Part shown: positions 1 to 64,000 of the stretch, piece after piece
Layout of the letters: every line of letters starts with the position of its first letter
How positions within the stretch are numbered: position 1 is the first letter of the stretch
Origin: Oceanospirillaceae bacterium
Lineage (GTDB): Bacteria > Pseudomonadota > Gammaproteobacteria > Pseudomonadales > Balneatricaceae
Assembly: GCA_013373085.1 (NCBI GenBank)
Contig: JABXIM010000013.1
Coordinates: forward strand, 62,001-126,000
Direction: 5' to 3'
DNA length: 64,000 bases
Notes under the pieces: generated by a model
What the model was told of the DNA's origin: nothing
Databases searched by the model: none
What the model saw: only the letters and a program-made list of their open reading frames with translations
Program-made: the position numbers and the translations under genes

Positions 1-630
1 TCCCCGTCATCGGCCGCGGCGGAGGCCGAATGCGTGCGCACGCTCGAGAGTGCGGTGCGGGATTTCGACGGCGAGCCGGCGGTGATCTTTCGCAGTCGTC
101 TGCTGGCGGCGCGCCTCTACCGGCGCAGCGGTAATACCGCGATGGCCGAGCAGGCGGCGCGCTATGCGTTCGAGCGTTTTGCTCAGTTGACGGTGTCGGA
201 ACAGGCGGAGCTGGCTGACCTGCTGGTCGATGGGCTCGATTCCAGCTCGCTGGCGGAAGCTGCGCAGCAAAAGCGTCAGGAAGCGATGCGGGCGCTGGTC
301 TCGCTCGATTGGGGGCGCAGCAACCTGGCGGCGATGCTCAGTTATCGAAAGAAGGAATATGAGAAGGCCTACGACGGCTTCTGCGAGGCAGAGCGGCTGC
401 GCGGAGGCAACCCGGGAGTGATGCTCAATCTGGTGCAGGCGGGTCTGGAGGTGGCCCGTCATCAGTCGCCACGCGCTCCGGACATACTCCGTCATTGTGA
501 TGAGCTGCTCTACGGCTCGCAGATCGGTGCGCTCAGCCAACGTCAGCAGGAACGCTATCGGTCGCTCTGTCAGCGTCTGGGTGATCTCAACCGGGCGCGG
601 CGCGGGGGCGGTGCCGAAACAGCTGTCTGA
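1..630 (+). CDS. TPR-like helical repeat protein, C-terminal part (5' end outside window)
   Basis: The frame is open from the first base, so the true start lies upstream and about 209 residues are visible. The sequence is all-helical. It contains a segment reading AAMLSYRKKEYEKAYDGFCE followed by AERLRGGNPGVMLNLVQAGLE, which fits a tetratricopeptide-type repeat (small/aromatic spacing typical of TPR helices). An earlier pair of helices includes AARLYRRSGNTAMAEQAARY. No catalytic motif or membrane segment is visible. In related bacteria such repeats can follow a response-regulator receiver, but the N terminus needed to decide this is missing. It ends shortly before a convergent small gene and the type I secretion genes, so a link to them is possible but unproven. 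Confidence 0.6.
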   Translation, partial: SPSSAAAEAECVRTLESAVRDFDGEPAVIFRSRLLAARLYRRSGNTAMAEQAARYAFERFAQLTVSEQAELADLLVDGLDSSSLAEAAQQKRQEAMRALVSLDWGRSNLAAMLSYRKKEYEKAYDGFCEAERLRGGNPGVMLNLVQAGLEVARHQSPRAPDILRHCDELLYGSQIGALSQRQQERYRSLCQRLGDLNRARRGGGAETAV

Positions 631-639
631 GGGTGGTGA

Positions 640-1020
640 TCAGAGGAAAGATTCGTCGTCTTCTATCAGTATCCGGGATTGTTCTGGCGTCGAACGTTCG
701 CTATCTTGTGTGCCTTCGGTCTCGGGGCGCATGAAATTGCGGGCCAGCTTCCGGCTCAGCAGTTTTTTCTGCGATGCCTGCGGGAAGTCGGTGAATAGAA
801 TGATATTTTTGGCGATAAGTATCTCTACGATGTCTTCGATGATACGAATCGTGCCGGCGTCCGAGCGCTCGAGGAACTCCTCCGGCGAAAATGAACTGTC
901 ATTGATCGACAGGAAGTCGAGAACCTCGCGATCCTTCATGTCGACCGCTTCTGCGCCAGTTTCGGCGGTTTCGGTCAGTCCGACGATCCGGCCTTCCGGG
1001 TTGCGTATGGCGTAGAGCAT
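640..1020 (-). CDS. Small conserved protein of the 'tryptophan synthase beta-like' family
   Basis: This 126-residue protein starts MLYAIRNPEGRIVGLTE and has a central acidic helical segment (DAGTIRIIEDIVEILIAKNI) followed by ITLFTDFPQA-type text and a basic helix (KKLLSRKLARNFM). The layout matches short Pseudomonas proteins that databases label tryptophan synthase beta-like. That label is historical: no PLP-binding lysine motif or tryptophan synthase fold signature is present. No signal peptide or membrane segment is visible. The acidic C terminus (EDDESFL) is probably disordered. It is transcribed divergently from the exporter gene. Function is unknown. Confidence 0.65.
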   Translation of the reverse strand: MLYAIRNPEGRIVGLTETAETGAEAVDMKDREVLDFLSINDSSFSPEEFLERSDAGTIRIIEDIVEILIAKNIILFTDFPQASQKKLLSRKLARNFMRPETEGTQDSERSTPEQSRILIEDDESFL

Positions 1021-1094
1021 CAGGTCACGATTTAATAATAAGTTAGTGGGGTCGCGTGCTAGTATGGGGTTCGCGATCCGAGCAGGTCAAGGAA

Positions 1095-3215
1095 ATGGAC
1101 GACATTCAGGATCCCCTCCTCAGCTGTCTGGTCGAGCTGACCAGGCAGAATCACAATCCACTGTCGGCCGAGGTGCTCAGCGCGGGATTGCCGCTTGAGA
1201 ACAACCGGCTGACGCCGAGACTTTTCGTGCGCGCAGCACAGCGTGCCGGCCTCAAGGCGCGGGTACTGCCCCGCGAGCTGCGCCAGATATCGCCGCTGGT
1301 GTTGCCGGCTGTGCTGCTGCTGGAGGACGGCGGCGCCTGTATTCTGCAGGAACTCGATCTCGACGACGATTCCGCACTGATCATTCAGTCGGAAAGCGGC
1401 GGCAAGCATCGTATCCGACTCGACGAACTCGAGCAGCATTACACCGGTTATGCGATTTTCGTGCGGCTCGAGTACCGCTTCAGCGAGCGCGTCTCCAAGG
1501 TGCTCGAGGACCGCGAGGGTCACTGGTTCTGGGGCACGCTGAAACGCTCCTTTCATATCTACCGGGACGTGCTGCTGGCGTCGTTTCTGATCAACCTGTT
1601 CGTGCTGGCAAGCCCGCTGTTCGTGATGAACGTCTACGACCGGGTGGTGCCCAACAGTGCCATCGAAACGCTCTGGGTGCTGGCGGTCGGCCTGTTCGTG
1701 GTCTACCTGTTCGACTTCGGCCTGAAGATGCTCCGGGCCTATTTCATCGAGGTGGCCGGCAAAAAGACCGATGTGCTGCTGTCGGCCATGCTGTTCGAGA
1801 AGGTGCTGTCGCTCAAGTACAGCGCCATGCCCCGGTCGGTGGGTTCATTTGCCAGTAATCTGCGGGAATTCGAGAGCATTCGCGCGATGCTCAGCTCAAC
1901 CGTCAACACGGTGCTGATCGATATCCCGTTCGCGTTGATTTTCCTTGGCGTCATCCTGCTGATTGGCGGTCCGCTGGTCATCGTGCCGGTGGCGGCGATT
2001 CCGGTGATCTACCTCTTTTCGCTGCTCGTGCGGCCGCGGCTGCGCGAATCGGTGGAGAAAACCTTCGAGTCGGCGTCGCAGAAGAACGCGACCCTGGTCG
2101 AAAGCCTGACGGCGATGGAAACGGTCAAGACTCAACGCGCCGCCTCGCCGTTGCAGTTGCGCTGGGAGCAGGCCGGCGGCTATATCGCGCGCTGGGGGTT
2201 GCGCTCTCGCATGTTGTCGTCCTCGGTGGTCAACTTCGCCGGCCTGATCCAGCAACTGACTTCGACCGCGCTTGTGATCTTCGGCGTCTACCTGATTACC
2301 GAGCGCGAACTCACCCTCGGCGCCCTGATCGCCTGCGTTATCCTCTCGGGACGGGTAATCGCGCCGATGGGGCAGCTGGCCGGGCTGGTGACCAACTTCC
2401 ACCAGGCTTCCACCGCATTGAAGACGCTCAATCAGATCATGGATCTGCCCGAGGAGCGCGACGCCGAGCGTCACTTCGTACACCGGCCTGAGCTCAAGGG
2501 CGATATCGAGTTCAACCAGGTCAGCTTCGGCTATCCGGGTGAGCAGCAGAAGGCGCTCGATGACGTCTCCTTCCGTATCAAGGCGGGGGAGAAAGTAGCG
2601 CTGATCGGACGCATCGGCTCCGGCAAGTCGACCATCGAGAAGCTGTTGATGGGGCTGTACAGCGCCGGTGAAGGCGCGATTCGCGTCGACGGTATCGATA
2701 TCAACCAGATCGACCCGGTCGACCTGCGGCGTCACTTTGGCTACGTTCCGCAGGATATCATGCTGTTCGCCGGCACCCTGCGCGACAACATCACCCTCGG
2801 AACGCCCTACGCCAGCGACGAACAGGTGGTGAAGGTGGCGCAGCTGGCCGGCGTCGATCACTTCGTCAACCGGCATCCGCTCGGTTTCGACATGCAGGTC
2901 GGCGAGCGCGGCGCGGCGCTGTCGGGCGGCCAGCGGCAGGCGGTAGCGGTGGCTCGGGCGCTGATTCACGACCCTTCGGTGCTGATCCTCGATGAGCCGT
3001 CGAATGCGATGGACAACTCGTCGGAAGAGCTGTTGAAACAGCAACTGACGGACTATGCTCGCGAGCGGACGCTGTTGCTGGTGACCCACAAGATGTCGTT
3101 GCTGACGCTGGTGGACCGGTTGATCGTGATCGATGGCGGCAAGGTCGTGGCCGACGGGCCCAAGCAGGCCGTACTGGAAGCGCTGAAGCAGGGACGCCTG
3201 CAGATCCGCAAGTAG
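1095..3215 (+). CDS. lapB: Type I secretion ABC transporter, LapB-like
   Basis: Inner-membrane ATPase/permease of a type I secretion system, about 706 residues. An N-terminal domain of about 140 residues (DPLLSCLVELTRQNHNPLSA) resembles the C39-like, probably non-proteolytic, domain of LapB/RTX exporters. Membrane-spanning segments fill roughly residues 155-430. The nucleotide-binding domain carries Walker A (GRIGSGKST, about residue 503), signature LSGGQRQ (about 608) and Walker B LILDEPS. The ATG at 1095 is preferred because similarity to LapB begins there; an in-frame GTG at 1056 would add 13 residues. The HlyD-type adaptor starts 8 bases after the stop, and a TolC-like pore lies two genes on, completing the trans-envelope channel. 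The exported substrate, probably a large adhesin or RTX protein, is not in the window. Confidence 0.88.
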   Translation: MDDIQDPLLSCLVELTRQNHNPLSAEVLSAGLPLENNRLTPRLFVRAAQRAGLKARVLPRELRQISPLVLPAVLLLEDGGACILQELDLDDDSALIIQSESGGKHRIRLDELEQHYTGYAIFVRLEYRFSERVSKVLEDREGHWFWGTLKRSFHIYRDVLLASFLINLFVLASPLFVMNVYDRVVPNSAIETLWVLAVGLFVVYLFDFGLKMLRAYFIEVAGKKTDVLLSAMLFEKVLSLKYSAMPRSVGSFASNLREFESIRAMLSSTVNTVLIDIPFALIFLGVILLIGGPLVIVPVAAIPVIYLFSLLVRPRLRESVEKTFESASQKNATLVESLTAMETVKTQRAASPLQLRWEQAGGYIARWGLRSRMLSSSVVNFAGLIQQLTSTALVIFGVYLITERELTLGALIACVILSGRVIAPMGQLAGLVTNFHQASTALKTLNQIMDLPEERDAERHFVHRPELKGDIEFNQVSFGYPGEQQKALDDVSFRIKAGEKVALIGRIGSGKSTIEKLLMGLYSAGEGAIRVDGIDINQIDPVDLRRHFGYVPQDIMLFAGTLRDNITLGTPYASDEQVVKVAQLAGVDHFVNRHPLGFDMQVGERGAALSGGQRQAVAVARALIHDPSVLILDEPSNAMDNSSEELLKQQLTDYARERTLLLVTHKMSLLTLVDRLIVIDGGKVVADGPKQAVLEALKQGRLQIRK

Positions 3216-3223
3216 TCAGGGAC

Positions 3224-4552
3224 GTGATGAAAAGGTCAGTGTCGAAGCAGGATACCCGTTTTATGGCCAGCATCAGCGAGGCGATGCTGGAGCAGACGCC
3301 GCGCAGTGCCCGTGTCCTGCTGTGGGCAATGGCGCTGTTCGTGCTGCTGGCGATCGTCTGGGCCAACGTGGCGGAACTGGATGAAATCAGCCGTGGCGAC
3401 GGTGAAATCATCCCGTCCAGCCAGCTGCAGGTGGTGCAAAACCTGGAAGGCGGTATCGTTTCCGAGATCATGGTCCACGAAGGGGACCTGGTGGAAAAGG
3501 GACAGGTGCTGCTGCGCATCGATGACACCCGTTTCTCCAGCTCGTTCAACGAAAACCGGGTGCGCGAGTACGAACTTATTGCCAAGCAGCTGCGCCTGCA
3601 GGCCGAAGCCGATGGCGCCAGCTTCGAGGTCCCGGACGATTTTCCCGCTGCTTATCGGCACCTGCTGGAACGTGAACGCAACCTCTATAATGCCCGGACA
3701 CAGGAGCTTTACACCGGCCAGCAGATCACCCAGCGTCAGCTGGAGCAGCGGCGCCAGGAGCTGAAGGAGGCCCATTCGCGGATCGATCAGCTGCAGAGCA
3801 GCTACAATCTGCTGCTCAAAGAACTCAACATCATGAGGCCGCTGGTCGGGGAAGGGGTGATCTCGGAAGTCGAGTACCTGCGCACCCAGCGCCAGGTCAA
3901 TGATCTGAAAGGCGACCTCTCCGCCACCCGGCTCAGCGTCCCGCGCATCGAGTCGGCCATCGCCGAGCAGGAAAGCCGGCTCGACGAGGGGGAACTGCAG
4001 TTTCGTACCGAGGCGCGCAGCGAACTGAACGAAGTCAGCGGCGAGCTGGCACGGCTGCGCGAAGCAATGGAAGGCATGCAGGACAGGATTACCCGCACCG
4101 AGGTGCGTTCGCCGGTCAAGGGGACGGTCAAGGAGCTGATGGTCAATACGGTCGGCGGTGTGGTGCAGCCCGGTGACGAGCTGCTCAATATCGTTCCCTG
4201 GGAGGACCGCCTGCTGGTGGAGGCACGTATCCGTCCGTCCGATATCGCCCAGATCCGCGCCGGCTTGCCGGCGGTGGTCAAGGTGTCGGCCTATGACTTC
4301 TCGATTTACGGCGGCCTGGACGCCAGGGTGGTGTTCGTCTCGCCGAGTACTATCCTTGACGAGGAAAAGCAGGCGTACTACCGGGTGCGGCTGGAGACGG
4401 ACAACCCCTATCTCGGTAACAGTGACAAACCGTTGCCGCTGATCGCGGGCATGACCGTGAGCGTCGATATCATGACCGGCAAGAAGACCGTCATGGACTA
4501 CCTGCTGAAGCCGATTCTCAAAGCCCGCAACAGGGCCCTGACGGAACGCTGA
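3224..4552 (+). CDS. lapC: HlyD-family type I secretion periplasmic adaptor, LapC-like
   Basis: Membrane fusion protein of 442 residues joining the inner-membrane ABC exporter to the outer-membrane pore. A single N-terminal transmembrane helix (about residues 29-47, VLLWAMALFVLLAIVWANVA) is followed by a first lipoyl half (LEGGIVSEIMVHEGDLVEKG). A long alpha-helical hairpin spans roughly residues 120-290. The second lipoyl half and beta-barrel contain RSPVKGTVKELMVNTVGGVV and GDELLNIVPWED, typical of the RTX-secretion HlyD family. The length fits the family. GTG at 3224 and ATG at 3227 are adjacent candidate starts. Tight spacing to the upstream exporter implies one operon. Confidence 0.9.
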   Translation: MMKRSVSKQDTRFMASISEAMLEQTPRSARVLLWAMALFVLLAIVWANVAELDEISRGDGEIIPSSQLQVVQNLEGGIVSEIMVHEGDLVEKGQVLLRIDDTRFSSSFNENRVREYELIAKQLRLQAEADGASFEVPDDFPAAYRHLLERERNLYNARTQELYTGQQITQRQLEQRRQELKEAHSRIDQLQSSYNLLLKELNIMRPLVGEGVISEVEYLRTQRQVNDLKGDLSATRLSVPRIESAIAEQESRLDEGELQFRTEARSELNEVSGELARLREAMEGMQDRITRTEVRSPVKGTVKELMVNTVGGVVQPGDELLNIVPWEDRLLVEARIRPSDIAQIRAGLPAVVKVSAYDFSIYGGLDARVVFVSPSTILDEEKQAYYRVRLETDNPYLGNSDKPLPLIAGMTVSVDIMTGKKTVMDYLLKPILKARNRALTER

Positions 4553-4553
4553 G

Positions 4554-5186
4554 ATGCAGCTAGGGATATACACTACACAGGGAAATGTGCTGGAGCGCTG
4601 GCAGCGCTTGCTGGCCGACGTCACACCGCTACAGCTGTCCGAAGCGGCGCTGTCGGAGGGTGTAAAGGACGGGGTGCTGCTGATCCATCTGGAGTCGCTG
4701 TCGCCGGAGCGGCGCAAAACGCTGTTCCAGGCATTGCAGGTCCGCGGGCAGCTTTACGCGGTGTTGACCGACCGCCCGCAGGATGACGAGGGTATCAGGC
4801 TCCTCGCTCTCGGGGCCCGGGGCTATGCCAGCACCTTCATCACCGGTTCGTTGCTGCAGCAGCTGATCGAGACGCTGTGTCGCGGGGATATCTGGGCGAG
4901 CCCGGTGGTGATGCAGAAGCTGCTCAGGCGTTTGTTGAACGGTCAGCCGGCGGAATTGCTGTCGGTCCAGGCCGAACGGCTTGGCATCGTGGCCAATCTC
5001 AGCGAGCGCGAGCAACAGGTCATGGACATACTCGTGACCGGCGCCAGCAACAAGCTTATTGCACGAAAATTGGAAATAACCGAAAGAACGGTAAAGGCGC
5101 ACATCAGTGCCATACTGAGAAAAACGGGCGCGGGCGACCGTGTCTCGCTGATCCTTATGGCAAAGGAGCAGGAGCGTCTACACTGA
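4554..5186 (+). CDS. LuxR-family transcriptional regulator with degenerate receiver domain
   Basis: A 210-residue protein whose C-terminal 65 residues form a LuxR/FixJ-type helix-turn-helix (LSEREQQVMDILVTGASNKL, then IARKLEITERTVKAHISAIL). The N-terminal ~120 residues have receiver-like alternation, but the acidic pocket is missing and the position of the phospho-aspartate reads LLIHLES, so phosphorylation is unlikely. It probably behaves as a constitutive or ligand/partner-controlled regulator. Its ATG lies one base after the lapC stop and the TolC-like gene follows 33 bases after its own stop. It is therefore likely co-transcribed with the secretion genes and may regulate them or the exported adhesin. 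Confidence 0.8.
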   Translation: MQLGIYTTQGNVLERWQRLLADVTPLQLSEAALSEGVKDGVLLIHLESLSPERRKTLFQALQVRGQLYAVLTDRPQDDEGIRLLALGARGYASTFITGSLLQQLIETLCRGDIWASPVVMQKLLRRLLNGQPAELLSVQAERLGIVANLSEREQQVMDILVTGASNKLIARKLEITERTVKAHISAILRKTGAGDRVSLILMAKEQERLH

Positions 5187-5219
5187 AGTGTTAGCGGGAA
5201 CCCGAAGGAGACAGGAAAA

Positions 5220-6575
5220 ATGGGCCTCAGGACAGGGATTATCGCCGGAACGGCATTGATGTCGGCGATTCAGGTGGCCAACGCCACCTCTATAACGGAT
5301 GTAATTACGGACAATATGGTCAGGAACCCGGAGGTGGCCGCGGCGCTCAATGCCCGCAATGCGGTTCGGGAAGAGGTGCGGGAGGCCATGGGGGGGCTGT
5401 ATCCCGATATCGATGCCCTGCTGGGATGGGGACGTGAATGGACCGATGACCCGAGCACCCGGGCGGCGGAAGAACCGTTCGGCGGCGATGGCGATGTGGA
5501 TCTGTGGCGCAGCGAGGCGACGCTCAGCTTCCGCCAGATGTTGTTTGACGGACTGGGTACCCAGAGCGAGGTGGCGCGTCAGGAAGCACGGCTGCGCTCA
5601 GCCGATGCGCGGGTGCGTGAGGCTGCGGAACGGTTTGCGCTCGACGCCACCCGGCATTACCTCGACGTGGTGCGCCGCCAGGAGCTGTTGCGTCTGGCGA
5701 AGCTGACGCTCGAGAATCACGTCACCATCTATGACCAAATCCGGCGCCGCTCGGAGTCCGGTCTCGGCAGTCTGGCGTCGATCCAGCAGGCGGAGAGCCG
5801 TCTGGCGCTGGCGGAAGTCAATGTGCTGGCGGCCGAGAACAACCTGCGCGATGCGCGCGCGAACTACATCCGCGTCGTCGGCGCCGAGCCGCCGACGGAT
5901 TATGAAGTGCCAATGGACCTCGTAATGCCGGCGAGCTTCGAGGCGGCGCGGGAGGCGGCTGCCACGACCCAGCCGACGCTGCAGGTCGCCGAGGCGGATA
6001 TCGAGGCGGCCCAGGCGCAGTATGATGCGGCCTACAGCCGTCTGTACCCGACGCTGCACTTCGAGGCGGAACGTACCTGGTACCACGATATCGACGGTAT
6101 CGAGGGGCAGAATGAAGATCTGACCGCCATGCTGCGGCTGCGCTACAACATTTTCAACGGCGGCACCGACAAGGCGCGCATTCGCCGCACCCAGCACCAG
6201 ATCCACGAGGCGGAAGAGATTCGTAACAGCGCCGACCGCCAGGTCGAGCAGTCGCTGGGCCTGTCCTGGAACGCCTACGAGATTCTCGGACAGCAGGTGG
6301 GATTCCTCGAGACCTATGTCAGCACTGCCGAGCAAACCCGCGATTCGTACAAGAAGCAGTTCGATATCGGACAGCGCTCGCTGCTCGACCTGCTCGATAC
6401 CGAAAACGAGGTGTTCTCGGCGCAGAACAGCCTCACCGACACCTCGTTCGACTATCTGCTGTCGCAGTACCGCGTCTACAACGGCATGGGCCAGCTGCTC
6501 GAGGCGCTCGAAATCCAGCCGCCTGCGGACGTGGTCGTGAACGAGTCCGCCGAAATGGCGGAGGCCGGCCAGTAA
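5220..6575 (+). CDS. TolC-family outer-membrane secretion protein
   Basis: Outer-membrane channel of 451 residues with an N-terminal signal peptide (TGIIAGTALMSAIQVANA). Two long helical halves follow, typical of OEP/TolC proteins: the first includes LRSADARVREAAERFALDAT and the second GQQVGFLETYVSTAEQTRDS. The conserved FDIGQRSLLDLLDTENEVF block near the C terminus is characteristic of TolC/LapE/AggA proteins. An AAGGAG Shine-Dalgarno sequence lies about 10 bases before the ATG. With the two upstream membrane proteins it completes a type I secretion apparatus. It is the last gene of this operon; an intrinsic terminator follows at 6642-6670. Confidence 0.88.
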   Translation: MGLRTGIIAGTALMSAIQVANATSITDVITDNMVRNPEVAAALNARNAVREEVREAMGGLYPDIDALLGWGREWTDDPSTRAAEEPFGGDGDVDLWRSEATLSFRQMLFDGLGTQSEVARQEARLRSADARVREAAERFALDATRHYLDVVRRQELLRLAKLTLENHVTIYDQIRRRSESGLGSLASIQQAESRLALAEVNVLAAENNLRDARANYIRVVGAEPPTDYEVPMDLVMPASFEAAREAAATTQPTLQVAEADIEAAQAQYDAAYSRLYPTLHFEAERTWYHDIDGIEGQNEDLTAMLRLRYNIFNGGTDKARIRRTQHQIHEAEEIRNSADRQVEQSLGLSWNAYEILGQQVGFLETYVSTAEQTRDSYKKQFDIGQRSLLDLLDTENEVFSAQNSLTDTSFDYLLSQYRVYNGMGQLLEALEIQPPADVVVNESAEMAEAGQ

Positions 6576-6584
6576 CGGGCCGGT

Positions 6585-6613
6585 TTGCATCTGTAAAGGT
6601 GGCTGGATAGAAT
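6585..6613 (+). promoter_or_regulatory. Candidate sigma70 promoter ahead of the mevalonate operon
   Basis: TTGCAT (-35, three of six consensus bases) and TAGAAT (-10, five of six) are separated by exactly 17 bases. The predicted start near 6620 lies between the TolC-like gene stop and a strong intrinsic terminator, so a transcript from here would meet that hairpin before reaching the HMG-CoA reductase gene. Confidence 0.35.
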
Positions 6614-6630
6614 CCGCGCTGCCTAAACAT

Positions 6631-6672
6631 ATGGATCCCCAGGGTTGCATGGCGCAACCCTTTTTATTTTAG
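6631..6672 (+). other. Possible 13-codon leader frame spanning the terminator
   Basis: An ATG opens the frame MDPQGCMAQPFLF, which ends in TAG just past the T-run of the terminator. No clear ribosome binding site precedes it, so translation is uncertain. It is listed because ribosomes on this frame would cover the hairpin and permit read-through into the mevalonate genes. Confidence 0.15.
6642..6670 (+). terminator. Rho-independent terminator between the secretion operon and mvaA
   Basis: A perfect 7-bp stem (GGGTTGC pairing with GCAACCC) with a 5-base loop is followed directly by TTTTTATTTT. It closes the TolC-like gene transcript and sits only 18 bases before the HMG-CoA reductase start, so it may also act as an attenuator. 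Confidence 0.85.
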
Positions 6673-6687
6673 GGTGCGGCGCACGCG

Positions 6688-7722
6688 ATGAAATCACACA
6701 AGCTCCTCGAGGCCCCGGTGCCGATGCGGCTGGTCGGGCCGCTGCGGATGACCGGCCATATCGTCGATGACAAGGTCACGGTTCCGCTGGCGACCTATGA
6801 AACGCCGCTCTGGCACTCGGTCGGGCGTGGCGCCCGCATTTCGGTGCTCGCCGGCGGTATCCGGACCTCCGTCATCGACGAACGCATGACCCGATCAATT
6901 CTGCTCGAGGCGGACGATGCCCTGGCGGCGCATCAGGCGATCGAATCGCTCAAGGCTCGCCAGCAGGAGCTCAACGAGGTCGTGGCGCAGAGCAGCCGCT
7001 TCGCCAAGCTCATTGACATGCATTCACAGGTGGTGGCCAATCTGATTTACCTGCGGCTGGAGTTCACCACCGGCGACGCCTCGGGTCACAACATGGTGAC
7101 CAATGCCGCCGACAGGCTGATCCCCTGGATTCTGACGCAGTATCCACAGCTGCGTTATTCGTCGATTTCCGCCAACTACTGCTCCGACAAGAAGGCCACC
7201 GCGGTCAACGGTATCCTCGGGCGCGGCAAGTACGTCGTCACCGAACTGCTGGTGCCGCGCGAGCTGTGCGAACGCCGGCTGCATACGACACCTGAAAAGA
7301 TCGTCGACCTCAATATCAAGAAAAATCTCATCGGAACCCTGATCGCCGGCGGCATCCGCAGCGCCAACGCACACTACGCCAACATGCTGCTGGCGTTCTA
7401 CCTGGCCACAGGGCAGGACGCAGCGAACATCATCGAGGGGTCTCAGGGTGTGGTGCACGCCGAGGTGCGAGACGGCGATCTTTATTTCTCCTGTACGCTG
7501 CCGAATCTCATTGTCGGCACCGTCGGCAACGGCAAGGGGCTGGACTTCGTCGAGCGCAATCTGGAACTGCTCGGCTGCCGCGAGGAGCGCGAGCCCGGCG
7601 CCAATGCCCGCCGGCTGGCGGCCATTTGCGGCGCCACCGTCCTCTGCGGCGAACTGTCGCTGCTGGCGGCCCAGACCAATCCGGGCGAGCTGATGGAGGC
7701 TCACCTCAAGCTGGAGCGATAA
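6688..7722 (+). CDS. mvaA: Hydroxymethylglutaryl-CoA reductase
   Basis: Reduces HMG-CoA to mevalonate, the committed step of the mevalonate route to isoprenoids. Class I-like motifs are visible in 344 residues: catalytic Glu38 in PLATYETPLW, the cofactor-region motif FTTGDASGHNM, the catalytic lysine region NYCSDKKATAVNG with GRGK, the catalytic aspartate in GQDAANII, and GTVGNGKGL. The C terminus stops at AHLKLER, without the longer tail of eukaryotic enzymes. The stop codon overlaps the next ATG by one base (TAATG), indicating translational coupling with the isomerase. The Shine-Dalgarno sequence is weak. Presence of this pathway is unusual for gammaproteobacteria, most of which use the MEP route. 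Confidence 0.92.
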   Translation: MKSHKLLEAPVPMRLVGPLRMTGHIVDDKVTVPLATYETPLWHSVGRGARISVLAGGIRTSVIDERMTRSILLEADDALAAHQAIESLKARQQELNEVVAQSSRFAKLIDMHSQVVANLIYLRLEFTTGDASGHNMVTNAADRLIPWILTQYPQLRYSSISANYCSDKKATAVNGILGRGKYVVTELLVPRELCERRLHTTPEKIVDLNIKKNLIGTLIAGGIRSANAHYANMLLAFYLATGQDAANIIEGSQGVVHAEVRDGDLYFSCTLPNLIVGTVGNGKGLDFVERNLELLGCREEREPGANARRLAAICGATVLCGELSLLAAQTNPGELMEAHLKLER

Positions 7723-8753
7723 TGTCGGACCCGACCAACGAGCGCAAGATCGAGCATATCCGTGCCATCGAGCGCGACCCCGAGATCGAGCGCAACGGTG
7801 CCCACTTCGATCGCATACGGCTGCGGCACCGGGCGTTGCCGCAGCTTGACCTGGCGGCGGTAGACCCGTCGACGACCTTCCTCGGCAAGCGCCTGAGCTT
7901 CCCGCTGCTGATCTCGTCGATGACCGGCGGCGACCACGAACTGGTCCGGCGCATCAACTGCAATCTGGCCGAAGCCGCCGAACGCTGTCAGGTGGCACTG
8001 GCGGTTGGGTCGCAGCGGGTGATGTTCACTCAGCCCGAGGCGCGTGCCAGCTTCGAACTGCGCAGCCTGGCGCCGACGACCGTACTGCTCGGCAATATTG
8101 GCGCCGTTCAGCTCAACTACGGTTTCGGTTTGCCACAATGCGAGGAAGCGGTGGCGGTACTCGGCGGCGACGGGCTTTACCTGCATCTCAATCCGCTTCA
8201 GGAAGCGATCCAGCCGGAAGGGGATACCAATTTCGCCGGTCTCGCGTCACGCATCGGCGAACTGGTCGATCAGCTCCCGGTACCTGTGATCCTCAAGGAG
8301 GTCGGCTGCGGGCTGGCGCCGGAGGATATTGCTGCAGGGCTCGGGCAGGGCGTGCAGTATTTCGACCTGGCGGGCAGCGGCGGCACCTCCTGGAGCCGTA
8401 TCGAACACCATCGTCGCGGTGACCGCGACGACAGCGCAGGGCTGCGTTTCCAGGACTGGGGCATCCCCACGCCCACCGCGCTGCGGCTGGCACAGCCCTT
8501 TGCCGATCGCGCCACTCTGATCGCCAGCGGGGGGCTCAGAGATGGGATTGATATGGCGAAATCTGTTATACTCGGCGCCTCGCTGTGCGGCCTGGCGGCG
8601 CCCTTTCTGCGCCCGGCGATGGACTCTGCGGACGCCGTGGTCAAGGTCATCGAACAGCTGCGCAGAGACTTTACAATCGCCATGTTTCTGCTTGGCACTC
8701 CGGATATCGCGTCGTTGTTCAAGAATCAGGCTCTCATTCTTGAGGAGCGTTGA
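7722..8753 (+). CDS. fni: Isopentenyl-diphosphate delta-isomerase, type 2 (FMN-dependent)
   Basis: Interconverts IPP and DMAPP using reduced FMN; 343 residues. Family signatures are present: an N-terminal RKIEHI block, SSMTGG for FMN phosphate binding, HLNPLQEAIQPEGD around the catalytic glutamine and Mg-binding glutamate, KEVGCG, and DLAGSGGTSW. The ATG overlaps the stop of mvaA, which fixes the start even though the frame is open further upstream. It is the type 2 enzyme that normally accompanies mevalonate pathways, unlike the Nudix-type Idi of E. coli. Confidence 0.93.
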   Translation: MSDPTNERKIEHIRAIERDPEIERNGAHFDRIRLRHRALPQLDLAAVDPSTTFLGKRLSFPLLISSMTGGDHELVRRINCNLAEAAERCQVALAVGSQRVMFTQPEARASFELRSLAPTTVLLGNIGAVQLNYGFGLPQCEEAVAVLGGDGLYLHLNPLQEAIQPEGDTNFAGLASRIGELVDQLPVPVILKEVGCGLAPEDIAAGLGQGVQYFDLAGSGGTSWSRIEHHRRGDRDDSAGLRFQDWGIPTPTALRLAQPFADRATLIASGGLRDGIDMAKSVILGASLCGLAAPFLRPAMDSADAVVKVIEQLRRDFTIAMFLLGTPDIASLFKNQALILEER

Positions 8754-8768
8754 GGAACCAAACCACCT

Positions 8769-9935
8769 ATGTCAGTCGGTATTGATGAAATAAGCTTCTA
8801 TACCTCGAATTACTTCCTGGATCTGCGGTCGCTGGCACTGGCCCAGCAGACTGATCCGGACAAGTATTACGTCGGTATAGGGCAGGAGAAAATGGGCATG
8901 GCGGCGCCGGACGAGGATATCGTCACGATGGCGGCCAATGCTGCGCTGCCGCTGGTGGAAGCGGTGGGCTCCGAGCGCATCAGCACCCTGATGTTCGCCA
9001 CCGAAACCGGCATCGATCAGTCCAAGGCCGCTGGCGTTTACGTGCATCGATTGCTGGGCCTGAACCCTAACTGTCGCGTGGTCGAGCTCAAACAGGCTTG
9101 CTACAGCGCCACGGCGGCGATTCAGATGGCCTGCGCCCTGGTCGCACGCCAGCCGGAGCAGAAAGTGCTGGTGGTGGCGTCGGACGTGGCCCGCTACGAG
9201 CTCAATACGCCGGGCGAGGCGACCCAGGGCTGCGGCGCCGTGGCGATCATGATCACCGCCAATCCGCGGCTGGTCGAAATCGATCCAGAGGTCGGCAATT
9301 ACACCGAGGATGTCATGGACTTCTGGCGTCCGAACTACCGCGTGACCGCACTGGTGGACGGCAAGTATTCGACCAAGATCTATCTCAAGTCGCTGAAGAA
9401 GGCCTGGGAGCATTTCCGTGAGGCCAGCCCGCTGACATTCGATGACTTCAGCCATTTCTGCTATCACCTGCCGTTCGGGCGCATGGCGCAGAAAGCGCAC
9501 CAGCAGCTGGCCAAGCTCAACAAGAGCGGACTCGATGCCGGGCAGCTGGAACAGCAGATCGAAGACACCCTGTCCTACAACCGCATCATCGGTAACAGCT
9601 ATACCGCCTCCATGTACATCGGCCTGACATCGCTACTGGAGAACTGCGGTCACAACCTCGCCGGCAAGCGTATTGGCTTCTTCAGTTACGGCTCAGGCTG
9701 CGTCGCCGAATTCTTTTCCGGCCGGGTGGTCGAGGGTTATGAGCGTCACCTGCACCGCGACAGGCACCAGCAGATGCTCGATGCCCGCCAGGAGATCGGC
9801 TACGAGGAGTACCTTGAGCTGTACCGTTATCCGGATCCGCGCGACGGTGAGCATCTGGAGATTCCGGCCAGTACCCGCGGCCGCTTCCGCCTGGCGGCGA
9901 TATCCCACCACAAGCGTGAATATATCGAGTGCTGA
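8769..9935 (+). CDS. mvaS: Hydroxymethylglutaryl-CoA synthase
   Basis: Condenses acetyl-CoA with acetoacetyl-CoA to HMG-CoA. In 388 residues the catalytic triad falls at the same numbers as in the Staphylococcus aureus enzyme: Glu79 in FATETG, Cys111 in LKQACYSATAA and His233 in FCYHLPFGRMAQKAH. Other family blocks include GIDEISFY at the N terminus and SYGSGCVAEFFSG near the C terminus. Its last 7 bases overlap the GTG start of the next kinase gene. No acetoacetyl-CoA thiolase gene lies in the operon, so that substrate must come from elsewhere in the genome. Confidence 0.94.
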   Translation: MSVGIDEISFYTSNYFLDLRSLALAQQTDPDKYYVGIGQEKMGMAAPDEDIVTMAANAALPLVEAVGSERISTLMFATETGIDQSKAAGVYVHRLLGLNPNCRVVELKQACYSATAAIQMACALVARQPEQKVLVVASDVARYELNTPGEATQGCGAVAIMITANPRLVEIDPEVGNYTEDVMDFWRPNYRVTALVDGKYSTKIYLKSLKKAWEHFREASPLTFDDFSHFCYHLPFGRMAQKAHQQLAKLNKSGLDAGQLEQQIEDTLSYNRIIGNSYTASMYIGLTSLLENCGHNLAGKRIGFFSYGSGCVAEFFSGRVVEGYERHLHRDRHQQMLDARQEIGYEEYLELYRYPDPRDGEHLEIPASTRGRFRLAAISHHKREYIEC

Positions 9936-10933
9936 AACGGGTCTGCGCCCCGGGCAAGATCATCCTCAGCGGGGAACACGCGGTCGTCTACGGCAAGCCG
10001 GCCCTGGCGCTGGCCGTAGACCGCCGCATGCACGTGAGCTTCGAGCCGGACCGGTTGCCACGCCTTAGCTGGCATACCGGGGAGCGTGCCCACAGCCTCG
10101 GCCTCGACAAGTTTTCCTCGCTGCGGCGCCGGCTCGACAGTTACTTCGAGCGTTATCTCAGGGGCGAATTGAGCATCGGCCAGATCCTGCGCAAGCCCGG
10201 CGAGCTGGTCTTCTACGCCGTCGACATGGCGCGTCTGTTGTCGGGGCTGGAACAACTGCCGAAGGGCCGGGTGCGCATCGATTCCGACATTCCCATTGGC
10301 GCAGGTATGGGGTCCTCCGCCGCGCTGATCGCCTGCCTGCTTAAACTTTTCGGACATTTCGACAACCGCGACGAACTGGTGCGGCAGGTACGTCATTGCG
10401 AACGCCTGCAACACGGGCGCGGCAGCCTTATCGATGCCGCAACCGTCTGCCTCGGCGGCTTGGTACGGGTACAGGGCGAGTCCATCGATTCTCTGCCGCT
10501 GCCGCCGGGAGGCCTCGGCGAAGGCTGGTACTGGGTCTACACCGGTACACCGTCCAGCAGCACCGGTACCTGCGTCGAGCATGTCCGTACGGGCTTTGCG
10601 GACTCCGATATCTGGAGCGAGTTCGCCGATATCAGCGCGCGTTTCGAAGCTGCGCTGGGGCAGGACGAGCCGGTTGCGGAGCTGCTGCGCGCCAATCACC
10701 GGCTACTGACACGGATCGGGGTGGTGCCGGCCGAATGCGGCCGCTTCGCCGAGCGTGTGGAGCAGCGCGGTGGCGCGGCCAAGATCTGCGGCGCCGGCGC
10801 CGTTTCCGGCGACAGGGGCGGACTGATGCTGGTCTGGCTGCCCGAGGGCTCGCCGCAGTCGCTGCAGCTGCCACGTGACTGGCGCTGGGGCCCGTTGCAC
10901 GAAGACCGCCAGGGCGTGCGCTTCGAATCGTAG
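9929..10933 (+). CDS. GHMP kinase of the mevalonate pathway, probably mevalonate kinase
   Basis: ATP-dependent small-molecule kinase of 334 residues. GHMP motif 1 is CAPGKIILSGEHAVVYGKPA, motif 2 is IPIGAGMGSSAAL, and motif 3 is the divergent KICGAGAVSGDRGG. The segment LQHGRGSLIDAATVCLGGLV resembles the HG-PSGID catalytic-aspartate region of mevalonate kinases, which is why I prefer mevalonate kinase here and phosphomevalonate kinase for the second GHMP gene. That assignment is inference. The GTG start overlaps the mvaS stop. A gap of 68 bases with a palindromic repeat separates it from the next gene. Confidence 0.78.
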   Translation: MLKRVCAPGKIILSGEHAVVYGKPALALAVDRRMHVSFEPDRLPRLSWHTGERAHSLGLDKFSSLRRRLDSYFERYLRGELSIGQILRKPGELVFYAVDMARLLSGLEQLPKGRVRIDSDIPIGAGMGSSAALIACLLKLFGHFDNRDELVRQVRHCERLQHGRGSLIDAATVCLGGLVRVQGESIDSLPLPPGGLGEGWYWVYTGTPSSSTGTCVEHVRTGFADSDIWSEFADISARFEAALGQDEPVAELLRANHRLLTRIGVVPAECGRFAERVEQRGGAAKICGAGAVSGDRGGLMLVWLPEGSPQSLQLPRDWRWGPLHEDRQGVRFES

Positions 10934-10961
10934 GATGGAATGAGCGCAGCGAATTCCACCC
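10931..10961. repeat. Palindromic intergenic repeat, TGGAAT type
   Basis: TGGAAT and ATTCCA arms flank the loop GAGCGCAGCGA directly after the kinase stop codon. The same core recurs at 15297-15399 and 19548-19616. It lies inside the mevalonate operon, between the two kinase genes. Confidence 0.6.
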
Positions 10962-11001
10962 TGCATGACCCAAAACATCGGGACGCTTTGGGAGATTTGC
11001 T

Positions 11002-11946
11002 TTGACACAGGCGGATAACTGGAACGAAATCCGGGTTTCGGCGCCGGGCAGCATCATGCTGATGGGGGAGCACGCGGTGCTGTTCGGCGAACGGGCGATC
11101 GCCTGCGCTGTCGACCGCTACATGCGGGTGCGTATTGTTCGTCGCAACGACCGTGAAGTGTGGGTGCGCTCGGCACTGGCGAACGCCCATGGCACGCTCG
11201 ATTCCCTGCCGCAAGAGCCGCAACTGAGCTTCGTGCTGGCCACCATCGAACGCTATGCCGATCGCCTGCCGGCCGGATTCGAGCTGGAGGTCGCATCGGA
11301 ATTTTCCCATACCGTCGGCCTCGGTTCCTCGGCCGCGGTGACGGCGGCATTGGTCGCGGCGTTGCAGGCTTATTCCGCTTCAGATACCGCGCCGGAAGCC
11401 GTTTTCGATGCCGCGCTCGGTGTTATTCACGCGGTGCAGGGGCGCGGTTCCGGTACCGATCTGGCGGCGAGCGTATACGGTGGCCTGATAAGCTATACGG
11501 TGTCGCCGCGGCGTATCGACCGGCTACCGGGGCTGCCCGCCATCAGTCTTTACTACAGCGGCTACAAGACCCGCACGCCCGAGGTACTGGCACGGGTCGA
11601 GGCGGCAGCGAAAGGCTACGAAGGGCTTCACCGCGGGCTTTACCGTCTGATGGGCGCAACCTGCGAGCAGGCGGAGGATGCGATCTCGCGGCAGGATTGG
11701 GCCGCGCTTGGCCGGCTGATGAATGTCTACCAGGGGCTGATGGACGCGCTGGGCGTCAACGATGCCACCCTGGCGCAGATGGTCTACCGGTTGCGTCAGA
11801 ACCCGCAGGTGCTCGGCAGCAAGATCAGCGGTTCTGGGCTTGGCGACTGCGTGCTGGCGCTGGGTGCGGACGTAACGCTGGCGAACGACTATGAACGGAT
11901 TCCGGTGGCGGTCAGCCCGGAGGGGGTTAGCGTTGAGTATCACTAA
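11002..11946 (+). CDS. GHMP kinase of the mevalonate pathway, probably phosphomevalonate kinase
   Basis: A second GHMP kinase of 314 residues. Motif 1 is SAPGSIMLMGEHAVLFGERA, motif 2 HTVGLGSSAAVTAAL, and motif 3 KISGSGLGDCVLALG. The catalytic-aspartate region reads GRGSGTDLAASVYGGLISY, closer to the SG-D-A pattern of phosphomevalonate kinases, and by elimination it supplies the remaining kinase step before decarboxylation. It could equally be the mevalonate kinase with the other gene as PMK. The start is a TTG with GGGAGA about 8 bases upstream. Its end overlaps the decarboxylase start by 14 bases. Confidence 0.75.
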   Translation: MTQADNWNEIRVSAPGSIMLMGEHAVLFGERAIACAVDRYMRVRIVRRNDREVWVRSALANAHGTLDSLPQEPQLSFVLATIERYADRLPAGFELEVASEFSHTVGLGSSAAVTAALVAALQAYSASDTAPEAVFDAALGVIHAVQGRGSGTDLAASVYGGLISYTVSPRRIDRLPGLPAISLYYSGYKTRTPEVLARVEAAAKGYEGLHRGLYRLMGATCEQAEDAISRQDWAALGRLMNVYQGLMDALGVNDATLAQMVYRLRQNPQVLGSKISGSGLGDCVLALGADVTLANDYERIPVAVSPEGVSVEYH

Positions 11947-12931
11947 GCAAGAGGTTATTCAGGCGCGCCTGCCCGCGGCGCTGGTGCCGCTGGACCAGGC
12001 CGAGGCGTTCGCGCCGAGCAATATCGCGCTGTGCAAGTACTGGGGCAAGCGCGATGCCGAGCTGAACCTGCCGATCAACAACAGCCTGTCGGTTTCGCTT
12101 GGGCACCTGGGTACCCGCACACTGCTGCAGAATGCCGCCGACGGCGTCGACCGGGTGTTCCTCAATGGTGTCGAGCAGGCGCGCGACACGCCGTTCGCGG
12201 CCAAGCTACTGGCCTTCGTGGAGCTGTTCCGGGCAGGGCGCGCGCTGCCGGTGCACGTTCATACCGAGAACAATATTCCCACCGCCGCGGGACTGGCGTC
12301 GTCCGCTTCGGGCTTCGCCGCCCTGACGCTGGCGCTCGACCGCTGGTTGCAGCTGGGATTGGCGCCGGAGGTACTGTCGGCCTTCGCCCGCATGGGCAGC
12401 GGAAGCGCCTGTCGCTCGGTGTTCGAGGGTTTTGTCGAATGGCGTGACGGTATCCACGACGATGGCATGGACTCCCATGGTGTACCGCTCGCGGCGCACT
12501 GGCCGGGCTTGCAGATTGGCCTGGTCAAGGTTGCCACCGGCGAAAAGTCGGTGGGCAGCCGCGCCGGTATGCAACGCACGATCGAAACCGCACACCTGTA
12601 CCAGAGCTGGCCGCTGCAGGCGGCCGCGGACCTCGATAAACTGCACCGGGCGATCGACTCGGCAGACTTCGCTCTGCTGGGGCAGACCGCGGAGCAGAAT
12701 GCGCTGTCGATGCACGCCACCATGATCGCCTCCTGGCCGCCGCTGCTGTACTGGCAGCCGGAGTCGGTGGCGGCGATGCAGCAGGTCTGGCAGCTGCGTG
12801 AGCAGGGGCTGGACCTGTATTTCACCATGGATGCCGGCCCCAACCTCAAGCTGCTGTTCCAAGCCCGGGACCGCGACGCGGTCGAGCAGGCTTTCCCCGG
12901 CCTCGAAGTCGTGGCCCCGTTCGGCGACTGA
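11933..12931 (+). CDS. mvaD: Diphosphomevalonate decarboxylase
   Basis: Converts mevalonate 5-diphosphate to isopentenyl diphosphate with ATP. The 332-residue protein shows PSNIALCKYWGKRD, PTAAGLASSASGFAAL for phosphate binding, the MGSGSACRSVFEGFVEW block, and the catalytic aspartate in FTMDAGPNLKLL. All are diagnostic of the family. The TTG start at 11933 is chosen because a strong GGAGG at 11919-11923 lies at good spacing and the upstream in-frame ATG at 11891 would overlap the kinase more deeply. The polB ATG follows the stop after a single base. Confidence 0.92.
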   Translation: MSITKQEVIQARLPAALVPLDQAEAFAPSNIALCKYWGKRDAELNLPINNSLSVSLGHLGTRTLLQNAADGVDRVFLNGVEQARDTPFAAKLLAFVELFRAGRALPVHVHTENNIPTAAGLASSASGFAALTLALDRWLQLGLAPEVLSAFARMGSGSACRSVFEGFVEWRDGIHDDGMDSHGVPLAAHWPGLQIGLVKVATGEKSVGSRAGMQRTIETAHLYQSWPLQAAADLDKLHRAIDSADFALLGQTAEQNALSMHATMIASWPPLLYWQPESVAAMQQVWQLREQGLDLYFTMDAGPNLKLLFQARDRDAVEQAFPGLEVVAPFGD

Positions 12932-12932
12932 G

Positions 12933-15272
12933 ATGACCGATGCCGTAACGGGCTTCGTGCTGAGCCGCCAGCAGCGGGACACCCGCGACGGCATCGAACT
13001 GCGCTATTGGCTCAGTACCGATGCCGGCGCGCTGCCGGTTTCGCTGCCGGCGCAGGAAGCGGTGCTGTTCGTGCGCGAGGGCGACGAGGTGCGGGTCGCC
13101 AGCGCGCTGGCGGGACTTGAAGGCTGGCGCCTGGAGGCCCGCCCGCTGAAGGACCTCACCGGGGCGCCGGTCGCGGCGTTGTACTGCCGCAGCCTGAAGC
13201 TGTTCCGGCAGGTGATCGAGCGGCTGCAGGGTGCAGAGGTAGCGCTGCTGGAGGACGATATCCGGCCGGTGGATCGCTACCTGATGGAGCGTTTCATCCA
13301 GGGCGGGGTCGAGGTGCAGGGCCTCGACGGCGGCACACCCCGCTTGCGTCCCAGCGATTACCGACCACGCCTGCGAATGTTGTCGATCGACCTCGAAACC
13401 ACGCTCAGTGCCGACCGAATTCTTTCCATCGGCCTCAGCGGCGGGAGCTACAACCGGGTGCTGCTGTGCGGCCAGGGTGTCGATCTCGACTGGCTCGAGT
13501 TCGTGCCCGACGAGCGCCGACTGCTGGAACGGCTGATGGAGGAGGTCGAATCCGTCGATCCCGATATCTTCATCGGCTGGAACGTCATCGATTTCGATTT
13601 CCGGGTGCTGGATCAGCGTGCCCGGGCGCTCGGGCTCAAGCTGCGGCTGGGGCGGGACCGGGACCCGCTGCAGCTGGTGCGCGGCGGCCAGGGCAAGTCG
13701 TTCGTGCGTCTTGGCGGGCGGCTGGTGGTCGACGGGATCGACACCCTGCGCGGTGCCACCTTCCAGTTCGAGAGTTTTTCCCTCGAATTCGTCGCCCGGG
13801 AGCTGCTTGGGCGCGGCAAGCTGATCGACCATGTCGACAATCGAGGTACCGAAATCCAGCGTCTGTACCGCGAGGACCCGGTGGCCCTGGCCCGCTACAA
13901 CCTGGAAGACTGCGCGCTCGTGCAGGATATCTTCGCCCATGCCCAGCTGCTGCACTACCTGATCGAGCGCGGTCGCCTGACCGGCCTGCCGCTGGACAAG
14001 GTCGGTGGCTCGGCGGCGGCGTTCGACAACCAGTACCTGCCGCGGCTGCACCGTGCCGGCTACGTTGCCGCCGAGTACGCCTCCGGCGTCAGCGGCCTGT
14101 CGATTCCGGGCGGTTTCGTCATGGAGTCGCGGCCGGGGCTTTACCGCCAGGTGTTGGTGCTGGACTTCAAGAGCCTGTACCCGAGCATCATCCGCACCTT
14201 CTGCGTCGATCCCTGCGGTCTGGCCGAGGGGCTGCGTGAAGGGGCCAATCCGGACGATCTGGTGCCGGGTTTCAACGGTGCCATCTTCGCCCGCAGCCGC
14301 AGCATCCTGCCGGCGATCATCGAGCGCCTGTGGCAGGCGCGGGACGAGGCCAAACGCGAACGCAACGCGCCGTTGTCCCAGGCCATCAAGATCATCATGA
14401 ACTCCTTTTACGGTGTGCTCGGTTCCAATCTCTGCCGTTTCTACGATCAGCGGCTGTCCGGCTCCATCACCCTGCGCGGTCACGAAATTCTGACCCGAAC
14501 CCGCGATGAAATAGAGCGTCATTTCGGCTTCACGGTGATTTACGGCGATACCGATTCGGTGTTCGTCTGGCTCGGCGACGATTGCAGCGATGAGCAGGCC
14601 CACGCCCATGGCGAGGCGCTGGCCCACCACCTCAACGGCTGGTGGCGGCAGCAGCTTGCGGCTCGCTTCGGGCTGCCGAGCTTCCTCGAGATTCAGTACG
14701 AGAGTCATTTTCGCCGCTTCCTGATGCCGCGCATGCGCCACTCGGAGCAGGGCAGCAAGAAGCGGTACGCCGGGTTGAAGCGGCAACCCGACGGCGGTGA
14801 CTGCCTGGTGTTCAAGGGGCTGGAAAACGTGCGCACCGACTGGACGCCGCTGGCGCGGCGGGTACAGCACGAACTTTACGAGCGGGTGTTCCGGGGGCAG
14901 CCGTACGAGGCGTTCCTGCGTGACACGGTGGCGCGGGTCTTTGCCGGCGAGCTGGACGGAGAGCTGGTCTACCGCAAGCGGCTGCGACGGCCGCTCGACG
15001 AGTATCAGCGCAACCGGCCGCCCCAGGTTCAGGCGGCGCTGAAGGCCGAGCAGGCGCTACGGCGGGCGGGCCGCAAGAGTCGCCTGCGCGCCGGCTCCCG
15101 GATCGAGTACCTGATCACCGTAAGCGGGCCGGAACCGCTGGAGTTTCACGCTTCGCCGATCGATTACCAGCATTACGTCGACCGTCAGCTCAGGCCGGTG
15201 GTCGATACCATCCTGCCGTTTCTCGGCCAGGACTTCGACTCGCTGATCGCGCCGCAGCTGGACCTGTTCTGA
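12933..15272 (+). CDS. polB: DNA polymerase II (family B)
   Basis: Family B repair polymerase of 779 residues, close to the 783 of E. coli Pol II. The 3'-5' exonuclease domain has Exo I SIDLETT (about residue 151), GWNVIDFDFRVLDQ (Exo II) and the YNLEDC region. The polymerase palm carries DFKSLYPSIIRTF (about 411), KIIMNSFYGVLG and the metal-binding YGDTDSVFVW (about 536). The ATG at 12933 lies one base after the mvaD stop, so it is probably transcribed with the mevalonate genes. In E. coli polB belongs to the SOS regulon; no LexA box can be expected at this internal position and none was seen. Confidence 0.94.
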   Translation: MTDAVTGFVLSRQQRDTRDGIELRYWLSTDAGALPVSLPAQEAVLFVREGDEVRVASALAGLEGWRLEARPLKDLTGAPVAALYCRSLKLFRQVIERLQGAEVALLEDDIRPVDRYLMERFIQGGVEVQGLDGGTPRLRPSDYRPRLRMLSIDLETTLSADRILSIGLSGGSYNRVLLCGQGVDLDWLEFVPDERRLLERLMEEVESVDPDIFIGWNVIDFDFRVLDQRARALGLKLRLGRDRDPLQLVRGGQGKSFVRLGGRLVVDGIDTLRGATFQFESFSLEFVARELLGRGKLIDHVDNRGTEIQRLYREDPVALARYNLEDCALVQDIFAHAQLLHYLIERGRLTGLPLDKVGGSAAAFDNQYLPRLHRAGYVAAEYASGVSGLSIPGGFVMESRPGLYRQVLVLDFKSLYPSIIRTFCVDPCGLAEGLREGANPDDLVPGFNGAIFARSRSILPAIIERLWQARDEAKRERNAPLSQAIKIIMNSFYGVLGSNLCRFYDQRLSGSITLRGHEILTRTRDEIERHFGFTVIYGDTDSVFVWLGDDCSDEQAHAHGEALAHHLNGWWRQQLAARFGLPSFLEIQYESHFRRFLMPRMRHSEQGSKKRYAGLKRQPDGGDCLVFKGLENVRTDWTPLARRVQHELYERVFRGQPYEAFLRDTVARVFAGELDGELVYRKRLRRPLDEYQRNRPPQVQAALKAEQALRRAGRKSRLRAGSRIEYLITVSGPEPLEFHASPIDYQHYVDRQLRPVVDTILPFLGQDFDSLIAPQLDLF

Positions 15273-15296
15273 AAACGATAAATTTCGGCTGGGCGT

Positions 15297-15399
15297 AGGG
15301 TGGAATGAACGTGCGAACTCCCCCGGTCCTGGCATCTGCGGAGCGCTCGAATTCGGCAACCAGCGGTGGAATTCACGCCTGCGGCGCTCATTCCACCCT
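15297..15399. repeat. Long inverted repeat of the TGGAATGA family between convergent genes
   Basis: Perfect 12-bp outer arms (AGGGTGGAATGA and TCATTCCACCCT) enclose about 79 bases that contain a further GGTGGAATT copy. It occupies the gap between polB and the convergent adenine deaminase gene, where it could fold in transcripts of either strand and end them. Neither side has a clear T-run. Confidence 0.65.
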
Positions 15400-15418
15400 G
15401 TGCGCTGCCTGTGAGGTC

Positions 15419-16435
<1,017 letters not shown>

Positions 16436-16608
16436 CTATCTCCTTCCTGTGAAAAAAGCTCTTAGCGGCAGGCCTCCGGTTACAAGCGACCGGTGCCGCT
16501 CGTGCGGCGTTGCGCCTGACGTTTGCCGCTTCGATCTTCTTTGAGTAAAACCGAAATGACGGGCGGTTACCAGCGTCGCAAGACGGAAACAAGAGAGACG
16601 TCCCGGAA

Positions 16609-16627
16609 GCCCCACTGGGTGTGGGGC
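16609..16627 (-). terminator. Candidate hairpin terminator downstream of gpt
   Basis: A perfect 7-bp stem (GCCCCAC/GTGGGGC) with a 5-base loop sits about 60 bases after the gpt stop. On the minus strand only TTCC follows, so it is a weak terminator or an mRNA-stabilising hairpin. Confidence 0.35.
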
Positions 16628-16687
16628 GCCCGGGCGCGGGTGGTCGGGTGTTGTGCGCGCAACGGCAGGGAGGTCCCGTCTGACGCC

Positions 16688-17179
16688 TTATCGTTCCGCC
16701 AGCGGCGTCGAGAAGGTGTAGTCCATATCCCAGGGAAAACGGATCCAGGTGTCCTGGCTGACTTCGGTGATGAAGGTGTCGACCAGCGGCTTGCCGGCGG
16801 GTTTGGCGTAGATGGTCGCGAAATGCGCCTTTGGCAGCATATCGCGCACGCACTGAGCTGTCTTGCCGGTGTCGACCAGGTCGTCCACCAGAATCATCCC
16901 TTCACCGTCGCCTTCGACGCGCTTGAGGATATTCAACTTGCCCTGGGCCATTTCGGCGCCGTCCTCGCTTTTACCGTAGCTGGTCACGCAGACGGTGTCG
17001 ATCAGGCGGATGTCCAGCTCGCGGGCGAGGATCGCGGCCGGCACCATGCCGCCGCGGGTAATGGCGATGATGCCTTTCCAGGGGCCTAGTTCCAGCAAGC
17101 GCCACGATAATGCCCGGGCATTGCGGTGCAGTTCTTCCCAGGAAACCGGAAAATCTTTGCGATAGGGCACGGAGGCCAT
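16688..17179 (-). CDS. gpt: Xanthine/guanine phosphoribosyltransferase
   Basis: Transfers phosphoribose from PRPP to xanthine, guanine or hypoxanthine. The 163-residue protein aligns by eye along its length with E. coli Gpt: [29 protein letters not shown], the PRPP loop [13 protein letters not shown], and [18 protein letters not shown] followed by [11 protein letters not shown]. The frame is open further upstream, but the ATG at 17179 has GGAGA about 8 bases before it and gives the family length, so earlier starts are rejected. It lies between two purine deaminase genes on the same strand; hypoxanthine or xanthine made by them could be recovered here. Confidence 0.9.
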
Positions 17180-17288
17180 CGGTCGTTCTCCATCAAAAGC
17201 TAATAGCGACCGTCGTATTCTAACTGAAGCGTCAGGATTAGGTGTAGGGTGGAGTGTCGAAGGCGCGTCACCCGTCACCCGTCACGAC

Positions 17289-18650
17289 TTAAGCCTGTGC
17301 CTTCTGTGCCAGCCTGCGCGCGGCGGCCCTGTGGTCGGCGACGAGTTGCGCAAGATCGGTGTTCGGCAGGGTGCCGTCGATCACCTTCCAGTCGCCGCCG
17401 ACCATGACGCGGTCGGCCTGCTGCGCGCCACAGAGTAGCAGGGCGGCGAGCGGGTCGTGACTGCCGGAGAAGCGCAGCTCGTCGAGGCGGAAAAGTGCCA
17501 GGTCTGCCTGCTTGCCAGATGCCAGTATGCCGATATCGTCGCGCCCCAGCACGCGTGCCGAGCCGGCGGTGGCCCAGCGGTAGGCGTCGAAGTGGGTCAC
17601 CTTGGATGAACCATAGCGCAGCCGTTGCAGGTACATACCCTGGCGGACCTCGTTGATCAGGTTGGAGCCGTCGTTGGAGGCCGAGCCGTCGACGCCGAGC
17701 CCGACCGGCGCACCGGCGGCCTCGAGCTCGAGGTTGCGGCAGATGCCCGAGGCCAGCATCATGTTGGAGCTGGGACAGTGGCAGATGCCGACGCCGGCCG
17801 CCCCGAGACGACGGATCTCATCATCGTTGAAGTGGATGCCGTGGGCCAGCCAGGTACGGTCACTGAGCCAGCCGACGCTTTCCAGATAATCCACCGTACG
17901 CATGCCGAAACGTTGTTCGCAGAAGGCTTCTTCGTCGAGCGTTTCGGCCAGGTGGGTGTGTAGCCGCACATCGAGGCGTTCAGCCAGGGCGGCGCTCTCG
18001 CGCATGATTTCGCTGGTCACCGAAAAGGGCGAGCAGGGCGCCAACGCGATCTGGGTTCGGGCACCGTCGCCGCGCTCGTGATAGCGCCGGATCAGCCGTT
18101 CGCTGTCTTCCAGAATCTGGGCTTCCGTCTGCACGGTACTCTGCGGCGGCAGACCGCCGTCTTTCTCGCCCAGGCTCATCGAGCCGCGGGTCAGCATTAC
18201 CCGGATACCGACCGCCCGGGCCTGCTCCACCTGCACGTCGATCGCATTCTCCATGCCGCCCGGGAAAAGGTAGTGGTGGTCGGAGGCGGTGGTGCAACCG
18301 GACAGAAGTAGTTCGGTCAATGCCAGGCGTGTGGCCAGAGCATGCATCTCCGGTTCCAGGTGCGCCCAGACACCATAGAGGCTTTTGAGCCAGGGGAAGA
18401 GTTCCTTGTTAAGGGCATCCGGATAGGCGCGGGTCAGCGTCTGATAGAAGTGATGATGGGTATTGATCAGGCCGGGCAACAACACGTGCTCGCCGGCATC
18501 GAATGTCTCGTTACAGGGCGCCGATGGATACTGGCCGCGGCCGATCAGTTCGACGATCCGGGTGCCGTCCACAACGATACCGCCGCGGGCATCGATATCG
18601 GTACCGGTGTATATGGCCAGGGGATTCTTAATCCAGAGTCTTTTGCTCAT
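17289..18650 (-). CDS. 8-oxoguanine deaminase (amidohydrolase superfamily)
   Basis: Metal-dependent hydrolase of 453 residues related to Pseudomonas PA0142, which deaminates 8-oxoguanine. Motifs include LPGLINTHHHFYQTLTRAY (metal ligands), LHTHLAET, LAHGIHF, and GLGVDGSASNDGSNL with the catalytic aspartate. CSPFSVTSE lies mid-protein. ATG at 18650 is preferred over the upstream in-frame ATG because a GAGGA sequence precedes it and homologues start at the MSKRLWIKNP position. It is probably the first gene of the deaminase-gpt block. A paired TGTATAC motif lies about 100 bases upstream. Confidence 0.85.
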   Translation of the reverse strand: MSKRLWIKNPLAIYTGTDIDARGGIVVDGTRIVELIGRGQYPSAPCNETFDAGEHVLLPGLINTHHHFYQTLTRAYPDALNKELFPWLKSLYGVWAHLEPEMHALATRLALTELLLSGCTTASDHHYLFPGGMENAIDVQVEQARAVGIRVMLTRGSMSLGEKDGGLPPQSTVQTEAQILEDSERLIRRYHERGDGARTQIALAPCSPFSVTSEIMRESAALAERLDVRLHTHLAETLDEEAFCEQRFGMRTVDYLESVGWLSDRTWLAHGIHFNDDEIRRLGAAGVGICHCPSSNMMLASGICRNLELEAAGAPVGLGVDGSASNDGSNLINEVRQGMYLQRLRYGSSKVTHFDAYRWATAGSARVLGRDDIGILASGKQADLALFRLDELRFSGSHDPLAALLLCGAQQADRVMVGGDWKVIDGTLPNTDLAQLVADHRAAARRLAQKAQA

Positions 18651-18749
18651 GTGGGGTTCCTCGAGAAATTTGCCTACCGACAGCACCGCGCGCAGTCGTG
18701 CTGCCGGGCCGATCGGGTTGTTTAAGGCGTGAACCCTTCGCCATGAGTC

Positions 18750-18771
18750 TGTATACAGAAAAGGTGTATAC
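18750..18771. promoter_or_regulatory. Paired TGTATAC motif, candidate operator for the purine genes
   Basis: TGTATAC occurs at 18750-18756 and 18765-18771, spaced 15 bp, each containing the palindrome GTATAC. It lies about 100 bp upstream of the 8-oxoguanine deaminase start. GTATAC-centred palindromes are typical of GntR-family operators; the cognate regulator is unknown. Confidence 0.35.
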
Positions 18772-18811
18772 GGTACGCATTATGCGATGCGGCCGGGCGG
18801 GCTGCAAGGGC

Positions 18812-18874
18812 GGCAAGTCAGGTGCGTACAGGAGGGAGATAGGGCAAGTCAGGTGCGGTACAGGAGGGATATAG
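18812..18874. repeat. Tandem duplication, 31 and 32 bp units
   Basis: GGCAAGTCAGGTGC plus TACAGGAGGGA-type text occurs twice head to tail (18812-18842 and 18843-18874). The copies differ by one inserted G and one substitution. It is non-coding as far as can be seen. Confidence 0.85.
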
Positions 18875-18876
18875 TA

Positions 18877-18945
18877 AGTGGTGAGTCGTGAGTGGTAAAA
18901 AGGGTTTACGACTGACTGCTCACCACTGATTACTCACCACTCACG
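18877..18945. repeat. Interleaved inverted repeats built on ACCACTC
   Basis: AGTGGTGAG (18877-18885) pairs with CTCACCACT (18919-18927), and CGTGAGTGGT (18887-18896) pairs with ACCACTCACG (18936-18945). The two pairings interleave, so they form alternative or pseudoknotted structures in the leader of the next gene. The ACCACTC word also forms the tandem repeat at 62272-62302. Confidence 0.7.
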
Positions 18946-18954
18946 AGGTATCCA

Positions 18955-19545
18955 ATGCCCTCATTCAGGCTCTTCTCGTTTCGCCTCTGGCTGCTGTCGC
19001 TGGCGCTGTTCGGTTGCGTACTGCAGGTCCAGGCCAACCCTGGGCTGACGTCGCAGCAGGTGGCGGGTTATGTCAGCTTGTTACCTGACGTTCGGGCTTT
19101 TTCACAGCGTCTTGGCACGGAACTCGGTACCGAGCTGCAACGTGAGCTGCAGCCAACGGAAGGGGAGGCGTTTGCGCCCCACAGCAAGGGGCTGGCAATG
19201 CTGAAACAGCGCCAGCCGGACAATTACCGGTCGCTGTCGCAGCTGGTCGAGTCCGGCGGCTTCCCCAGCGCCGAGGCCTGGGCCAGCGCCGGCGACCGGG
19301 TGATGCTGGGGTATGCCGCGCTCAAGGCGGAGCAGGCCAGCCCGGAGCTGCTGGCCATGGCGGCGGGCATGGATCCGCAAATGCTGGCGCTGATGCCGCC
19401 GGCGATGCAGGCTCGCGTAAAACAGGTGCAGCTGCTGGCACGTACCCTGGCAGCGGTGGACCCGGCGGACATGGCGGTGGTGCGGCCGCTGGTGCCGCAG
19501 CTCGATACGTACTGGCGCCAGGACTGGCAGCGTATTCAGCCGTAG
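18955..19545 (+). CDS. Exported protein of unknown function
   Basis: A 196-residue protein with a clear N-terminal signal peptide: RLFSFRLWLLSLALFGCVLQ followed by VQA and a likely signal peptidase I site before NPGL. The mature part is helical and rich in Ala, Gln, Leu and Met, with a PQMLALMPPAMQARVKQVQL segment and no cysteines. I recognise no family. An LFGC stretch in the signal resembles a lipobox but has a bulky Phe at -2, so lipoprotein processing is less likely. It stands alone, preceded by repeats and followed by a palindromic repeat and the convergent hmp gene. Confidence 0.6.
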   Translation: MPSFRLFSFRLWLLSLALFGCVLQVQANPGLTSQQVAGYVSLLPDVRAFSQRLGTELGTELQRELQPTEGEAFAPHSKGLAMLKQRQPDNYRSLSQLVESGGFPSAEAWASAGDRVMLGYAALKAEQASPELLAMAAGMDPQMLALMPPAMQARVKQVQLLARTLAAVDPADMAVVRPLVPQLDTYWRQDWQRIQP

Positions 19546-19547
19546 GC

Positions 19548-19616
19548 TGGAATGAGCACCGAAAGTACCAATTCCACCGGACAGATCCGGTGGAATTCGC
19601 TTCGCTCATTGCCACC
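19548..19616. repeat. Palindromic repeat of the TGGAATGAGC family, likely bidirectional terminator
   Basis: A perfect 11-bp stem (AATTCCACCGG/CCGGTGGAATT, loop ACAGAT) is nested in outer AATGAGC/GCTCATT arms. It starts 3 bases after a stop codon and fills the gap between two convergent genes. Confidence 0.7.
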
Positions 19617-19633
19617 CCAGAGGGTATTTCGCC

Positions 19634-20848
19634 TCACTCCCCGGTCAGGGTTTGGTGTGGACCGAACAGCTCGTAGTGCAGACGGGCATCGTCGACGTCC
19701 CAGTCTTTCAACTGACGGTATACCGCGCGCATGAACGCCAGGGGGCCGCAGAAATAGAACTGCGTATCGTCCCGCAGAATAGAGTCTCGCAACGGCGCGA
19801 GATCGATCAGTCCGGTGGCGTCGTAATCCTGGTCGATCCGGTCTTCGGCCAACGGCTCACGGTACCAGACGAAACTGTGTATATGCTCCTGGTCCCGCGC
19901 CAGAGATGCCACCTGGTCGCGGAAGGCATGCTGACGTCCGTTTTCGCAGGCGTGCAGGTAATGAACCGGCGCCCGGTGACCCGACCGCGACAGCTGGTTG
20001 AGCATGCTCAGCAACGGTGTCAGGCCAACGCCGCCCGACAGCAGTACGACCGGGGTATCGGCGTCGACATCGAGGAAGAAGTCGCCGGCGGGCGGCAGCA
20101 GATCAAGCTCATCGCCGACGTCGACGTGGTCGTGCAGGTAGTTCGAGATCTGTCCCGCCGGCGTTCCGGATTCCCGCTTGACGCTGATGCGATAGGTGTT
20201 GCCGTTTGGCGCGTCGGATAGCGAATACTGGCGGTATTCGTGATGCGCCAGCGACGGGTGGGACACCGACAGGCTCAGATACTGGCCCGGTTTGAAGTCC
20301 ATGACCGGTCCTCCGTCGACCGGCGACCAGACAAAGGATGTGACCAGTTCGCTTTCGGCGGTCTTGGCCACCAGACGGAAGCGTCGCTTGCCGCGCCAGC
20401 CGCCCGCTGCCTGCTCGGCACTGGCATAGATTTCCTCTTCCCGGCCGATAAAAATCGCTGCCAGCTGGCCGTAAGCCTGTCCCCAGGCGTCCAGCACCTC
20501 GGGCGTGGCGGCATCCGGTGCCAGCTCGCGAATAGTTTCCAGCAGGTGATGGCCGACGATGTCATACTGTTCCGGGCGGATCTGGAATCCGGTGTGCTTG
20601 TGCGCAATGCGCTCGATCGCCTGTGCGAGCACCGCCGGATTGTCGAGGTAGCGGGCATAGGCAAGAATGGCGTTGAACAGCGCGACCGGTTGCTGGCCAG
20701 AGTGCTGATGCGACAGATTGAAGATGTCCTTGAGTTCGGGGTTTTCCCGAAACATGCGGCCATAGAAGTGCTCGGTGATTGCGGTGCCGGCGGATTCCAG
20801 CAGTGGCAGGGTGGACTGTACGATTTCGATCTGGTGCCGGGATAGCAT
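19634..20848 (-). CDS. hmp: Flavohaemoglobin (nitric oxide dioxygenase)
   Basis: Oxidises NO to nitrate with O2 and NAD(P)H. The 404-residue protein has an N-terminal globin domain with distal Tyr in HFYGRMF, Gln in HQHSGQQPVALFNAIL and proximal His in IAHKHTGF. FAD (RQYSLSDAPNG) and NAD (LLSGGVGLTPLLSML) domains follow, ending with FYFCGPLAFM. The ATG at 20848 is chosen because AGGAG lies 7 bases before it; the ATG at 20854 would be only one base from that sequence. A sigma70-like promoter overlapped by an NsrR-like site lies just upstream, suggesting NO induction. Confidence 0.94.
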   Translation of the reverse strand: MLSRHQIEIVQSTLPLLESAGTAITEHFYGRMFRENPELKDIFNLSHQHSGQQPVALFNAILAYARYLDNPAVLAQAIERIAHKHTGFQIRPEQYDIVGHHLLETIRELAPDAATPEVLDAWGQAYGQLAAIFIGREEEIYASAEQAAGGWRGKRRFRLVAKTAESELVTSFVWSPVDGGPVMDFKPGQYLSLSVSHPSLAHHEYRQYSLSDAPNGNTYRISVKRESGTPAGQISNYLHDHVDVGDELDLLPPAGDFFLDVDADTPVVLLSGGVGLTPLLSMLNQLSRSGHRAPVHYLHACENGRQHAFRDQVASLARDQEHIHSFVWYREPLAEDRIDQDYDATGLIDLAPLRDSILRDDTQFYFCGPLAFMRAVYRQLKDWDVDDARLHYELFGPHQTLTGE

Positions 20849-20888
20849 CGCCATTCTCCTAAAGGTGTAATGTTTATACATGTTAGAG

Positions 20889-20911
20889 AAGATGTATTAT
20901 CTATATATGTT
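20889..20911 (-). promoter_or_regulatory. NsrR-like operator over the hmp promoter
   Basis: The plus strand begins AAGATGTATT and ends with ATATATGTT. This matches about 17 of 22 specified positions of the 23-bp NsrR dyad consensus (AAGATGYATTT half-site and its mirror), judged by eye. It covers the -10 and part of the spacer of the promoter at 20896-20923. Confidence 0.55.
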
Positions 20912-20923
20912 AGTGTTCGTCAA
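20896..20923 (-). promoter_or_regulatory. hmp: hmp promoter
   Basis: On the minus strand TTGACG (-35, five of six) and GATAAT (-10, five of six) are separated by 16 bases, ending about 48 bases before the hmp start codon. Confidence 0.6.
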
Positions 20924-21285
20924 TAGGCATGACGCTCAGATAACAGCAGCTGTCGCTCCGGGTATGAGGGGCTGTTTTCCGTTGCTCGTCGCTTTTTTGG
21001 CGCAACCCAGCCGCACAACTCGCGCCTTGACTTGTGCGAAAACAGTCTTGGCAGGACGTATCCACAAACGTCAACAGCCCCTGGGTCCCAAGAGAACGAG
21101 CAGGACTTATTCACGGCATCTTTAGCTCCAAAAGGGCGGGTCTGGGCAATATTTGTCGCCAATAGATGACAGCGGCTTGATGGAGGGTCTATGGTCAATA
21201 GGACAGGACAGAAAATCCGTCTGCCGCGCTTTTACGGATTTTTCCGGTACAGGAAGACGTTACATTACCTCTCGGGTCTTATTCG
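20924..21285. other. Intergenic region without a supported gene
   Basis: About 360 bases between the hmp promoter and the diguanylate cyclase. Short open frames on both strands lack ribosome binding sites and known motifs. The ATCCACAAACGT word at 21060-21071 recurs at 31129-31140 in the low-GC gap. The promoter of the downstream gene must lie here but I cannot place it. Confidence 0.5.
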
Positions 21286-22542
21286 ATGAGTCGTCTGGAT
21301 GCTCGTTATTTGCGCCGGAGGCTTCTGGAAGCGCAGCACGAGCAGACACCGGTCGCACTGGCCGGTAGCGCTTTTGTCGCTCTCTGTGCCGGCGGATACT
21401 ACTGGTGGCTGACAGAGGAGCTGTTTTTCCCGGTCTGGCTGCTGGCGTCTCTGGCGCTGGTGATTGCCCGGCTGGCAATCTATCTGACGCTTGAGCGGCA
21501 GCGAAACAGGTCGCAATCGCTGGACGAGCTTCACTGGCAGCGGCTGTATTTTTCCAGTGTCATTGTCGCGGCCGTCAGTTGGGCCGCAATCGGGCTTTTT
21601 GTTGAACTGACCCTGCCATTCGATGAGTCGGCGTTCATCTACGTTTGCCTGGCCGGTATGGTCGCCGGTAGCGTGGCCAGTACGGCATCGGTCTCGCCAC
21701 GACTCTATCTGAGCTTTTCCGCTATTACGCTATTGCCGCTTTCGTTTGTGCTGCTGGTGTCATTGCAGGCGCAGAAGGTAGCGATGGGGCTGATCTGCAT
21801 TGCTTTCTTCATCTTCACCCAGCGCTCGACCTTCCGGATATATCAGGTCTTCGAAGGCTTTATGAGCAGCAACCTGGTCAACGAACAGTTGCTGCGCGAG
21901 CTGCGGCAGGAGCAGCGGCGGGTGTTGAAACTGAACGACCAACTGCGAGAGGACCTGGTTAAACGCATCAATACCGAGAAGCAGTTGCGGACCGAAAAAC
22001 AGCGGGCGGAGGCGCTGGCGGAAAAGCTCTACGAACTGTCGTCGATCGACGGCCTGACGGAGATTCCCAACCGCCGCTATTTCGACGAGCTGCTGGCGGA
22101 AGAGTGGAGCCGTGCGCTGCGTAGCGGCACGGTGCTGTCGCTGATCATCTGCGATATTGATTATTTCAAGGACTTCAACGACCAGTATGGGCACCTGGTC
22201 GGCGACGAATGCCTCAAGGCGGTGGCCCGGGAGCTCGACCTGCATGCCCGGCGAGCCGGTGACTCGGTGGCTCGATTCGGTGGCGAGGAATTTGCCGTGC
22301 TGCTTCCGGGCACTCAGCTCGACGCCGCGCTGCGACTGGCCGATGAGATGCGAGAATCGGTCAAGGCTCTGGGGATCTTGCACCGGGGGTCGAAGGTCAG
22401 CGATCTGGTCACCATCAGTATGGGCGTCGCGAGCATGGTGCCGTCGCTGGATGCCCGCCCGCAGCAGTTGCTCAAGGAAGCAGACGAGGCGCTGTACCGG
22501 GCCAAGCACGAGGGTCGCGATCGGGTGGTCAGCGCCGCCTGA
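21286..22542 (+). CDS. Membrane-bound diguanylate cyclase (GGDEF)
   Basis: Makes cyclic di-GMP from two GTP. The first ~190 of 418 residues form about six hydrophobic segments (VALAGSAFVALCAGGYYWWL; VWLLASLALVIARLAIYLTL), a MASE-like sensor. A coiled-coil linker (ELRQEQRRVLKLNDQLREDL) leads to a GGDEF domain with the active motif FGGEEF and the substrate region DIDYFKDFNDQYGH. RAGD five residues before GGEEF is a product-inhibition I-site (RxxD). The Shine-Dalgarno sequence is weak, so the exact start is uncertain. No partner phosphodiesterase gene is adjacent. Confidence 0.9.
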   Translation: MSRLDARYLRRRLLEAQHEQTPVALAGSAFVALCAGGYYWWLTEELFFPVWLLASLALVIARLAIYLTLERQRNRSQSLDELHWQRLYFSSVIVAAVSWAAIGLFVELTLPFDESAFIYVCLAGMVAGSVASTASVSPRLYLSFSAITLLPLSFVLLVSLQAQKVAMGLICIAFFIFTQRSTFRIYQVFEGFMSSNLVNEQLLRELRQEQRRVLKLNDQLREDLVKRINTEKQLRTEKQRAEALAEKLYELSSIDGLTEIPNRRYFDELLAEEWSRALRSGTVLSLIICDIDYFKDFNDQYGHLVGDECLKAVARELDLHARRAGDSVARFGGEEFAVLLPGTQLDAALRLADEMRESVKALGILHRGSKVSDLVTISMGVASMVPSLDARPQQLLKEADEALYRAKHEGRDRVVSAA

Positions 22543-22552
22543 GACCTGACAG

Positions 22553-22584
22553 CTTGCGATCAGTCGCAAGGGGCTGAAAGCCCC
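22553..22584. terminator. Double hairpin between convergent genes
   Basis: CTTGCGA/TCGCAAG (loop TCAG) is followed immediately by GGGGCT/AGCCCC (loop GAA). It lies 10 bases after the cyclase stop, before the convergent TetR gene. No T-run follows, so termination is only plausible. Confidence 0.35.
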
Positions 22585-22652
22585 TCAGAGCTTGTTAAAC
22601 TGTTGATGGTGTCTTCAGGGGCGCTGCAGGCATAACGATCTTGAACGGGTTC

Positions 22653-23303
22653 TCAGTCCCGGCGAATGCCGCAGCCACCGAGAATGATCTCGGTCAGCGT
22701 CCGGGCGGCGGTTTCGAATACGTCCTCTTCCAATTCCTCCTTGCCCAGCGCCGCCTGGACCTGAATGGCGAAGTCGGCGTAGTGCTGGGTGCTGCCCCAG
22801 AGCAGGAAAATAAGGTGGGCCGGGTCGATCGGCTTCATTTTTCCGTCGGCGATCCAGCGCTCGAACACGGCTGCGCGGGAGCGGAACCATTCACGGTAGT
22901 CCTGCTGAAAGTACTCGCTCAGGTGCGTTCCGCCGCTGAGGATTTCCATCGCGAATACCCTTGATGCCTGCGGGTAGCGACGGGAAAAGTCGATCTTGGT
23001 GGCGATATAGCGCGGCAGCACCTCGGCCGGGTCGTCATCGCCACTGAGTTCGTTGAAGGTGCTGTCCCAAAGCTCGATGATGTTGGATAGCACGGCGTAG
23101 TAGAGGCCAAGCTTGTTGTTGAAATAGTAATGGATATTGGCCTTGGGCAGGCCGGCGCGGTCTGCCACCTGCTGCATGCTGGTGCCCTTGAAGCCGTGAC
23201 GGGCGAACTCCTGTTCGGCGGCGTCGAGGATCAGCTTCTCGTTCTGTTGCCGGATGCGCCCGGCGGGCCGGTCGGTGCGGTGGGCGCCTACTTCGAACTG
23301 CAT
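22653..23303 (-). CDS. TetR-family regulator, RutR-like
   Basis: A 216-residue repressor with a typical TetR helix-turn-helix (FARHGFKGTSMQQVADRAGL, then KANIHYYFNNKLGLY). The C-terminal ligand domain shares YPQASRVFAMEILSG and PAHLIFLLWGSTQHYADFA with RutR, the E. coli regulator of pyrimidine and purine catabolism, so a nucleobase-type ligand is a reasonable guess. It is divergent from an EamA transporter with a 274-bp gap, which may hold its operator. I could not find a clear TTGACCA-type RutR dyad there. The purine salvage genes 4 kb away are another possible target. Confidence 0.8.
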   Translation of the reverse strand: MQFEVGAHRTDRPAGRIRQQNEKLILDAAEQEFARHGFKGTSMQQVADRAGLPKANIHYYFNNKLGLYYAVLSNIIELWDSTFNELSGDDDPAEVLPRYIATKIDFSRRYPQASRVFAMEILSGGTHLSEYFQQDYREWFRSRAAVFERWIADGKMKPIDPAHLIFLLWGSTQHYADFAIQVQAALGKEELEEDVFETAARTLTEIILGGCGIRRD

Positions 23304-23577
23304 GCGTATTGTTACTCCTGTACGTTGCTTGCGCCCATTATAAGAGAACCGGGGGCTTCTGTCGGGTTCCTGTCCGGTTCCGGGGGGGCCGGCTGTGCTT
23401 CAGAGCCTGCAGTGCGCCAGTCGGGGCAGGTCAGGACAGCTGTCTGCGCAGAATCCCACCCGGGTTCCGGACGGGTGCGGAATCCGCCCGAATGCCAATT
23501 TGCCGGTCGGCCGCATAGTATAGGGGGCCGCGTGCGGGTCACCGGACCGCGCGCGTGAACGAATCAAGGGAGTCGGG

Positions 23578-24486
23578 ATGATCACCAGGAATCTGCAGGC
23601 CGATTTACTTATGGTGCTGGTCACGCTGCTGGCGGCCATGGGCTGGGTCTTTTCCCACGAGGCGTTGCAAACGTTGCCGCCCATGGGCTTCATAGGCGTG
23701 CGTTTTTTGTTGGCGGGGCTGCTTGTAAGCGCCGCAGGATGGCAGCAGGTCCGCGGCCTGGCGCCTTCCGCCTGGCGCCGTGCCGTGGCGACCGGCGCCG
23801 TCATGGGCGTGGCGATGCTGTGCTGGATTCTGGGACTGTTCCATGCCACGCACCTGGGGGTCGGCGCCTTTATAACCAGTCTCGGCGTGGTGCTGGTACC
23901 GGTGGTCGGCTGGCTGTTTTTCCGTCTCACCCCGACCGCGAGTACCTGGGTTGCCGTTCTGGTGGCAAGCCTCGGGATGGGATGTCTGTCACTGCAGGGG
24001 GGCTTTCATTTCACCCCCTCCGATGCCTTCTTTGTCGCCTCGGCCGTCATGCTCGCGGTGCACTTCAACCTCAACAGCCGCTATGTCGTCAGTATTCCGC
24101 CGGTGGCGCTGACGGGCATCCAGCTATCGGTGGTCGGGCTCATTGCCCTGGTGGTCTCATCGCTGCTGGAGTCCTGGCGTTTTGCGCCGGGCTGGGATGC
24201 CATCGGTTGGCTGATGGCCAGCGTTTTGATTGCGACCAGTCTGCGATTCTTTCTGCAGATCAAGGCTCAGGGAATGGCATCGGCCAGCCACGCCGCCATC
24301 ATCCTGACGCTCGAGCCGGTGTGGACCGCGATCGTCGGCATGATCTGGCTCGGTGAGCGCATGGGCACGCTGCAGGTCGTTGGCTGCTCGCTGATATTCC
24401 TGGCGTTGCTGATAAACCGCTGGCGCTGGCTGCTGCAGCGGCCGAAACCGGCCGCTGAGCGGGCGGCGCAGTCATCCCGGGTTTAG
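23578..24486 (+). CDS. EamA/DMT-superfamily transporter
   Basis: An inner-membrane permease of 302 residues with about ten transmembrane helices arranged as two EamA repeats. The second repeat ends with the family block AAIILTLEPVWTAIVGMIWL followed by GERMGTLQVVGCSLIFLALL. Substrates in this family range from amino acids to nucleobases and cannot be told from sequence. It is transcribed divergently from the RutR-like regulator, which may control it. Its last 4 bases overlap the end of the convergent flavin reductase gene. Confidence 0.85.
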   Translation: MITRNLQADLLMVLVTLLAAMGWVFSHEALQTLPPMGFIGVRFLLAGLLVSAAGWQQVRGLAPSAWRRAVATGAVMGVAMLCWILGLFHATHLGVGAFITSLGVVLVPVVGWLFFRLTPTASTWVAVLVASLGMGCLSLQGGFHFTPSDAFFVASAVMLAVHFNLNSRYVVSIPPVALTGIQLSVVGLIALVVSSLLESWRFAPGWDAIGWLMASVLIATSLRFFLQIKAQGMASASHAAIILTLEPVWTAIVGMIWLGERMGTLQVVGCSLIFLALLINRWRWLLQRPKPAAERAAQSSRV

Positions 24487-25094
24487 GCCGGGCGCTTGAG
24501 TGCGAAGGGTTCGGTAATCCCCGCGAACTGGGCGCCGCCCAGGCGCGCCAGCGGATCGAGCCCCTCTGCATCAATGTAGTGGCGGCCATCCTCTTCCCGC
24601 AGCAGCCGGTCGTCAACGAAGTACTGCCGGATTTCGGCGTAGACGATCGCCTGTTGCGCCGGCCCCAGCAGGTGGACGTCGTGCTTGATGCAGTGGAGGG
24701 CGATGCCGGCATCGGCGATGCGCGGTACGTCGCAACCCGGAAAGTCGGTCAGTTGCAGGTCCAGACCCTCGAGTTCCGACTCACCATACTTCAGCGTGGC
24801 GGCGCTGGCGTTGACCGCCTCTGCGTGTTGCCGGGACGGAATATGGATGACGAAGTCCCGCTCGCTGAGAATATTGCGCCGCGAGTCCTTGATTTCGCCG
24901 TCGGCCTTGTGTCCGATAGACAGCATCACCAGCGGCGGGTCCGAGCAGATGGCGTTGAAGAACGAAAAGGGCGCCAGGTTCAGACTTCGGTCCTCGTTGC
25001 GGGACAGCACCCAGGCGATCGGTCTTGGCAGGATGCCCTGGGTCATCAGATGATAGCGGCGGTTCGGGGACAAGGTGTCGAGGTCGAATATCAC
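24483..25094 (-). CDS. Flavin reductase-like FMN-binding protein
   Basis: A 203-residue single-domain protein of the flavin reductase-like split-barrel family. The N terminus has GILPRPIAWVLSRNEDRSLN followed by LAPFSFFNAICSDPPLVMLS, the usual flavin-binding block. DFVIHIPSRQHAEAVNASAA matches the next conserved segment. Such proteins supply reduced flavin to monooxygenases or act as flavoproteins with unknown partners. No oxygenase gene is adjacent, so its partner is unknown. It runs convergently into the EamA transporter gene. Confidence 0.85.
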   Translation of the reverse strand: MIFDLDTLSPNRRYHLMTQGILPRPIAWVLSRNEDRSLNLAPFSFFNAICSDPPLVMLSIGHKADGEIKDSRRNILSERDFVIHIPSRQHAEAVNASAATLKYGESELEGLDLQLTDFPGCDVPRIADAGIALHCIKHDVHLLGPAQQAIVYAEIRQYFVDDRLLREEDGRHYIDAEGLDPLARLGGAQFAGITEPFALKRPA

Positions 25095-25246
25095 AGCAGT
25101 ATCCTTCCGTTTGTTGCGGTGTCAGAACAGTTGCACTCCAGCTTACGGAAGCGGGGTACAAGTCTCAATCGACCCGCCTGTGCCGGTGCCGCATTGTGCT
25201 GCGGTGGGCGTCTGGCATGGCAGGCACACAGCCGCAGGAGGTCGTA

Positions 25247-26056
25247 ATGTCTGAAATCGCCTGGCGGATTCTGCTATTTGGCGCCTGTTTTGGCGTATTG
25301 GCGCTACTCGAGGCCTGGCGGCCCCGCCGCCATCGGCGTCAGACACGGGCCATACGCTGGCGCATCAATGCCGGCCTGTTGCTGGTCGATGTGGCGGCGC
25401 AGCGTCTGACTCTCGGGGCGGCAGCCTATCTGATGGCCATGCATGCCGAGTCGCAGGGCTGGGGATTGCTGCGCCTGCTGGAGTGGCCGCCGGGCATCGC
25501 GGCAGTGGCAGGCTTCGTGCTGCTCGACCTAGCGATCTATTTCCAGCATGTGCTCTTTCATGCAGTGCCGCTGCTGTGGCGCATCCACCGGGTGCACCAC
25601 ACGGACCTCGACCTGGACCTGAGTTCGGGCTTTCGTTTCCACCCCTTCGAGATCCTGCTGTCGTTGCTGTACAAGGTCGCACTGGTCGCTGCGCTTGGGG
25701 TCGCGCCCTGGACGGTTCTGCTGTTCGAGGCCACACTGAGCGGCGCGGCGCTGTTCAGTCATGCCAACCTGCGCCTGGGCAGGCGGCTGGATCGCTGGCT
25801 GCGACTGCTGCTGGTCACGCCGGACATGCACCGGGTACACCATTCGGTGGTTCCCGCCGAGACCGACAGCAACTTCGGTTTTTTTCTGTCGATCTGGGAC
25901 CGCCTGTTCGGCACCTATCGCGATCAGCCTGAGGCGGGTCATGAGCACATGGTGATCGGACTCAGCGACTATCAGGCACCCGAAAAGCTGGGACTGAACG
26001 GGTTACTGGGGCTGCCGTTTTCGGCAACGGATGGGCGCCGCGGGAGACGTCGCTGA
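25247..26056 (+). CDS. Sterol desaturase / fatty acid hydroxylase family membrane protein
   Basis: Integral membrane di-iron oxygenase family, 269 residues with four to five hydrophobic segments. The histidine clusters expected for two irons are present: HVLFH, HRVHHTD, FRFHPFE and the C-terminal DMHRVHHS. The reaction is probably hydroxylation or desaturation of a lipid; the substrate is unknown. The ATG at 25247 follows CAGGAGGT by 5 bases, so the longer upstream open frame is rejected. It stands alone between the flavin reductase-like gene and the nrd promoter region. Confidence 0.88.
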   Translation: MSEIAWRILLFGACFGVLALLEAWRPRRHRRQTRAIRWRINAGLLLVDVAAQRLTLGAAAYLMAMHAESQGWGLLRLLEWPPGIAAVAGFVLLDLAIYFQHVLFHAVPLLWRIHRVHHTDLDLDLSSGFRFHPFEILLSLLYKVALVAALGVAPWTVLLFEATLSGAALFSHANLRLGRRLDRWLRLLLVTPDMHRVHHSVVPAETDSNFGFFLSIWDRLFGTYRDQPEAGHEHMVIGLSDYQAPEKLGLNGLLGLPFSATDGRRGRRR

Positions 26057-26132
26057 ACAGGTCAGAAGTACACAGTTGTCTGCGTATTGAACAGCCTTTT
26101 CGTTGCCCGGGTAAATCTGTCTAAACCTTCTA

Positions 26133-26156
26133 TTTGTAAAGCAATTTTTTTACAAA
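26133..26156. repeat. Perfect AT-rich dyad TTTGTAAA/TTTACAAA
   Basis: Two 8-bp arms are separated by 8 bases including a T-run. The dyad lies 77 bases after the sterol desaturase stop and about 100 bases before the nrdA promoter. It may be a terminator for the former or an operator for the latter. Confidence 0.4.
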
Positions 26157-26254
26157 AATTTGTTATGGCGGCGGAATCGGCGCAGCTCCCGGAATGCCTA
26201 GATTCGTGGCTTTGTCGGGCCTTGGCTACACCCTGTGGGCGTCCAAATCAAGTA

Positions 26255-26282
26255 TTGAAAAAAAACCGATGCTAACTATATT
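26255..26282 (+). promoter_or_regulatory. nrdA: nrdAB promoter
   Basis: TTGAAA (-35, five of six) and TATATT (-10, five of six) are separated by 16 bases. Predicted transcription would start near 26289, leaving a 5' leader of about 175 bases before nrdA. Confidence 0.6.
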
Positions 26283-26319
26283 TAGTGCCGATTAATCCGG
26301 TGTGCACAAGATATAGTGT
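26273..26319. promoter_or_regulatory. Two NrdR-like boxes spaced 31 bp
   Basis: Box 1 (26273-26288, TAACTATATTTAGTGC) matches 11 of 16 positions and box 2 (26304-26319, GCACAAGATATAGTGT) 12 of 16 of the consensus ACACTATATATTGTGT. Their starts are 31 bp apart, about three helical turns, as known for NrdR pairs. Box 1 overlaps the -10, which fits repression of nrdAB by the ATP/dATP-sensing NrdR. Confidence 0.7.
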
Positions 26320-26462
26320 TCTTAGCGTGGTTACCCCACAAGAACACCGCTTGCCGTTGCCCGTTTTTGCGCCTCAGCTATCCTCTGGGCATTGCGCGGG
26401 CGGAATAGGGATCGCACAAAGCCGGTCGATACGATTTCAGAGAGCAGGAGTAGCGCGCCGCT

Positions 26463-28727
26463 ATGCAGCAAGACTTGATGGTTACCAAACGGGACGGTCG
26501 ACGCGAAAACATTGACCTGGAGAAGATCCACCGCGTTGTGATCTGGGCCGCAGAGGGGCTCGACAACGTCTCTCCGTCTGAGGTCGAACTCAAGGCGCAC
26601 CTGCAGTTCTACGACGGCATCAAGACATCCGATATCCACGAAACGCTGATCAAGTCGGCTGCCGACCTGATCTCCGAGAATGCGCCGGACTACCAGTACC
26701 TGGCCGCCCGACTGGCGATCTTCCATCTGCGCAAGCGCGCATTCGGCAGCTACGAGCCGCCACGCCTGTTCGAACACGTCACCCGCATGGTCGAAGCCAA
26801 CCGCTACGACAAGCACCTGCTCGCGGATTACAGCGAGCAGGAGTGGGATGAACTGAACGATTACCTCAAGCACGACCGCGACATGAACTTCTCCTACGTC
26901 GCGGTGAAGCAGCTCGAGGGCAAGTACCTGGCGCAGAACCGTGTCACTGGCGAGATCTTCGAAAGCCCTCAGATCCTGTACATTCTGGTGGCGGCCTGCC
27001 TGTTCGCCGATTACCCGCGTGAGACCCGCCTCGACTACGTCAAGCGGTTCTACGATGCCACCTCCAGCTTCAAGCTGTCGCTGCCGACGCCGATCATGTC
27101 CGGTGTACGTACGCCGACGCGCCAGTTCAGCTCATGCGTACTGATCGAGTGCGATGACAGCCTGGACTCGATCAATGCCACCGCTGGCGCCATCGTCAAG
27201 TACGTGTCGCAGCGTGCCGGTATCGGTATCAACGCCGGCAAGATTCGCGCGCTCGGCAGCCCGATTCGCAACGGCGAAGCCTTCCACACCGGTTGTATTC
27301 CGTTTTACAAACACTTCCAGACCGCGGTGAAGTCCTGCTCCCAGGGCGGTGTGCGCGGTGGCGCGGCGACGCTGTTCTACCCGATGTGGCACCTGGAGGT
27401 CGAGTCGCTGCTGGTCCTCAAGAACAACCGTGGCGTCGAGGAAAACCGCGTTCGCCACATCGACTACGGCGTGCAGATCAACAAGCTGATGTACCAGCGC
27501 CTGATCAAAGGCGAGCACATCACCCTGTTCAGCCCGCACGAAGTGCCGGGGCTGTACGATGCCTTCTTTGCCGACCAGGCCGAGTTCGAACGCCTGTACG
27601 TGCAGTACGAACAGGACCCGAACATCCGCAAGAAGACGCTCAAGGCGGTCGAGCTGTTCGGCCTGCTGGCGTCCGAGCGCGCGTCCACCGGCCGCATCTA
27701 CGTGCAGAACGTCGACCACTGCAACACCCACAGCCCGTTCGATCCGACGGTGGCGCCGGTCAAGCAGTCCAACCTCTGCCTCGAGATCGCACTGCCGACC
27801 AAGCCTCTGGCCGACATCAACGATCCCAACGGCGAAATCGCGCTCTGTACGCTGTCGGCGTTCAACCTCGGCGCGCTGGAGAACCTCGACGAGCTCGAGG
27901 AACTGGCGGACCTGATCGTGCGTGCACTGGACAGCCTGCTGGATTATCAGGACTATCCGATCGAAGCGGCGCGCAACGCGACCATGGCCCGTCGTACCCT
28001 GGGTGTCGGCGTTACCAACTTCGCCTACTACCTGGCCAAGCATGGCGTGCGCTACTCAGACGGTTCCGCCAACGGCCTGGTGCACCGCACCTTCGAGGCG
28101 ATTCAATACTATTTGCTGAAGGCATCCAACGACCTGGCGAAGGAGCGTGGCGCCTGTCCGAAGTTCAACGAGACCACCTACGCCAAGGGCCTGCTGCCGA
28201 TCGATACCTACAAGCGCGAGGTCGACGAGTTCTGCGACGAGCCGCTGCACTACTTCTGGGAAACCCTGCGCGAGGACATCCGCGAATTCGGGCTGCGCAA
28301 CAGCACCCTGACTGCGCTGATGCCGTGCGAGACCTCGTCCCAGATCACCAACTCGACCAATGGCATCGAGCCGCCGCGTGGCTACGTTTCGGTCAAGGCG
28401 AGCAAGGACGGCATCATGAAGCAGGTGGTGCCGGAGTACACCGAGCTGAAGAACCACTATGAGCTGCTGTGGAACATTCCGAACAACGAAGGCTATCTGC
28501 AGCTGGTGGGGATCATGCAGAAGTTCGTCGACCAGTCGATCTCGGCCAACACCAACTACGACCCGAGCAAGTTCCCGGGTGACAAGGTGCCGATGAAGCA
28601 GCTGCTCAAGGATCTGCTGACTGCGTACAAGTACGGCGTCAAGACGCTGTACTACCACAATACGCGAGATGGTGCGTCCGACGGTCAGGACGATGGCGGC
28701 TGTGAAGGCGGCGCCTGCAAGCTGTAA
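26463..28727 (+). CDS. nrdA: Ribonucleoside-diphosphate reductase, class Ia alpha subunit
   Basis: Catalytic subunit that reduces ribonucleoside diphosphates to deoxy forms. The 754-residue length is close to E. coli NrdA (761). An N-terminal ATP-cone (VTKRDGRRENIDLEKIHRVV) provides allosteric activity control. Active-site regions include SSCVLIE with a redox cysteine, KQSNLCLEIALPT and MPCETSSQITN. The C-terminal swinging cysteine pair is Cys747 and Cys752 in CEGGACKL. nrdB follows after 88 bases and a ferredoxin gene after that. The promoter carries two NrdR-like boxes. Confidence 0.96.
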   Translation: MQQDLMVTKRDGRRENIDLEKIHRVVIWAAEGLDNVSPSEVELKAHLQFYDGIKTSDIHETLIKSAADLISENAPDYQYLAARLAIFHLRKRAFGSYEPPRLFEHVTRMVEANRYDKHLLADYSEQEWDELNDYLKHDRDMNFSYVAVKQLEGKYLAQNRVTGEIFESPQILYILVAACLFADYPRETRLDYVKRFYDATSSFKLSLPTPIMSGVRTPTRQFSSCVLIECDDSLDSINATAGAIVKYVSQRAGIGINAGKIRALGSPIRNGEAFHTGCIPFYKHFQTAVKSCSQGGVRGGAATLFYPMWHLEVESLLVLKNNRGVEENRVRHIDYGVQINKLMYQRLIKGEHITLFSPHEVPGLYDAFFADQAEFERLYVQYEQDPNIRKKTLKAVELFGLLASERASTGRIYVQNVDHCNTHSPFDPTVAPVKQSNLCLEIALPTKPLADINDPNGEIALCTLSAFNLGALENLDELEELADLIVRALDSLLDYQDYPIEAARNATMARRTLGVGVTNFAYYLAKHGVRYSDGSANGLVHRTFEAIQYYLLKASNDLAKERGACPKFNETTYAKGLLPIDTYKREVDEFCDEPLHYFWETLREDIREFGLRNSTLTALMPCETSSQITNSTNGIEPPRGYVSVKASKDGIMKQVVPEYTELKNHYELLWNIPNNEGYLQLVGIMQKFVDQSISANTNYDPSKFPGDKVPMKQLLKDLLTAYKYGVKTLYYHNTRDGASDGQDDGGCEGGACKL

Positions 28728-28815
28728 TCTATAGGTTCTTCGATACCGCAGCGGGCCGGTCATCCTCGGATGGCTGGCTCGTCCGTATGCTTGCCAGTGA
28801 GTTTTCAGGGAAACA

Positions 28816-29946
28816 ATGTCTTACTCCACATTCAGCACCTCCACCCATGATGCGACCCGTGAACCGATGTTTTTCGGTCGCAGCGTCAACGTTGCCCGTT
28901 ATGACAAGCAGAAATACCCGATATTCGAAAAGCTGATCGAGAAGCAGCTGTCTTTTTTCTGGCGTCCCGAGGAAGTCGACCTGTCGACCGACCGCAAGGA
29001 CTTCCTGGGCATGCCGGAGCATGAGAAACACATCTTCCTGAGCAACCTCAAGTACCAGACCCTGCTGGATTCGGTACAGGGGCGTTCGCCGAACATCGCC
29101 TTTCTACCGGTGGTGTCGTTGCCGGAACTGGAAACCTGGTTCGAGACCTGGGCGTTCAGCGAGACGATCCACAGTCGCTCCTACACCCATATCATCCGCA
29201 ACATCATCACCGAGCCGTCATCGGTATTCGATGCGATCGTGACCAACGAGGAGATCGTCAAGCGCGCCGAGTCGGTGACCAAGCTGTATGACCAGTTCAT
29301 CGAGCTGGTGCAGGTCTATGTCACCCACGGAGAGGGCGAGCACGAAATCCGCGGACGTCGTTTCGACACCAGCCTGCGCAACCTCAAGTGCAAGCTGTAC
29401 CTGACGCTGGTATCCGTCAACGTCCTCGAAGCGATCCGCTTCTATGTCAGTTTCGCCTGCTCCTTCGCGTTTGCCGAGCGCGCGCTGATGGAAGGCAATG
29501 CCAAGATCATCAAGCTGATCGCCCGTGACGAGGCGCTGCACCTCACCGGCACTCAGCACATGCTCAATTTGATGGCCTCCGGCGCCGACGATCCGGAGAT
29601 GAAGGAAGTGGCGCGGGAATGCCGCGACGAGGCCCGCCGCATCTTTGCCGAGGCGGCGCAGCAGGAGAAGGACTGGGCGCAGTACCTGTTCCGTGACGGC
29701 TCAATGATCGGTCTCAACGCCAAGATCCTCAGTGATTACGTCGAGTACATCACCAACGTACGCATGAAGGCACTGGGCTTCGAAGAACTCTTCCCGAGCA
29801 AGCAGAACCCGCTGCCCTGGATGAATGCCTGGCTGGTCAGTGACAACGTTCAGGTGGCGCCACAGGAGTCCGAGATCAGCTCCTACCTGGTTGGCCAGAT
29901 CGACAACGAAGTCGGCGACGGTGACTTCGACGATTTCGATCTTTAA
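28816..29946 (+). CDS. nrdB: Ribonucleoside-diphosphate reductase, class Ia beta subunit
   Basis: Provides the di-iron tyrosyl radical for NrdA. At 376 residues it equals E. coli NrdB, and key residues keep the same numbers when the start Met is counted: Asp85 (TLLDS), Glu116 and His119 (FSETIHSRS) and radical Tyr123. The second iron-ligand set is visible in [13 protein letters not shown]. The acidic C-terminal tail ([14 protein letters not shown]) is the peptide that docks onto NrdA. It is co-transcribed with nrdA and the ferredoxin gene. Confidence 0.96.
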
Positions 29947-30009
29947 GGCTCAAGCCTGGAGCCCATCGCCGCCGCAACCTCGATGGGCTCACCAGACAAG
30001 GAATTCAGC

Positions 30010-30276
30010 ATGTCCGGGATTCCCCGAATAAAGGTCTACAACTACGGGACCTACTTCTACGAGCACGAATTCTCGCTGCTCGATACCCTCGAAGCCAACG
30101 AAGTGCCGGCGCCCTTCAACTGCCGCGGCGGTTACTGTGGCTGCTGCAAGGTCCGGCTTCTCGATGGCGAAGTGGAGTGGGTGCAGGACAGCCTGGTCGA
30201 TCTGCCGGAAGGCGAGATCCTGACCTGCTGCTGTAAGCCGAAAACCCATATCGAGATCGAGCTTCCGGAAGAGTAG
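30010..30276 (+). CDS. yfaE: 2Fe-2S ferredoxin for NrdB radical maintenance
   Basis: An 88-residue ferredoxin with plant-type cluster ligands in NCRGGYCGCCKVRL plus a distal cysteine in ILTCCCKP. YfaE in E. coli reduces NrdB's di-iron centre so the tyrosyl radical can be regenerated, and its gene position right after nrdB is the same here. The ATG at 30010 is chosen because AAGGA lies 7 bases upstream; an earlier in-frame GTG lacks one. A strong terminator follows about 45 bases after the stop. Confidence 0.9.
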   Translation: MSGIPRIKVYNYGTYFYEHEFSLLDTLEANEVPAPFNCRGGYCGCCKVRLLDGEVEWVQDSLVDLPEGEILTCCCKPKTHIEIELPEE

Positions 30277-30322
30277 GCACAAACCTCGACGCAAGGCCCG
30301 ATGGGCTGCTAAGCCGTTCGAT

Positions 30323-30360
30323 GGCAGGCCCAATGGCTTCTCCGGGTGCCTGCCTTTTTA
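30323..30360 (+). terminator. Terminator of the nrdAB-yfaE operon
   Basis: GGCAGGCCC pairs with GGG and GCCTGCC (one bulged T) around a 12-base loop, followed by TTTTTA. Confidence 0.75.
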
Positions 30361-30513
30361 TCGCAGCACTCACTACGCTCTACACCCCTGCCCAAGCCGC
30401 CATTCCGCTGCCCTGTATGGGTGCGTCCGAGAATTCTTTTGCACAGTTCCTGTAACGGTATTGTCAAGCTCGGCATGGGGCCGCGTTGCCAGGATTTTAT
30501 CCCGGCTATTGCA

Positions 30514-30631
30514 CATAACTTGCTGAAAAATAAGTGCTTATAAGGTGCTGGTGTTAAATTGCACGATTTGCTGAATTGCCCGTAATTACTGGCTTTCGCT
30601 TCAGTGTCCCATACTTATCCAGCAAGTTATG
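30514..30631. repeat. 12-bp inverted repeat flanking DnaA-box-like sites
   Basis: CATAACTTGCTG (30514-30525) and CAGCAAGTTATG (30620-30631) are perfect reverse complements 94 bp apart. Each arm overlaps a DnaA-box-like 9-mer: TATTGCACA at the left and TTATGCACA at the right. Confidence 0.7.
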
Positions 30632-30671
30632 CACAGTTTGTGTGGGTAATCGCTTCTAGCTGGCCCGTGTT

Positions 30672-30947
30672 GTGCATGCACCCAAAAGGTGCCTGGATGA
30701 CCCATGTTGGGGCGAGGTTCGGTCGTTCCTCGAAGCCAACCGCTGTCAGGACTCCGTGGCGCAGCGTGTTTACCTGGCGCTTATTGATGGTTTCCCGGTG
30801 TCGGCGGCAGGTCGTCGATTGTCATTCCCCGACAATCGCCACATCAGCCCCTCGAGCCTATCAACCCCGGTTGTCATGCCAAAGCCGGCAGGCAATCCGG
30901 TTGTTGAAAAGATATACAGTTCGCGCTTTTCAGTCCGGTTTATCTAA
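30672..30947 (+). CDS. Doubtful small frame with TrfB/KorA-like helix-turn-helix resemblance
   Basis: A GTG-started 91-residue frame. The segment FLEANRCQDSVAQRVYLALI followed by DGFPVSAAGRRLSF resembles, by eye, the plasmid KorA/TrfB DNA-binding region (helix, then a vL-DG-p-aeva pattern). The remainder is low in regular structure and the recognition helix looks disturbed by prolines. No convincing ribosome binding site precedes the start. It may be a decayed gene, or chance. Confidence 0.2.
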   Translation: MHAPKRCLDDPCWGEVRSFLEANRCQDSVAQRVYLALIDGFPVSAAGRRLSFPDNRHISPSSLSTPVVMPKPAGNPVVEKIYSSRFSVRFI

Positions 30948-31044
30948 CGCTCGAAAATGATTGAAATTTAACCGTTCTAACGCTTGTCTGCATGCTTCCG
31001 TCGTTTGGGCGGGCCTTTCAAAAAGATGAATAAATAACAAGTCC

Positions 31045-31109
31045 GGATGTGGGGTATTGGCGACAAAGTCAACCTTGACAAGCCACGACTTTGATTACCG
31101 TCCACATCC
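31045..31109. other. Nested 65-nt inverted repeat, possible structured RNA or cruciform
   Basis: Outer arms GGATGTGG (31045-31052) and CCACATCC (31102-31109) enclose inner arms CAAAGTC (31064-31070) and GACTTTG (31087-31093), with short GTA/TAC complementarity between. A small GTCAA-CC-TTGAC palindrome overlaps the inner left arm. No T-run follows, so it is not a simple terminator. Confidence 0.5.
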
Positions 31110-31417
31110 TGAGCGGCGCCCCCGGATGATCCACAAACGTTGCCACGAGTTTTTAATATTTCAATATTGACTTGCTTAACATATTGAAAAATAAGAGAAA
31201 AAACGCGCTGTATATATTTTGATCAATTTAACTGAGGGCGTGTAACCATGGGCGCTAGGGGCATGTTTCCAAAATTAGATCACAGTTTTATCCACAGAAT
31301 ATGGGGGTAACTGAACAAGAATGCATTTCAATAAAACCGACACATACTGACATGATGGTCAAGACCTGAAACCTCAAATTACTGCTGCCTTCTTGATGTC
31401 AGGAAAGCTTAACCTCG

Positions 31418-31435
31418 CTTTCATTCGGCTGACTT
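31418..31435 (+). promoter_or_regulatory. Weak candidate Pho box upstream of the PhoX-like gene
   Basis: CTTTCAT and CTGACTT are separated by 4 bases, matching 11 of 14 positions of the PhoB repeat CTGTCAT-N4-CTGTCAT. It lies about 180 bases before the start codon. Confidence 0.3.
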
Positions 31436-31460
31436 TTCATCAGCTTAATCTGCCTCTCGT

Positions 31461-31476
31461 CGCCCGATATCGGGCG
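31461..31476. repeat. 16-bp perfect palindrome CGCCCGATATCGGGCG
   Basis: A self-complementary 16-mer without spacer lies about 135 bases upstream of the PhoX-like gene, downstream of the weak Pho box. The perfect symmetry suggests a protein-binding site or a cruciform. Confidence 0.5.
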
Positions 31477-31612
31477 CGGGCGTTGCGCAGTCGCGCAATG
31501 CCGAAATCCGTTTCCAGGAGTGGCGTTACCGCTGCTGTGGTCCTGTGAACGCCGATTGCGGCCGCTAGGCCATGATCCCGTCATGAAATTCGATCTCAAC
31601 AGAGGCAATACC

Positions 31613-33103
31613 ATGTCAAAGCTGTCCCGTCGCCAGTTTGTCGGCCTGATGTCCGCCGCCGCCGCCGGCACCGCCCTGAGCCCGCTGGGGCTTTTCCACA
31701 GCCGCCGTGCCGTGGCGGCCGAGAATGGCTGTTTCCCCGCCAGCTTTAGCGTCCCGGGTTTCGGCCCCATTGCGCCGAGACTGCCTGTCAACAGCTGGGA
31801 GCTCGGTGACCTGGCCGGCTCGGAGCTGCTGAGGCTGCCGCCGGGATTCAGTTACACCGCTATCTCGCTCAAGGGCTCGCTGATGAGCGACGGTACCCTG
31901 GTGCCGGAGAAGCACGACGGTATGGGCTGTTTCCAGGGCCGCGAAGGCAACTACATCCTGGTGCGCAACCACGAGTGCAGCATCGGCAGCAGCCTCAAGT
32001 GCGTGGCGCCGAACGGCTACAATTACGACGAATTTGTGGACGGCCTGGCCGGTGGCGGCACCACCACGGTGATCGTCGACCGCAATGGCCGGGTGGTGCA
32101 GGATTATGTCTCTCTCGGCGGCACCATCCGCAACTGTGCCGGTGGCGAAACCCCCTGGGGTTCCTGGATCAGCTGCGAAGAGAACCTGACCACGCCGGCC
32201 ACCGACGACCGCGCGACCGTCAAGCATGGTTACAACTTCGAAGTGCCATCGATGGCCGGCGAAGCCGTCGAGCCGGTGCCGCTGGTCGCCATGGGACGCA
32301 TGAATCACGAAGCGATTGCCGTCGATCCGCAGACCGGCTTCGTGTATGAAACCGAAGACCGTGGTGACAGCGCCTTCTACCGCTTCGTGCCGCACGTGCG
32401 CCCCAACGGCTTTGGCGACCTGCAGCAGGGCGGCGATCTTTATGCGATGGTGATCGACCTTGGTCAGTATTCCGATTGCAACGGCGCAGAACTGCCCCAG
32501 AGCGTCATGCAGGGCACTGTACAGGTCGACACCCGCGGCACGGCCCGTGGCGCAGCAGGCAGCATGCTGCCGTTCCTGGGCCAGGAACTGAAGGTGCGCT
32601 GGGTCAAGCTCGAGGACGTGGACCCGGTCGACGATACCCTGCGCTTCGAGGCGCAGGCCAAGGGCGCGGCGGTCTTCTGGCGTGGCGAAGGCGCCTGGAC
32701 CCACCACAACAGCATCTACTTCGTCGCCAGCGGCGCCGGTGACGAGGGCGAGGGACAGGTGTGGTGCTACAACCCGCGCACCGAAACCATCAAGCTGGTG
32801 GTCGAGTCGACGGACGAGACCCTGCTCGACGGTCCGGACAATATCACCGTGGCGCGCGACGGCACCCTGTACCTGTGCGAGGACGGTAGCGGTGGTCAGG
32901 AAGGTGACGCGAATTACGGTCAATACATCGTCGGTGTGGATAAAAGCGGCGGCCTGTTCCAGTTCGCCCACAACAACGTCGACACCGGCGAGTTCTGCGG
33001 CGCCTGCTTCTCGCCGGACGGCAAGTTCATGTTCGTCAACAGCCAGAACATTGGCGTAACCTACGCTATCTGGCGCGACGACGGCCGTTCGATCTACCTG
33101 TAA
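31613..33103 (+). CDS. PhoX-like (DUF839) phosphatase, Tat-exported
   Basis: A 496-residue periplasmic protein. The N terminus SRRQFVGLMSAAAAGTALSP is a twin-arginine signal with hydrophobic core, ending AVA before ENGC. Mature blocks such as GYNYDEFVDGLAGGGTTTV, CAGGETPWGSWISCEEN, GRMNHEAIAVDPQTGFVYET and DGPDNITVARDGTLYLCEDG match the DUF839/PhoX beta-propeller family of Ca/Fe-dependent alkaline phosphatases. The ATG at 31613 has AGAGG at good spacing and begins just before the Tat motif; an in-frame ATG at 31583 would add 10 residues. Substrate is probably phosphomonoesters. Regulation by phosphate is suggested only by a weak Pho-box match. Confidence 0.85.
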   Translation: MSKLSRRQFVGLMSAAAAGTALSPLGLFHSRRAVAAENGCFPASFSVPGFGPIAPRLPVNSWELGDLAGSELLRLPPGFSYTAISLKGSLMSDGTLVPEKHDGMGCFQGREGNYILVRNHECSIGSSLKCVAPNGYNYDEFVDGLAGGGTTTVIVDRNGRVVQDYVSLGGTIRNCAGGETPWGSWISCEENLTTPATDDRATVKHGYNFEVPSMAGEAVEPVPLVAMGRMNHEAIAVDPQTGFVYETEDRGDSAFYRFVPHVRPNGFGDLQQGGDLYAMVIDLGQYSDCNGAELPQSVMQGTVQVDTRGTARGAAGSMLPFLGQELKVRWVKLEDVDPVDDTLRFEAQAKGAAVFWRGEGAWTHHNSIYFVASGAGDEGEGQVWCYNPRTETIKLVVESTDETLLDGPDNITVARDGTLYLCEDGSGGQEGDANYGQYIVGVDKSGGLFQFAHNNVDTGEFCGACFSPDGKFMFVNSQNIGVTYAIWRDDGRSIYL

Positions 33104-33110
33104 GGAGTAG

Positions 33111-33143
33111 GTTGGGTGGAGCGGCGAAGCCGCAAAACCCAAC
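33111..33143. repeat. Palindromic repeat, GTTGGGT type
   Basis: Outer arms GTTGGGT/ACCCAAC and inner arms GCGGC/GCCGC (loop GAA) form one long hairpin 7 bases after the PhoX-like stop codon. It is related in layout to the hairpin at 49266-49310. Confidence 0.65.
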
Positions 33144-33278
33144 ACCCTATCTTGGTGGCAACCGCATACGGACAATTTGCCAAACGGATCCAGATGATGG
33201 GGTACGCGATGCTCATGCACCACGGTAAGCCTTGAAGCCGGTGCCCATGCATCGCTTCGCCCATCCTGCGAGCCCGCC

Positions 33279-33917
33279 TCAGGCGGGCTCCGTTTTGTGC
33301 TTGTACTCGCACAGGTCTTCGATCAGGCAGGCGCCGCAGCGCGGCTTGCGCGCGACGCAGATGTAGCGGCCGTGCAGGATCAGCCAGTGATGCGCGTCCC
33401 TGAGAAATTCCTTGGGAACGAAGCGCAGCAGCTTCTTCTCCACTTCCAGTACCGTCTTGCCGGGCGCAATGCCGGTGCGGTTGGACACGCGGAAGATATG
33501 GGTGTCGACCGCCATGGTCGGCTGACCGAAGGCGGTGTTCAATACCACGTTGGCGGTCTTGCGGCCGACACCGGGCAGGGCTTCGAGGGCTTCCCGCGTC
33601 TCCGGTACCTCTGAGTTGTGGCGCTCGACCAGCATGCGGCACGCCTTGATGACGTTCTCGGCCTTGCTGTTGAACAGGCCGATGGTCTTGATGTATTCCT
33701 TCAGACCTTCGACGCCGAGCGCCAGAATCGCCTCGGGCGTATTGGCGATCGGGAACAGCCTGCGTGTGGCTTTGTTGACACCGACATCGGTGGCCTGGGC
33801 CGACAGGATCACCGCGATCAGCAACTCGAACGGCGTCTGGTATTCCAGCTCGGTGGTCGGATTGGGATTGTCGTCGCGCAGGCGACTGAATATTTGGTGG
33901 CGTTTGGCGGCATTCAT
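33279..33917 (-). CDS. nth: Endonuclease III
   Basis: Base-excision repair DNA glycosylase/AP lyase for oxidised pyrimidines, 212 residues. The helix-hairpin-helix LPGVGRKTANVVLN holds the catalytic lysine, and VDTHIFRVSNR holds the catalytic aspartate. The 4Fe-4S cluster ligands are in CVARKPRCGACLIEDLCEY (C-x6-C-x2-C-x5-C). It is the last gene of the rnfABCDGE-nth operon, an order conserved in many gammaproteobacteria; its ATG is 3 bases from the rnfE stop. Confidence 0.95.
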   Translation of the reverse strand: MNAAKRHQIFSRLRDDNPNPTTELEYQTPFELLIAVILSAQATDVGVNKATRRLFPIANTPEAILALGVEGLKEYIKTIGLFNSKAENVIKACRMLVERHNSEVPETREALEALPGVGRKTANVVLNTAFGQPTMAVDTHIFRVSNRTGIAPGKTVLEVEKKLLRFVPKEFLRDAHHWLILHGRYICVARKPRCGACLIEDLCEYKHKTEPA

Positions 33918-33920
33918 TGT

Positions 33921-34631
33921 CTAGCCGACGTTGCCGGTGACGCGGGCACGCTTGATGCCGCCGCCTTCCGTTTTCGGCTTGAGGGCACGGCGGCGTTCCT
34001 CGAGACGCGCATCGATGATGTTCTTCAGCGCGATCAGCAGGCCCATGCCGACAAAAGCCCCAGGCGGCAGGATCGCAAACAGGAAGCCGGAGTAATCCTC
34101 GAACAGCACGATTTTCCAGCTTTCGGCGGCCGGGCCGAACAGCAGTTGCATATCGGAGAACAGGGTACCCAGGCCCAGCACCTCGCGCATCGCGCCGAGC
34201 ACCAGCAGCACCGCGGTAAAGCCCAGCCCCATCATCAGGCCGTCCAGCACCGAGGCGCTGACCGGGTTCTTGCAGGCGAAAGCGTCGGCGCGGCCCATGA
34301 TGACGCAGTTGGTGACGATGAGCGGGATGAAGATACCGAGGATCTGATACAGCTCGTAGGTGAACGCCTGCATCAGCAGTTCGATCGAGGTGACGAAGGC
34401 GGCGATGATCATCACGAAGATCGGCAAGCGCACCGCATCCGGCACGAAATGGCGGAACAGCGATACGGTCAGGTTGGAGCCGGTCAGCACCAGGGTGCTG
34501 GCGAGGCCCAGCCCCATGGCGTTGACCACGGTGCCGGTTACTGCCAGCAGCGGACAGAGGCCCAGCAGCTGCACCAGCCCCGGGTTGTTGTGCCAGAGTC
34601 CGTCGAGGGTGATTTTCCTGTAATCAGCCAT
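33921..34631 (-). CDS. rnfE: Rnf electron transport complex subunit E
   Basis: Integral membrane subunit (236 residues, about six helices) of the Rnf/Rsx complex, which couples electron flow between ferredoxin and NAD to ion movement or reduces SoxR. Characteristic segments are [20 protein letters not shown] near the N terminus and [18 protein letters not shown] mid-protein, both with the conserved cysteines. The ATG at 34631 overlaps the end of rnfG by 8 bases. The C terminus is basic ([18 protein letters not shown]). Confidence 0.93.
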
Positions 34632-35277
34632 GGCTGGCCTCCTGTTGCGTCTTGGCTTCCTCCACGCCCAGCAGTTCGGCGCGGTGTTCGCGGAAGTAGT
34701 CGACCGCGCGGCCGACGGCGTTGACGACGGCGCGCGGGGTGATGGTGGCGCCGGTGAATTGGTCGAAGCGGCCGCCGTCCTTGCGTACGGCCCAGCTCGG
34801 ATCATCTTCCCCGTCCTTGTTCTGCCCGGCGAAGCCCAGTACCCACTTCGACTTCTTGAGGTCGATCTTGTCGCCGAGCCCCGGCGTTTCCTTGTGCGCC
34901 AGCACGCGCACGCCGGCGACGCTGGCATCGGCGTTGATGCCGACGATCAGGCTGATTTCGCCGGTGTAGCCGTCTGGCGCGATCACCGGCAGGATGACCA
35001 AAGCTGGCTCGCCGTTGCGATAGCCGCGGTAGCCGGTTTCGGGGCGCTCATGACCGAGCAGTGCCGGCGCGACGAATTCGACCGGGTGATCCAGCAGGTC
35101 GTCGTCGAGGCTGTCCCGCGAGACGATCTCGTACAGGGCGCGGGCCTGCTGTTCCAGCTCGTTGCGCTTGATACGCTCGGCGGTACCGACCTGGGTGATG
35201 GCGATCAGGCCAGCGGTGACGACGGCGAAAACCGCGATGCCGAGGGTGCTGCTTCTGATGGCGCTAAGCATCTGCAT
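34624..35277 (-). CDS. rnfG: Rnf electron transport complex subunit G
   Basis: FMN-carrying periplasmic-facing subunit of 217 residues. One N-terminal transmembrane helix ([20 protein letters not shown]) is followed by an FMN-binding domain. Covalent flavin attachment is expected at the second threonine of [33 protein letters not shown] is the conserved region before it. It shares one base with the stop of rnfD and overlaps rnfE, so the genes are translationally coupled. Confidence 0.93.
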
Positions 35278-36335
35278 CAGGCGTCCTCCTTGAGACCGCG
35301 TTTCGGCCGGGCATGGCCATAGGTGCGCGGCTGGGTGTACTGGTCGATAAAGGGCGCGGCCAGGTTCATCAGCAGTACCGCGAAGGCCACCGCATCTGGA
35401 TAGCTGCCCCAGGTGCGGATGACGAACACCAGCAGGCCGATGCCGGCGCCGTAGTAGAGCTTGCCGCGGTTACTGGTGGCGGCGGTCACCGGGTCCGTGG
35501 CGATAAAAAAGGCCCCGAGCATGGTGGCGCCCATGGTCAGGTGGAAGAACGGATCGGCGAAGCTATCCGGCGCGAACAGGTAGAACAGCGTCGAGATGGC
35601 GGCCAGGGTGCCGAGCATCGACACCGGCGTGTGCCAGGTGAATACCTTGCGGTAGAGCAGAAAGACGCCGCCCATGAAGTAGGCGGCGGCGACCGCGTGC
35701 CAGGCGCCGACGCCGTTGGCCAGTACGTTGGACTCGCGGAACGCCTCCTCGGTGGTCAGGCCGCCGCGGTGGCGCAGCTCGTCGAGCGGCGTCGCCGAGG
35801 TGAAGGCGTCAATTGCACTGTGGTCCAGGGCGCCGAAGATCACCTTGAAGGTATCGATCAGTCCCAGCACGTGCCAGCCGTCGTCGCCCTGCAGTACGAA
35901 GGGGGCTGTCCAGCGGGTCATGTCGACCGGGAAGGAGACCAGCAGCAGGGCATAGGCGACCATTGCCGGGTTGAACGGGTTGTTGCCGAGGCCGCCGTAC
36001 AGGTGCTTGGCGATGACGATGGCGACGAAAATCCCCACCAGCGTCAGCCACCAGGGCGAGAAGGGTGGCAGCGCCAGGCCCAGCAGCAGCGCCGTGACCA
36101 GTGCGCTGGAGTCGCGCAGGTAGAAACCGACCGGGCGGCGGCGCAGCTTCATGATCGCGGCTTCGAAGCCGATTGCCAGCAACATGGCCCAGCCGATCTG
36201 GATCAGCGTGCCCCAGCCGAAGAAGAAGGTCATTGCCGCGATACCCGGCAAGGCCGCGATCAGCAGCAGCCGCATGATCTTGGGCGTGCTGCCCGCGTTA
36301 TGCAGATGCGGTGAACTGGAACGGATCAGTGCCAT
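35277..36335 (-). CDS. rnfD: Rnf electron transport complex subunit D
   Basis: Membrane subunit of 352 residues with about nine helices. It starts with the family block SSPHLHNAGSTPKIMRLLLI. HLYGGLGNNPFNPAMVAYAL and MGATMLGAFFIATDPVTAAT are conserved RnfD/NqrB features. SATPLDELR carries the threonine of the covalent FMN site. It lies 12 bases downstream of rnfC. Confidence 0.94.
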   Translation of the reverse strand: MALIRSSSPHLHNAGSTPKIMRLLLIAALPGIAAMTFFFGWGTLIQIGWAMLLAIGFEAAIMKLRRRPVGFYLRDSSALVTALLLGLALPPFSPWWLTLVGIFVAIVIAKHLYGGLGNNPFNPAMVAYALLLVSFPVDMTRWTAPFVLQGDDGWHVLGLIDTFKVIFGALDHSAIDAFTSATPLDELRHRGGLTTEEAFRESNVLANGVGAWHAVAAAYFMGGVFLLYRKVFTWHTPVSMLGTLAAISTLFYLFAPDSFADPFFHLTMGATMLGAFFIATDPVTAATSNRGKLYYGAGIGLLVFVIRTWGSYPDAVAFAVLLMNLAAPFIDQYTQPRTYGHARPKRGLKEDA

Positions 36336-36347
36336 GCTGTAACTATC

Positions 36348-39050
36348 CTATTCGAAACGGCTGAGGGTCTGGTTCAGTTCGTCGGCCTTGCGGCTCGCCT
36401 CGCGCAGGGCCTGCTCGAGCGGGGCGCGTTCCTCGTCGGCGGCCTTGCCCAGGGCACGTTCGGCCTTGGTCACGGCGGCCCGGGCCATGGCGGCATCGAT
36501 CTGCAGCTGCTTGAGGTCGACGCCGACAGCGGCAGCTTCGGCGACGCGGGCCTGCTCGGCAGCATCCAGTTCCGCCTTGGCGGCATCGTGGCGCTGTCGC
36601 AGCTCCTGCACCTCCACCTCGCTGCCTTCGCCGTCGTCCAGCGCTTTCTCGGCTTTTTTCAGCTTGGTGCGCATGATCGATACCTGCTGCTTGAGCGCCT
36701 TGAGATCGGGCTTTGCGGCTGCGACAGGCGTTTCGTCCTGGCCGCCGGCGGCTTCCCAGGCCCTGCGGGCTTCGTCATATTTGCCCTGCAGCTTGGCGAC
36801 GCCGGCTTTCATCTTCTCGGCGGCAGGGCTACCGCTGGCGATGGCGCCATCCAGCGCCTGCTGCGCTTTCTCGACCTTGCCCCTGGCGGCATCCATATCG
36901 GCCTTGAGTTCGGCAACCTTTTCAGCGCTCGCGCCGGGCTGGGCGTTGCCGGCGGCGGCTTCCCAGGCCTTGCGGGCCTCGTCGTACTTGCCCTGCAGCT
37001 TGGCAACGCCGGCTTTCATCTTCTCGGCGGCCGGGCTGCCGCTGGCGATGGCGTCATCCAGCGCCTTCTGCGCTTTCTCGACCTTGCCCCGGGCGGCGTC
37101 CATGTCGGACTTCAGCTCCGCCACCCTGGCGGCGTCGGCGCCGCCTCCGGTTCCGCCCTTCTCCGCGGCGTCATAGGCCTGTTGCGCGGTCTCGGCCTTG
37201 GCGCTCAGCTCCTGTACCGTGAGGCGCAGCTGTTCGACGCCGTCCAGCCCCTTGTCTTCGGCGTTCTTGAGCGCTTTCTCGGCCTGCTTGAGCTTGGTGC
37301 GGGCAACGGCGGCGGCAGTCTTGAGCTGCTTCAGGTCCGGCTGGCCGGCGCCTGCAGCTTCGCCGCGCTCGGCTGCATCCAGTGTCTTCTGGGCATCGTC
37401 CGCTTTCTGCTGCGCCTGCTGCAGCTCTGATTCCAGCGTCGCCAGGTCGGCGTTGCCGTTCTCGCGGGCGCTGTCGAGTGCTTTCTGGGCCTTTTTCAGC
37501 TTGGTACGAGCCACCGCGGCGGCGGTTTTCAGCGTCTTGATATCGCTTTGGCCGTTGTTCGCCGCGGGAGCGGCTGTGGCGACCTCGTCCTTCTTCTTGG
37601 CCTGGTTGCGGGCCGCTTCCTCGGCACGGGCCTTGCGCCGCGCCTCCTTTTCGGCTTTCTCGGCCTCGAGGCGTGCCTGGCGTGCCTCGAAGCGCTGCCG
37701 CGCGTGCTCGGCCTTGCGCTGCTCGGCCTCTTCGGTGCGGATTTCTGCCTTGGCGTTGCGGTAGTACTGCACCAGCGGAATATAGCTGGAGCAGACGTAG
37801 GAACAGGCGCCGCATTCGATGCAGTCGAACAGGTTGTGGTGCTTGGCCTTGTCCAGCTCGCGTCCCTTGGCGAACCAGTACAGCTGCTGCGGCAGCAGCT
37901 CGGCCGGGCAGACCTGCTCGCACAGGCCGCAGCGAATGCATTCCTGCGCCGGCGGTGCCGGCGGCATCTCGTGGTGGGTGGCTGCGATCAGGCAGTTGGT
38001 GGATTTGATCACCGGGATCTGATCGTTGTCGACGGAAAAGCCCATCATCGGACCGCCCACCACCAGCCGGTAGAGCTTGCGGTCATTGATGCGGCTGGCC
38101 TCGAGCAGCAGTTTGTAAGGCGTGCCGAGCAGGGTTTCGAAATTCTGCGGCTGGCCCAGGGCGTCGCCGGTCAGGGTGACGATACGGGAGATCAGTGGCT
38201 CGCCGTGGTGCACCGCACGGGCAATCGCATGGGCGGTACCGACGTTCTGGCAGACGATGCCGACATCGGCAGGGATACGGCCGCTCGGGACCTCGACGTC
38301 GGTGAGCAGCTTGATCAGCTGCTTCTCGCCGCCGGACGGGTATTTGGTCGGCACCACCCGGATGTCGATATTGAGCGGATTGCCCTTGAGCGCCTTCTCC
38401 AGCGCCTTGATCGCCTGCGGCTTGTTGTCCTCAATGCCGATCAGGATATGACTCGGCTCGAGCAGGTGAGCGATCACTTCGATACCGGCAACGATATCGC
38501 CTGCGCGCTCGCGCATCAGCATGTCGTCGGCGGTGATATAGGGCTCGCACTCGGCGGCGTTGATGACCAGGGTATTGACGATATGGTCTTCGCTCAGATG
38601 CAGCTTGACGTCGGTCGGGAAACCGGCGCCGCCCATCCCGGCGATACCGCTGTTGCGAATGAAGTCGATCAGTTCGGTCTTGGGTACCCGGCGATAGTCC
38701 GCAAGGCCGGCGTGTTCGATCCAGCGGTCTTCGCCGTCAGCCTCGAGCATGATGCAGGTGCCCTCCATGCCGGAGGCATGGGGAACCGGGTAGGGGCCGA
38801 TGGCGCTGATCACGCCGGAGGTCGGTGCGTGCAGCGCGGCGCTGACGCGCCCTGCGGCCTCGGCAATACGCTGTCCTTTGAGCACAGTGTCGCCAGCCTT
38901 GACCAGTGGCTCGGCCGGGGCACCGATGTGCTGCGACAGCGGCAGCACCAGGTGCTGCGGCAGGGGCGCCTGGCGAATCGGGCTGCGGGTGGACTGGCGC
39001 TTGTTCTCGGGCGGGTGGACCCCGCCATGGAATGCAAATACGTGGCCCAT
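36348..39050 (-). CDS. rnfC: Rnf electron transport complex subunit C with long repetitive C-terminal extension
   Basis: Peripheral NADH- and flavin-binding subunit of 900 residues, clearly longer than E. coli RsxC (about 740). The conserved N-terminal part has GGVHPPENK, GMGGAGFPTDVKL and NAAECEPYI. Two 4Fe-4S motifs follow: CIRCGLCEQVCP and CIECGACSYVCSS. From about residue 450 on there is only a charged Ala/Lys/Glu coiled-coil tail. It includes three or four copies of a LKTAAAVARTKLKKAQKAL-type unit and a near-identical 69-residue tandem duplication. The ATG at 39050 overlaps the rnfB stop (TGATG); the open frame continues upstream but without family similarity. Confidence 0.95.
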   Translation of the reverse strand: MGHVFAFHGGVHPPENKRQSTRSPIRQAPLPQHLVLPLSQHIGAPAEPLVKAGDTVLKGQRIAEAAGRVSAALHAPTSGVISAIGPYPVPHASGMEGTCIMLEADGEDRWIEHAGLADYRRVPKTELIDFIRNSGIAGMGGAGFPTDVKLHLSEDHIVNTLVINAAECEPYITADDMLMRERAGDIVAGIEVIAHLLEPSHILIGIEDNKPQAIKALEKALKGNPLNIDIRVVPTKYPSGGEKQLIKLLTDVEVPSGRIPADVGIVCQNVGTAHAIARAVHHGEPLISRIVTLTGDALGQPQNFETLLGTPYKLLLEASRINDRKLYRLVVGGPMMGFSVDNDQIPVIKSTNCLIAATHHEMPPAPPAQECIRCGLCEQVCPAELLPQQLYWFAKGRELDKAKHHNLFDCIECGACSYVCSSYIPLVQYYRNAKAEIRTEEAEQRKAEHARQRFEARQARLEAEKAEKEARRKARAEEAARNQAKKKDEVATAAPAANNGQSDIKTLKTAAAVARTKLKKAQKALDSARENGNADLATLESELQQAQQKADDAQKTLDAAERGEAAGAGQPDLKQLKTAAAVARTKLKQAEKALKNAEDKGLDGVEQLRLTVQELSAKAETAQQAYDAAEKGGTGGGADAARVAELKSDMDAARGKVEKAQKALDDAIASGSPAAEKMKAGVAKLQGKYDEARKAWEAAAGNAQPGASAEKVAELKADMDAARGKVEKAQQALDGAIASGSPAAEKMKAGVAKLQGKYDEARRAWEAAGGQDETPVAAAKPDLKALKQQVSIMRTKLKKAEKALDDGEGSEVEVQELRQRHDAAKAELDAAEQARVAEAAAVGVDLKQLQIDAAMARAAVTKAERALGKAADEERAPLEQALREASRKADELNQTLSRFE
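36751..37127 (-). repeat. In-frame tandem duplication in the rnfC tail, 207-bp period
   Basis: About 170 bases at 36751-36920 are repeated with high identity at 36958-37127. Both encode the DMDAARGKVEKAQ to GKYDEARKAWEAA segment. Near-identity at DNA level suggests recent duplication or gene-conversion-like homogenisation. Confidence 0.85.
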
Positions 39051-39649
39051 CAGGCGGCGTCTCCGTGCTGCATCTGGCCACGTCCTGCGTCGGTGGCGAT
39101 CAGTTGTACGCCGGGCGTCGGCGCCGGCCATTTCCAGGTGTTCAGGGTGGTTTCGATCGGGATCATGTCGATACAGTCGACCGGGCAGGGCTCGACGCAG
39201 AGGTCGCAACCGGTGCACTCGGAGGCGATGACGGTGTGCATCTGCTTGGCGGCGCCGAGGATGGCGTCAACCGGGCAGGCCTGGATGCACTTGGTACAGC
39301 CGATACATTCGTCTTCGCGAATGTAGGCGACGGAGCGGGGCTTCTCCTCGCCGTGCTCGTCATCGAGGGGGATCGCCTCCACGTCGAGCAGATCGGCCAG
39401 CGCCTCGATGGTGGACTGGCCGCCCGGCGGGCACTTGTTGATGGCGTCGCCGCCGGCGATGGCCTCGGCGTAGGGACGGCAGCCCGGGTAACCGCACTGA
39501 CCGCACTGGGTCTGGGGCAGCAGGCCGTCGATCTGATCGACGATGGGGTTGCCCTCGACCTTGAAGCGTACCGAGGCGAAGCCGAGCAGGATGCCGAATA
39601 AGGTGGCGAGGCCCAGCAGGACGAGTATCGCAATAATAACAGCGCTCAT
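39050..39649 (-). CDS. rnfB: Rnf electron transport complex subunit B
   Basis: Membrane-anchored iron-sulfur subunit of 199 residues. One N-terminal transmembrane helix ([19 protein letters not shown]) is followed by a first cluster motif [16 protein letters not shown]. Two ferredoxin-type 4Fe-4S motifs follow, [16 protein letters not shown] and [16 protein letters not shown]. It is the electron entry/exit subunit that contacts ferredoxin. rnfA lies 13 bases upstream and rnfC overlaps its stop. Confidence 0.95.
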
Positions 39650-39662
39650 GAATTTTCCCCGC

Positions 39663-40244
39663 TCAGAACGAAACCAGGCCGGTGAAGCCCATGAAAGCGA
39701 GCGACATCAGGCCGGCGGTGACCATGCCGATGGCAGCGCCGCGGAACGGGACCGGGACGTCGGCAACAGCGACGCGCTCGCGGATCGCCGAGAACAGGAT
39801 CAGCGCCAGGGAAAAACCGACCGCGGCCCCGAAGCCGTAGACGATCGATTCCATGAAGCCGTTCATCTTCTTGATGTTCAGCAGCGCCACGCCGAGCACC
39901 GCGCAGTTGGTGGTGATCAGCGGCAGGAAGATGCCCAGTACGCGGTACAGCAGCGGGCTGGTCTTGCGCACCACCATCTCGGTGAACTGCACCACCACGG
40001 CGATCACCAGAATGAAGGAGATGGTCTTGAGGAAGGCCATCTCCAGCGGCGCCAGCAGGTAGCTGTAGACCAGGTAACTGCAGACGGAGGACAGAGTCAG
40101 CACGAAGGTGGTGGCCAGTGACATCCCCATCGCCGTTTCCAGCTTGTTGGAGACGCCCATGAAGGGACACAGGCCCAGGAACTGGACCAGGACAAAGTTG
40201 TTCACCAGCACGGTGCTGATCAGAATAAGCAGAAATTCCGTCAT
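39663..40244 (-). CDS. rnfA: Rnf electron transport complex subunit A
   Basis: Integral membrane subunit of 193 residues with six helices, paralogous to RnfE. The N terminus [20 protein letters not shown] and the central [17 protein letters not shown] carry the conserved cysteines of the RnfA/NqrE family. It is the first gene of the rnfABCDGE-nth operon. The upstream 300-bp gap should contain the promoter; a CTGATC/GATCAG dyad lies at 40365-40383 there. Confidence 0.95.
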
Positions 40245-40545
40245 TGCGATGCTCTAGTCGTATGGGAGGGGCAATCTCCCGGAGCCGCCATTCAGGGCGC
40301 GTGCCGGCACACGCCCTCCGTAAATCCGTCTAGTCTCTAAAGTCGGCGAGCTAGATTGTGCAGGCTGATCGAATTGTGATCAGTCTTTGAAAACAGCGGG
40401 CCAAATTTTACCGGATTGCGCCGGCGCCGGTAAGGCCTGTACCGGTTTTAGCAGGCCTGAGCGGCCAAACATCAAGGCCCGGGGGCAGTGAACTGCGCCC
40501 GGGCCTCGGGAAAGTACGGCGCCGGCGGGGCCGGCACCGGTACGC
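40245..40545. other. Intergenic region between cysN and rnfA
   Basis: No gene is seen. A 6-bp dyad CTGATC-N7-GATCAG lies at 40365-40383 on the rnfA side. On the cysN side the strong hairpin described separately lies at 40475-40506. Confidence 0.5.
40475..40506 (-). terminator. Long GC-rich hairpin after cysN
   Basis: AGGCCCGGG pairs with CCCGGGCCT, and inside it GCAGT pairs with ACTGC around a 2-base loop. It lies about 40 bases after the cysN stop. The minus strand continues TTGATGTTTGG, a poor T-run, so it may terminate or protect the mRNA. Confidence 0.5.
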
Positions 40546-42270
40546 TTACGCCAGGGCGTGTGCCTTGAGCAGCGCCAGCAGAGCCTTGACCTGCTCGGTC
40601 GGGTTCTGAACTGCGCCGTTGATGCGCAGGTCGCCGCTCTGGCCATTGAGGTCGACGCTGAGCGCGCCGGCCGCCTCGGCAACACCGTCGATCAGTACCA
40701 CCAGGCCGTTGTCGGCCAGCAGCTGGGCGGTTTCGGCGATGCTGCCCTGGAGCGCCACCGGCAGATTGCGCTCGCTCAGCACGGCCACGGCGCGGCCGGC
40801 GTCGAACAGGCGCTTTTCGGCGCTGTAGAGCAGGGTGTCACGGGCCTCTTCGGTGCCGCCGCTGATGGCGACGATAGCCGCACGCTGGCCGTAGCGGCGT
40901 TCCTTGTCGGCGCGGCTCACCAGGGGCTCTGCACTGATGTCCTTGATATCGTCCAGCAGTGCCTGCTCACCGTCGTTGACGATCATGCCGGCCGCGACAG
41001 TGGCATTGCTCAGGCGGTCGACGACGATGAAGGAGCCGGTGCCGCGGTGTGCGCGATAGTCGTCGGCGATGATCGCGCGTTCGACGCTGATTTCGCAGCG
41101 GGCGATCTCGTTGAGGCCGAGGCCACTCGTTTCGGACTGCTCCAGGGTGTTGACGTCGATGCGGTGGCGGATATGGCTGATGCCGCCGGCCACGGTCTGG
41201 GTCGCCAGCTTGATGTCGTAGGTGCGGCCCGGCACCAGCTCGGCTTCGGCCATCCATACCAGCATGGCGTCGAAGCGGGTGGTGACGTCCGGTACCTTGT
41301 CGCTGTGCACCAGGATGTCGCCGCGGGAAACGTCGATTTCGTCTTCCAGCGTCAGGGTTACGGACATCGGCGGGAAGGCCTCGTCCAGGTCGCCCTCGAA
41401 GGTGACGATCGACTTGACCTTGCTCGACTTGCCGGACGGCAGCACGGTCACGGCATCACCCGGCTTCACGGTGCCGGCGGTCAGGGTGCCGCAGTAGCCG
41501 CGGAAGTCCAGGTGCGGACGGTTGACATACTGCACCGGGAAGCGCAGCTCGTCGAAGTTGTGGTCGTTGGCGATCTCGACCGACTCGAGCAGGCTCATCA
41601 GCGGCTCGCCCTGGTACCAGGGGGACTTCTCGGACAGCGACACGACGTTGTCGCCCTTGAGTGCCGACATCGGTACGAACTCGACATCCGGCAGTCGCAG
41701 GTTCTTGGTGAAGTCGAGGTAGTCGGCCTTGATCTGCTCGAAGCGCTCCTGGCTGAAGTCGACCAGGTCCATCTTGTTGACCGCGACGATGACGTGCTTG
41801 ATGCCCAGCAGGGATACGATGAAGCTGTGGCGCTTGGTCTGAACCTGCACGCCGTGGCGGGCGTCGATCAGGATGATGGCCAGGTCGCAGGTCGAGGCGC
41901 CGGTCGCCATGTTGCGGGTGTACTGCTCGTGCCCCGGGGTGTCGGCGATGATGAACTTGCGCTTGGCGGTGGAGAAGTAGCGGTAGGCCACGTCGATGGT
42001 GATGCCCTGCTCGCGTTCCGCCTGCAGGCCGTCGACCAGCAGCGCCAGGTCGATCTCGTCGCCGGTGGTGCCGACTTTCTTGCTGTCGTTCTGGATTGCC
42101 GCCAGCTGATCTTCATAGATCATCTTGGAGTCGTGCAGCAGGCGGCCGATCAGCGTGGACTTGCCGTCGTCGACGCTGCCGCAGGTCAGAAACCGCAGCA
42201 GTTCCTTGTTCTCGTGCTGTGCCAGGTAGGCTTCGATATCGGTTGCGATCAGATCGCTTTGATGGCTCAT
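40546..42270 (-). CDS. cysN: Sulfate adenylyltransferase large subunit CysN with degenerate CysC-like C-terminal domain
   Basis: GTPase subunit of ATP sulfurylase, 574 residues. The translation-factor-like GTPase has the P-loop [24 protein letters not shown] and AVNKMDLVD, followed by two beta-barrel domains. From about residue 455 the protein continues with [20 protein letters not shown], the usual lead-in to an APS kinase domain. There, however, the expected GLSGAGKST P-loop reads [10 protein letters not shown] and the rest is shortened to about 120 residues. The APS kinase activity is therefore presumably absent. The ATG at 42270 is preferred because GGAGA lies 7 bases before it. cysD lies 94 bases upstream. 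Confidence 0.93.
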
Positions 42271-42364
42271 CGGTGTCTCCATGGGAAACGCGGCATCGCG
42301 GCCGCGCTTCTGAATTCTTCTGTAACTCTAACTGCCGCCCAATGTCGGGCGTGCTGTTGCCGCG

Positions 42365-43282
42365 TCAGAAATAACCTTCCATTTTCTTCTGTTCCATCGA
42401 GCCTGCGCTGTCGTGGTCGATGGCGCGGCCCTGGCGCTCGGAGGTGGTGGCGAGCAGCATTTCCTGGATGATTTCCGGCAGGGTGTCGGCTTCGGATTCG
42501 ATGGCGCCGGTCAGCGGATAGCAGCCCAGGGTACGGAAGCGGACTTTCTTCATCTGTGGCTCTTCACCTGGCTCCAGCGGCATGCGGTCGTCGTCGACCA
42601 TGATCTGCATGCCGTCGCGCTCGACTACCGGGCGCAGCGCGGAGTAGTACAGCGGCACGATTTCGATGTTCTCGAGGTAGATGTACTGCCAGATGTCCAG
42701 CTCGGTCCAGTTTGACAGCGGGAAAACGCGGATGCTTTCGCCCTTGTCGACGCGGGTGTTGTAGATGTTCCACAGCTCCGGGCGCTGGTTTTTCGGATCC
42801 CAGCGGTGGTGCTTGTCGCGGAACGAGAATACGCGCTCCTTGGCGCGGGATTTCTCCTCATCGCGGCGCGCGCCGCCGAACGCCGCGTCGAACTTGTACT
42901 TGTCCAGTGCCTGCTTCAGGCCCTGGGTCTTCATGATGTCGGTGTGCTTCTTGGAGCCGTGCACGAAGGGGCTGATGCCCATCTCGACACCTTCCGGGTT
43001 GATATGGACGATCAGGTCCATGCCGGCTTCTTCGGCCATGCGGTCGCGGAAGGCGATCATGTCCCTGAATTTCCAGGTCGTGTCGATGTGCATCAGCGGA
43101 AACGGCGGCTTGCCCGGGTGGAAAGCCTTGCGGGCCAGGTGCAGCATCACCGACGAGTCCTTGCCGATGGAGTAAAGCATGACCGGGTTGTCGAAGCTCG
43201 CGGCAACTTCGCGGATGATATGGATGCTCTCCGCTTCCAGCTGTCTGAGGTGCGTCAGACGGTGTTCCGGCAACTGATTCAT
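42365..43282 (-). CDS. cysD: Sulfate adenylyltransferase small subunit
   Basis: Forms ATP sulfurylase with CysN, making APS from sulfate and ATP; 305 residues. The PP-loop-type signature [20 protein letters not shown] and the family blocks [20 protein letters not shown]-like text, [17 protein letters not shown] and [13 protein letters not shown] are evident. It is the first gene of the minus-strand cysDN pair, divergent from the TauE/SafE permease with a 270-bp AT-rich gap that probably holds CysB-controlled promoters. Confidence 0.95.
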
Positions 43283-43467
43283 GGATCGGGCCCTTTGTTC
43301 CTAATATATGTAACTCTTGGCCGCTACCAGCAGGCCATTTTGCGGCGCATTATTACAAAGTTCTTCATACAATCAAAAAGAATAAATTCAACTTCATTTA
43401 TTCTGTTCTGGAATATGGACCTTGTGTCGCGCGGATCGCGAAGGGGAGGCAAGATTGTGCTGATTGG

Positions 43468-43504
43468 TTATAACAAAATTTCTAATTAGTATTTTGCGTT
43501 ATAA
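43468..43504. promoter_or_regulatory. TTATAAC/GTTATAA dyad in the cysD-tauE intergenic region
   Basis: Perfect 7-bp arms with a 23-bp AT-rich spacer lie about 50 bases before the permease start. The position between divergent sulfur genes suggests a CysB-type (LysR) site, but CysB sites are degenerate and this is inference. Confidence 0.3.
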
Positions 43505-43552
43505 ACATGCGTCAGTATGATGGGCGCCTGTTATCAGTAGTGGGTTGCCAGC

Positions 43553-44338
43553 ATGGAAGTCGCATACAGTTTCGCGGGTTTGGTCGTGGGCTTCATCGTC
43601 GGCCTGACCGGTATCGGGGGCGGGGCCCTGATGACGCCGATCCTGATCGTCGTTTTTGGTATCGCGCCGGTCGTGGCCGTGAGCACCGACCTGCTGTACG
43701 CCGCGATTACCAAGTTCGGCGGTATGTGGTCCTATGCCCGCAAGAAAATGGTGCACTGGAAGGTCGTGGGTCTGCTGCTCTGCGGCAGCATACCGGGAAG
43801 CCTGCTGACGCTGAATTTCCTGAAGGGACTCGATGCCCTCGAAAGCATCGAGTCGCTGATGAACATGACGCTGGGCGTATCGCTGGTGCTGACCTCCGTC
43901 GCGGTGTTCCTGCGCAACCGCATCCGCGAGCGGGCGCTGGCGTTCGAGGATCATCCACTGGCCGACACAGCACGCAAGATCCGCCCCTATGCCACCGTGC
44001 TGATGGGGCTGGTGCTGGGAGCGCTGGTCACGCTGTCTTCGGTCGGCGCCGGTGCCCTCGGCACCGCGATGCTGATCCTGCTGTACCCGCGCATGACCAT
44101 GCCGGGCATTGTCGGCAGTGACCTGGTGCACGCGGTGGTGCTGACCAGCATCGCCGGCGCCGGGCACTACACGATGGGTAATGTCGACCTGTCGTTGCTG
44201 GTATACTTGCTGCTCGGTTCGCTGCCGGGGGTCTTCCTGGGCAGTCACGTCGGTGTGCGGCTCTCGCCCAAGGTGATGCAGCCGATCATGGGTTCCATTC
44301 TGTTTGCCATTGGCCTGCGCTTCGTGCTGGCGGGCTGA
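43553..44338 (+). CDS. TauE/SafE-family sulfite or organosulfonate permease
   Basis: Inner-membrane protein of 261 residues with about eight helices in two repeats, marked by VGLTGIGGGALMTPILI and LVTLSSVGAGALGTAMLIL, the signature of the TauE/SafE (DUF81) family. It sits between cysDN and cysI, so transport of sulfite or a related sulfur anion is likely. Direction and substrate are not decidable from sequence. A row of hairpins separates it from cysI. Confidence 0.87.
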   Translation: MEVAYSFAGLVVGFIVGLTGIGGGALMTPILIVVFGIAPVVAVSTDLLYAAITKFGGMWSYARKKMVHWKVVGLLLCGSIPGSLLTLNFLKGLDALESIESLMNMTLGVSLVLTSVAVFLRNRIRERALAFEDHPLADTARKIRPYATVLMGLVLGALVTLSSVGAGALGTAMLILLYPRMTMPGIVGSDLVHAVVLTSIAGAGHYTMGNVDLSLLVYLLLGSLPGVFLGSHVGVRLSPKVMQPIMGSILFAIGLRFVLAG

Positions 44339-44356
44339 GCGGGAGTATTGACCCTT

Positions 44357-44544
44357 CAATTAAATGGGCGTCCCGGCCGATTTAATTGTAGCCCTTGAAA
44401 ATCGGGCGTGATTTTGCGAAATCCCTTGATTTTCAAGGGCTAGCATTGGCTTTCAGCCAATGGAGATGCATCCATGCATCACAATATCAACCCGGAACGG
44501 GTTGATATCCACAGAATTCGAGGTGAATGGCGGCACAGCCGCCA
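44357..44544 (+). repeat. Array of six perfect hairpins upstream of cysI
   Basis: Consecutive stems are: CAATTAAAT/ATTTAATTG (44357-44388), AGCCCTTGAAAATC and its complement (14 bp, 44390-44441), CATTGGCT/AGCCAATG (loop TTC, 44444-44462), GATGCAT/ATGCATC (loop CC, 44465-44480), ATATCAACCCG/CGGGTTGATAT (loop GAA, 44484-44508) and TGGCGGC/GCCGCCA (loop ACA, 44528-44544). All arms are perfectly paired and unrelated in sequence. The last ends 16 bases before the cysI ATG. Confidence 0.9.
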
Positions 44545-44560
44545 CGCAAGGTGTTGGAGC

Positions 44561-46225
44561 ATGTATCAATATACTGAAGTAGACCAGAAGCTGGTCGACG
44601 ATCGCGTCGCCCAGTTTCGCGATCAGACCCGCCGCTTCCTGGCGGGTGAGCTGCCGGACGAGGAGTACCTGCCGCTGCGGCTGATGAATGGCCTTTACAT
44701 CCAGCGCCACGCGCCGATGCTGCGTGTCGCCATTCCGTACGGCCTGCTGTCGTCCGAGCAGATGCGCAAGCTGGCGCACATCGCCCGTACCTACGACAAG
44801 GGTTACGGTCACTTCACCACCCGGACCAACATCCAGTTCAACTGGCCGAAGCTGGAAGAAGTACCCGATATCCTGGCGGAGCTGGCCGAGGTGCAGATGC
44901 ATGCCATCCAGACGTCGGGCAACTGTATCCGCAACACCACGACCGACCATTTCGCCGGCATCAATGCCAGCGAGATCGAAGATCCGCGTCCGTACTGCGA
45001 GCTGATCCGCCAGTGGTCGACCTTCCACCCGGAATTCGCCTACCTGCCGCGCAAGTTCAAGATGGCGGTAACCGGCGGTCCCGAGGACCGCGCTGCGTCC
45101 CAGGTACACGATATCGGTCTGCACCTGGTCAAGAACGATGCCGGCGAAGTCGGCTTCGAAGTGCTGGTCGGCGGTGGCCTGGGTCGTACCCCGATCATCG
45201 GCAAGACGATCCGCGACTTCCTGCCGAAGGAGGACCTGCTGTCCTACCTCGAGGCGATTCTGCGCGTCTATAACCTCAAGGGACGTCGTGACAACAAGTA
45301 CAAGGCCCGCATCAAGATTTTGGTGCAGGCGCTGGGGGCCGAAGAGTTCGCACGCCAGGTCGAGGCCGAGTGGGAGCAGATCAAGGTCGAGCAGCCGGAA
45401 CTCAAGTTGACCGCCGAAGAGATCGCGCGCGTTCAGGGCTTCTTCAAGCCGTTCGACTACGATGCCTCCGCGGCGAACGACACCAGTCTGGCCGACAAGC
45501 TGGCCAGCGACAGCGACTTCCGCGTCTGGTACGAAAAGAACACCGTCGAGCACAAGGTCGCCGGTTACCGTGGCGTGGTCGTCTCGCTGAAGCCGATGCT
45601 GGCGCCGGCCGGTGATGCCACCGACCTGCAGATGGACGTGGTTGCAGACCTGGCCGACAAGTACAGCTGGGGCGAGATCCGCGTGACCCATACCCAGAAC
45701 CTGGTACTGGCCGACGTCAAGAACACGGACCTCCATGCGGTCTGGCAGGTGCTGGCCGAACACAACATGGCGCGCCCGAATATCAACATGCTCAGCGACA
45801 TGATCGTCTGCCCGGGCGGCGACTTCTGCGGCCTGGCCAACGCCAAGACGCTGGGTATCGCCGACCAGATCAACCAGAAGTTCGACAACCTGGACTACCA
45901 GTTCGATCTTGGCGAGATCCGCCTGAACATGTCCGGCTGCATCAACGCCTGCGGCCATCACCACATCGGTCATATCGGTATTCTCGGCGTCGACAAAAAC
46001 GGCGAGGACTGGTACCAGATCACCATCGGCGGCTCCGACAAGGAAGACGCGTCGCTGGGCAAGGTGCTGGGCAAGTCGGTCGCCGCCGACGAGGTTGCCG
46101 ACACTCTGGAGAAAATCCTGCTGACCTACGTGGAAAACCGCGTGGAAAACGAATCCTTTATCGAAACCGTGCGCCGCATCGGTGTCGCCCCGTTCAAGGA
46201 GAAGGTTTATGCCGCTGCTCATTAA
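44561..46225 (+). CDS. cysI: Sulfite reductase haemoprotein (Pseudomonas-type CysI)
   Basis: Siroheme/4Fe-4S enzyme of 554 residues reducing sulfite to sulfide. Two ferredoxin-like halves start with LRLMNGLYIQRHAPMLRVAI. The first half shows YGHFTTRTNIQFNW and SGNCIRNTTTDHFAG. The cluster/siroheme ligands are in CPGGDFCGLANAKTLG and NMSGCINACGHHHIGHIGIL. It resembles the Pseudomonas/plant-like ferredoxin-type enzyme more than the E. coli CysI that pairs with CysJ. ATG at 44561 begins the conserved MYQYTEVD sequence. The DUF934 gene overlaps its end by 17 bases. Confidence 0.94.
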   Translation: MYQYTEVDQKLVDDRVAQFRDQTRRFLAGELPDEEYLPLRLMNGLYIQRHAPMLRVAIPYGLLSSEQMRKLAHIARTYDKGYGHFTTRTNIQFNWPKLEEVPDILAELAEVQMHAIQTSGNCIRNTTTDHFAGINASEIEDPRPYCELIRQWSTFHPEFAYLPRKFKMAVTGGPEDRAASQVHDIGLHLVKNDAGEVGFEVLVGGGLGRTPIIGKTIRDFLPKEDLLSYLEAILRVYNLKGRRDNKYKARIKILVQALGAEEFARQVEAEWEQIKVEQPELKLTAEEIARVQGFFKPFDYDASAANDTSLADKLASDSDFRVWYEKNTVEHKVAGYRGVVVSLKPMLAPAGDATDLQMDVVADLADKYSWGEIRVTHTQNLVLADVKNTDLHAVWQVLAEHNMARPNINMLSDMIVCPGGDFCGLANAKTLGIADQINQKFDNLDYQFDLGEIRLNMSGCINACGHHHIGHIGILGVDKNGEDWYQITIGGSDKEDASLGKVLGKSVAADEVADTLEKILLTYVENRVENESFIETVRRIGVAPFKEKVYAAAH

Positions 46226-46697
46226 TCGCGAAGTCGTCAACCAGGATACCTGGCAGTTCCTCGACGCCGAAGCCACCATTGAGCAGCTTCCGGCCGACGG
46301 CGACGTCGTCGTGCCGCTGGCGCTCTACCTGGAACACCGCGACGCGCTGCTGGCGCGTAACGGCGCTCTGGGCGTGCAGTTCAACGGCGACGACGAGATC
46401 GAACCGCTGCTGGCGGACCTGGACAAGCTGGCGCTGGTCGCCGTCGAGTTTCCGGTGTTCCGCGACGGCCGCGGCTTCAGCCAGGCCCGCGTGGTGCGTC
46501 GTGCCGGATTCAGCGGCCAGCTGCGCGCCGTCGGCGACGTCACCCGCGACCGTTTCGAGTACCTGTACCGTTGTGGCTTCGATGCCCTGCAGGTACCCGA
46601 GGAGCGTTTCAATCCGGAAGCGCTGAACGCGTTCGGTGAGATCGGCGTTTACTACCAGGGTGCTGCCGACGACAAGCGTCCAATCTATCGTCGCTGA
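46209..46697 (+). CDS. DUF934 protein associated with sulfite reductase
   Basis: A 162-residue soluble protein with the DUF934 blocks LALYLEHRDALLARNGALGV, FPVFRDGRGFSQARVVRR and RFEYLYRCGFDALQVPEE. Genes of this family almost always follow cysI of this type; their role is unknown but thought to support sulfite or nitrite reduction. The ATG at 46209 has GAGAAGG upstream and lies inside the end of cysI, implying coupled translation. Confidence 0.9.
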   Translation: MPLLINREVVNQDTWQFLDAEATIEQLPADGDVVVPLALYLEHRDALLARNGALGVQFNGDDEIEPLLADLDKLALVAVEFPVFRDGRGFSQARVVRRAGFSGQLRAVGDVTRDRFEYLYRCGFDALQVPEERFNPEALNAFGEIGVYYQGAADDKRPIYRR

Positions 46698-46767
46698 GCA
46701 ACCGGACGGCCGCCGCACTGCCCCGGGGCTGGCGGTGGCCGTTGTCATTTGAGGTGAGGAGTGATTC

Positions 46768-47487
46768 ATGAGCGAGCAGATTAGCGCCGAACTGCAGGCG
46801 AAAATCGAGCACGTCGCCGGCCTGCTGAGCAAGGCGCAGAACGAATATGGCGATGCCGTTGTGTTCGCCAACAGCCTCGGCGCCGAGGATGTGGTGCTGA
46901 CCGACCTGATAAGCAAGCACGCGCCAGGCATCGGCGTGTTCGTGCTGGATACCGGCCGCCTGCCGGAGGAAACCCTGAAGCTGCTGGGCCAGGTGCGCAC
47001 GCACTATCAGGGCCTGAAACTCAAGGTCTACTACCCGGAAGCGGCGGATGTCGAAGCCTTCGTTGCCGAGAACGGTATCAATGCGTTCTACGAATCCCAG
47101 GAGCTGCGCAAGGGCTGCTGCTTCGTGCGCAAGATCAAGCCGCTCAAGCGGGCGCTGGCGGGCAACAAGGCCTGGATCACCGGGCTGCGCCGCGAGCAGT
47201 CGGTAACCCGTGACGAGATCGCGTTCAGCGAGTGGGACGATGGCAATGGTCTGCAGAAGCTCAACCCGCTGGCGGACTGGACCGAGAAAGAGATCTGGGC
47301 CTACATCCGCGCCAACGAGGTGCCGTACAACGAACTGCACGACCGCCACTATCCGAGCATCGGCTGCGCGCCCTGCACCCGTGCGATCTCGGTGGGCGAG
47401 GATGTCCGTTCCGGCCGCTGGTGGTGGGAAAATCCGGAAAACCGCGAGTGCGGTCTTCATCCGGCCACCCCGCTGAAGTTCAAGTAG
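46768..47487 (+). CDS. cysH: Adenylylsulfate (APS) reductase, iron-sulfur type CysH
   Basis: Reduces activated sulfate to sulfite using thioredoxin; 239 residues. FANSLGAEDVVLTDLI is the nucleotide-binding start. Cys117-Cys118 (KGCCFVRK) and Cys200/Cys203 (IGCAPC) supply the four 4Fe-4S ligands that mark APS-type enzymes rather than the cluster-free PAPS reductase of E. coli. Catalytic Cys228 is in ECGLH. This specificity fits the loss of the APS kinase domain in the neighbouring CysN. A terminator follows. Confidence 0.94.
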   Translation: MSEQISAELQAKIEHVAGLLSKAQNEYGDAVVFANSLGAEDVVLTDLISKHAPGIGVFVLDTGRLPEETLKLLGQVRTHYQGLKLKVYYPEAADVEAFVAENGINAFYESQELRKGCCFVRKIKPLKRALAGNKAWITGLRREQSVTRDEIAFSEWDDGNGLQKLNPLADWTEKEIWAYIRANEVPYNELHDRHYPSIGCAPCTRAISVGEDVRSGRWWWENPENRECGLHPATPLKFK

Positions 47488-47538
47488 GCTTAGCGTCAAA
47501 CTGAGGAACCCGGGCAGGTCTTGTCCGATTCCGTGGAA

Positions 47539-47573
47539 AACGCCGTTGCGCTTCAAACCGCAGCGGCGTTTTT
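47539..47573 (+). terminator. Terminator after cysH
   Basis: AACGCCGTTGCG pairs with CGCAGCGGCGTT (one T-G pair) around an 8-base loop, followed by TTTTG. It closes the cysI-DUF934-cysH unit. The remaining gap to cysG (to 47805) shows no gene. Confidence 0.8.
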
Positions 47574-47805
47574 GTTTCATGGGTGGTTGCGTGGCGAAAA
47601 AAGGATGCGTAGCTTGCTCCAGAATGGTGCAAATGGTTGCTTATTGTTGGTGCATTGGTATCGTCGCCGTCCCGACAGGCAGCCCTGATACAGGTTGTAT
47701 CGGGTTGGCCATAATCTTGCATCATTAAAGCGCAGTACTGAACCTTCACGGGGCAGTCGCTTGGCTTACACTTATCAGAAGAATTGGGTCACAGGAGTCT
47801 AGACC

Positions 47806-49239
47806 GTGGAGTACCTACCTCTATTTTTCCGCCTGCAGGATCGGCCGGCATTGCTTGTCGGTGGCGGTCAGATTGCGCTGCGCAAGGCCCGTTTGCTGCT
47901 GCGGGCCGGCGCCCGTCTGACGGTGGTGGCCCACGAAATCTGTCCGGAACTGGCGGAAATGGTCGATGCCCAGGATGGCCAATTGGTGGTCGGCGAGTAC
48001 CACAGTGCGCTGCTGGACGACCAGGTGCTGGTGGTGGCCGCGACCGACGACGAGTCGCTGCACGAGCGCATTCACTACGACGCCGTGGCGCGCAACCTGC
48101 CGGTCAACGTGGTGGATTCGCCGCAACTCTGCACCTTCGTTTTTCCCGCCATCGTCGATCGCTCCCCGATCGTGATCGGTATCTCCTCGGGCGGCGCCTC
48201 TCCGGTGCTGGCGCGGATGCTCAGGGCACGACTCGAGACGCTGATCCCGAACGGTTACAGCCGTCTCGGCGAGCTGGCCGGGCGTTTCCGCGATCAGGTC
48301 AAGGCGCGCTTTAGCGGCGTCAACCAGCGGCGCAAATTCTGGGAGTCGGTGCTGCAGGGGCAGGTCGCCGAGAAGGTGTTCGCCGGCCGTATCGGTGAGG
48401 CTGAAACGTTGCTGCAGTCCAAGATTGAGTCGACGGACCCCGGGCATCAGATCGGCGAGGTTTACCTCGTCGGTGCCGGTCCCGGTGATCCCGAACTGCT
48501 GACCTTCAAGGCGCTGCGGCTGATGCAGCAGGCCGACGTGGTGCTGTACGATGCACTGGTATCGAAGGAGGTGCTGGAGCTGTGCCGCCGCGACGCGGAC
48601 ATGGTCTATGTCGGCAAGAAACGTGACCAGCACACGCTGCCGCAGGAAGGCATCAACGATCTGCTGGTCAAGCATGCCCTCGACGGCAAGCGGGTGCTGC
48701 GCCTGAAGGGCGGCGATCCCTTTATTTTCGGTCGCGGCGCGGAAGAGCTGCAGTCGCTCAAACCCCATGGCATCCCGTTCCAGGTGGTGCCGGGTATCAC
48801 TGCGGCCAGTGCCTGCGCCACCTATGCCGGCATCCCGCTGACCGATCGCCACCATGCCCAGTCGGTGAAGTTTGTCACCGGTCAGCTGAAGAACCGCACC
48901 TCGGATCTGAACTTCGCCGAGCTGGTGCACCCCAACCAGACCATTGTGTTTTACATGGGGCTGCATACGCTGGCGGACTTAACGGCCAAGCTGATCGCCC
49001 ATGGCAAGCCGGCCGAAACCCCCGCGGCCATCGTTTCGCGCGGCACCGCAGCGGATCAGAAAGTGCTGACCGGCACCCTGGCGAATCTCGCCGAGCTGCA
49101 GCAGGAAGCGCAACTGCCGGCGCCGGCGCTGGTGATCGTCGGTGAAGTCGTGACGATGCACGAAAATCTATCGTGGTTCGGCGATGACCTGCTTGAAGGG
49201 CGCAACCACAGCCTGATGCAGATTCACCACGAACATTGA
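47806..49239 (+). CDS. cysG: Siroheme synthase (multifunctional CysG)
   Basis: Makes siroheme, the cofactor of the sulfite reductase, from uroporphyrinogen III. The 477-residue protein has the N-terminal NAD-dependent dehydrogenase/ferrochelatase domain (LVGGGQIALRKARLLLRAGA; PAIVDRSPIVIGISSGGASP) and a C-terminal SUMT methyltransferase domain (VYLVGAGPGDPELLTFKALR; DALVS; RLKGGDPFIFGRGAEE). The GTG start is preceded by AGGAG at 8 bases. Its position after cysI and cysH fits a sulfate assimilation cluster. Confidence 0.95.
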   Translation: MEYLPLFFRLQDRPALLVGGGQIALRKARLLLRAGARLTVVAHEICPELAEMVDAQDGQLVVGEYHSALLDDQVLVVAATDDESLHERIHYDAVARNLPVNVVDSPQLCTFVFPAIVDRSPIVIGISSGGASPVLARMLRARLETLIPNGYSRLGELAGRFRDQVKARFSGVNQRRKFWESVLQGQVAEKVFAGRIGEAETLLQSKIESTDPGHQIGEVYLVGAGPGDPELLTFKALRLMQQADVVLYDALVSKEVLELCRRDADMVYVGKKRDQHTLPQEGINDLLVKHALDGKRVLRLKGGDPFIFGRGAEELQSLKPHGIPFQVVPGITAASACATYAGIPLTDRHHAQSVKFVTGQLKNRTSDLNFAELVHPNQTIVFYMGLHTLADLTAKLIAHGKPAETPAAIVSRGTAADQKVLTGTLANLAELQQEAQLPAPALVIVGEVVTMHENLSWFGDDLLEGRNHSLMQIHHEH

Positions 49240-49265
49240 GATGATCGGGATTGGTCGTGTTGTTC

Positions 49266-49310
49266 TCGGGTATTGGGTATAGCGGCTAAGCCGCGCCGCT
49301 CAACACCCGA
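49266..49310. repeat. Palindromic repeat after cysG
   Basis: TCGGGT/ACCCGA outer arms and GCGGC/GCCGC inner arms (loop TAA) lie between cysG and a convergent gene. The inner arms match those of the hairpin at 33111-33143. Confidence 0.5.
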
Positions 49311-49322
49311 TGGTATCGGCGG

Positions 49323-49841
49323 CTACCGCAATATCGTCGTTCTGTAAATTGCGCGTTCGAGAACCGCTCGCTCCTCATCGGGGTCCGGTATGCAGATCTG
49401 GCGCTGCAGGGCCTCCAGGTACGCCTGCGGCAGTTGTGCCTGGCGGGCACCGCGCAGCACGTGCTCCAGATACCAGTCGAAGGGCCGCAGCTGTGGATCG
49501 ATCAGCGTGGCGTAATAGAGAAAGGCCTCGAGCGTATGGCCGTCCGCGATTTCGATCCCGACCTCTCGTATTTCATATCCCCGTCCCAGCCCTTCGACCT
49601 TATCCAGCAGCGTTCGGCTGCTGCGTTCGATACGATACAGCATGCCGTGTATCCGGTCCTCGGCCACACCGGTTGCATAGGCGTCGCATTTGGCCGAGCC
49701 GTCGCGGCCGATTTTGTGAAAGCGCAAGCTGTGGGCCCTGAGGGTACCGCTCGATACCGGCTCGGCTTCGGGAATCCGGGCACGCAGCCGTTCCAGCGCC
49801 ATGTTGGAACCATAGGCGAAATAGAACAGCGTGCCGTCCAT
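49323..49841 (-). CDS. Gamma-glutamylcyclotransferase-like protein
   Basis: A 172-residue protein of the AIG2/GGCT fold. FAYGSNMALERLRARIPEAE is the substrate-loop signature, CDAYATGVAEDRIHGMLYRI the next strand pair, and the glutamate in DKVEGLGRGYEI is the catalytic acid. It probably cleaves gamma-glutamyl peptides to 5-oxoproline, although paralogues act on other amide conjugates. It lies 2 bases downstream of the thioesterase gene, suggesting an operon. Confidence 0.85.
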   Translation of the reverse strand: MDGTLFYFAYGSNMALERLRARIPEAEPVSSGTLRAHSLRFHKIGRDGSAKCDAYATGVAEDRIHGMLYRIERSSRTLLDKVEGLGRGYEIREVGIEIADGHTLEAFLYYATLIDPQLRPFDWYLEHVLRGARQAQLPQAYLEALQRQICIPDPDEERAVLERAIYRTTILR

Positions 49842-49843
49842 AC

Positions 49844-50314
49844 TCAGTCACCGCGCCAGTCATCCGCTACTCGCACCGCCACCACCCGCGCATCGGCGAA
49901 GCTGCGACCGTTCGCGCCGAGGCTGCAGGACAGAATCGTTTTGCGTTCCGATATTTCATCTATCCGGGCTTTGAGCTCAAGCTCGGCGTCGATGGGGGCC
50001 GGTGCGCGGTAGCTGATTTCGAGCTTGCCGGTGGCGTACCAGATCGCCTTCCCTTCGCCAATGGTCCGGCCGTCGCGGCGATAGGCGTCTGCGATCGCGG
50101 TACAGACGCAGTGACAGTCGATCAACGTCGCGATGATGCCGCCGTTGAGCGTCCGTTCGGGGCCTGCGCAGTGGTGCGGTGACGGCTGGAACCGGCAGAT
50201 GGCGCTATCGTCGCTGTGCCAGTAGCTCTTGATGCGAAGGCCGCCGGCATTGGCCGGCCCGCATCCGAAACAGTGATTGCCGGGGATCTGGTCCTGGAAG
50301 GCTGTTTCATTCAT
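49844..50314 (-). CDS. PaaI-family hotdog thioesterase
   Basis: A 156-residue single hotdog domain. The helix start LNGGIIATLIDCHCVCTAIA is the hotdog active-site region. KLEISYRAPAPIDAELELKA is the following sheet block. The N-terminal CFGCGPANAGGLRIKSYW pattern is common in this family of acyl-CoA thioesterases. The physiological acyl-CoA is unknown. It is immediately followed by the gamma-glutamylcyclotransferase-like gene. Confidence 0.82.
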   Translation of the reverse strand: MNETAFQDQIPGNHCFGCGPANAGGLRIKSYWHSDDSAICRFQPSPHHCAGPERTLNGGIIATLIDCHCVCTAIADAYRRDGRTIGEGKAIWYATGKLEISYRAPAPIDAELELKARIDEISERKTILSCSLGANGRSFADARVVAVRVADDWRGD

Positions 50315-50460
50315 GGGAAAGGGTCCGCTGCGGGTTTTCCCTAAGGGTGCCGCAATGTGCGGAGGTGGGCAAGGCCGGAGAGTGGTGAATCCGAGACATA
50401 AAAGGCGAGAAAAAAACGAGTGGCGCGATTATTCCAGTTGCCGCCAGCTGCGTCCGGTAC

Positions 50461-51432
50461 TCAGGTTGCGTGAGGACGCGGCGCTGGGCTAAGCAGTGCT
50501 GGAGCGTAGTGGAGCAGGTAGCGGACTGCGACGTAGGCGACCATCAGGCTGGCACAGAACAGCTCGACCTCGGCCAGCAGGCCTAACGCATGGATGAACG
50601 GTGGCGATATATCGAGCGGTTGTAGCAGTGCTTCGAGCTTTAGCATGGCTGTGGCGCCAATCACCGTCGGAAAGGTGAAGGCTGCGTAGGCCGGGCTGAA
50701 TGGCAGGCGCAGCAACTGAATGAAAGCGGCGTAGATCACCAGGCTGATCACCTGGGCCAGGGTCCCCAGTACCGTGACCAGCAGCAGCGACGGTTCATCG
50801 GTGACGCTGATGTAACCCGCCAGGCAAAGGTTGGCCGGAGCCGCCAGAATGGCCAGCGTGGGCCGGGCTGCGCGGGGCAGGGCACCGGCAAACAGCAGCC
50901 GGTACAGCATCAGCGGCAATAGCAGGCAGTAATTGGCGAGTCCGAACCACATCAGGTGATGCGCCAGATCCAGGGCTTCAGGCGGGCAAGTCAGGGCTGC
51001 GGTCACAATACCGACCGGTGGCACAAACCAGCTCGGCGCCATTTCTGCGAGCTCGAAGCTACACAGCCGGTGCAGGACGAACAGCAGCATGAATGTCAGG
51101 TGCAGACCGACTGCCAGCAGCCAGACGGTACCGGCCATGGCCGGGGCGACTGATTGGGCCGCAGCGCTGATCAGCATAGTGGCCATGCTGAACGTGGGAA
51201 CCACGCCGCCCGCGACCGGGTGCTCGAGCTCGCGCCAGAGCAATAGCGGGTGCAACAGAAACTTGGCCAGTACAGGCAGCAGTAGCATTACCGCTAATGC
51301 GGCGCCAAAGTAGCGTGCTACATTTTGTGATAGCATCAGGTCCCAGCTCGCGCCAAGGGCAGCAATACCGAGCGCGAGACCGGCCAGGGGAGTTGGTATA
51401 TGGCGAAGCGCGGCGCAACGGAGAATTAGCAT
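50461..51432 (-). CDS. TDT/SLAC1-family membrane transporter
   Basis: Integral membrane protein of 323 residues with about ten helices of the tellurite-resistance/dicarboxylate (TehA, SLAC1, Ssu1) family. HIPTPLAGLALGIAALGASW, near the N terminus, is the family start; FTFPTVIGATAMLKL is conserved late. The ATG at 51432 is chosen because similarity begins at MLILRCAALRHIPT; the open frame upstream overlaps the divergent regulator's promoter. Fungal Ssu1 relatives export sulfite, so with sulfur genes nearby a sulfite or anion efflux role is plausible. The divergent LysR gene is the likely regulator. Confidence 0.78.
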   Translation of the reverse strand: MLILRCAALRHIPTPLAGLALGIAALGASWDLMLSQNVARYFGAALAVMLLLPVLAKFLLHPLLLWRELEHPVAGGVVPTFSMATMLISAAAQSVAPAMAGTVWLLAVGLHLTFMLLFVLHRLCSFELAEMAPSWFVPPVGIVTAALTCPPEALDLAHHLMWFGLANYCLLLPLMLYRLLFAGALPRAARPTLAILAAPANLCLAGYISVTDEPSLLLVTVLGTLAQVISLVIYAAFIQLLRLPFSPAYAAFTFPTVIGATAMLKLEALLQPLDISPPFIHALGLLAEVELFCASLMVAYVAVRYLLHYAPALLSPAPRPHAT

Positions 51433-51534
51433 TGATGGGCGCCTCTGGCTGAAGTTCTGATGGAGCCATCGTAGAGAAGTGATGATATAAATAATATCTA
51501 AACATTCTTGATGTAGCGTTAAGTTAAATTGAAC

Positions 51535-52434
51535 ATGTATGGTGTTACGATCCGGCAATTACGTGTCTTCGCCAGCGTCGCAAGACTCGGCTCCCTGGCG
51601 AAGGCGTCGCTTGAACTGAACCTGACGAAGGCTGCGGTATCGATGGCGCTGCAGGAATTGGAACGGCAGTTGAGGACACCGCTGTTCGACCGGGTGCGCA
51701 ACCGGCTGCTGTTGAATGCGTCGGGGGAGCAGCTGGTACCGCTGGCGGATGAGTTGCTGGAGCGGATGGCCGGCATTGGGGAGCTGTTCGCCGACGGCAA
51801 CCGTTTCGCCGGACAGCTGCGTATCGGTGCCAGCAATACGATCGGCAACAACCTGCTGCCAAGATTGCTGGCGCAGTTCATGCATGAATTCAGCTGCAGG
51901 CGGCCCGTCGTGACTATTCGCAGTACGGCCGAGCTCGTTGAACAGCTAAAGCGGTTCGAGCTCGATGTCGCGCTTGTCGAGGGCCGGACCGCTGACGACG
52001 AGTTGAACGTCTTGCCCTGGGGACAGGATGAGATGCATGTGGTGGCAGCGCCGGATCACCCGTTGGCCGATGGCCGGCGCCATGACCTCGAATCGCTCAA
52101 CGACCAGTACTGGGTGTTGCGTGAGTTGCATTCAGGAACGCGGGAACAGTTCGAACGACTGTTGCTGCCGCAGCTGGATTGCTGGTATCTGGCGCTTGAG
52201 CTCAATACCAACGAGGCCGTCAACAACAGCATTGCGGCGGGACTGGGGTTGGGTTTCATGTCGCGGCTGGCGACGCAAAGCTTGTGTGCAGCGGGCGAAT
52301 TGCACGAGGTACGGGTGAGCCAACGCTTTCCCCGTAAACTCAGCCTGATCTGTCACCGCGACAAGTTCCGCAGCCCATTACTGGAGTGCTTTCTCGATTT
52401 CAGCCAGGCATGGCAGCTTAGAGGGCGCAGTTGA
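51535..52434 (+). CDS. LysR-family regulator, YeiE/CysL-like
   Basis: A 299-residue LysR regulator. The winged helix (IRQLRVFASVARLGSLAKAS, then LNLTKAAVSMALQELERQL) is followed by an effector domain with LRIGASNTIGNNLLPRLLAQ and DVALVEGRTADDELNVLPWG. These resemble E. coli YeiE and Bacillus CysL, which are linked to sulfite metabolism. It is divergent from the TDT transporter with a gap of about 100 bp, the usual LysR arrangement for controlling its neighbour. The Shine-Dalgarno sequence is weak. Confidence 0.85.
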   Translation: MYGVTIRQLRVFASVARLGSLAKASLELNLTKAAVSMALQELERQLRTPLFDRVRNRLLLNASGEQLVPLADELLERMAGIGELFADGNRFAGQLRIGASNTIGNNLLPRLLAQFMHEFSCRRPVVTIRSTAELVEQLKRFELDVALVEGRTADDELNVLPWGQDEMHVVAAPDHPLADGRRHDLESLNDQYWVLRELHSGTREQFERLLLPQLDCWYLALELNTNEAVNNSIAAGLGLGFMSRLATQSLCAAGELHEVRVSQRFPRKLSLICHRDKFRSPLLECFLDFSQAWQLRGRS

Positions 52435-52661
52435 GGCGGCAGACGTGCCTCGCACGAGGACCGTATTGCCTGTGTCCCGTTGGGGTGCGGCGGTACGGCC
52501 TAAACGGCAAAACGGTCTATTTTGGGGCCTGTAAAAAATTTACACTTTATCTGACGTGAGGCGGACTGTGCCGGGTCGATAGCCCCTCGCAGTGCCTCCG
52601 CTTCGGGGCAAAAGCGCTGGACTCTAAATAAAGAACCTGAAACCGAAGCGGTTTAAGCACA

Positions 52662-52700
52662 ATTGGTTATATACGTGTAAAATGCAAAAATTCAACCAAT
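52662..52700. promoter_or_regulatory. ATTGGTT/AACCAAT dyad before the HTH-receiver gene
   Basis: Perfect 7-bp arms with a 25-bp AT-rich spacer end 12 bases before the start codon. A shorter AAACC-N5-GGTTT dyad lies at 52640-52654. Either could be an autoregulatory operator. Confidence 0.35.
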
Positions 52701-52712
52701 GATCGGCAAAGA

Positions 52713-53333
52713 ATGGCGATGACGATAAGACAGGATGACATCTGTACCAGCCGCAAGGCTGCGGAGTTGCTGGGCGTTTCTGCGCGCACGGTGCAGCTAT
52801 GGGCGGATGCTGGCGTCGTGGCGAGTTGGAAAACGCCCGGCGGACACCGCCGGTTCAGCCTCTCCGACGTGCGCAAGCTGGCTCAGGAGCTGATGGCGGG
52901 GCGGGGGCCGGTGTTGCCCTCATCCGACCAGAACGGCATTCAGGAACAGAATGAAAATCGGCCGATGCCGGTGCTGGTGGTTGAGGACGAGGCGACCTTG
53001 TTGCGGCTCTACGAACTCACCCTTAAAAGCTGGCAGCTGCCACTGGATCTGCATCTGGCGGACAATGGCTATTCCGGCCTGCTGACCATCGGTCAGGTTG
53101 AACCCAGGTTACTGATTCTCGACCTCAACCTGCCGAATATCGATGGTTTTCAGATGATTTCGGCGCTCAAGCAGAGCGGTGTACTGCAGCGCATGGAGTT
53201 GATGGTGATATCCGCGCTCGAGCCGGAAGAAGTGCTGACAAGCATGCCGGTCGGCGTCGAATGTCAGGTACTGCCTAAGCCCGTCCCCTTCGATCTGATT
53301 CGCGAGCGCGTCGAGCAGCTGCTCGCGTCCTGA
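52713..53333 (+). CDS. Fusion of MerR/excisionase-type HTH with response-regulator receiver
   Basis: A 206-residue protein with reversed domain order: DNA-binding domain first, receiver second. Residues 11-60 (TSRKAAELLGVSARTVQLWA, then GGHRRFSLSDVRKL) form a MerR/excisionase-type winged helix. A linker rich in Gln/Asn (65-85) leads to a receiver with the acidic pair Glu91-Asp92, phospho-acceptor Asp137 (ILDLNLP), Ser167 and Lys189 (LPKP), so phosphorylation chemistry looks intact. The next gene encodes a kinase-like protein. Target genes are unknown. The start could also be the ATG two codons later. Confidence 0.85.
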   Translation: MAMTIRQDDICTSRKAAELLGVSARTVQLWADAGVVASWKTPGGHRRFSLSDVRKLAQELMAGRGPVLPSSDQNGIQEQNENRPMPVLVVEDEATLLRLYELTLKSWQLPLDLHLADNGYSGLLTIGQVEPRLLILDLNLPNIDGFQMISALKQSGVLQRMELMVISALEPEEVLTSMPVGVECQVLPKPVPFDLIRERVEQLLAS

Positions 53334-53456
53334 GCGATTTTCCCTCAAGCCTGTCTTCTGGTACGACGGTTCAGCCGACGTGCCGTCATTCTCCAAAATC
53401 GGAAAAGTTGGTAAAATCGGTCCCTCGAAAAGGATTTTGACCGGAGCAAGTGCTGT

Positions 53457-54323
53457 ATGCGGCTGCAGTTTTTCCAACGCCTGTTGGACCTGCTGGATGG
53501 CAGGGTGGTGGTAATCAACGATCGCGGCGAGATTTTGCTGGCGAGCCAGGCAGCCAGGTGGCAGCTTGGTCTGGCACCCGGTCGCAGGCTCGACCTTCTG
53601 CACCGAGAGGGCGAGCGGGTAGTGGTGCGTCAGCCCCTGACTCAGCAACTGCATTCGGCCATTGCGCTACGCTGGCTGAAGCTCGAATTCCTGCTGCTGA
53701 AAACGCCCAGCGTGCAGCCGCTGGCAGAAAGCCCCACCGAACTGTCGCAGCGTCATCGTGAGCTGGTTGAATTTTGTCGCCGGCCCGAGCTGCTGGCGGT
53801 GCTGCCGGCCGCGGAGCGGCGCGCGTTAAGGGCGCTGACCGGCACTGACGACGGACAGCAGTTCCAATCGATCCATGGGCAGGGTTTCGATGCGCTCGAG
53901 ATGGTTCGCCTGGCACTGGCTCCACCGTTCGCAGGCAGGCCCGAGTTCTTTTTTCAGGTGCCAACTCCGCTGCTGCCGGTCGGTGGCGACCGCCAGCAAC
54001 TGGCGTCGGCGCTGCGCTGTCTGAGCATGGAGCTGGTGGCCCGCCACCGCTGTCGGCGCCTGCTGGTCCGGCTGCACCAGGGCCGGAACGAGCTGCTGAT
54101 TACGGTACAGGACATCGGCGAGATGGAACTGCCCGGGATGCAGCGGCTGACGACGGCGCTAAAGTGGCGCGGGGCGTTGCTCGATCAGATGCAGGCATGC
54201 GAAGTGGTCGAGCGTTTCGGTGGGCGCCTGAAGCTGCGCGGCCCGGTCGCCCAGGGCCGCATCAGTATCGGTTTGCCCACAGCGCCCCCCCTTTCGCTCG
54301 AGGCCCTGTCGTCCCCGACATGA
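53457..54323 (+). CDS. Degenerate histidine-kinase-like protein, partner of the HTH-receiver
   Basis: A 288-residue soluble protein. The N terminus (LLDGRVVVINDRGEILLASQ) looks like a PAS fold. Residues 95-125 form a charged helix with His100 but no recognisable H-box. The C-terminal ~115 residues are arranged like a HATPase domain: GDRQQLASALRCLSMELVA at the N-box position but with no asparagine, VQDIGEMELP for the usual D-G-G loop, and GGRLKLRGPVAQGRISIGLP at the end. It is therefore probably not an active kinase, or is a highly divergent one. It follows the receiver gene by 123 bases. Confidence 0.5.
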   Translation: MRLQFFQRLLDLLDGRVVVINDRGEILLASQAARWQLGLAPGRRLDLLHREGERVVVRQPLTQQLHSAIALRWLKLEFLLLKTPSVQPLAESPTELSQRHRELVEFCRRPELLAVLPAAERRALRALTGTDDGQQFQSIHGQGFDALEMVRLALAPPFAGRPEFFFQVPTPLLPVGGDRQQLASALRCLSMELVARHRCRRLLVRLHQGRNELLITVQDIGEMELPGMQRLTTALKWRGALLDQMQACEVVERFGGRLKLRGPVAQGRISIGLPTAPPLSLEALSSPT

Positions 54324-54342
54324 GGCTGGAAGGCAGGATCGA

Positions 54343-55155
54343 CTATACCTGCTGGCGCTTTTCCTGCCGGTACATCAGAACGCCGGCAATGGCGACGGCG
54401 AGGCTAACGATCACGACGATAATGGTCGCCAGTGCATTGATCTGCGGACTGACGCCGAGCCGTACACTCGAATACACGACCATAGGCAGCGTGGTTGCGC
54501 CGGGACCGGAGACGAAACTGGCGATTACCAGATCGTCCATCGACAGTGTGAACGCAAGTAGCCAGCCGGCCACCAGGGCTGGGGCGATAATCGGCAGGGT
54601 GATGGCGAAAAATACCGTCATCGGTCGCGCGCCGAGGTCCAGCGCGGCTTCTTCCAGGGACTTGTCCATGTGCGCAAGGCGGCTGCGTACCACCACCGTG
54701 ACATAGGCCATCGAAAAGGTGATATGCGCCAGCGTGATGGTGGTCTGGCCGCGTCCCTCTGGCCAGCCGATCAGGTCTTCCATCGAGACGAACAGCAACA
54801 GCAGCGAAAGGCCGATGATGACGTCTGGCATCACCATTGGCGCTGCGACCATGGTTTCGAGGGTAGTGCGACCACGGAAGCGGCGGTAGCGCACCAGCGC
54901 CATCGCGGCCAGGGTGCCCAGTACTACGGCGAGGCTGGCGTTGACGGCGGCGATCTTGACGCTGAGCCAGGCCGCGCCGAGGATCTGCTCGTTATCGAGC
55001 AGCTCGAAGTACCACTTGGTACTGAAGCCTCCCCAGACAGTGACCAGCCGGCTTTCGTTGAACGAATAGACCATCAGCGACAGGATCGGCCCGTAAAGGA
55101 AGGCGTAGCCGAACAGCAGCACGGTCATCAGCAGCGGAGAGCGTTTCAGCATCAC
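54343..55155 (-). CDS. potI: Putrescine ABC transporter permease
   Basis: Inner-membrane permease of 270 residues with six helices. The ABC permease EAA loop is visible as EEAALDLGARPMTVFFAITL. FGYAFLYGPILSLMVYSFNE and TLSMDDLVIASFVSGPGATT match PotI/PotC-type polyamine permeases. It overlaps potH by 4 bases (ATGA). It converges with the degenerate kinase gene, 19 bases apart. Confidence 0.93.
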   Translation of the reverse strand: MMLKRSPLLMTVLLFGYAFLYGPILSLMVYSFNESRLVTVWGGFSTKWYFELLDNEQILGAAWLSVKIAAVNASLAVVLGTLAAMALVRYRRFRGRTTLETMVAAPMVMPDVIIGLSLLLLFVSMEDLIGWPEGRGQTTITLAHITFSMAYVTVVVRSRLAHMDKSLEEAALDLGARPMTVFFAITLPIIAPALVAGWLLAFTLSMDDLVIASFVSGPGATTLPMVVYSSVRLGVSPQINALATIIVVIVSLAVAIAGVLMYRQEKRQQV

Positions 55156-56054
55156 TGCACCTCCTCATTGCGCTGCTCGTAATGCCGCAGCAGCATGAAC
55201 GGGATGATCAGCACCACCAGCAGCACGGCCGCGAGTGCCGATGCCAGCGGCCAGTCCTTGTTGCTGAAGAATTCGGTCCACATCAGCTTGCCCAGCATCA
55301 GGGTGTTGGGGCCTCCGAGAAGATCCGGAATCACGAATTCGCCCATGACCGGGATGAATACCAACATGGCGCCGGCGAACACGCCCGGCAGCGACAGCGG
55401 CAGCGTGATGGTCAGGAACTGTTTCCAGGGGCGGCAGCCGAGATCGGCGGCCGCTTCCAGCAGCGTAAGGTCAAGGCGGATCAGGGTCGCATACAGCGGC
55501 AGGACCATGAAGGGCAGGTAGCTGTAGACGATACCGATGTAGACCGCGACCGGGGTGTGCAGTATCTCCAGCGGACTGTCGATAACACCGAGCGCCATCA
55601 ATGCCTGGTTGATCAGACCGTTGTTCTTCAGAATGCCGATCCAGGCATAGACCCGTATCAGGAACGAGGTCCAGAACGGCAGTATGATCAGCATCATCAA
55701 CGGCAGGCGCCAGTGGCGCGGTGCGCGGGCGATGGCGTAGGCCATCGGGTAACCGAGCAGCAGTGTCAGCAGCGTCGAGAAAGCGGCGATCTCCAGCGAG
55801 CTGATCAGCGCCTTGACGTAGAGGCTGTCCTCGAGCAGTAGCTGGTAGTTGCCAAGATTGACCGCCAGCATCACCAGACCGTCCTGGAATTCACGCACGA
55901 TATCCAGATACGGCGGCTGCGCCAGCGCCGACTCCGAAAGGCTCAGCTTGAGCACGAACAGGAATGGCAGCAGGAAGAACAGGCCAAGCCAGAACCAGGG
56001 GATGCCGATGATTAGCTGGCGACCATTGGGGTGGGGGAGTGAGGGCCGCTTCAT
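55152..56054 (-). CDS. potH: Putrescine ABC transporter permease
   Basis: Second permease subunit, 300 residues, six helices. The EAA loop reads LEAAADLGCRPWKQFLTITL. FWTSFLIRVYAWIGILKNNG and EFVIPDLLGGPNTLMLGKLM are characteristic of PotH/PotB. The ATG at 56054 overlaps the potG stop in an ATGA arrangement; the frame is open further upstream but only as antisense-like text of potG. Confidence 0.93.
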   Translation of the reverse strand: MKRPSLPHPNGRQLIIGIPWFWLGLFFLLPFLFVLKLSLSESALAQPPYLDIVREFQDGLVMLAVNLGNYQLLLEDSLYVKALISSLEIAAFSTLLTLLLGYPMAYAIARAPRHWRLPLMMLIILPFWTSFLIRVYAWIGILKNNGLINQALMALGVIDSPLEILHTPVAVYIGIVYSYLPFMVLPLYATLIRLDLTLLEAAADLGCRPWKQFLTITLPLSLPGVFAGAMLVFIPVMGEFVIPDLLGGPNTLMLGKLMWTEFFSNKDWPLASALAAVLLVVLIIPFMLLRHYEQRNEEVQ

Positions 56055-57187
56055 TCGACCAGGGCCCCGCAGCTGTCGGGCTGCCAGCTGATGGTCACAT
56101 GCTGGTCCCAGGTCAGCGGCTGTTCGGCCAGCGCCTGCACGTTCGACTGGGTGAACTGGACCCGCTTGCCGCCGGGCAGTTCCAGGTGGTAGATCGAGAC
56201 ACCGCCGAGGTAGGCGATCTCGCGGATCACGCCGCTGAGCTGGTTCGGCCCCTGTTCTCCGGGCGGCAGCAGACGGATTTTTTCCGGTCGCACCGCCAGG
56301 CACAGCTCCATTCCCGCGACCATCTTGCGGCTGTCGCGTACCCGCAGCTGAGTGCCGGCCTCGTCGCACTGCAACACCACTTCGTCGCCTCGCTGTTCGA
56401 CCACCACGCCTTCGAACAGATTGACGGAACCGATGAAATTGGCGGCATAGCGGCTGGCGGGAAACTCGTACAGGCGCCTTGGCGCATCGACCTGTTCGAC
56501 GCGGCCTTCACGCATCAGGGCGATGCGTGATGACATCGTCATCGCCTCTTCCTGATCGTGGGTGACGATGATAAAGGTGATGCCGAGGCGTTCCTGGATA
56601 TTGACCAGCTCGAACTGGGTTTTCTCGCGCAGTTTCTTGTCCAGTGCGCCAAGCGGCTCGTCCAGCAGCAGGATGCGTGGGTGCTTGGCCAGGGCCCGGG
56701 CCAGCGCCACGCGCTGGCGCTGACCGCCTGAAAGCTGGCTCGGCTTGCGCCGGGCGAAGGCGCTGATCTGCACCAGCTCCATCATATCCTGGACCCGTGC
56801 GTCGCGCTCGCTGCGCGGCATGCCTTCCTGCTTCAGACCAAAGGCGATGTTGTCCGCAACAGTCATATGCGGAAACAGCGCGTAGGACTGAAACATCATG
56901 TTGATCGGGCGTTCGTAAGGCGGTATCGCAGTGACGTCAATGCCGTCGATCAGTATCCGGCCGCTGGTCGGTGTTTCGAAACCGGCGAGCATGCGCAAAA
57001 GCGTGGTCTTGCCACAGCCGGAAGGACCCAGCAACGAGAAGAATTCACCCTGATGGATATCGAGGCTGACATCGTCCACCGCATAGGTCGGGCCAAAAGC
57101 CTTGGTGACGCTGTCGATCCGGATGGCCGGTTCCGCGCCGCTCGAATGCCTGTCGGTGTCGCGGGACAAGTTACGTGCCTGGTTCAT
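56051..57187 (-). CDS. potG: Putrescine ABC transporter ATP-binding protein
   Basis: ATPase of 378 residues, like E. coli PotG (377). Walker A GPSGCGKTT, Q-loop MMFQSYALFPHMTV, signature LSGGQRQRVALARAL, Walker B LLLDEPLGALDKKLR and H-loop IIVTHDQEEAM are all intact. A C-terminal TOBE domain (AVRPEKIRLLP) follows. The start at 57187 (MNQARN) fits the family length; an in-frame ATG at 57235 would sit inside the hairpin between potF and potG. Confidence 0.93.
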   Translation of the reverse strand: MNQARNLSRDTDRHSSGAEPAIRIDSVTKAFGPTYAVDDVSLDIHQGEFFSLLGPSGCGKTTLLRMLAGFETPTSGRILIDGIDVTAIPPYERPINMMFQSYALFPHMTVADNIAFGLKQEGMPRSERDARVQDMMELVQISAFARRKPSQLSGGQRQRVALARALAKHPRILLLDEPLGALDKKLREKTQFELVNIQERLGITFIIVTHDQEEAMTMSSRIALMREGRVEQVDAPRRLYEFPASRYAANFIGSVNLFEGVVVEQRGDEVVLQCDEAGTQLRVRDSRKMVAGMELCLAVRPEKIRLLPPGEQGPNQLSGVIREIAYLGGVSIYHLELPGGKRVQFTQSNVQALAEQPLTWDQHVTISWQPDSCGALVE

Positions 57188-57216
57188 TGGCTCAGGTCTT
57201 GCTCCTAGAACGAGAA

Positions 57217-57234
57217 TGCCCCCTTGCGGGGGCA
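57217..57234 (-). terminator. Intercistronic hairpin between potF and potG
   Basis: A perfect 7-bp GC-rich stem (TGCCCCC/GGGGGCA) closes a GCAA tetraloop on the minus strand, 12 bases after the potF stop. No T-run follows. It probably protects the potF mRNA end or attenuates, allowing more binding protein than permease. Confidence 0.6.
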
Positions 57235-57245
57235 TCGGAAGGGTT

Positions 57246-58349
57246 TTACTGACCGGTCTTTATCCGGGTCCAGAGGCGGTTGATCGACTTGGTTTCGCGG
57301 TCGCTGGGCGTTTTCAGCGTGATGAAGCGTTCGCGGGTGGCCTGCGGCGGATAGATGCCCGGATCCTGACGGATTTCCTCGTCGACCAGGTCCGTTGCCG
57401 CGGCGTTGGCGTTGGCGTAAGCCACGTAGTTGCTGATCGGTGCGATGACGTCGGGACGCATCAGGAAATCGATGAACTTCAGCGCCGCACCCGGGTTCGG
57501 GGCGTCGGCCGGAATCGCCATGACGTCGGTCCAGACCACGGCGCCTTCCGACGGCACCAGGTAAGCGATCTCGACATTGTTGCCGGCTTCGGCGGCGCGG
57601 TCACGGGCCTGCAGCACGTCGCCGCTGTAGCCGTGGGCAACGCACAGATCGCCGTTGGCCAGGTCGTTGATGTACTGCGAGCTGTGGAAGTAACGGATGT
57701 TCGGGCGCACGGCGTTGACGACCGCAGCGGCTTCGTCGAGCGCTTCGCGGCCGTAGTCGTTCGGGTCCTTGCCCAGGTAGGCGCGGGCCGCGACCAGCAC
57801 TTCGGTCGGGTCGTCCATCAGCGATATGCCACAGCTGGCCAGCTTGGCCGTCACCTCGGGGTCGAACAGCAGATGCCAGCTGTCGAGCGCCGCGTCCTCA
57901 CCCAGTAGTTCGCGTACCTTGGTGACGTTGATGCCGATGCCGGTGGTACCCCACATGTACGGCACCAGATACTTGTGGCCTTCGTCGATGTCACCGAGGG
58001 AGCCGAGGATCACCGGGTCGAGGTTGGCGTAATTGCTCAGTTTTTCCTTGTCCAGCGGTTGCAGGATACCGGCCTTGAGCTGGCGGTCCGCAAAGGGGCG
58101 GGCGGTCGGGAAAATCAGGTCGTAACCGCTGTGACCGGCCAGTAGTTTGGCCTCGAGCACCTCGTTGGAGTCGTAGACGTCGTAAAGGACCTTGATGCCG
58201 GTCTCCTGCTGGAACCGATCCAGGGTATCTTCGGCGATATAATCGGACCAGTTGTAAACGTGCAGTTCTTCTTCCGCCGTGGCCTGAGCGGCAACGCCCA
58301 GTGCAAGGGCGGCGGCAAGCGCTTTCAAACCAAAAGACCAGCTCTTCAT
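57246..58349 (-). CDS. potF: Periplasmic putrescine-binding protein
   Basis: Substrate-binding protein of 367 residues with a signal peptide (GLKALAAALALGVAAQATAE). The mature start EELHVYNWSDYIAEDTLDRF, DVYDSNEVLEAKLLAGHSGY and YMWGTTGIGINVTKVRELLG are typical of PotF/PotD polyamine-binding proteins. PotF-type specificity for putrescine is inferred from the potFGHI gene set. It is the first gene of the operon, followed by a hairpin and potG. Confidence 0.93.
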   Translation of the reverse strand: MKSWSFGLKALAAALALGVAAQATAEEELHVYNWSDYIAEDTLDRFQQETGIKVLYDVYDSNEVLEAKLLAGHSGYDLIFPTARPFADRQLKAGILQPLDKEKLSNYANLDPVILGSLGDIDEGHKYLVPYMWGTTGIGINVTKVRELLGEDAALDSWHLLFDPEVTAKLASCGISLMDDPTEVLVAARAYLGKDPNDYGREALDEAAAVVNAVRPNIRYFHSSQYINDLANGDLCVAHGYSGDVLQARDRAAEAGNNVEIAYLVPSEGAVVWTDVMAIPADAPNPGAALKFIDFLMRPDVIAPISNYVAYANANAAATDLVDEEIRQDPGIYPPQATRERFITLKTPSDRETKSINRLWTRIKTGQ

Positions 58350-58828
58350 CGAATGGGCTCCCCCATCTGCAGTGAGTACAAAGAAAGCTGAAACAATCCG
58401 CTGTGCAGGGCCTCTCCCAGCCCGGCGCCAGCGGCTGTTTTACAGCGCCGAATATGAACAAAACGCGAAAAAAACACCAACATTTTTTATCGACTCCGGC
58501 GAGTTTTTTCAGCCACCGTACGGGGCCAATTCGCCGGCGTCGGAGGGACCTGCGCAGCGTGGCGGGCAAGATTTAAGCTAGTTAGCGGCTTGTGGCACGT
58601 CAAGCCAGACAGGGGACGGAGCGGGCAAATGCAGAACCGGCTCTTCGCGTGTATTTCATGATGTCATAAAGCCGATCCTTCATCACCTGTCAGCAGGGTG
58701 CCTTATGCCAACGGCCTGCTACTGAATGAGGTTCGGAGCACGAAACCGGCTGAAGAAGGCGCGCTTCGCGGAGCGGCACGGGCATCGGTTATACTGCTGC
58801 GTCCCCATCACGGCAATCGGGTAACCGC
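58350..58828. other. Intergenic region between divergent potF and EVE-domain genes
   Basis: About 480 bases that must hold the potF promoter. The stretch 58450-58490 is A/T-rich. A CCGGCGA/TCGCCGG dyad lies at 58497-58503 and 58532-58538. No gene, repeat or convincing promoter could be fixed. Confidence 0.5.
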
Positions 58829-59290
58829 ATGCACTACTGGCTATTCAAGACTGAACCCGATGTTTTCGGGATCGACGATCTCGCTGCCGCGCCCGGGCAG
58901 ACTGCGCGCTGGGACGAAATCAGAAACTTCCAGGCGCGCAATTTTTTACGTGACCGGGTGCGGCCCGGCGACCAGGTACTGATCTATCACAGCAGTTGCA
59001 GGCAGGTCGGCGTTGCCGGAATCGCCGAGGTGGTTAGCGAGCCCTATGCCGACCCCAGTCAGTTCGATCCCGATCACCCGCTGTTCGACACCAAGGCGGC
59101 TCCCGGGGCACCACGCTGGTACTGTGTCGATGTGCGTCTGTCCCAGCGTTTTGCCCGTGTGCTGCCGCTCAAGGCGTTGAAGCAGGTGCCGGAACTCTCC
59201 GAAATGGTGCTGCTGCGGCAGGGACGGCTGTCGGTGCAGCCGGTGCGAGCCGAGGAATGGCATTGTATTCAAGGGTTAGTTGCCAGTTGA
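58829..59290 (+). CDS. EVE-domain protein (THYN1-like)
   Basis: A 153-residue protein that is a single EVE domain, a PUA-like fold thought to bind modified bases in DNA or RNA. It begins MHYWLFKTEPDVFGIDDLAA, contains WDEIRNFQARNFLRD and GDQVLIYHSS, and has the substrate-pocket block PRWYCVDVRLSQRF. It resembles bacterial relatives of thymocyte nuclear protein 1. It stands alone; no restriction or modification gene is adjacent, so no defence role is claimed. Confidence 0.9.
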   Translation: MHYWLFKTEPDVFGIDDLAAAPGQTARWDEIRNFQARNFLRDRVRPGDQVLIYHSSCRQVGVAGIAEVVSEPYADPSQFDPDHPLFDTKAAPGAPRWYCVDVRLSQRFARVLPLKALKQVPELSEMVLLRQGRLSVQPVRAEEWHCIQGLVAS

Positions 59291-59574
59291 TATTTATTCA
59301 TTAAAAAGCAGATTTTTTGTCGCCTTATTCCGACATAAATGCAGGGGCTATGGTGCGTAAAAATGGATTCTTACGCTTAGTGCCCCGTATTATGGTCATC
59401 CTCCATCGTGACCGATAAGATTGAAATTTCCGACTTTACCGGATATCGTGAGTGAAAATCATACCGTCGGTTTCTTTCGCGTAGCGACGAGACCATCCGC
59501 CAAGCCAATCAGCGGCAAGCCTGGCCAGGCGAGGCTTCAGTCGCGCAACAAGTCTCTCACTGCTGGTTGAGGAC

Positions 59575-60963
59575 ATGATCGGGTTCAGGGTTCGGGCGCT
59601 GATGCGTCAACTGATGTTGCCCGGGATGGGCATTCTGCTGGTCATGATCGGTGGCATTCTGGTGACCGAATACGTCGCCCGGCTCGCAGCAGACCGGGTG
59701 TATGAAGCCCACCGCCGTGAAACTCAGGCACGTCTTTCCGAGCTGCGAGCGCGGCTGGAAGGCGAAATCAACTCAGTGCTCTATTTCACCCAGGGCATGA
59801 CCTCGCTGCTGCTTTTCCGCCCCAACATTACCCGAAGCGAGTTCGATCTGGTCGCGGCGCATACGGTGCGCGGCAGTCGGCCAATCCGCAATATCGCGCT
59901 GGCACCGGATAACATCATCCGCTTCATTTTCCCGCTCGAAGGCAATGAAAAAGCCCTCGGACTCGACTACCGCAAGAACCCGGCACAATGGCCGGCGGTC
60001 AAGCGGGCGATGGAGGAAGGCATCACCACGGTCGCCGGTCCCCTGGCGCTGGTGCAGGGGGGGATTGGCCTGATTGCCCGCACGCCGGTCTTTATCGATG
60101 AGGGCAAGGAAACCCGTTACTGGGGCATGGCGTCGATCGTGATCGACATGGAAACGTTACTGCGGGAAGCCGGAGTCTTCGATGCCGATGCGCCGGCCAA
60201 GCTGGCAATGCGCGGCATCGATGGCCTGGGCGCGGATGGTGCACAGTTTTTCGGCCCAGAGGGGCTGTTCGACGAGGCCGGTATCCTGACCCAGGAGGTG
60301 ACCTTTCAGCGCAACCGCTGGCAGCTCGGGGTGATGCCCGAGGTGGCCGACGGAGAGGCGGCGGCCATGCGTGTCCGGATTCTCGCCTACGGCCTGCTGC
60401 TGATCATCGTGGCGCTGCTGCTGCAGTTGCTGCGTACCTTTCGCAACGTCGAAAGACGGGCAACCCGGGACCCGTTGACCGGGCTGCCCAACCGTCGGCT
60501 GTTGCTCGAGCGGGCAGATCAGCTGGTGGCGCTGGGGCGGCGTGGCCGGCTCGATTTCTGTCTCTGCTATGTCGATCTCAACGGCTTCAAGCCGGTCAAC
60601 GACACCTACGGCCACCACGCCGGTGACCTGGTGCTGCTTGAGGTCGCTGCGCGTCTGCGCAAGGTGTCCCGCGCGTCGGATACGGTGGCGCGGACCGGCG
60701 GCGACGAGTTTGTGCTGCTGTTGCCGGGGGTGGGCAGTGCTCAGGAGGCGGAGCTGATCGTGGGCAAGCTGCAGCAGGTGCTGCGCGAACCCGTGGTGTG
60801 CGACGCCGATCGTATCTCGATCGGTGCCAGCATGGGCTGGGCGCTGTTCCCGCAGGAAGCGGACGATCTCGAAGGTCTGATGGCGCTGGCCGACAGCCGG
60901 ATGTACAAGATGAAGGCGGAAAAGCGCAGGCTGGCGCCACAGGTCGCCGGCCTGCCGTTGTAA
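59575..60963 (+). CDS. Diguanylate cyclase with periplasmic CHASE-type sensor
   Basis: Cyclic di-GMP synthase of 462 residues. Two transmembrane helices (LMLPGMGILLVMIGGILVTE; ILAYGLLLIIVALLLQLLRT) flank a periplasmic CHASE-like domain of about 230 residues (IRNIALAPDNIIRFIFPLEG; FIDEGKETRYWGMASIVIDM). The cytoplasmic GGDEF domain has the intact RTGGDEFVLLL motif and DLNGFKPVNDTYGHHAGD. RASD five residues before GGDEF is a product-inhibition site. The ligand is unknown. The cbpM-cbpA pair converges on it 5 bases after its stop. Confidence 0.9.
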   Translation: MIGFRVRALMRQLMLPGMGILLVMIGGILVTEYVARLAADRVYEAHRRETQARLSELRARLEGEINSVLYFTQGMTSLLLFRPNITRSEFDLVAAHTVRGSRPIRNIALAPDNIIRFIFPLEGNEKALGLDYRKNPAQWPAVKRAMEEGITTVAGPLALVQGGIGLIARTPVFIDEGKETRYWGMASIVIDMETLLREAGVFDADAPAKLAMRGIDGLGADGAQFFGPEGLFDEAGILTQEVTFQRNRWQLGVMPEVADGEAAAMRVRILAYGLLLIIVALLLQLLRTFRNVERRATRDPLTGLPNRRLLLERADQLVALGRRGRLDFCLCYVDLNGFKPVNDTYGHHAGDLVLLEVAARLRKVSRASDTVARTGGDEFVLLLPGVGSAQEAELIVGKLQQVLREPVVCDADRISIGASMGWALFPQEADDLEGLMALADSRMYKMKAEKRRLAPQVAGLPL

Positions 60964-60968
60964 GCGCC

Positions 60969-61274
60969 TCAGCCTTGTTCGAGGAACCGCTCCAGCCGCT
61001 GGCGCAGCCGGCGGTTTTCCAGCCGAGTGTGCTCCAGTTCGTCCAGCAGCTCGAGCGCCAGCGCGGTACCGGACCAGTTGATGCCGAGGTCCCGGTGCAG
61101 GCGCGAAGCGCGGCGGGCCCGGGCTACCAGCCGGGCTTCGAAGCGCCATTCCTCCGTCACCTGCCCGCCGGGCACCAGAATGCCTTCTTCGACCATACGC
61201 AGCAGGCTGTCGGCTGGCAGCTCCGTGGCCTGGCTGAATTCCTCAAACGTCAGCTCGATCAGGACTGGGTTCAT
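60969..61274 (-). CDS. cbpM: Chaperone modulator CbpM
   Basis: A 101-residue MerR-like helical protein that in E. coli binds the J-domain of CbpA and inhibits it. LTFEEFSQATELPADSLLRM, then VEEGILVPGG and WRFEARLVARARRASRLHRD, matches the family; a leucine-rich coiled coil closes the protein. The ATG at 61274 overlaps the cbpA stop (TGATG); the open frame upstream has no similarity. Confidence 0.9.
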   Translation of the reverse strand: MNPVLIELTFEEFSQATELPADSLLRMVEEGILVPGGQVTEEWRFEARLVARARRASRLHRDLGINWSGTALALELLDELEHTRLENRRLRQRLERFLEQG

Positions 61275-62218
61275 CACTTGCTCCATTCGCGTCTCGGGTC
61301 GAAAGCGGCGGCGCTGGAAAGTTCGCGCCACAGCGTCTCGGTCCGCTGGTCGTGGCCGGAAGGCATGACGACCTTGAGCACCGCGAAAAGGTCGCCCTGG
61401 TGGCCACGGCCGGGCAGGCCTTTCCCGCGAATGCGCAGTCGCTGCCCGGACTGACTGTTGGCCGGGATACGCAGCTGAATGCGTCCATGCAACGTCGGGA
61501 TCTCGATGCGGGCTCCAAGTGCCGCTTCCCAGGGCGCCAGCGGTACCGTGATGATCAGGTTGTGGCCTTCGACATCATACAGTGGGTGGGGCACCAGGCG
61601 GATTCGCAGGTAGAGGTCGCCACTGGCACCACCGTGCAGACCCGGCGCTCCCTGGCCCTTGAGGCGGATCCGTTCGCCGTCGGTGACGCCGGCCGGTATC
61701 TTGACGTTGAGCTTGCGCTGACGACGTACGGGCCGCCCCTGGCCGTCCAGCTCGGTCACCTCAAAACTGACCGGCTTGGACTCTTCCGACAGGGTGTCTT
61801 CGAGGAAGATCGGCATCTCGAGTTCGATATCCCGACCGCGGGCACCAAAGCCGCCGCGCGCCTGCGAGGGTTCTTCGTGGAAACGCCCTGCGCCGAAAAT
61901 CGTTTCGAAAAAATCCGAAAAACCGCCGAAGCCCCCGGCGCCTCCGTCAAACGAACTCGAGGCATGCCAGCCCGGTGGCGGCTCGAACTGTTTACCGTGG
62001 CGTCCGTAGCGGCGCAGTTCGTCGTATTCGGCGCGCTTCTCGGCATCTTTCAACACCTCGTAGGCTTCGGACACTTCCTTGAAGTGCGCCTCGGCGTCGG
62101 TCTCGCTGCTGACATCGGGGTGGTAACGGCGCGCCAGCCGGCGATAGGCCGCCTTGATCGCTGTTTTGTCCGCATCCGGTTCGACACCGAGTATCTTGTA
62201 GTAATCCTTGAATTCCAT
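61274..62218 (-). CDS. cbpA: Curved DNA-binding protein CbpA (DnaJ family)
   Basis: DnaJ-type co-chaperone of 314 residues that binds DnaK through its J-domain and also curved DNA. The J-domain is [20 protein letters not shown] and includes the HPD motif in RYHPDVSS. A Gly/Phe-rich linker ([20 protein letters not shown]) and two C-terminal peptide-binding domains ([39 protein letters not shown]) follow, with no zinc-finger, as expected for CbpA. cbpM follows in the same operon. Confidence 0.94.
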
Positions 62219-62271
62219 GGTTTTGCTTCGCCAAGATTTGCAAGGTTCAAGCGCCAGACTTCAGTCTGTAT

Positions 62272-62302
62272 ACCACTCACCACTCACCACTCACCACTCA
62301 CC
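62272..62302. repeat. Heptamer tandem repeat, ACCACTC x 4.4
   Basis: Four exact ACCACTC units plus ACC lie between the ghrA stop and the cbpA start. The same word forms inverted repeats at 18877-18945. The unit is too short and unspaced for a CRISPR. Confidence 0.85.
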
Positions 62303-62304
62303 GT

Positions 62305-63234
62305 TCAGTATTCCTTCTCCACATCGACACGCGGCACGAACCGCCCCTGTTCGAGGGCTTCGATATCCGCGGCGATCTGTTCCAGCGCCTCCGTGACCAG
62401 CGTCGGTGCCGCGACATGCGGCGTAATGATCACCTCGGGGCGGGACCACAGCGGATGCTCCGGGGGCAACGGCTCCTCGGCGAACACATCCAGCATCGCG
62501 CCGCGCAGATGCCCGCTGTCGAGCGCGTCCAGCAGCGCGTCGAGATCGAGCGTGCTGCCGCGCCCGGGGTTGATGACGACAGCGCCCGACGGCAGCGCGG
62601 CGAGGCGTTCGGCATCGAGCAGGTTGTGTGTGTCGCGGGTTGCCGGCAGCAGGTTGACGACGATGTCACAACGCGACAGAAAACTGTCCAGGCACTGCTG
62701 ACCGGTGTAACTGTCGACGCCCTCGATCGATTTCGGACTGCGGCTCCAGCCCTGTAGCGCATAACCCTGGCGTTGCAGGCTGCACGCCACTTCGGCACCG
62801 AGGGCGCCGAGCCCGAGCAGTCCCAGCCGCAACGACTCGCGTGATCGGCTTTGCAGCGGGCGCCACTGGTGCTGCTGTTGCTGGGCCCGGTAGCGGTCGA
62901 AATCGCGACCGAAATGCAACACGCCGTACAGCACGTATTGGCACATCCAGTGGGCCATGCCGGCATTGCGCAGCCGGATCAACGGCACCTCGACCGGTCT
63001 TCCGGGCAGACTCAGCAGTGCATCGACACCGGCACCGAGATTGAACAGCGCGCGCAGCCGGGTCTGTTGCTGGAACAGTTCCGCCGGCGGATGCCAGAGC
63101 AGGGCATAGTCGGCCTGCCAGTCGTTCGGGAGCCCGTCCGACCAGCAGCGAGCGTCGGCATTCGGCAGTTGTGTGCGGATGGCCGCGAGCCAGGTGTCGC
63201 TGTCCAGGCCCTGGCCGTGAAAGAGAATGTTCAT
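62305..63234 (-). CDS. ghrA: Glyoxylate/hydroxypyruvate reductase A
   Basis: D-2-hydroxyacid dehydrogenase of 309 residues, near the 312 of E. coli GhrA. The NAD(P)-binding Rossmann motif is GLLGLGALGAEVA. Catalytic residues are expected at the Arg of INPGRGSTLD, the Glu in DVFAEEPLP and the His in TPHVAAPT. The N-terminal HPPAELFQQQTRLRALFNLG and MCQYVLYGVLHFGRDFDRYR blocks are typical of GhrA. It probably reduces glyoxylate and hydroxypyruvate with NADPH. It lies 16 bases downstream of the dehydrogenase gene. Confidence 0.92.
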   Translation of the reverse strand: MNILFHGQGLDSDTWLAAIRTQLPNADARCWSDGLPNDWQADYALLWHPPAELFQQQTRLRALFNLGAGVDALLSLPGRPVEVPLIRLRNAGMAHWMCQYVLYGVLHFGRDFDRYRAQQQQHQWRPLQSRSRESLRLGLLGLGALGAEVACSLQRQGYALQGWSRSPKSIEGVDSYTGQQCLDSFLSRCDIVVNLLPATRDTHNLLDAERLAALPSGAVVINPGRGSTLDLDALLDALDSGHLRGAMLDVFAEEPLPPEHPLWSRPEVIITPHVAAPTLVTEALEQIAADIEALEQGRFVPRVDVEKEY

Positions 63235-63250
63235 CGTCGTTCGTTCCCCC

Positions 63251-64000
63251 TCAGTACAGCGACCAGCGTTTCAGGCGCATGGCCTTTTCCACTCGCGTGG
63301 TCGCCAGCTGTTCGGCGGCCTGGCGCGGCGACACGCCGGCCACGCGGGCGGCATCGAGCATGGCCCGGGTATTGGCACGTACCTTGTCACGCAGGGCGTC
63401 AAACGCCGCCGTTTGGCTCAGGTGCCGGTACTCCATCGCGGCGCAGATGACGCCACCGGCATTGGCGATGAAATCCGGCAAGGTGAGAACGCCTTTCTCA
63501 TGCAGTCGGGCCTCCGCGCCGGCAGTAACCGGGATATTGGCACCCTCGGCGAGCAGGCGGGTCCGCAGGCGGTCGACGTTGCGCTCGTCGATCACGTCCG
63601 GCCGCGCGGCAGGTATCCAGATATCGCACTCGATGTCGATGATTTGTTCGGCCGCAAGCGCTGTGCCGCCCTCGAGCTCCGCTACCGAGCGTCCGGCCCG
63701 CTTCAGTTCCTGCAGGCACTCGAGGTCGAGCCCGTTGGGGTCGACGATGGCGCCCCGAGAGTCGCTGACGGCCACGATCCGCGCGCCCTCGGCCGCGAGA
63801 AAGCGGGCGACATGGCGGCCGACGGCGCCGAATCCCTGCACCACCACCCGGGCCCCATCGAGTTCGAGCTCGCAGTCCGGAGCGGCTTCCCGAATCGCCT
63901 GGAACAGCCCCCAGCCGGTCGCGCCGAGCTCGTCGAGCGGTATGCCGCCAAGTTCCGACGGCAGTCCGACGGCACGGCCGGTTTCATCCTTTACCCAGGC
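63251..64000 (-). CDS. Glu/Leu/Phe/Val dehydrogenase, C-terminal part (5' end outside window)
   Basis: The frame is open to the window end and 249 residues of the C-terminal NAD-binding half are visible. GGIPLDELGATGWGLFQAI precedes the Rossmann motif VVVQGFGAVGRHVARFLA. CDIWIPAARPDVIDERN, LLAEGANIPVTAGAEARLHE and LPDFIANAGGVICAAMEY are the conserved glutamate/amino-acid dehydrogenase blocks. The catalytic lysine domain is outside the window, so the amino-acid specificity cannot be told. Confidence 0.9.
   Translation of the reverse strand, partial: AWVKDETGRAVGLPSELGGIPLDELGATGWGLFQAIREAAPDCELELDGARVVVQGFGAVGRHVARFLAAEGARIVAVSDSRGAIVDPNGLDLECLQELKRAGRSVAELEGGTALAAEQIIDIECDIWIPAARPDVIDERNVDRLRTRLLAEGANIPVTAGAEARLHEKGVLTLPDFIANAGGVICAAMEYRHLSQTAAFDALRDKVRANTRAMLDAARVAGVSPRQAAEQLATTRVEKAMRLKRWSLY

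Follow-up and report, generated by a model that had tools for sequence, protein, structure and literature searches.

Hairpins upstream of cysI in an Oceanospirillaceae bacterium: a probable old copy of an IS630-type MITE-like element beside a separate leader hairpin

Six perfect hairpins of unrelated sequence lie end to end in front of a sulfite reductase gene of an Oceanospirillaceae bacterium, and the question raised by this locus is whether such a row belongs to cysI or is something that has landed there. The window, by which we mean the whole stretch of 64,000 nucleotides that was analysed, had earlier been interpreted from its letters alone. That sequence-only reading described inverted repeats with arms of 9, 14, 8, 7, 11 and 7 bp ending 16 bases before the start of the gene, and held that they are not terminators. 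All six are found at the positions given and with these arm lengths, 16 bases separate 44544 from the cysI ATG at 44561, and the ten bases 3′ of each of the six stems are without a T-run, so that the GC-rich hairpin followed by a T-run that marks an intrinsic terminator is seen at none of them. Codon-scored gene calling places the upstream gene and cysI on the same strand and calls no gene between 44338 and 44561. The features of the locus are as follows.

43553–44338, plus strand: upstream gene, 261 aa, presumably a TauE/SafE-type permease; its stop lies 7 nt before the element
44346–44507, plus strand: probable copy of an IS630-type MITE-like element, 162 bp, TATTGACCC...GGGTTGATA
44346–44356, plus strand: left terminal inverted repeat TATTGACCCTT, matching TATTAACCYGG at 8 of 11 positions
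44357–44388, plus strand: hairpin 1, perfect stem of 9 bp, arms 44357–44365 and 44380–44388
44391–44441, plus strand: hairpin 2, perfect stem of 14 bp, arms 44391–44404 and 44428–44441; its 23-nt loop holds a nested hairpin
44444–44462, plus strand: hairpin 3, stem of 8 bp, CATTGGCT..AGCCAATG, a strongly conserved part
44465–44480, plus strand: hairpin 4, stem of 7 bp with loop CC, GATGCATCCATGCATC
44484–44508, plus strand: hairpin 5, 11 bp, the terminal palindrome ATATCAACCCG GAA CGGGTTGATAT; the right terminal inverted repeat within it matches the consensus at 9 of 11 positions
44528–44544, plus strand: hairpin 6, 7 bp, outside the element, the leader hairpin of cysI
44561–46225, plus strand: cysI-type sulfite reductase gene, a name taken from the sequence-only reading

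Folded as RNA, 44340–44570 reaches −102.2 kcal/mol against −67.0 ± 5.0 for 200 dinucleotide shuffles (z = −7.0), and none of the 200 folds equally well. The leader therefore lies far beyond chance in the comparison with shuffled controls that had been proposed as a check. We also counted perfect stems that do not overlap, are 7 bp or longer and have loops of 2–14, a rule under which hairpin 2 enters through its inner 7-bp stem. The leader holds six such stems in 188 nt, and 2000 dinucleotide shuffles gave at most three, reached in 2 of the 2000; the equal stem numbers in shuffled sequence that would have spoken against the original observation were not seen. When the 64 kb were scanned in 1358 overlapping segments of 188 nt, six segments had three or more stems, every one of them over the cysI leader. 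That the row arose as chance or low-complexity palindromes can be dismissed outright: we found nothing in favor of this explanation, and it is contradicted by the shuffles (0 of 2000 above three stems; z −7.0) and by covariation over 62 distinct rows, described below. Rfam has no family at the gathering threshold in the window, and over seven loci searched at E ≤ 5 the only match above threshold was a neighbouring tRNA.

The row turned out to be two things, stems 1–5 being a dispersed element and hairpin 6 being separate from it. Searching the whole genome for further rows, as the sequence-only reading had suggested, revealed many other loci both in the bacterium's own genome and in its genus. 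With the leader as query, the own genome gave seven matches, including the leader itself and one to its own reverse strand. The best other places, on contigs C181, C36 and C192, are 80–85% identical over 86–137 nt, the remaining matches are two shorter pieces, and all matches apart from the leader itself fall within query positions 7–143; most of the row is therefore a dispersed repeat. A DNA search of 38 genomes, the own one included, found the element in all seven of the genus, which is Marinobacterium in the broad sense, and in none of the 31 outside it. A covariance model built from 11 copies (R1, cut-off E ≤ 0.01, up to 150 candidates per genome scored) gave at least 35 matches in the own genome and at least 251 in the seven genomes of the genus, weaker matches being included in the 251 without one-by-one inspection. 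The window copy scores 154 bits with R1 at 44346–44483 and 147.7 bits at 44346–44507 with R2, a second model made from 16 sequences and including the terminal hairpin. In the draft of the sister genome G006, contigs C8 (L169) and C44 carry element sequence from contig position 2. They begin inside the element, and so assemblies break there and copy numbers from drafts may be underestimates.

In its clean form the element, about 160 bp long and without a gene, consists of TATTAACCYGG, hairpin 1, the long hairpin 2 with its inner hairpin, hairpin 3 (CATTGG..CCAATG), hairpin 4 with loop CC, and the terminal palindrome TATTAACCCG CCGGGTTAATA. Clean copies in sister genomes measure 158 bp in the common subfamily and 181–187 bp in the others, and most forms in the own genome 157–207 bp. 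The own genome also holds modular variants: a lone 21-bp terminal palindrome, a 53-bp form with hairpin 1 between the two ends, a 96-bp form without hairpins 2 and 3, and forms of 206–207 bp with extra hairpins. The minimal palindromic forms made of the two element ends, L194 (21 bp) and L200 (53 bp), may either be what internal deletion leaves in the end or represent the smallest units able to move. By eye, the long forms at L034, L043, L059, L062 and L193 have an insertion of about 45–60 nt in hairpin 2, which brings in an A/T-rich stem (GCAAAAAA..TTTTTTG) as well as hairpins whose loops are GGATG and AGGA. Also by eye, L195 and L199 (own contigs C18 and C102) show single ends (TATTAACCTGGC) followed by other DNA with no recognisable hairpin row, and may represent elements cut short or IS ends that have decayed.

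If the row served cysI, it should not be absent from cysI in close relatives, and decay of the row in relatives with intact cysI had been named beforehand as the outcome that would count against it. This outcome is what we observed. The cysI leaders of the sister genomes G001, G002, G003, G004 and G006 contain no element, and G005, the closest by cysI (95%), has lost hairpins 1–4 and kept only ATTGACCCGCCGGTGGCGGGTCAATATCC, with the same right boundary; by eye, two pairs of hairpin 5 differ between G005 and the window, and both are compensated. With five of six sister species lacking the element at cysI, the sixth keeping one hairpin, and rows present elsewhere, the suggestion that the row is a cysI device, and with it a regulatory role of hairpins 1–5, is not supported. 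We therefore regard it as very unlikely that the whole row is a cis-regulatory leader RNA insulating, stabilising or regulating the cysI mRNA. Such a leader RNA would agree with the strong fold, with the end of the row 16 nt before the ATG, with flanking genes on one strand and with a hairpin 6 that is conserved at cysI, but hairpins 1–5 are absent (five) or reduced to one (one) in the six sister species, the element sits at many other loci, and no Rfam family is found in the window. The base pairs themselves point the same way, as the main helices show no preference for G.U on the cysI strand (63 against 74 cells; 83 against 139 events, see below), although the inner helix of hairpin 2 reverses this in R1 (44 G.U against 11 A.C).

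Hairpin 6 is, on the evidence of aligned leaders, a feature of the cysI leader and distinct from the element. Fourteen leaders from Marinobacterium, Pontibacterium and Neptuniibacter share the order GAGGTG or GAGATG, hairpin, AAGG (TAGG in one), and the stem ends 13–17 nt before the cysI start. In these 14 leaders, which were chosen for the motif, the 10-pair stem has 82.1% of its cells paired, as opposed to 65.3% in shuffles, and 28 double-change cells compare with 9.0 (0 of 500 shuffles); further pair types do not exceed the shuffles in the same 14 leaders (16 against 15.0, 189 of 500). The rest of the 53 folded leaders include same-species duplicates, a few similar hairpins left unaligned, and leaders without the motif. 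In the window the region 44515–44548 has the hairpin between GAGGTG and CAAGG, and its arms are unrelated between genera yet paired. Counterparts are seen near positions 1455–1490 of L001, L063–L065, L070–L073, L075, L077, L079, L080, L084 and L096. A role at cysI, for example in translational control, is possible. The alternative that the row is a mobile repeat, also raised in the sequence-only reading, is thus borne out for hairpins 1–5 and not for the sixth, which lies outside the element.

What kind of mobile repeat this is can be approached through its target sites. TA targets are a hallmark of the IS630/Tc1-mariner group. In an empty-site test, the flanks of copies were joined and searched for in sister genomes. 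At L046 (against G006) and at L041 (against G003, G004 and G002) the empty allele has a single TA and the filled allele TA..TA, and the copy at L050 sits inside another repeat, six uninterrupted copies of which carry a single TA. A duplicated TA target is accordingly observed at L046, L041 and L050, and not at the window copy, where comparison with the empty leaders gives a junction that is not readable as a clean TA duplication; judging from other copies, we take its first TA to be the target TA. Other junctions are less clean, the relative having TG at L058 and CA at L179, and further alignments are weak. Five sites in the own genome gave no clean junction; one alignment, of L192 with L232, matched another copy of the element. 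In the 41 of 92 copies with both ends clean, the TA is preceded by C in 30, by T in 10 and by A in 1. Four identical 158-bp copies occupy four places in G004, and three identical 181-bp copies, together with a fourth that has one difference, are present in G003, which indicates recent spread in both genomes. The repeat interrupted at L050, some 150 bp long and likewise dispersed between genes, has inverted arms of its own, GAGCTCGCCAATTCG..CGAATTGGCGGGCTC (L050, about 1400–1480 and 1661–1720). It occurs at more than 30 places in the genomes searched with joined flanks, and one copy is interrupted by the hairpin element. Allowing up to two mismatches, the window contains no match to a 14-base piece of this second repeat.

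The ends of the element are found again on complete insertion sequences. IS elements with both ends are present in G001, G003 and G004; the eight that were measured are 1102–1111 bp long and start with TATTAACCCGGCGG. Between the IS at L284 and the subfamily B element, 22 of 23 left bases and 16 of 18 right bases are identical, and in subfamily B copies the left end of the IS is the left arm of hairpin 1. Two transposases translated from such elements, each of 344 aa, match the DDE_3 domain (E 5e-39 and 2e-35) and the NCBIfam model NF033545 (IS630) with 224 and 237 bits. Matches to DDE_3 occur in five of the seven genomes of the genus and in neither the own genome, a draft of 249 contigs, nor G006, and when the transposase was searched against the own genome the best hit had 24% identity. 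The copies in the own genome may therefore have been left without a mover, or the draft may lack the transposase.

Because the element shares its ends with an IS of the IS630 family and shows TA..TA against a single TA, we favor a non-autonomous element of the MITE type. It is short, has no transposase gene, has ends in common with a complete IS and occurs in dispersed copies. A cognate transposase, as is usual for an active family and not required of an old copy, was not found in the genome of the window copy. We consider it very probable that hairpins 1–5 are an old copy of a non-autonomous MITE of the IS630/Tc1-mariner type, presumably mobilized in trans by an IS630 transposase and with pairing probably maintained at the level of DNA. 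Against this reading stand the absence of the transposase from the own genome and G006, the rarity of close transposases among element-bearing genomes of the order (see below) and the TG and CA junctions at L058 and L179, and hairpins kept inside the element across 15 genera exceed what a minimal MITE would require. We suggest that an IS630 transposase would act in trans on the ends and that the element would insert at YTA, in many cases shortly after a gene's stop codon or within a TAA or TAG, where its own TATTAA would restore a stop. The copy before cysI would have arrived in this way behind the upstream gene, and an effect on the cysI messenger, if any, would be a by-product of insertion. 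Since its ends have diverged from TATTAACCYGG on both sides, this copy is probably no longer mobile. The internal hairpins would be a conserved part of the element, with pairing held while arm sequences change, most simply at the DNA level through template-switch correction and/or a need for folded or cruciform DNA.

The places where copies are found can be compared with this scheme. After 40 of the 92 genus copies had been set aside (13 with short flanks, 27 with no called neighbour), 52 had genes called on both sides, and these genes are tandem in 37, convergent in 7 and divergent in 8; the tandem copies lie at a median of 14 nt from the upstream stop. In other genera 10 of 29 copies could be placed, all between tandem genes. 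Among 120 clean ends, eight coding frames enter the element, and TATTAA provides an in-frame stop for seven of the eight; A or G comes after the far TA in all six such cases in which that TA is intact, against a background of 23 of 41. Both results are as expected for insertion in the TA of TAA or TAG. The empty alleles of L041 read TAA in G003 and G002 and TAG in G004. At L041, L190, L391, L395, L407, L434 and L032, TATTAA restores the stop one codon later. An apparent orientation bias of 40 opposite to 15 same was rejected, as the ORFs called by length had mis-stranded the window's own genes; with the codon-scored caller, which recovers these genes, 22 genus copies between tandem genes run opposite to them and 15 in the same direction, and in other genera the counts are 7 and 3, neither being a significant bias.

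The element extends well beyond the genus. R2, with seven candidates per genome scored, detects it in at least 24 of 390 genomes of the order (the own one included), in at least 15 of 143 genera and in at least 10 families. The best matches of most of these genomes keep the hairpin order while their arms differ, and weaker ones lack parts. One copy (E 2e-6) lies on plasmid pSU1 of Agarilytica rhodophyticola (Cellvibrionaceae), from sea water. This was the one record in a plasmid search with the window element; two other subfamilies gave none, a phage search with the window element alone gave none, and viral contigs searched with one exact hairpin 3 pattern gave none. The statement in the sequence-only reading that rows of this kind occur here and there in other marine gammaproteobacteria is therefore borne out in part: it agrees with our survey as far as the other genomes of the order are concerned, and its word marine applies as yet to one named record, the Agarilytica plasmid. 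A close transposase (E ≤ 1e-30) is present in 14 of the 390 genomes, five of which also carry the element (hypergeometric p 8e-4, assuming that both surveys drew the same 390 genomes), and 19 of the 24 genomes with the element have no close transposase at this threshold. TATTAACC ends were found in 6 of 28 transposase loci fetched, in four genomes; G338 and G039 belong to the 24 as well, and no element match was obtained in G273 and G296.

How do the arms stay paired while their sequences change? Over 62 distinct rows, in an alignment that was fitted to the structure and hence favors pairing, 91.4% of cells are paired against 75.8% in shuffles, both sides have changed in 39 of 42 pairs, and 390 double-change cells compare with 125.6 (0 of 500 shuffles). 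Hairpin 1 forms helix 1 of this alignment, with 92.2% of cells paired, and hairpin 2 with its nested hairpin forms helices 2–4. If the partners are slid out of register, pairing falls to 35–46%. Selection for an RNA of the plus strand would give more G.U than A.C cells. In the four main helices of R1, 63 G.U compare with 74 A.C on the plus strand (60 rows, two weak or reverse-strand rows having been dropped). The inner helix of hairpin 2 has 44 G.U against 11 A.C in R1, giving 107 against 85 for all helices, and the opposite in R2 (2 against 23 and 0 against 6), so this helix is not reliably aligned; all helices of R2 give 149 against 137 in the genus and 29 against 49 in other genera. Counted as events on trees with R2 (90 + 29 sequences), and excluding two outer pairs of hairpin 1 that come with R2 and contain many of its 90 G.U cells, there were 83 G.U, 139 A.C and 188 other single changes. 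As the main helices, on which this judgment is based, do not show the expected excess of G.U, there is no signature of a plus-strand RNA.

Direct changes from one Watson-Crick pair to another were 159 of the transition type and 142 of the transversion type, by simple parsimony on a FastTree tree, where two single steps on long branches can mimic one. Nearest-neighbour copies provided eight pairs with 4 double and 19 single changes, which is too few. At one locus, the copies L206 (own contig C136) and L222 (contig C3 of G006) differ by a compensated change in hairpin 4, GAAACAGGGATGTTTC against GAAGCAGGGATGCTTC, and pairing can therefore be kept in place after insertion. Template switching has been proposed as a maker and keeper of hairpins, according to an excerpt of PMC8794818. 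The upkeep of the arms fits with one arm being corrected from the other by template switching, and selection on folded DNA would fit as well.

The excess of A.C on the plus strand, 139 to 83 tree events (p 2e-4), is at the same time an excess of G.U on the minus strand. Alternatively, then, the element could be a structured RNA of the minus strand that has spread as a MITE and is kept for its RNA, for example as a CsrA/RsmA-type site. Many copies have GGA on the minus strand in the loops of hairpins 1 and 4 (for example CAGGGATG; hairpin 4 of the window reads CATGGATG), and we take GGA loops to be a motif of the CsrA/RsmA type. Of the 90 and 29 distinct copies, 69 and 15 have a TCC loop between exact 5-bp arms at hairpin 4, 54 and 16 have one at hairpin 1, and some unpaired positions are conserved across genera. 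Plus-strand GGA loops also exist, however, in 29 of 90 and 3 of 29 copies, cysI is co-directional with the plus strand in the window, and the asymmetry is small in R1 (63 against 74) and reversed when the inner helix is included (107 against 85). As there is no significant orientation bias (22 opposite to 15 same, 7 to 3) and strand-biased mutation could yield the same asymmetry, we treat the A.C excess as a lead only. In its full form this alternative holds that the element is more than what a parasite has left behind, that a cassette of five hairpins with conserved loops, carried by an IS630-type MITE, has been kept in at least 15 genera, that its minus strand folds as RNA, that the GGA loops could bind a CsrA/RsmA-type regulator and that the arms are maintained by template switching. 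We think it unlikely, for the RNA reading in general as for this full form. If it were true, each insertion behind a stop codon would bring a finished regulatory RNA structure into the space between two genes.

Returning to the IS630-type MITE that we favor, the puzzling rows of perfect hairpins gain an identity, a consensus, a model that detects them and a plausible mover. We point out that hundreds of copies of varied ages and with varied arms, in filled and empty sites, amount to a natural experiment on the upkeep of palindromes, in which RNA selection, DNA selection and template-switch correction predict different patterns of G.U against A.C and of transitions against transversions. The locus also carries a warning, namely that an eye-catching leader structure seen in a single genome can have come in by insertion, and that the leader hairpin conserved more widely is here the inconspicuous sixth.

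In the titles and abstract openings among the matches listed from open-licence literature the element appears undescribed, which is weak evidence of absence. The core sites R″ and R′ of integron attC sites have the form RYYYAAC..GTTRRRY. A 140-bp integron repeat has been reported from the Saccharophagus genome (excerpt of PMC2386152).

Several known families of small repeats invite comparison. A repeat of the REP/BIME kind, moved by a Y1 (RAYT) transposase, would explain a mosaic of palindromes that is mostly intergenic and has modular variants (the solo 21-bp hairpin 5 and the forms of 53, 96 and 207 bp), but hardly inverted-repeat ends with TA on both sides that are common with an IS630 IS, and we give this origin next to no weight. 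REP/BIME repeats are marked by a tetranucleotide head and by association with a RAYT transposase, which is of a class different from IS630, and to our knowledge these repeats have no TA-flanked inverted-repeat ends. What they share with the element, as far as the excerpted text of PMC2817692 goes, is an intergenic mosaic of short palindromes. The Correia/NEMIS repeats of Neisseria resemble it in TA ends, target duplication, two size classes that differ by an internal insertion, and a structured transcript; their ends are 24 bp, and promoters and an IHF site have been reported (excerpts of PMC2229807 and PMC10969869). BOX of Streptococcus pneumoniae is likewise modular and often supplies a stop codon to the upstream gene, and is built from boxA-B-C modules, whereas the element is a row of short hairpins that provides the stop from its terminal TATTAA (excerpt of PMC3049150). 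RUP of S. pneumoniae, which is 107 bp long with 9-bp ends (excerpt of PMC2229807), is like the element a small, non-coding and intergenic repeat with IS630-like ends and a TA target, tightly folded and inserted in other mobile elements (excerpts of PMC2229807 and PMC3049150), the likeness being one of features and not of sequence comparison. Unlike RUP, the element has five separate covarying hairpins and is found in at least 15 genera. The nearest known system is thus RUP with IS630-Spn1, while Correia/NEMIS and BOX share single traits with the element.
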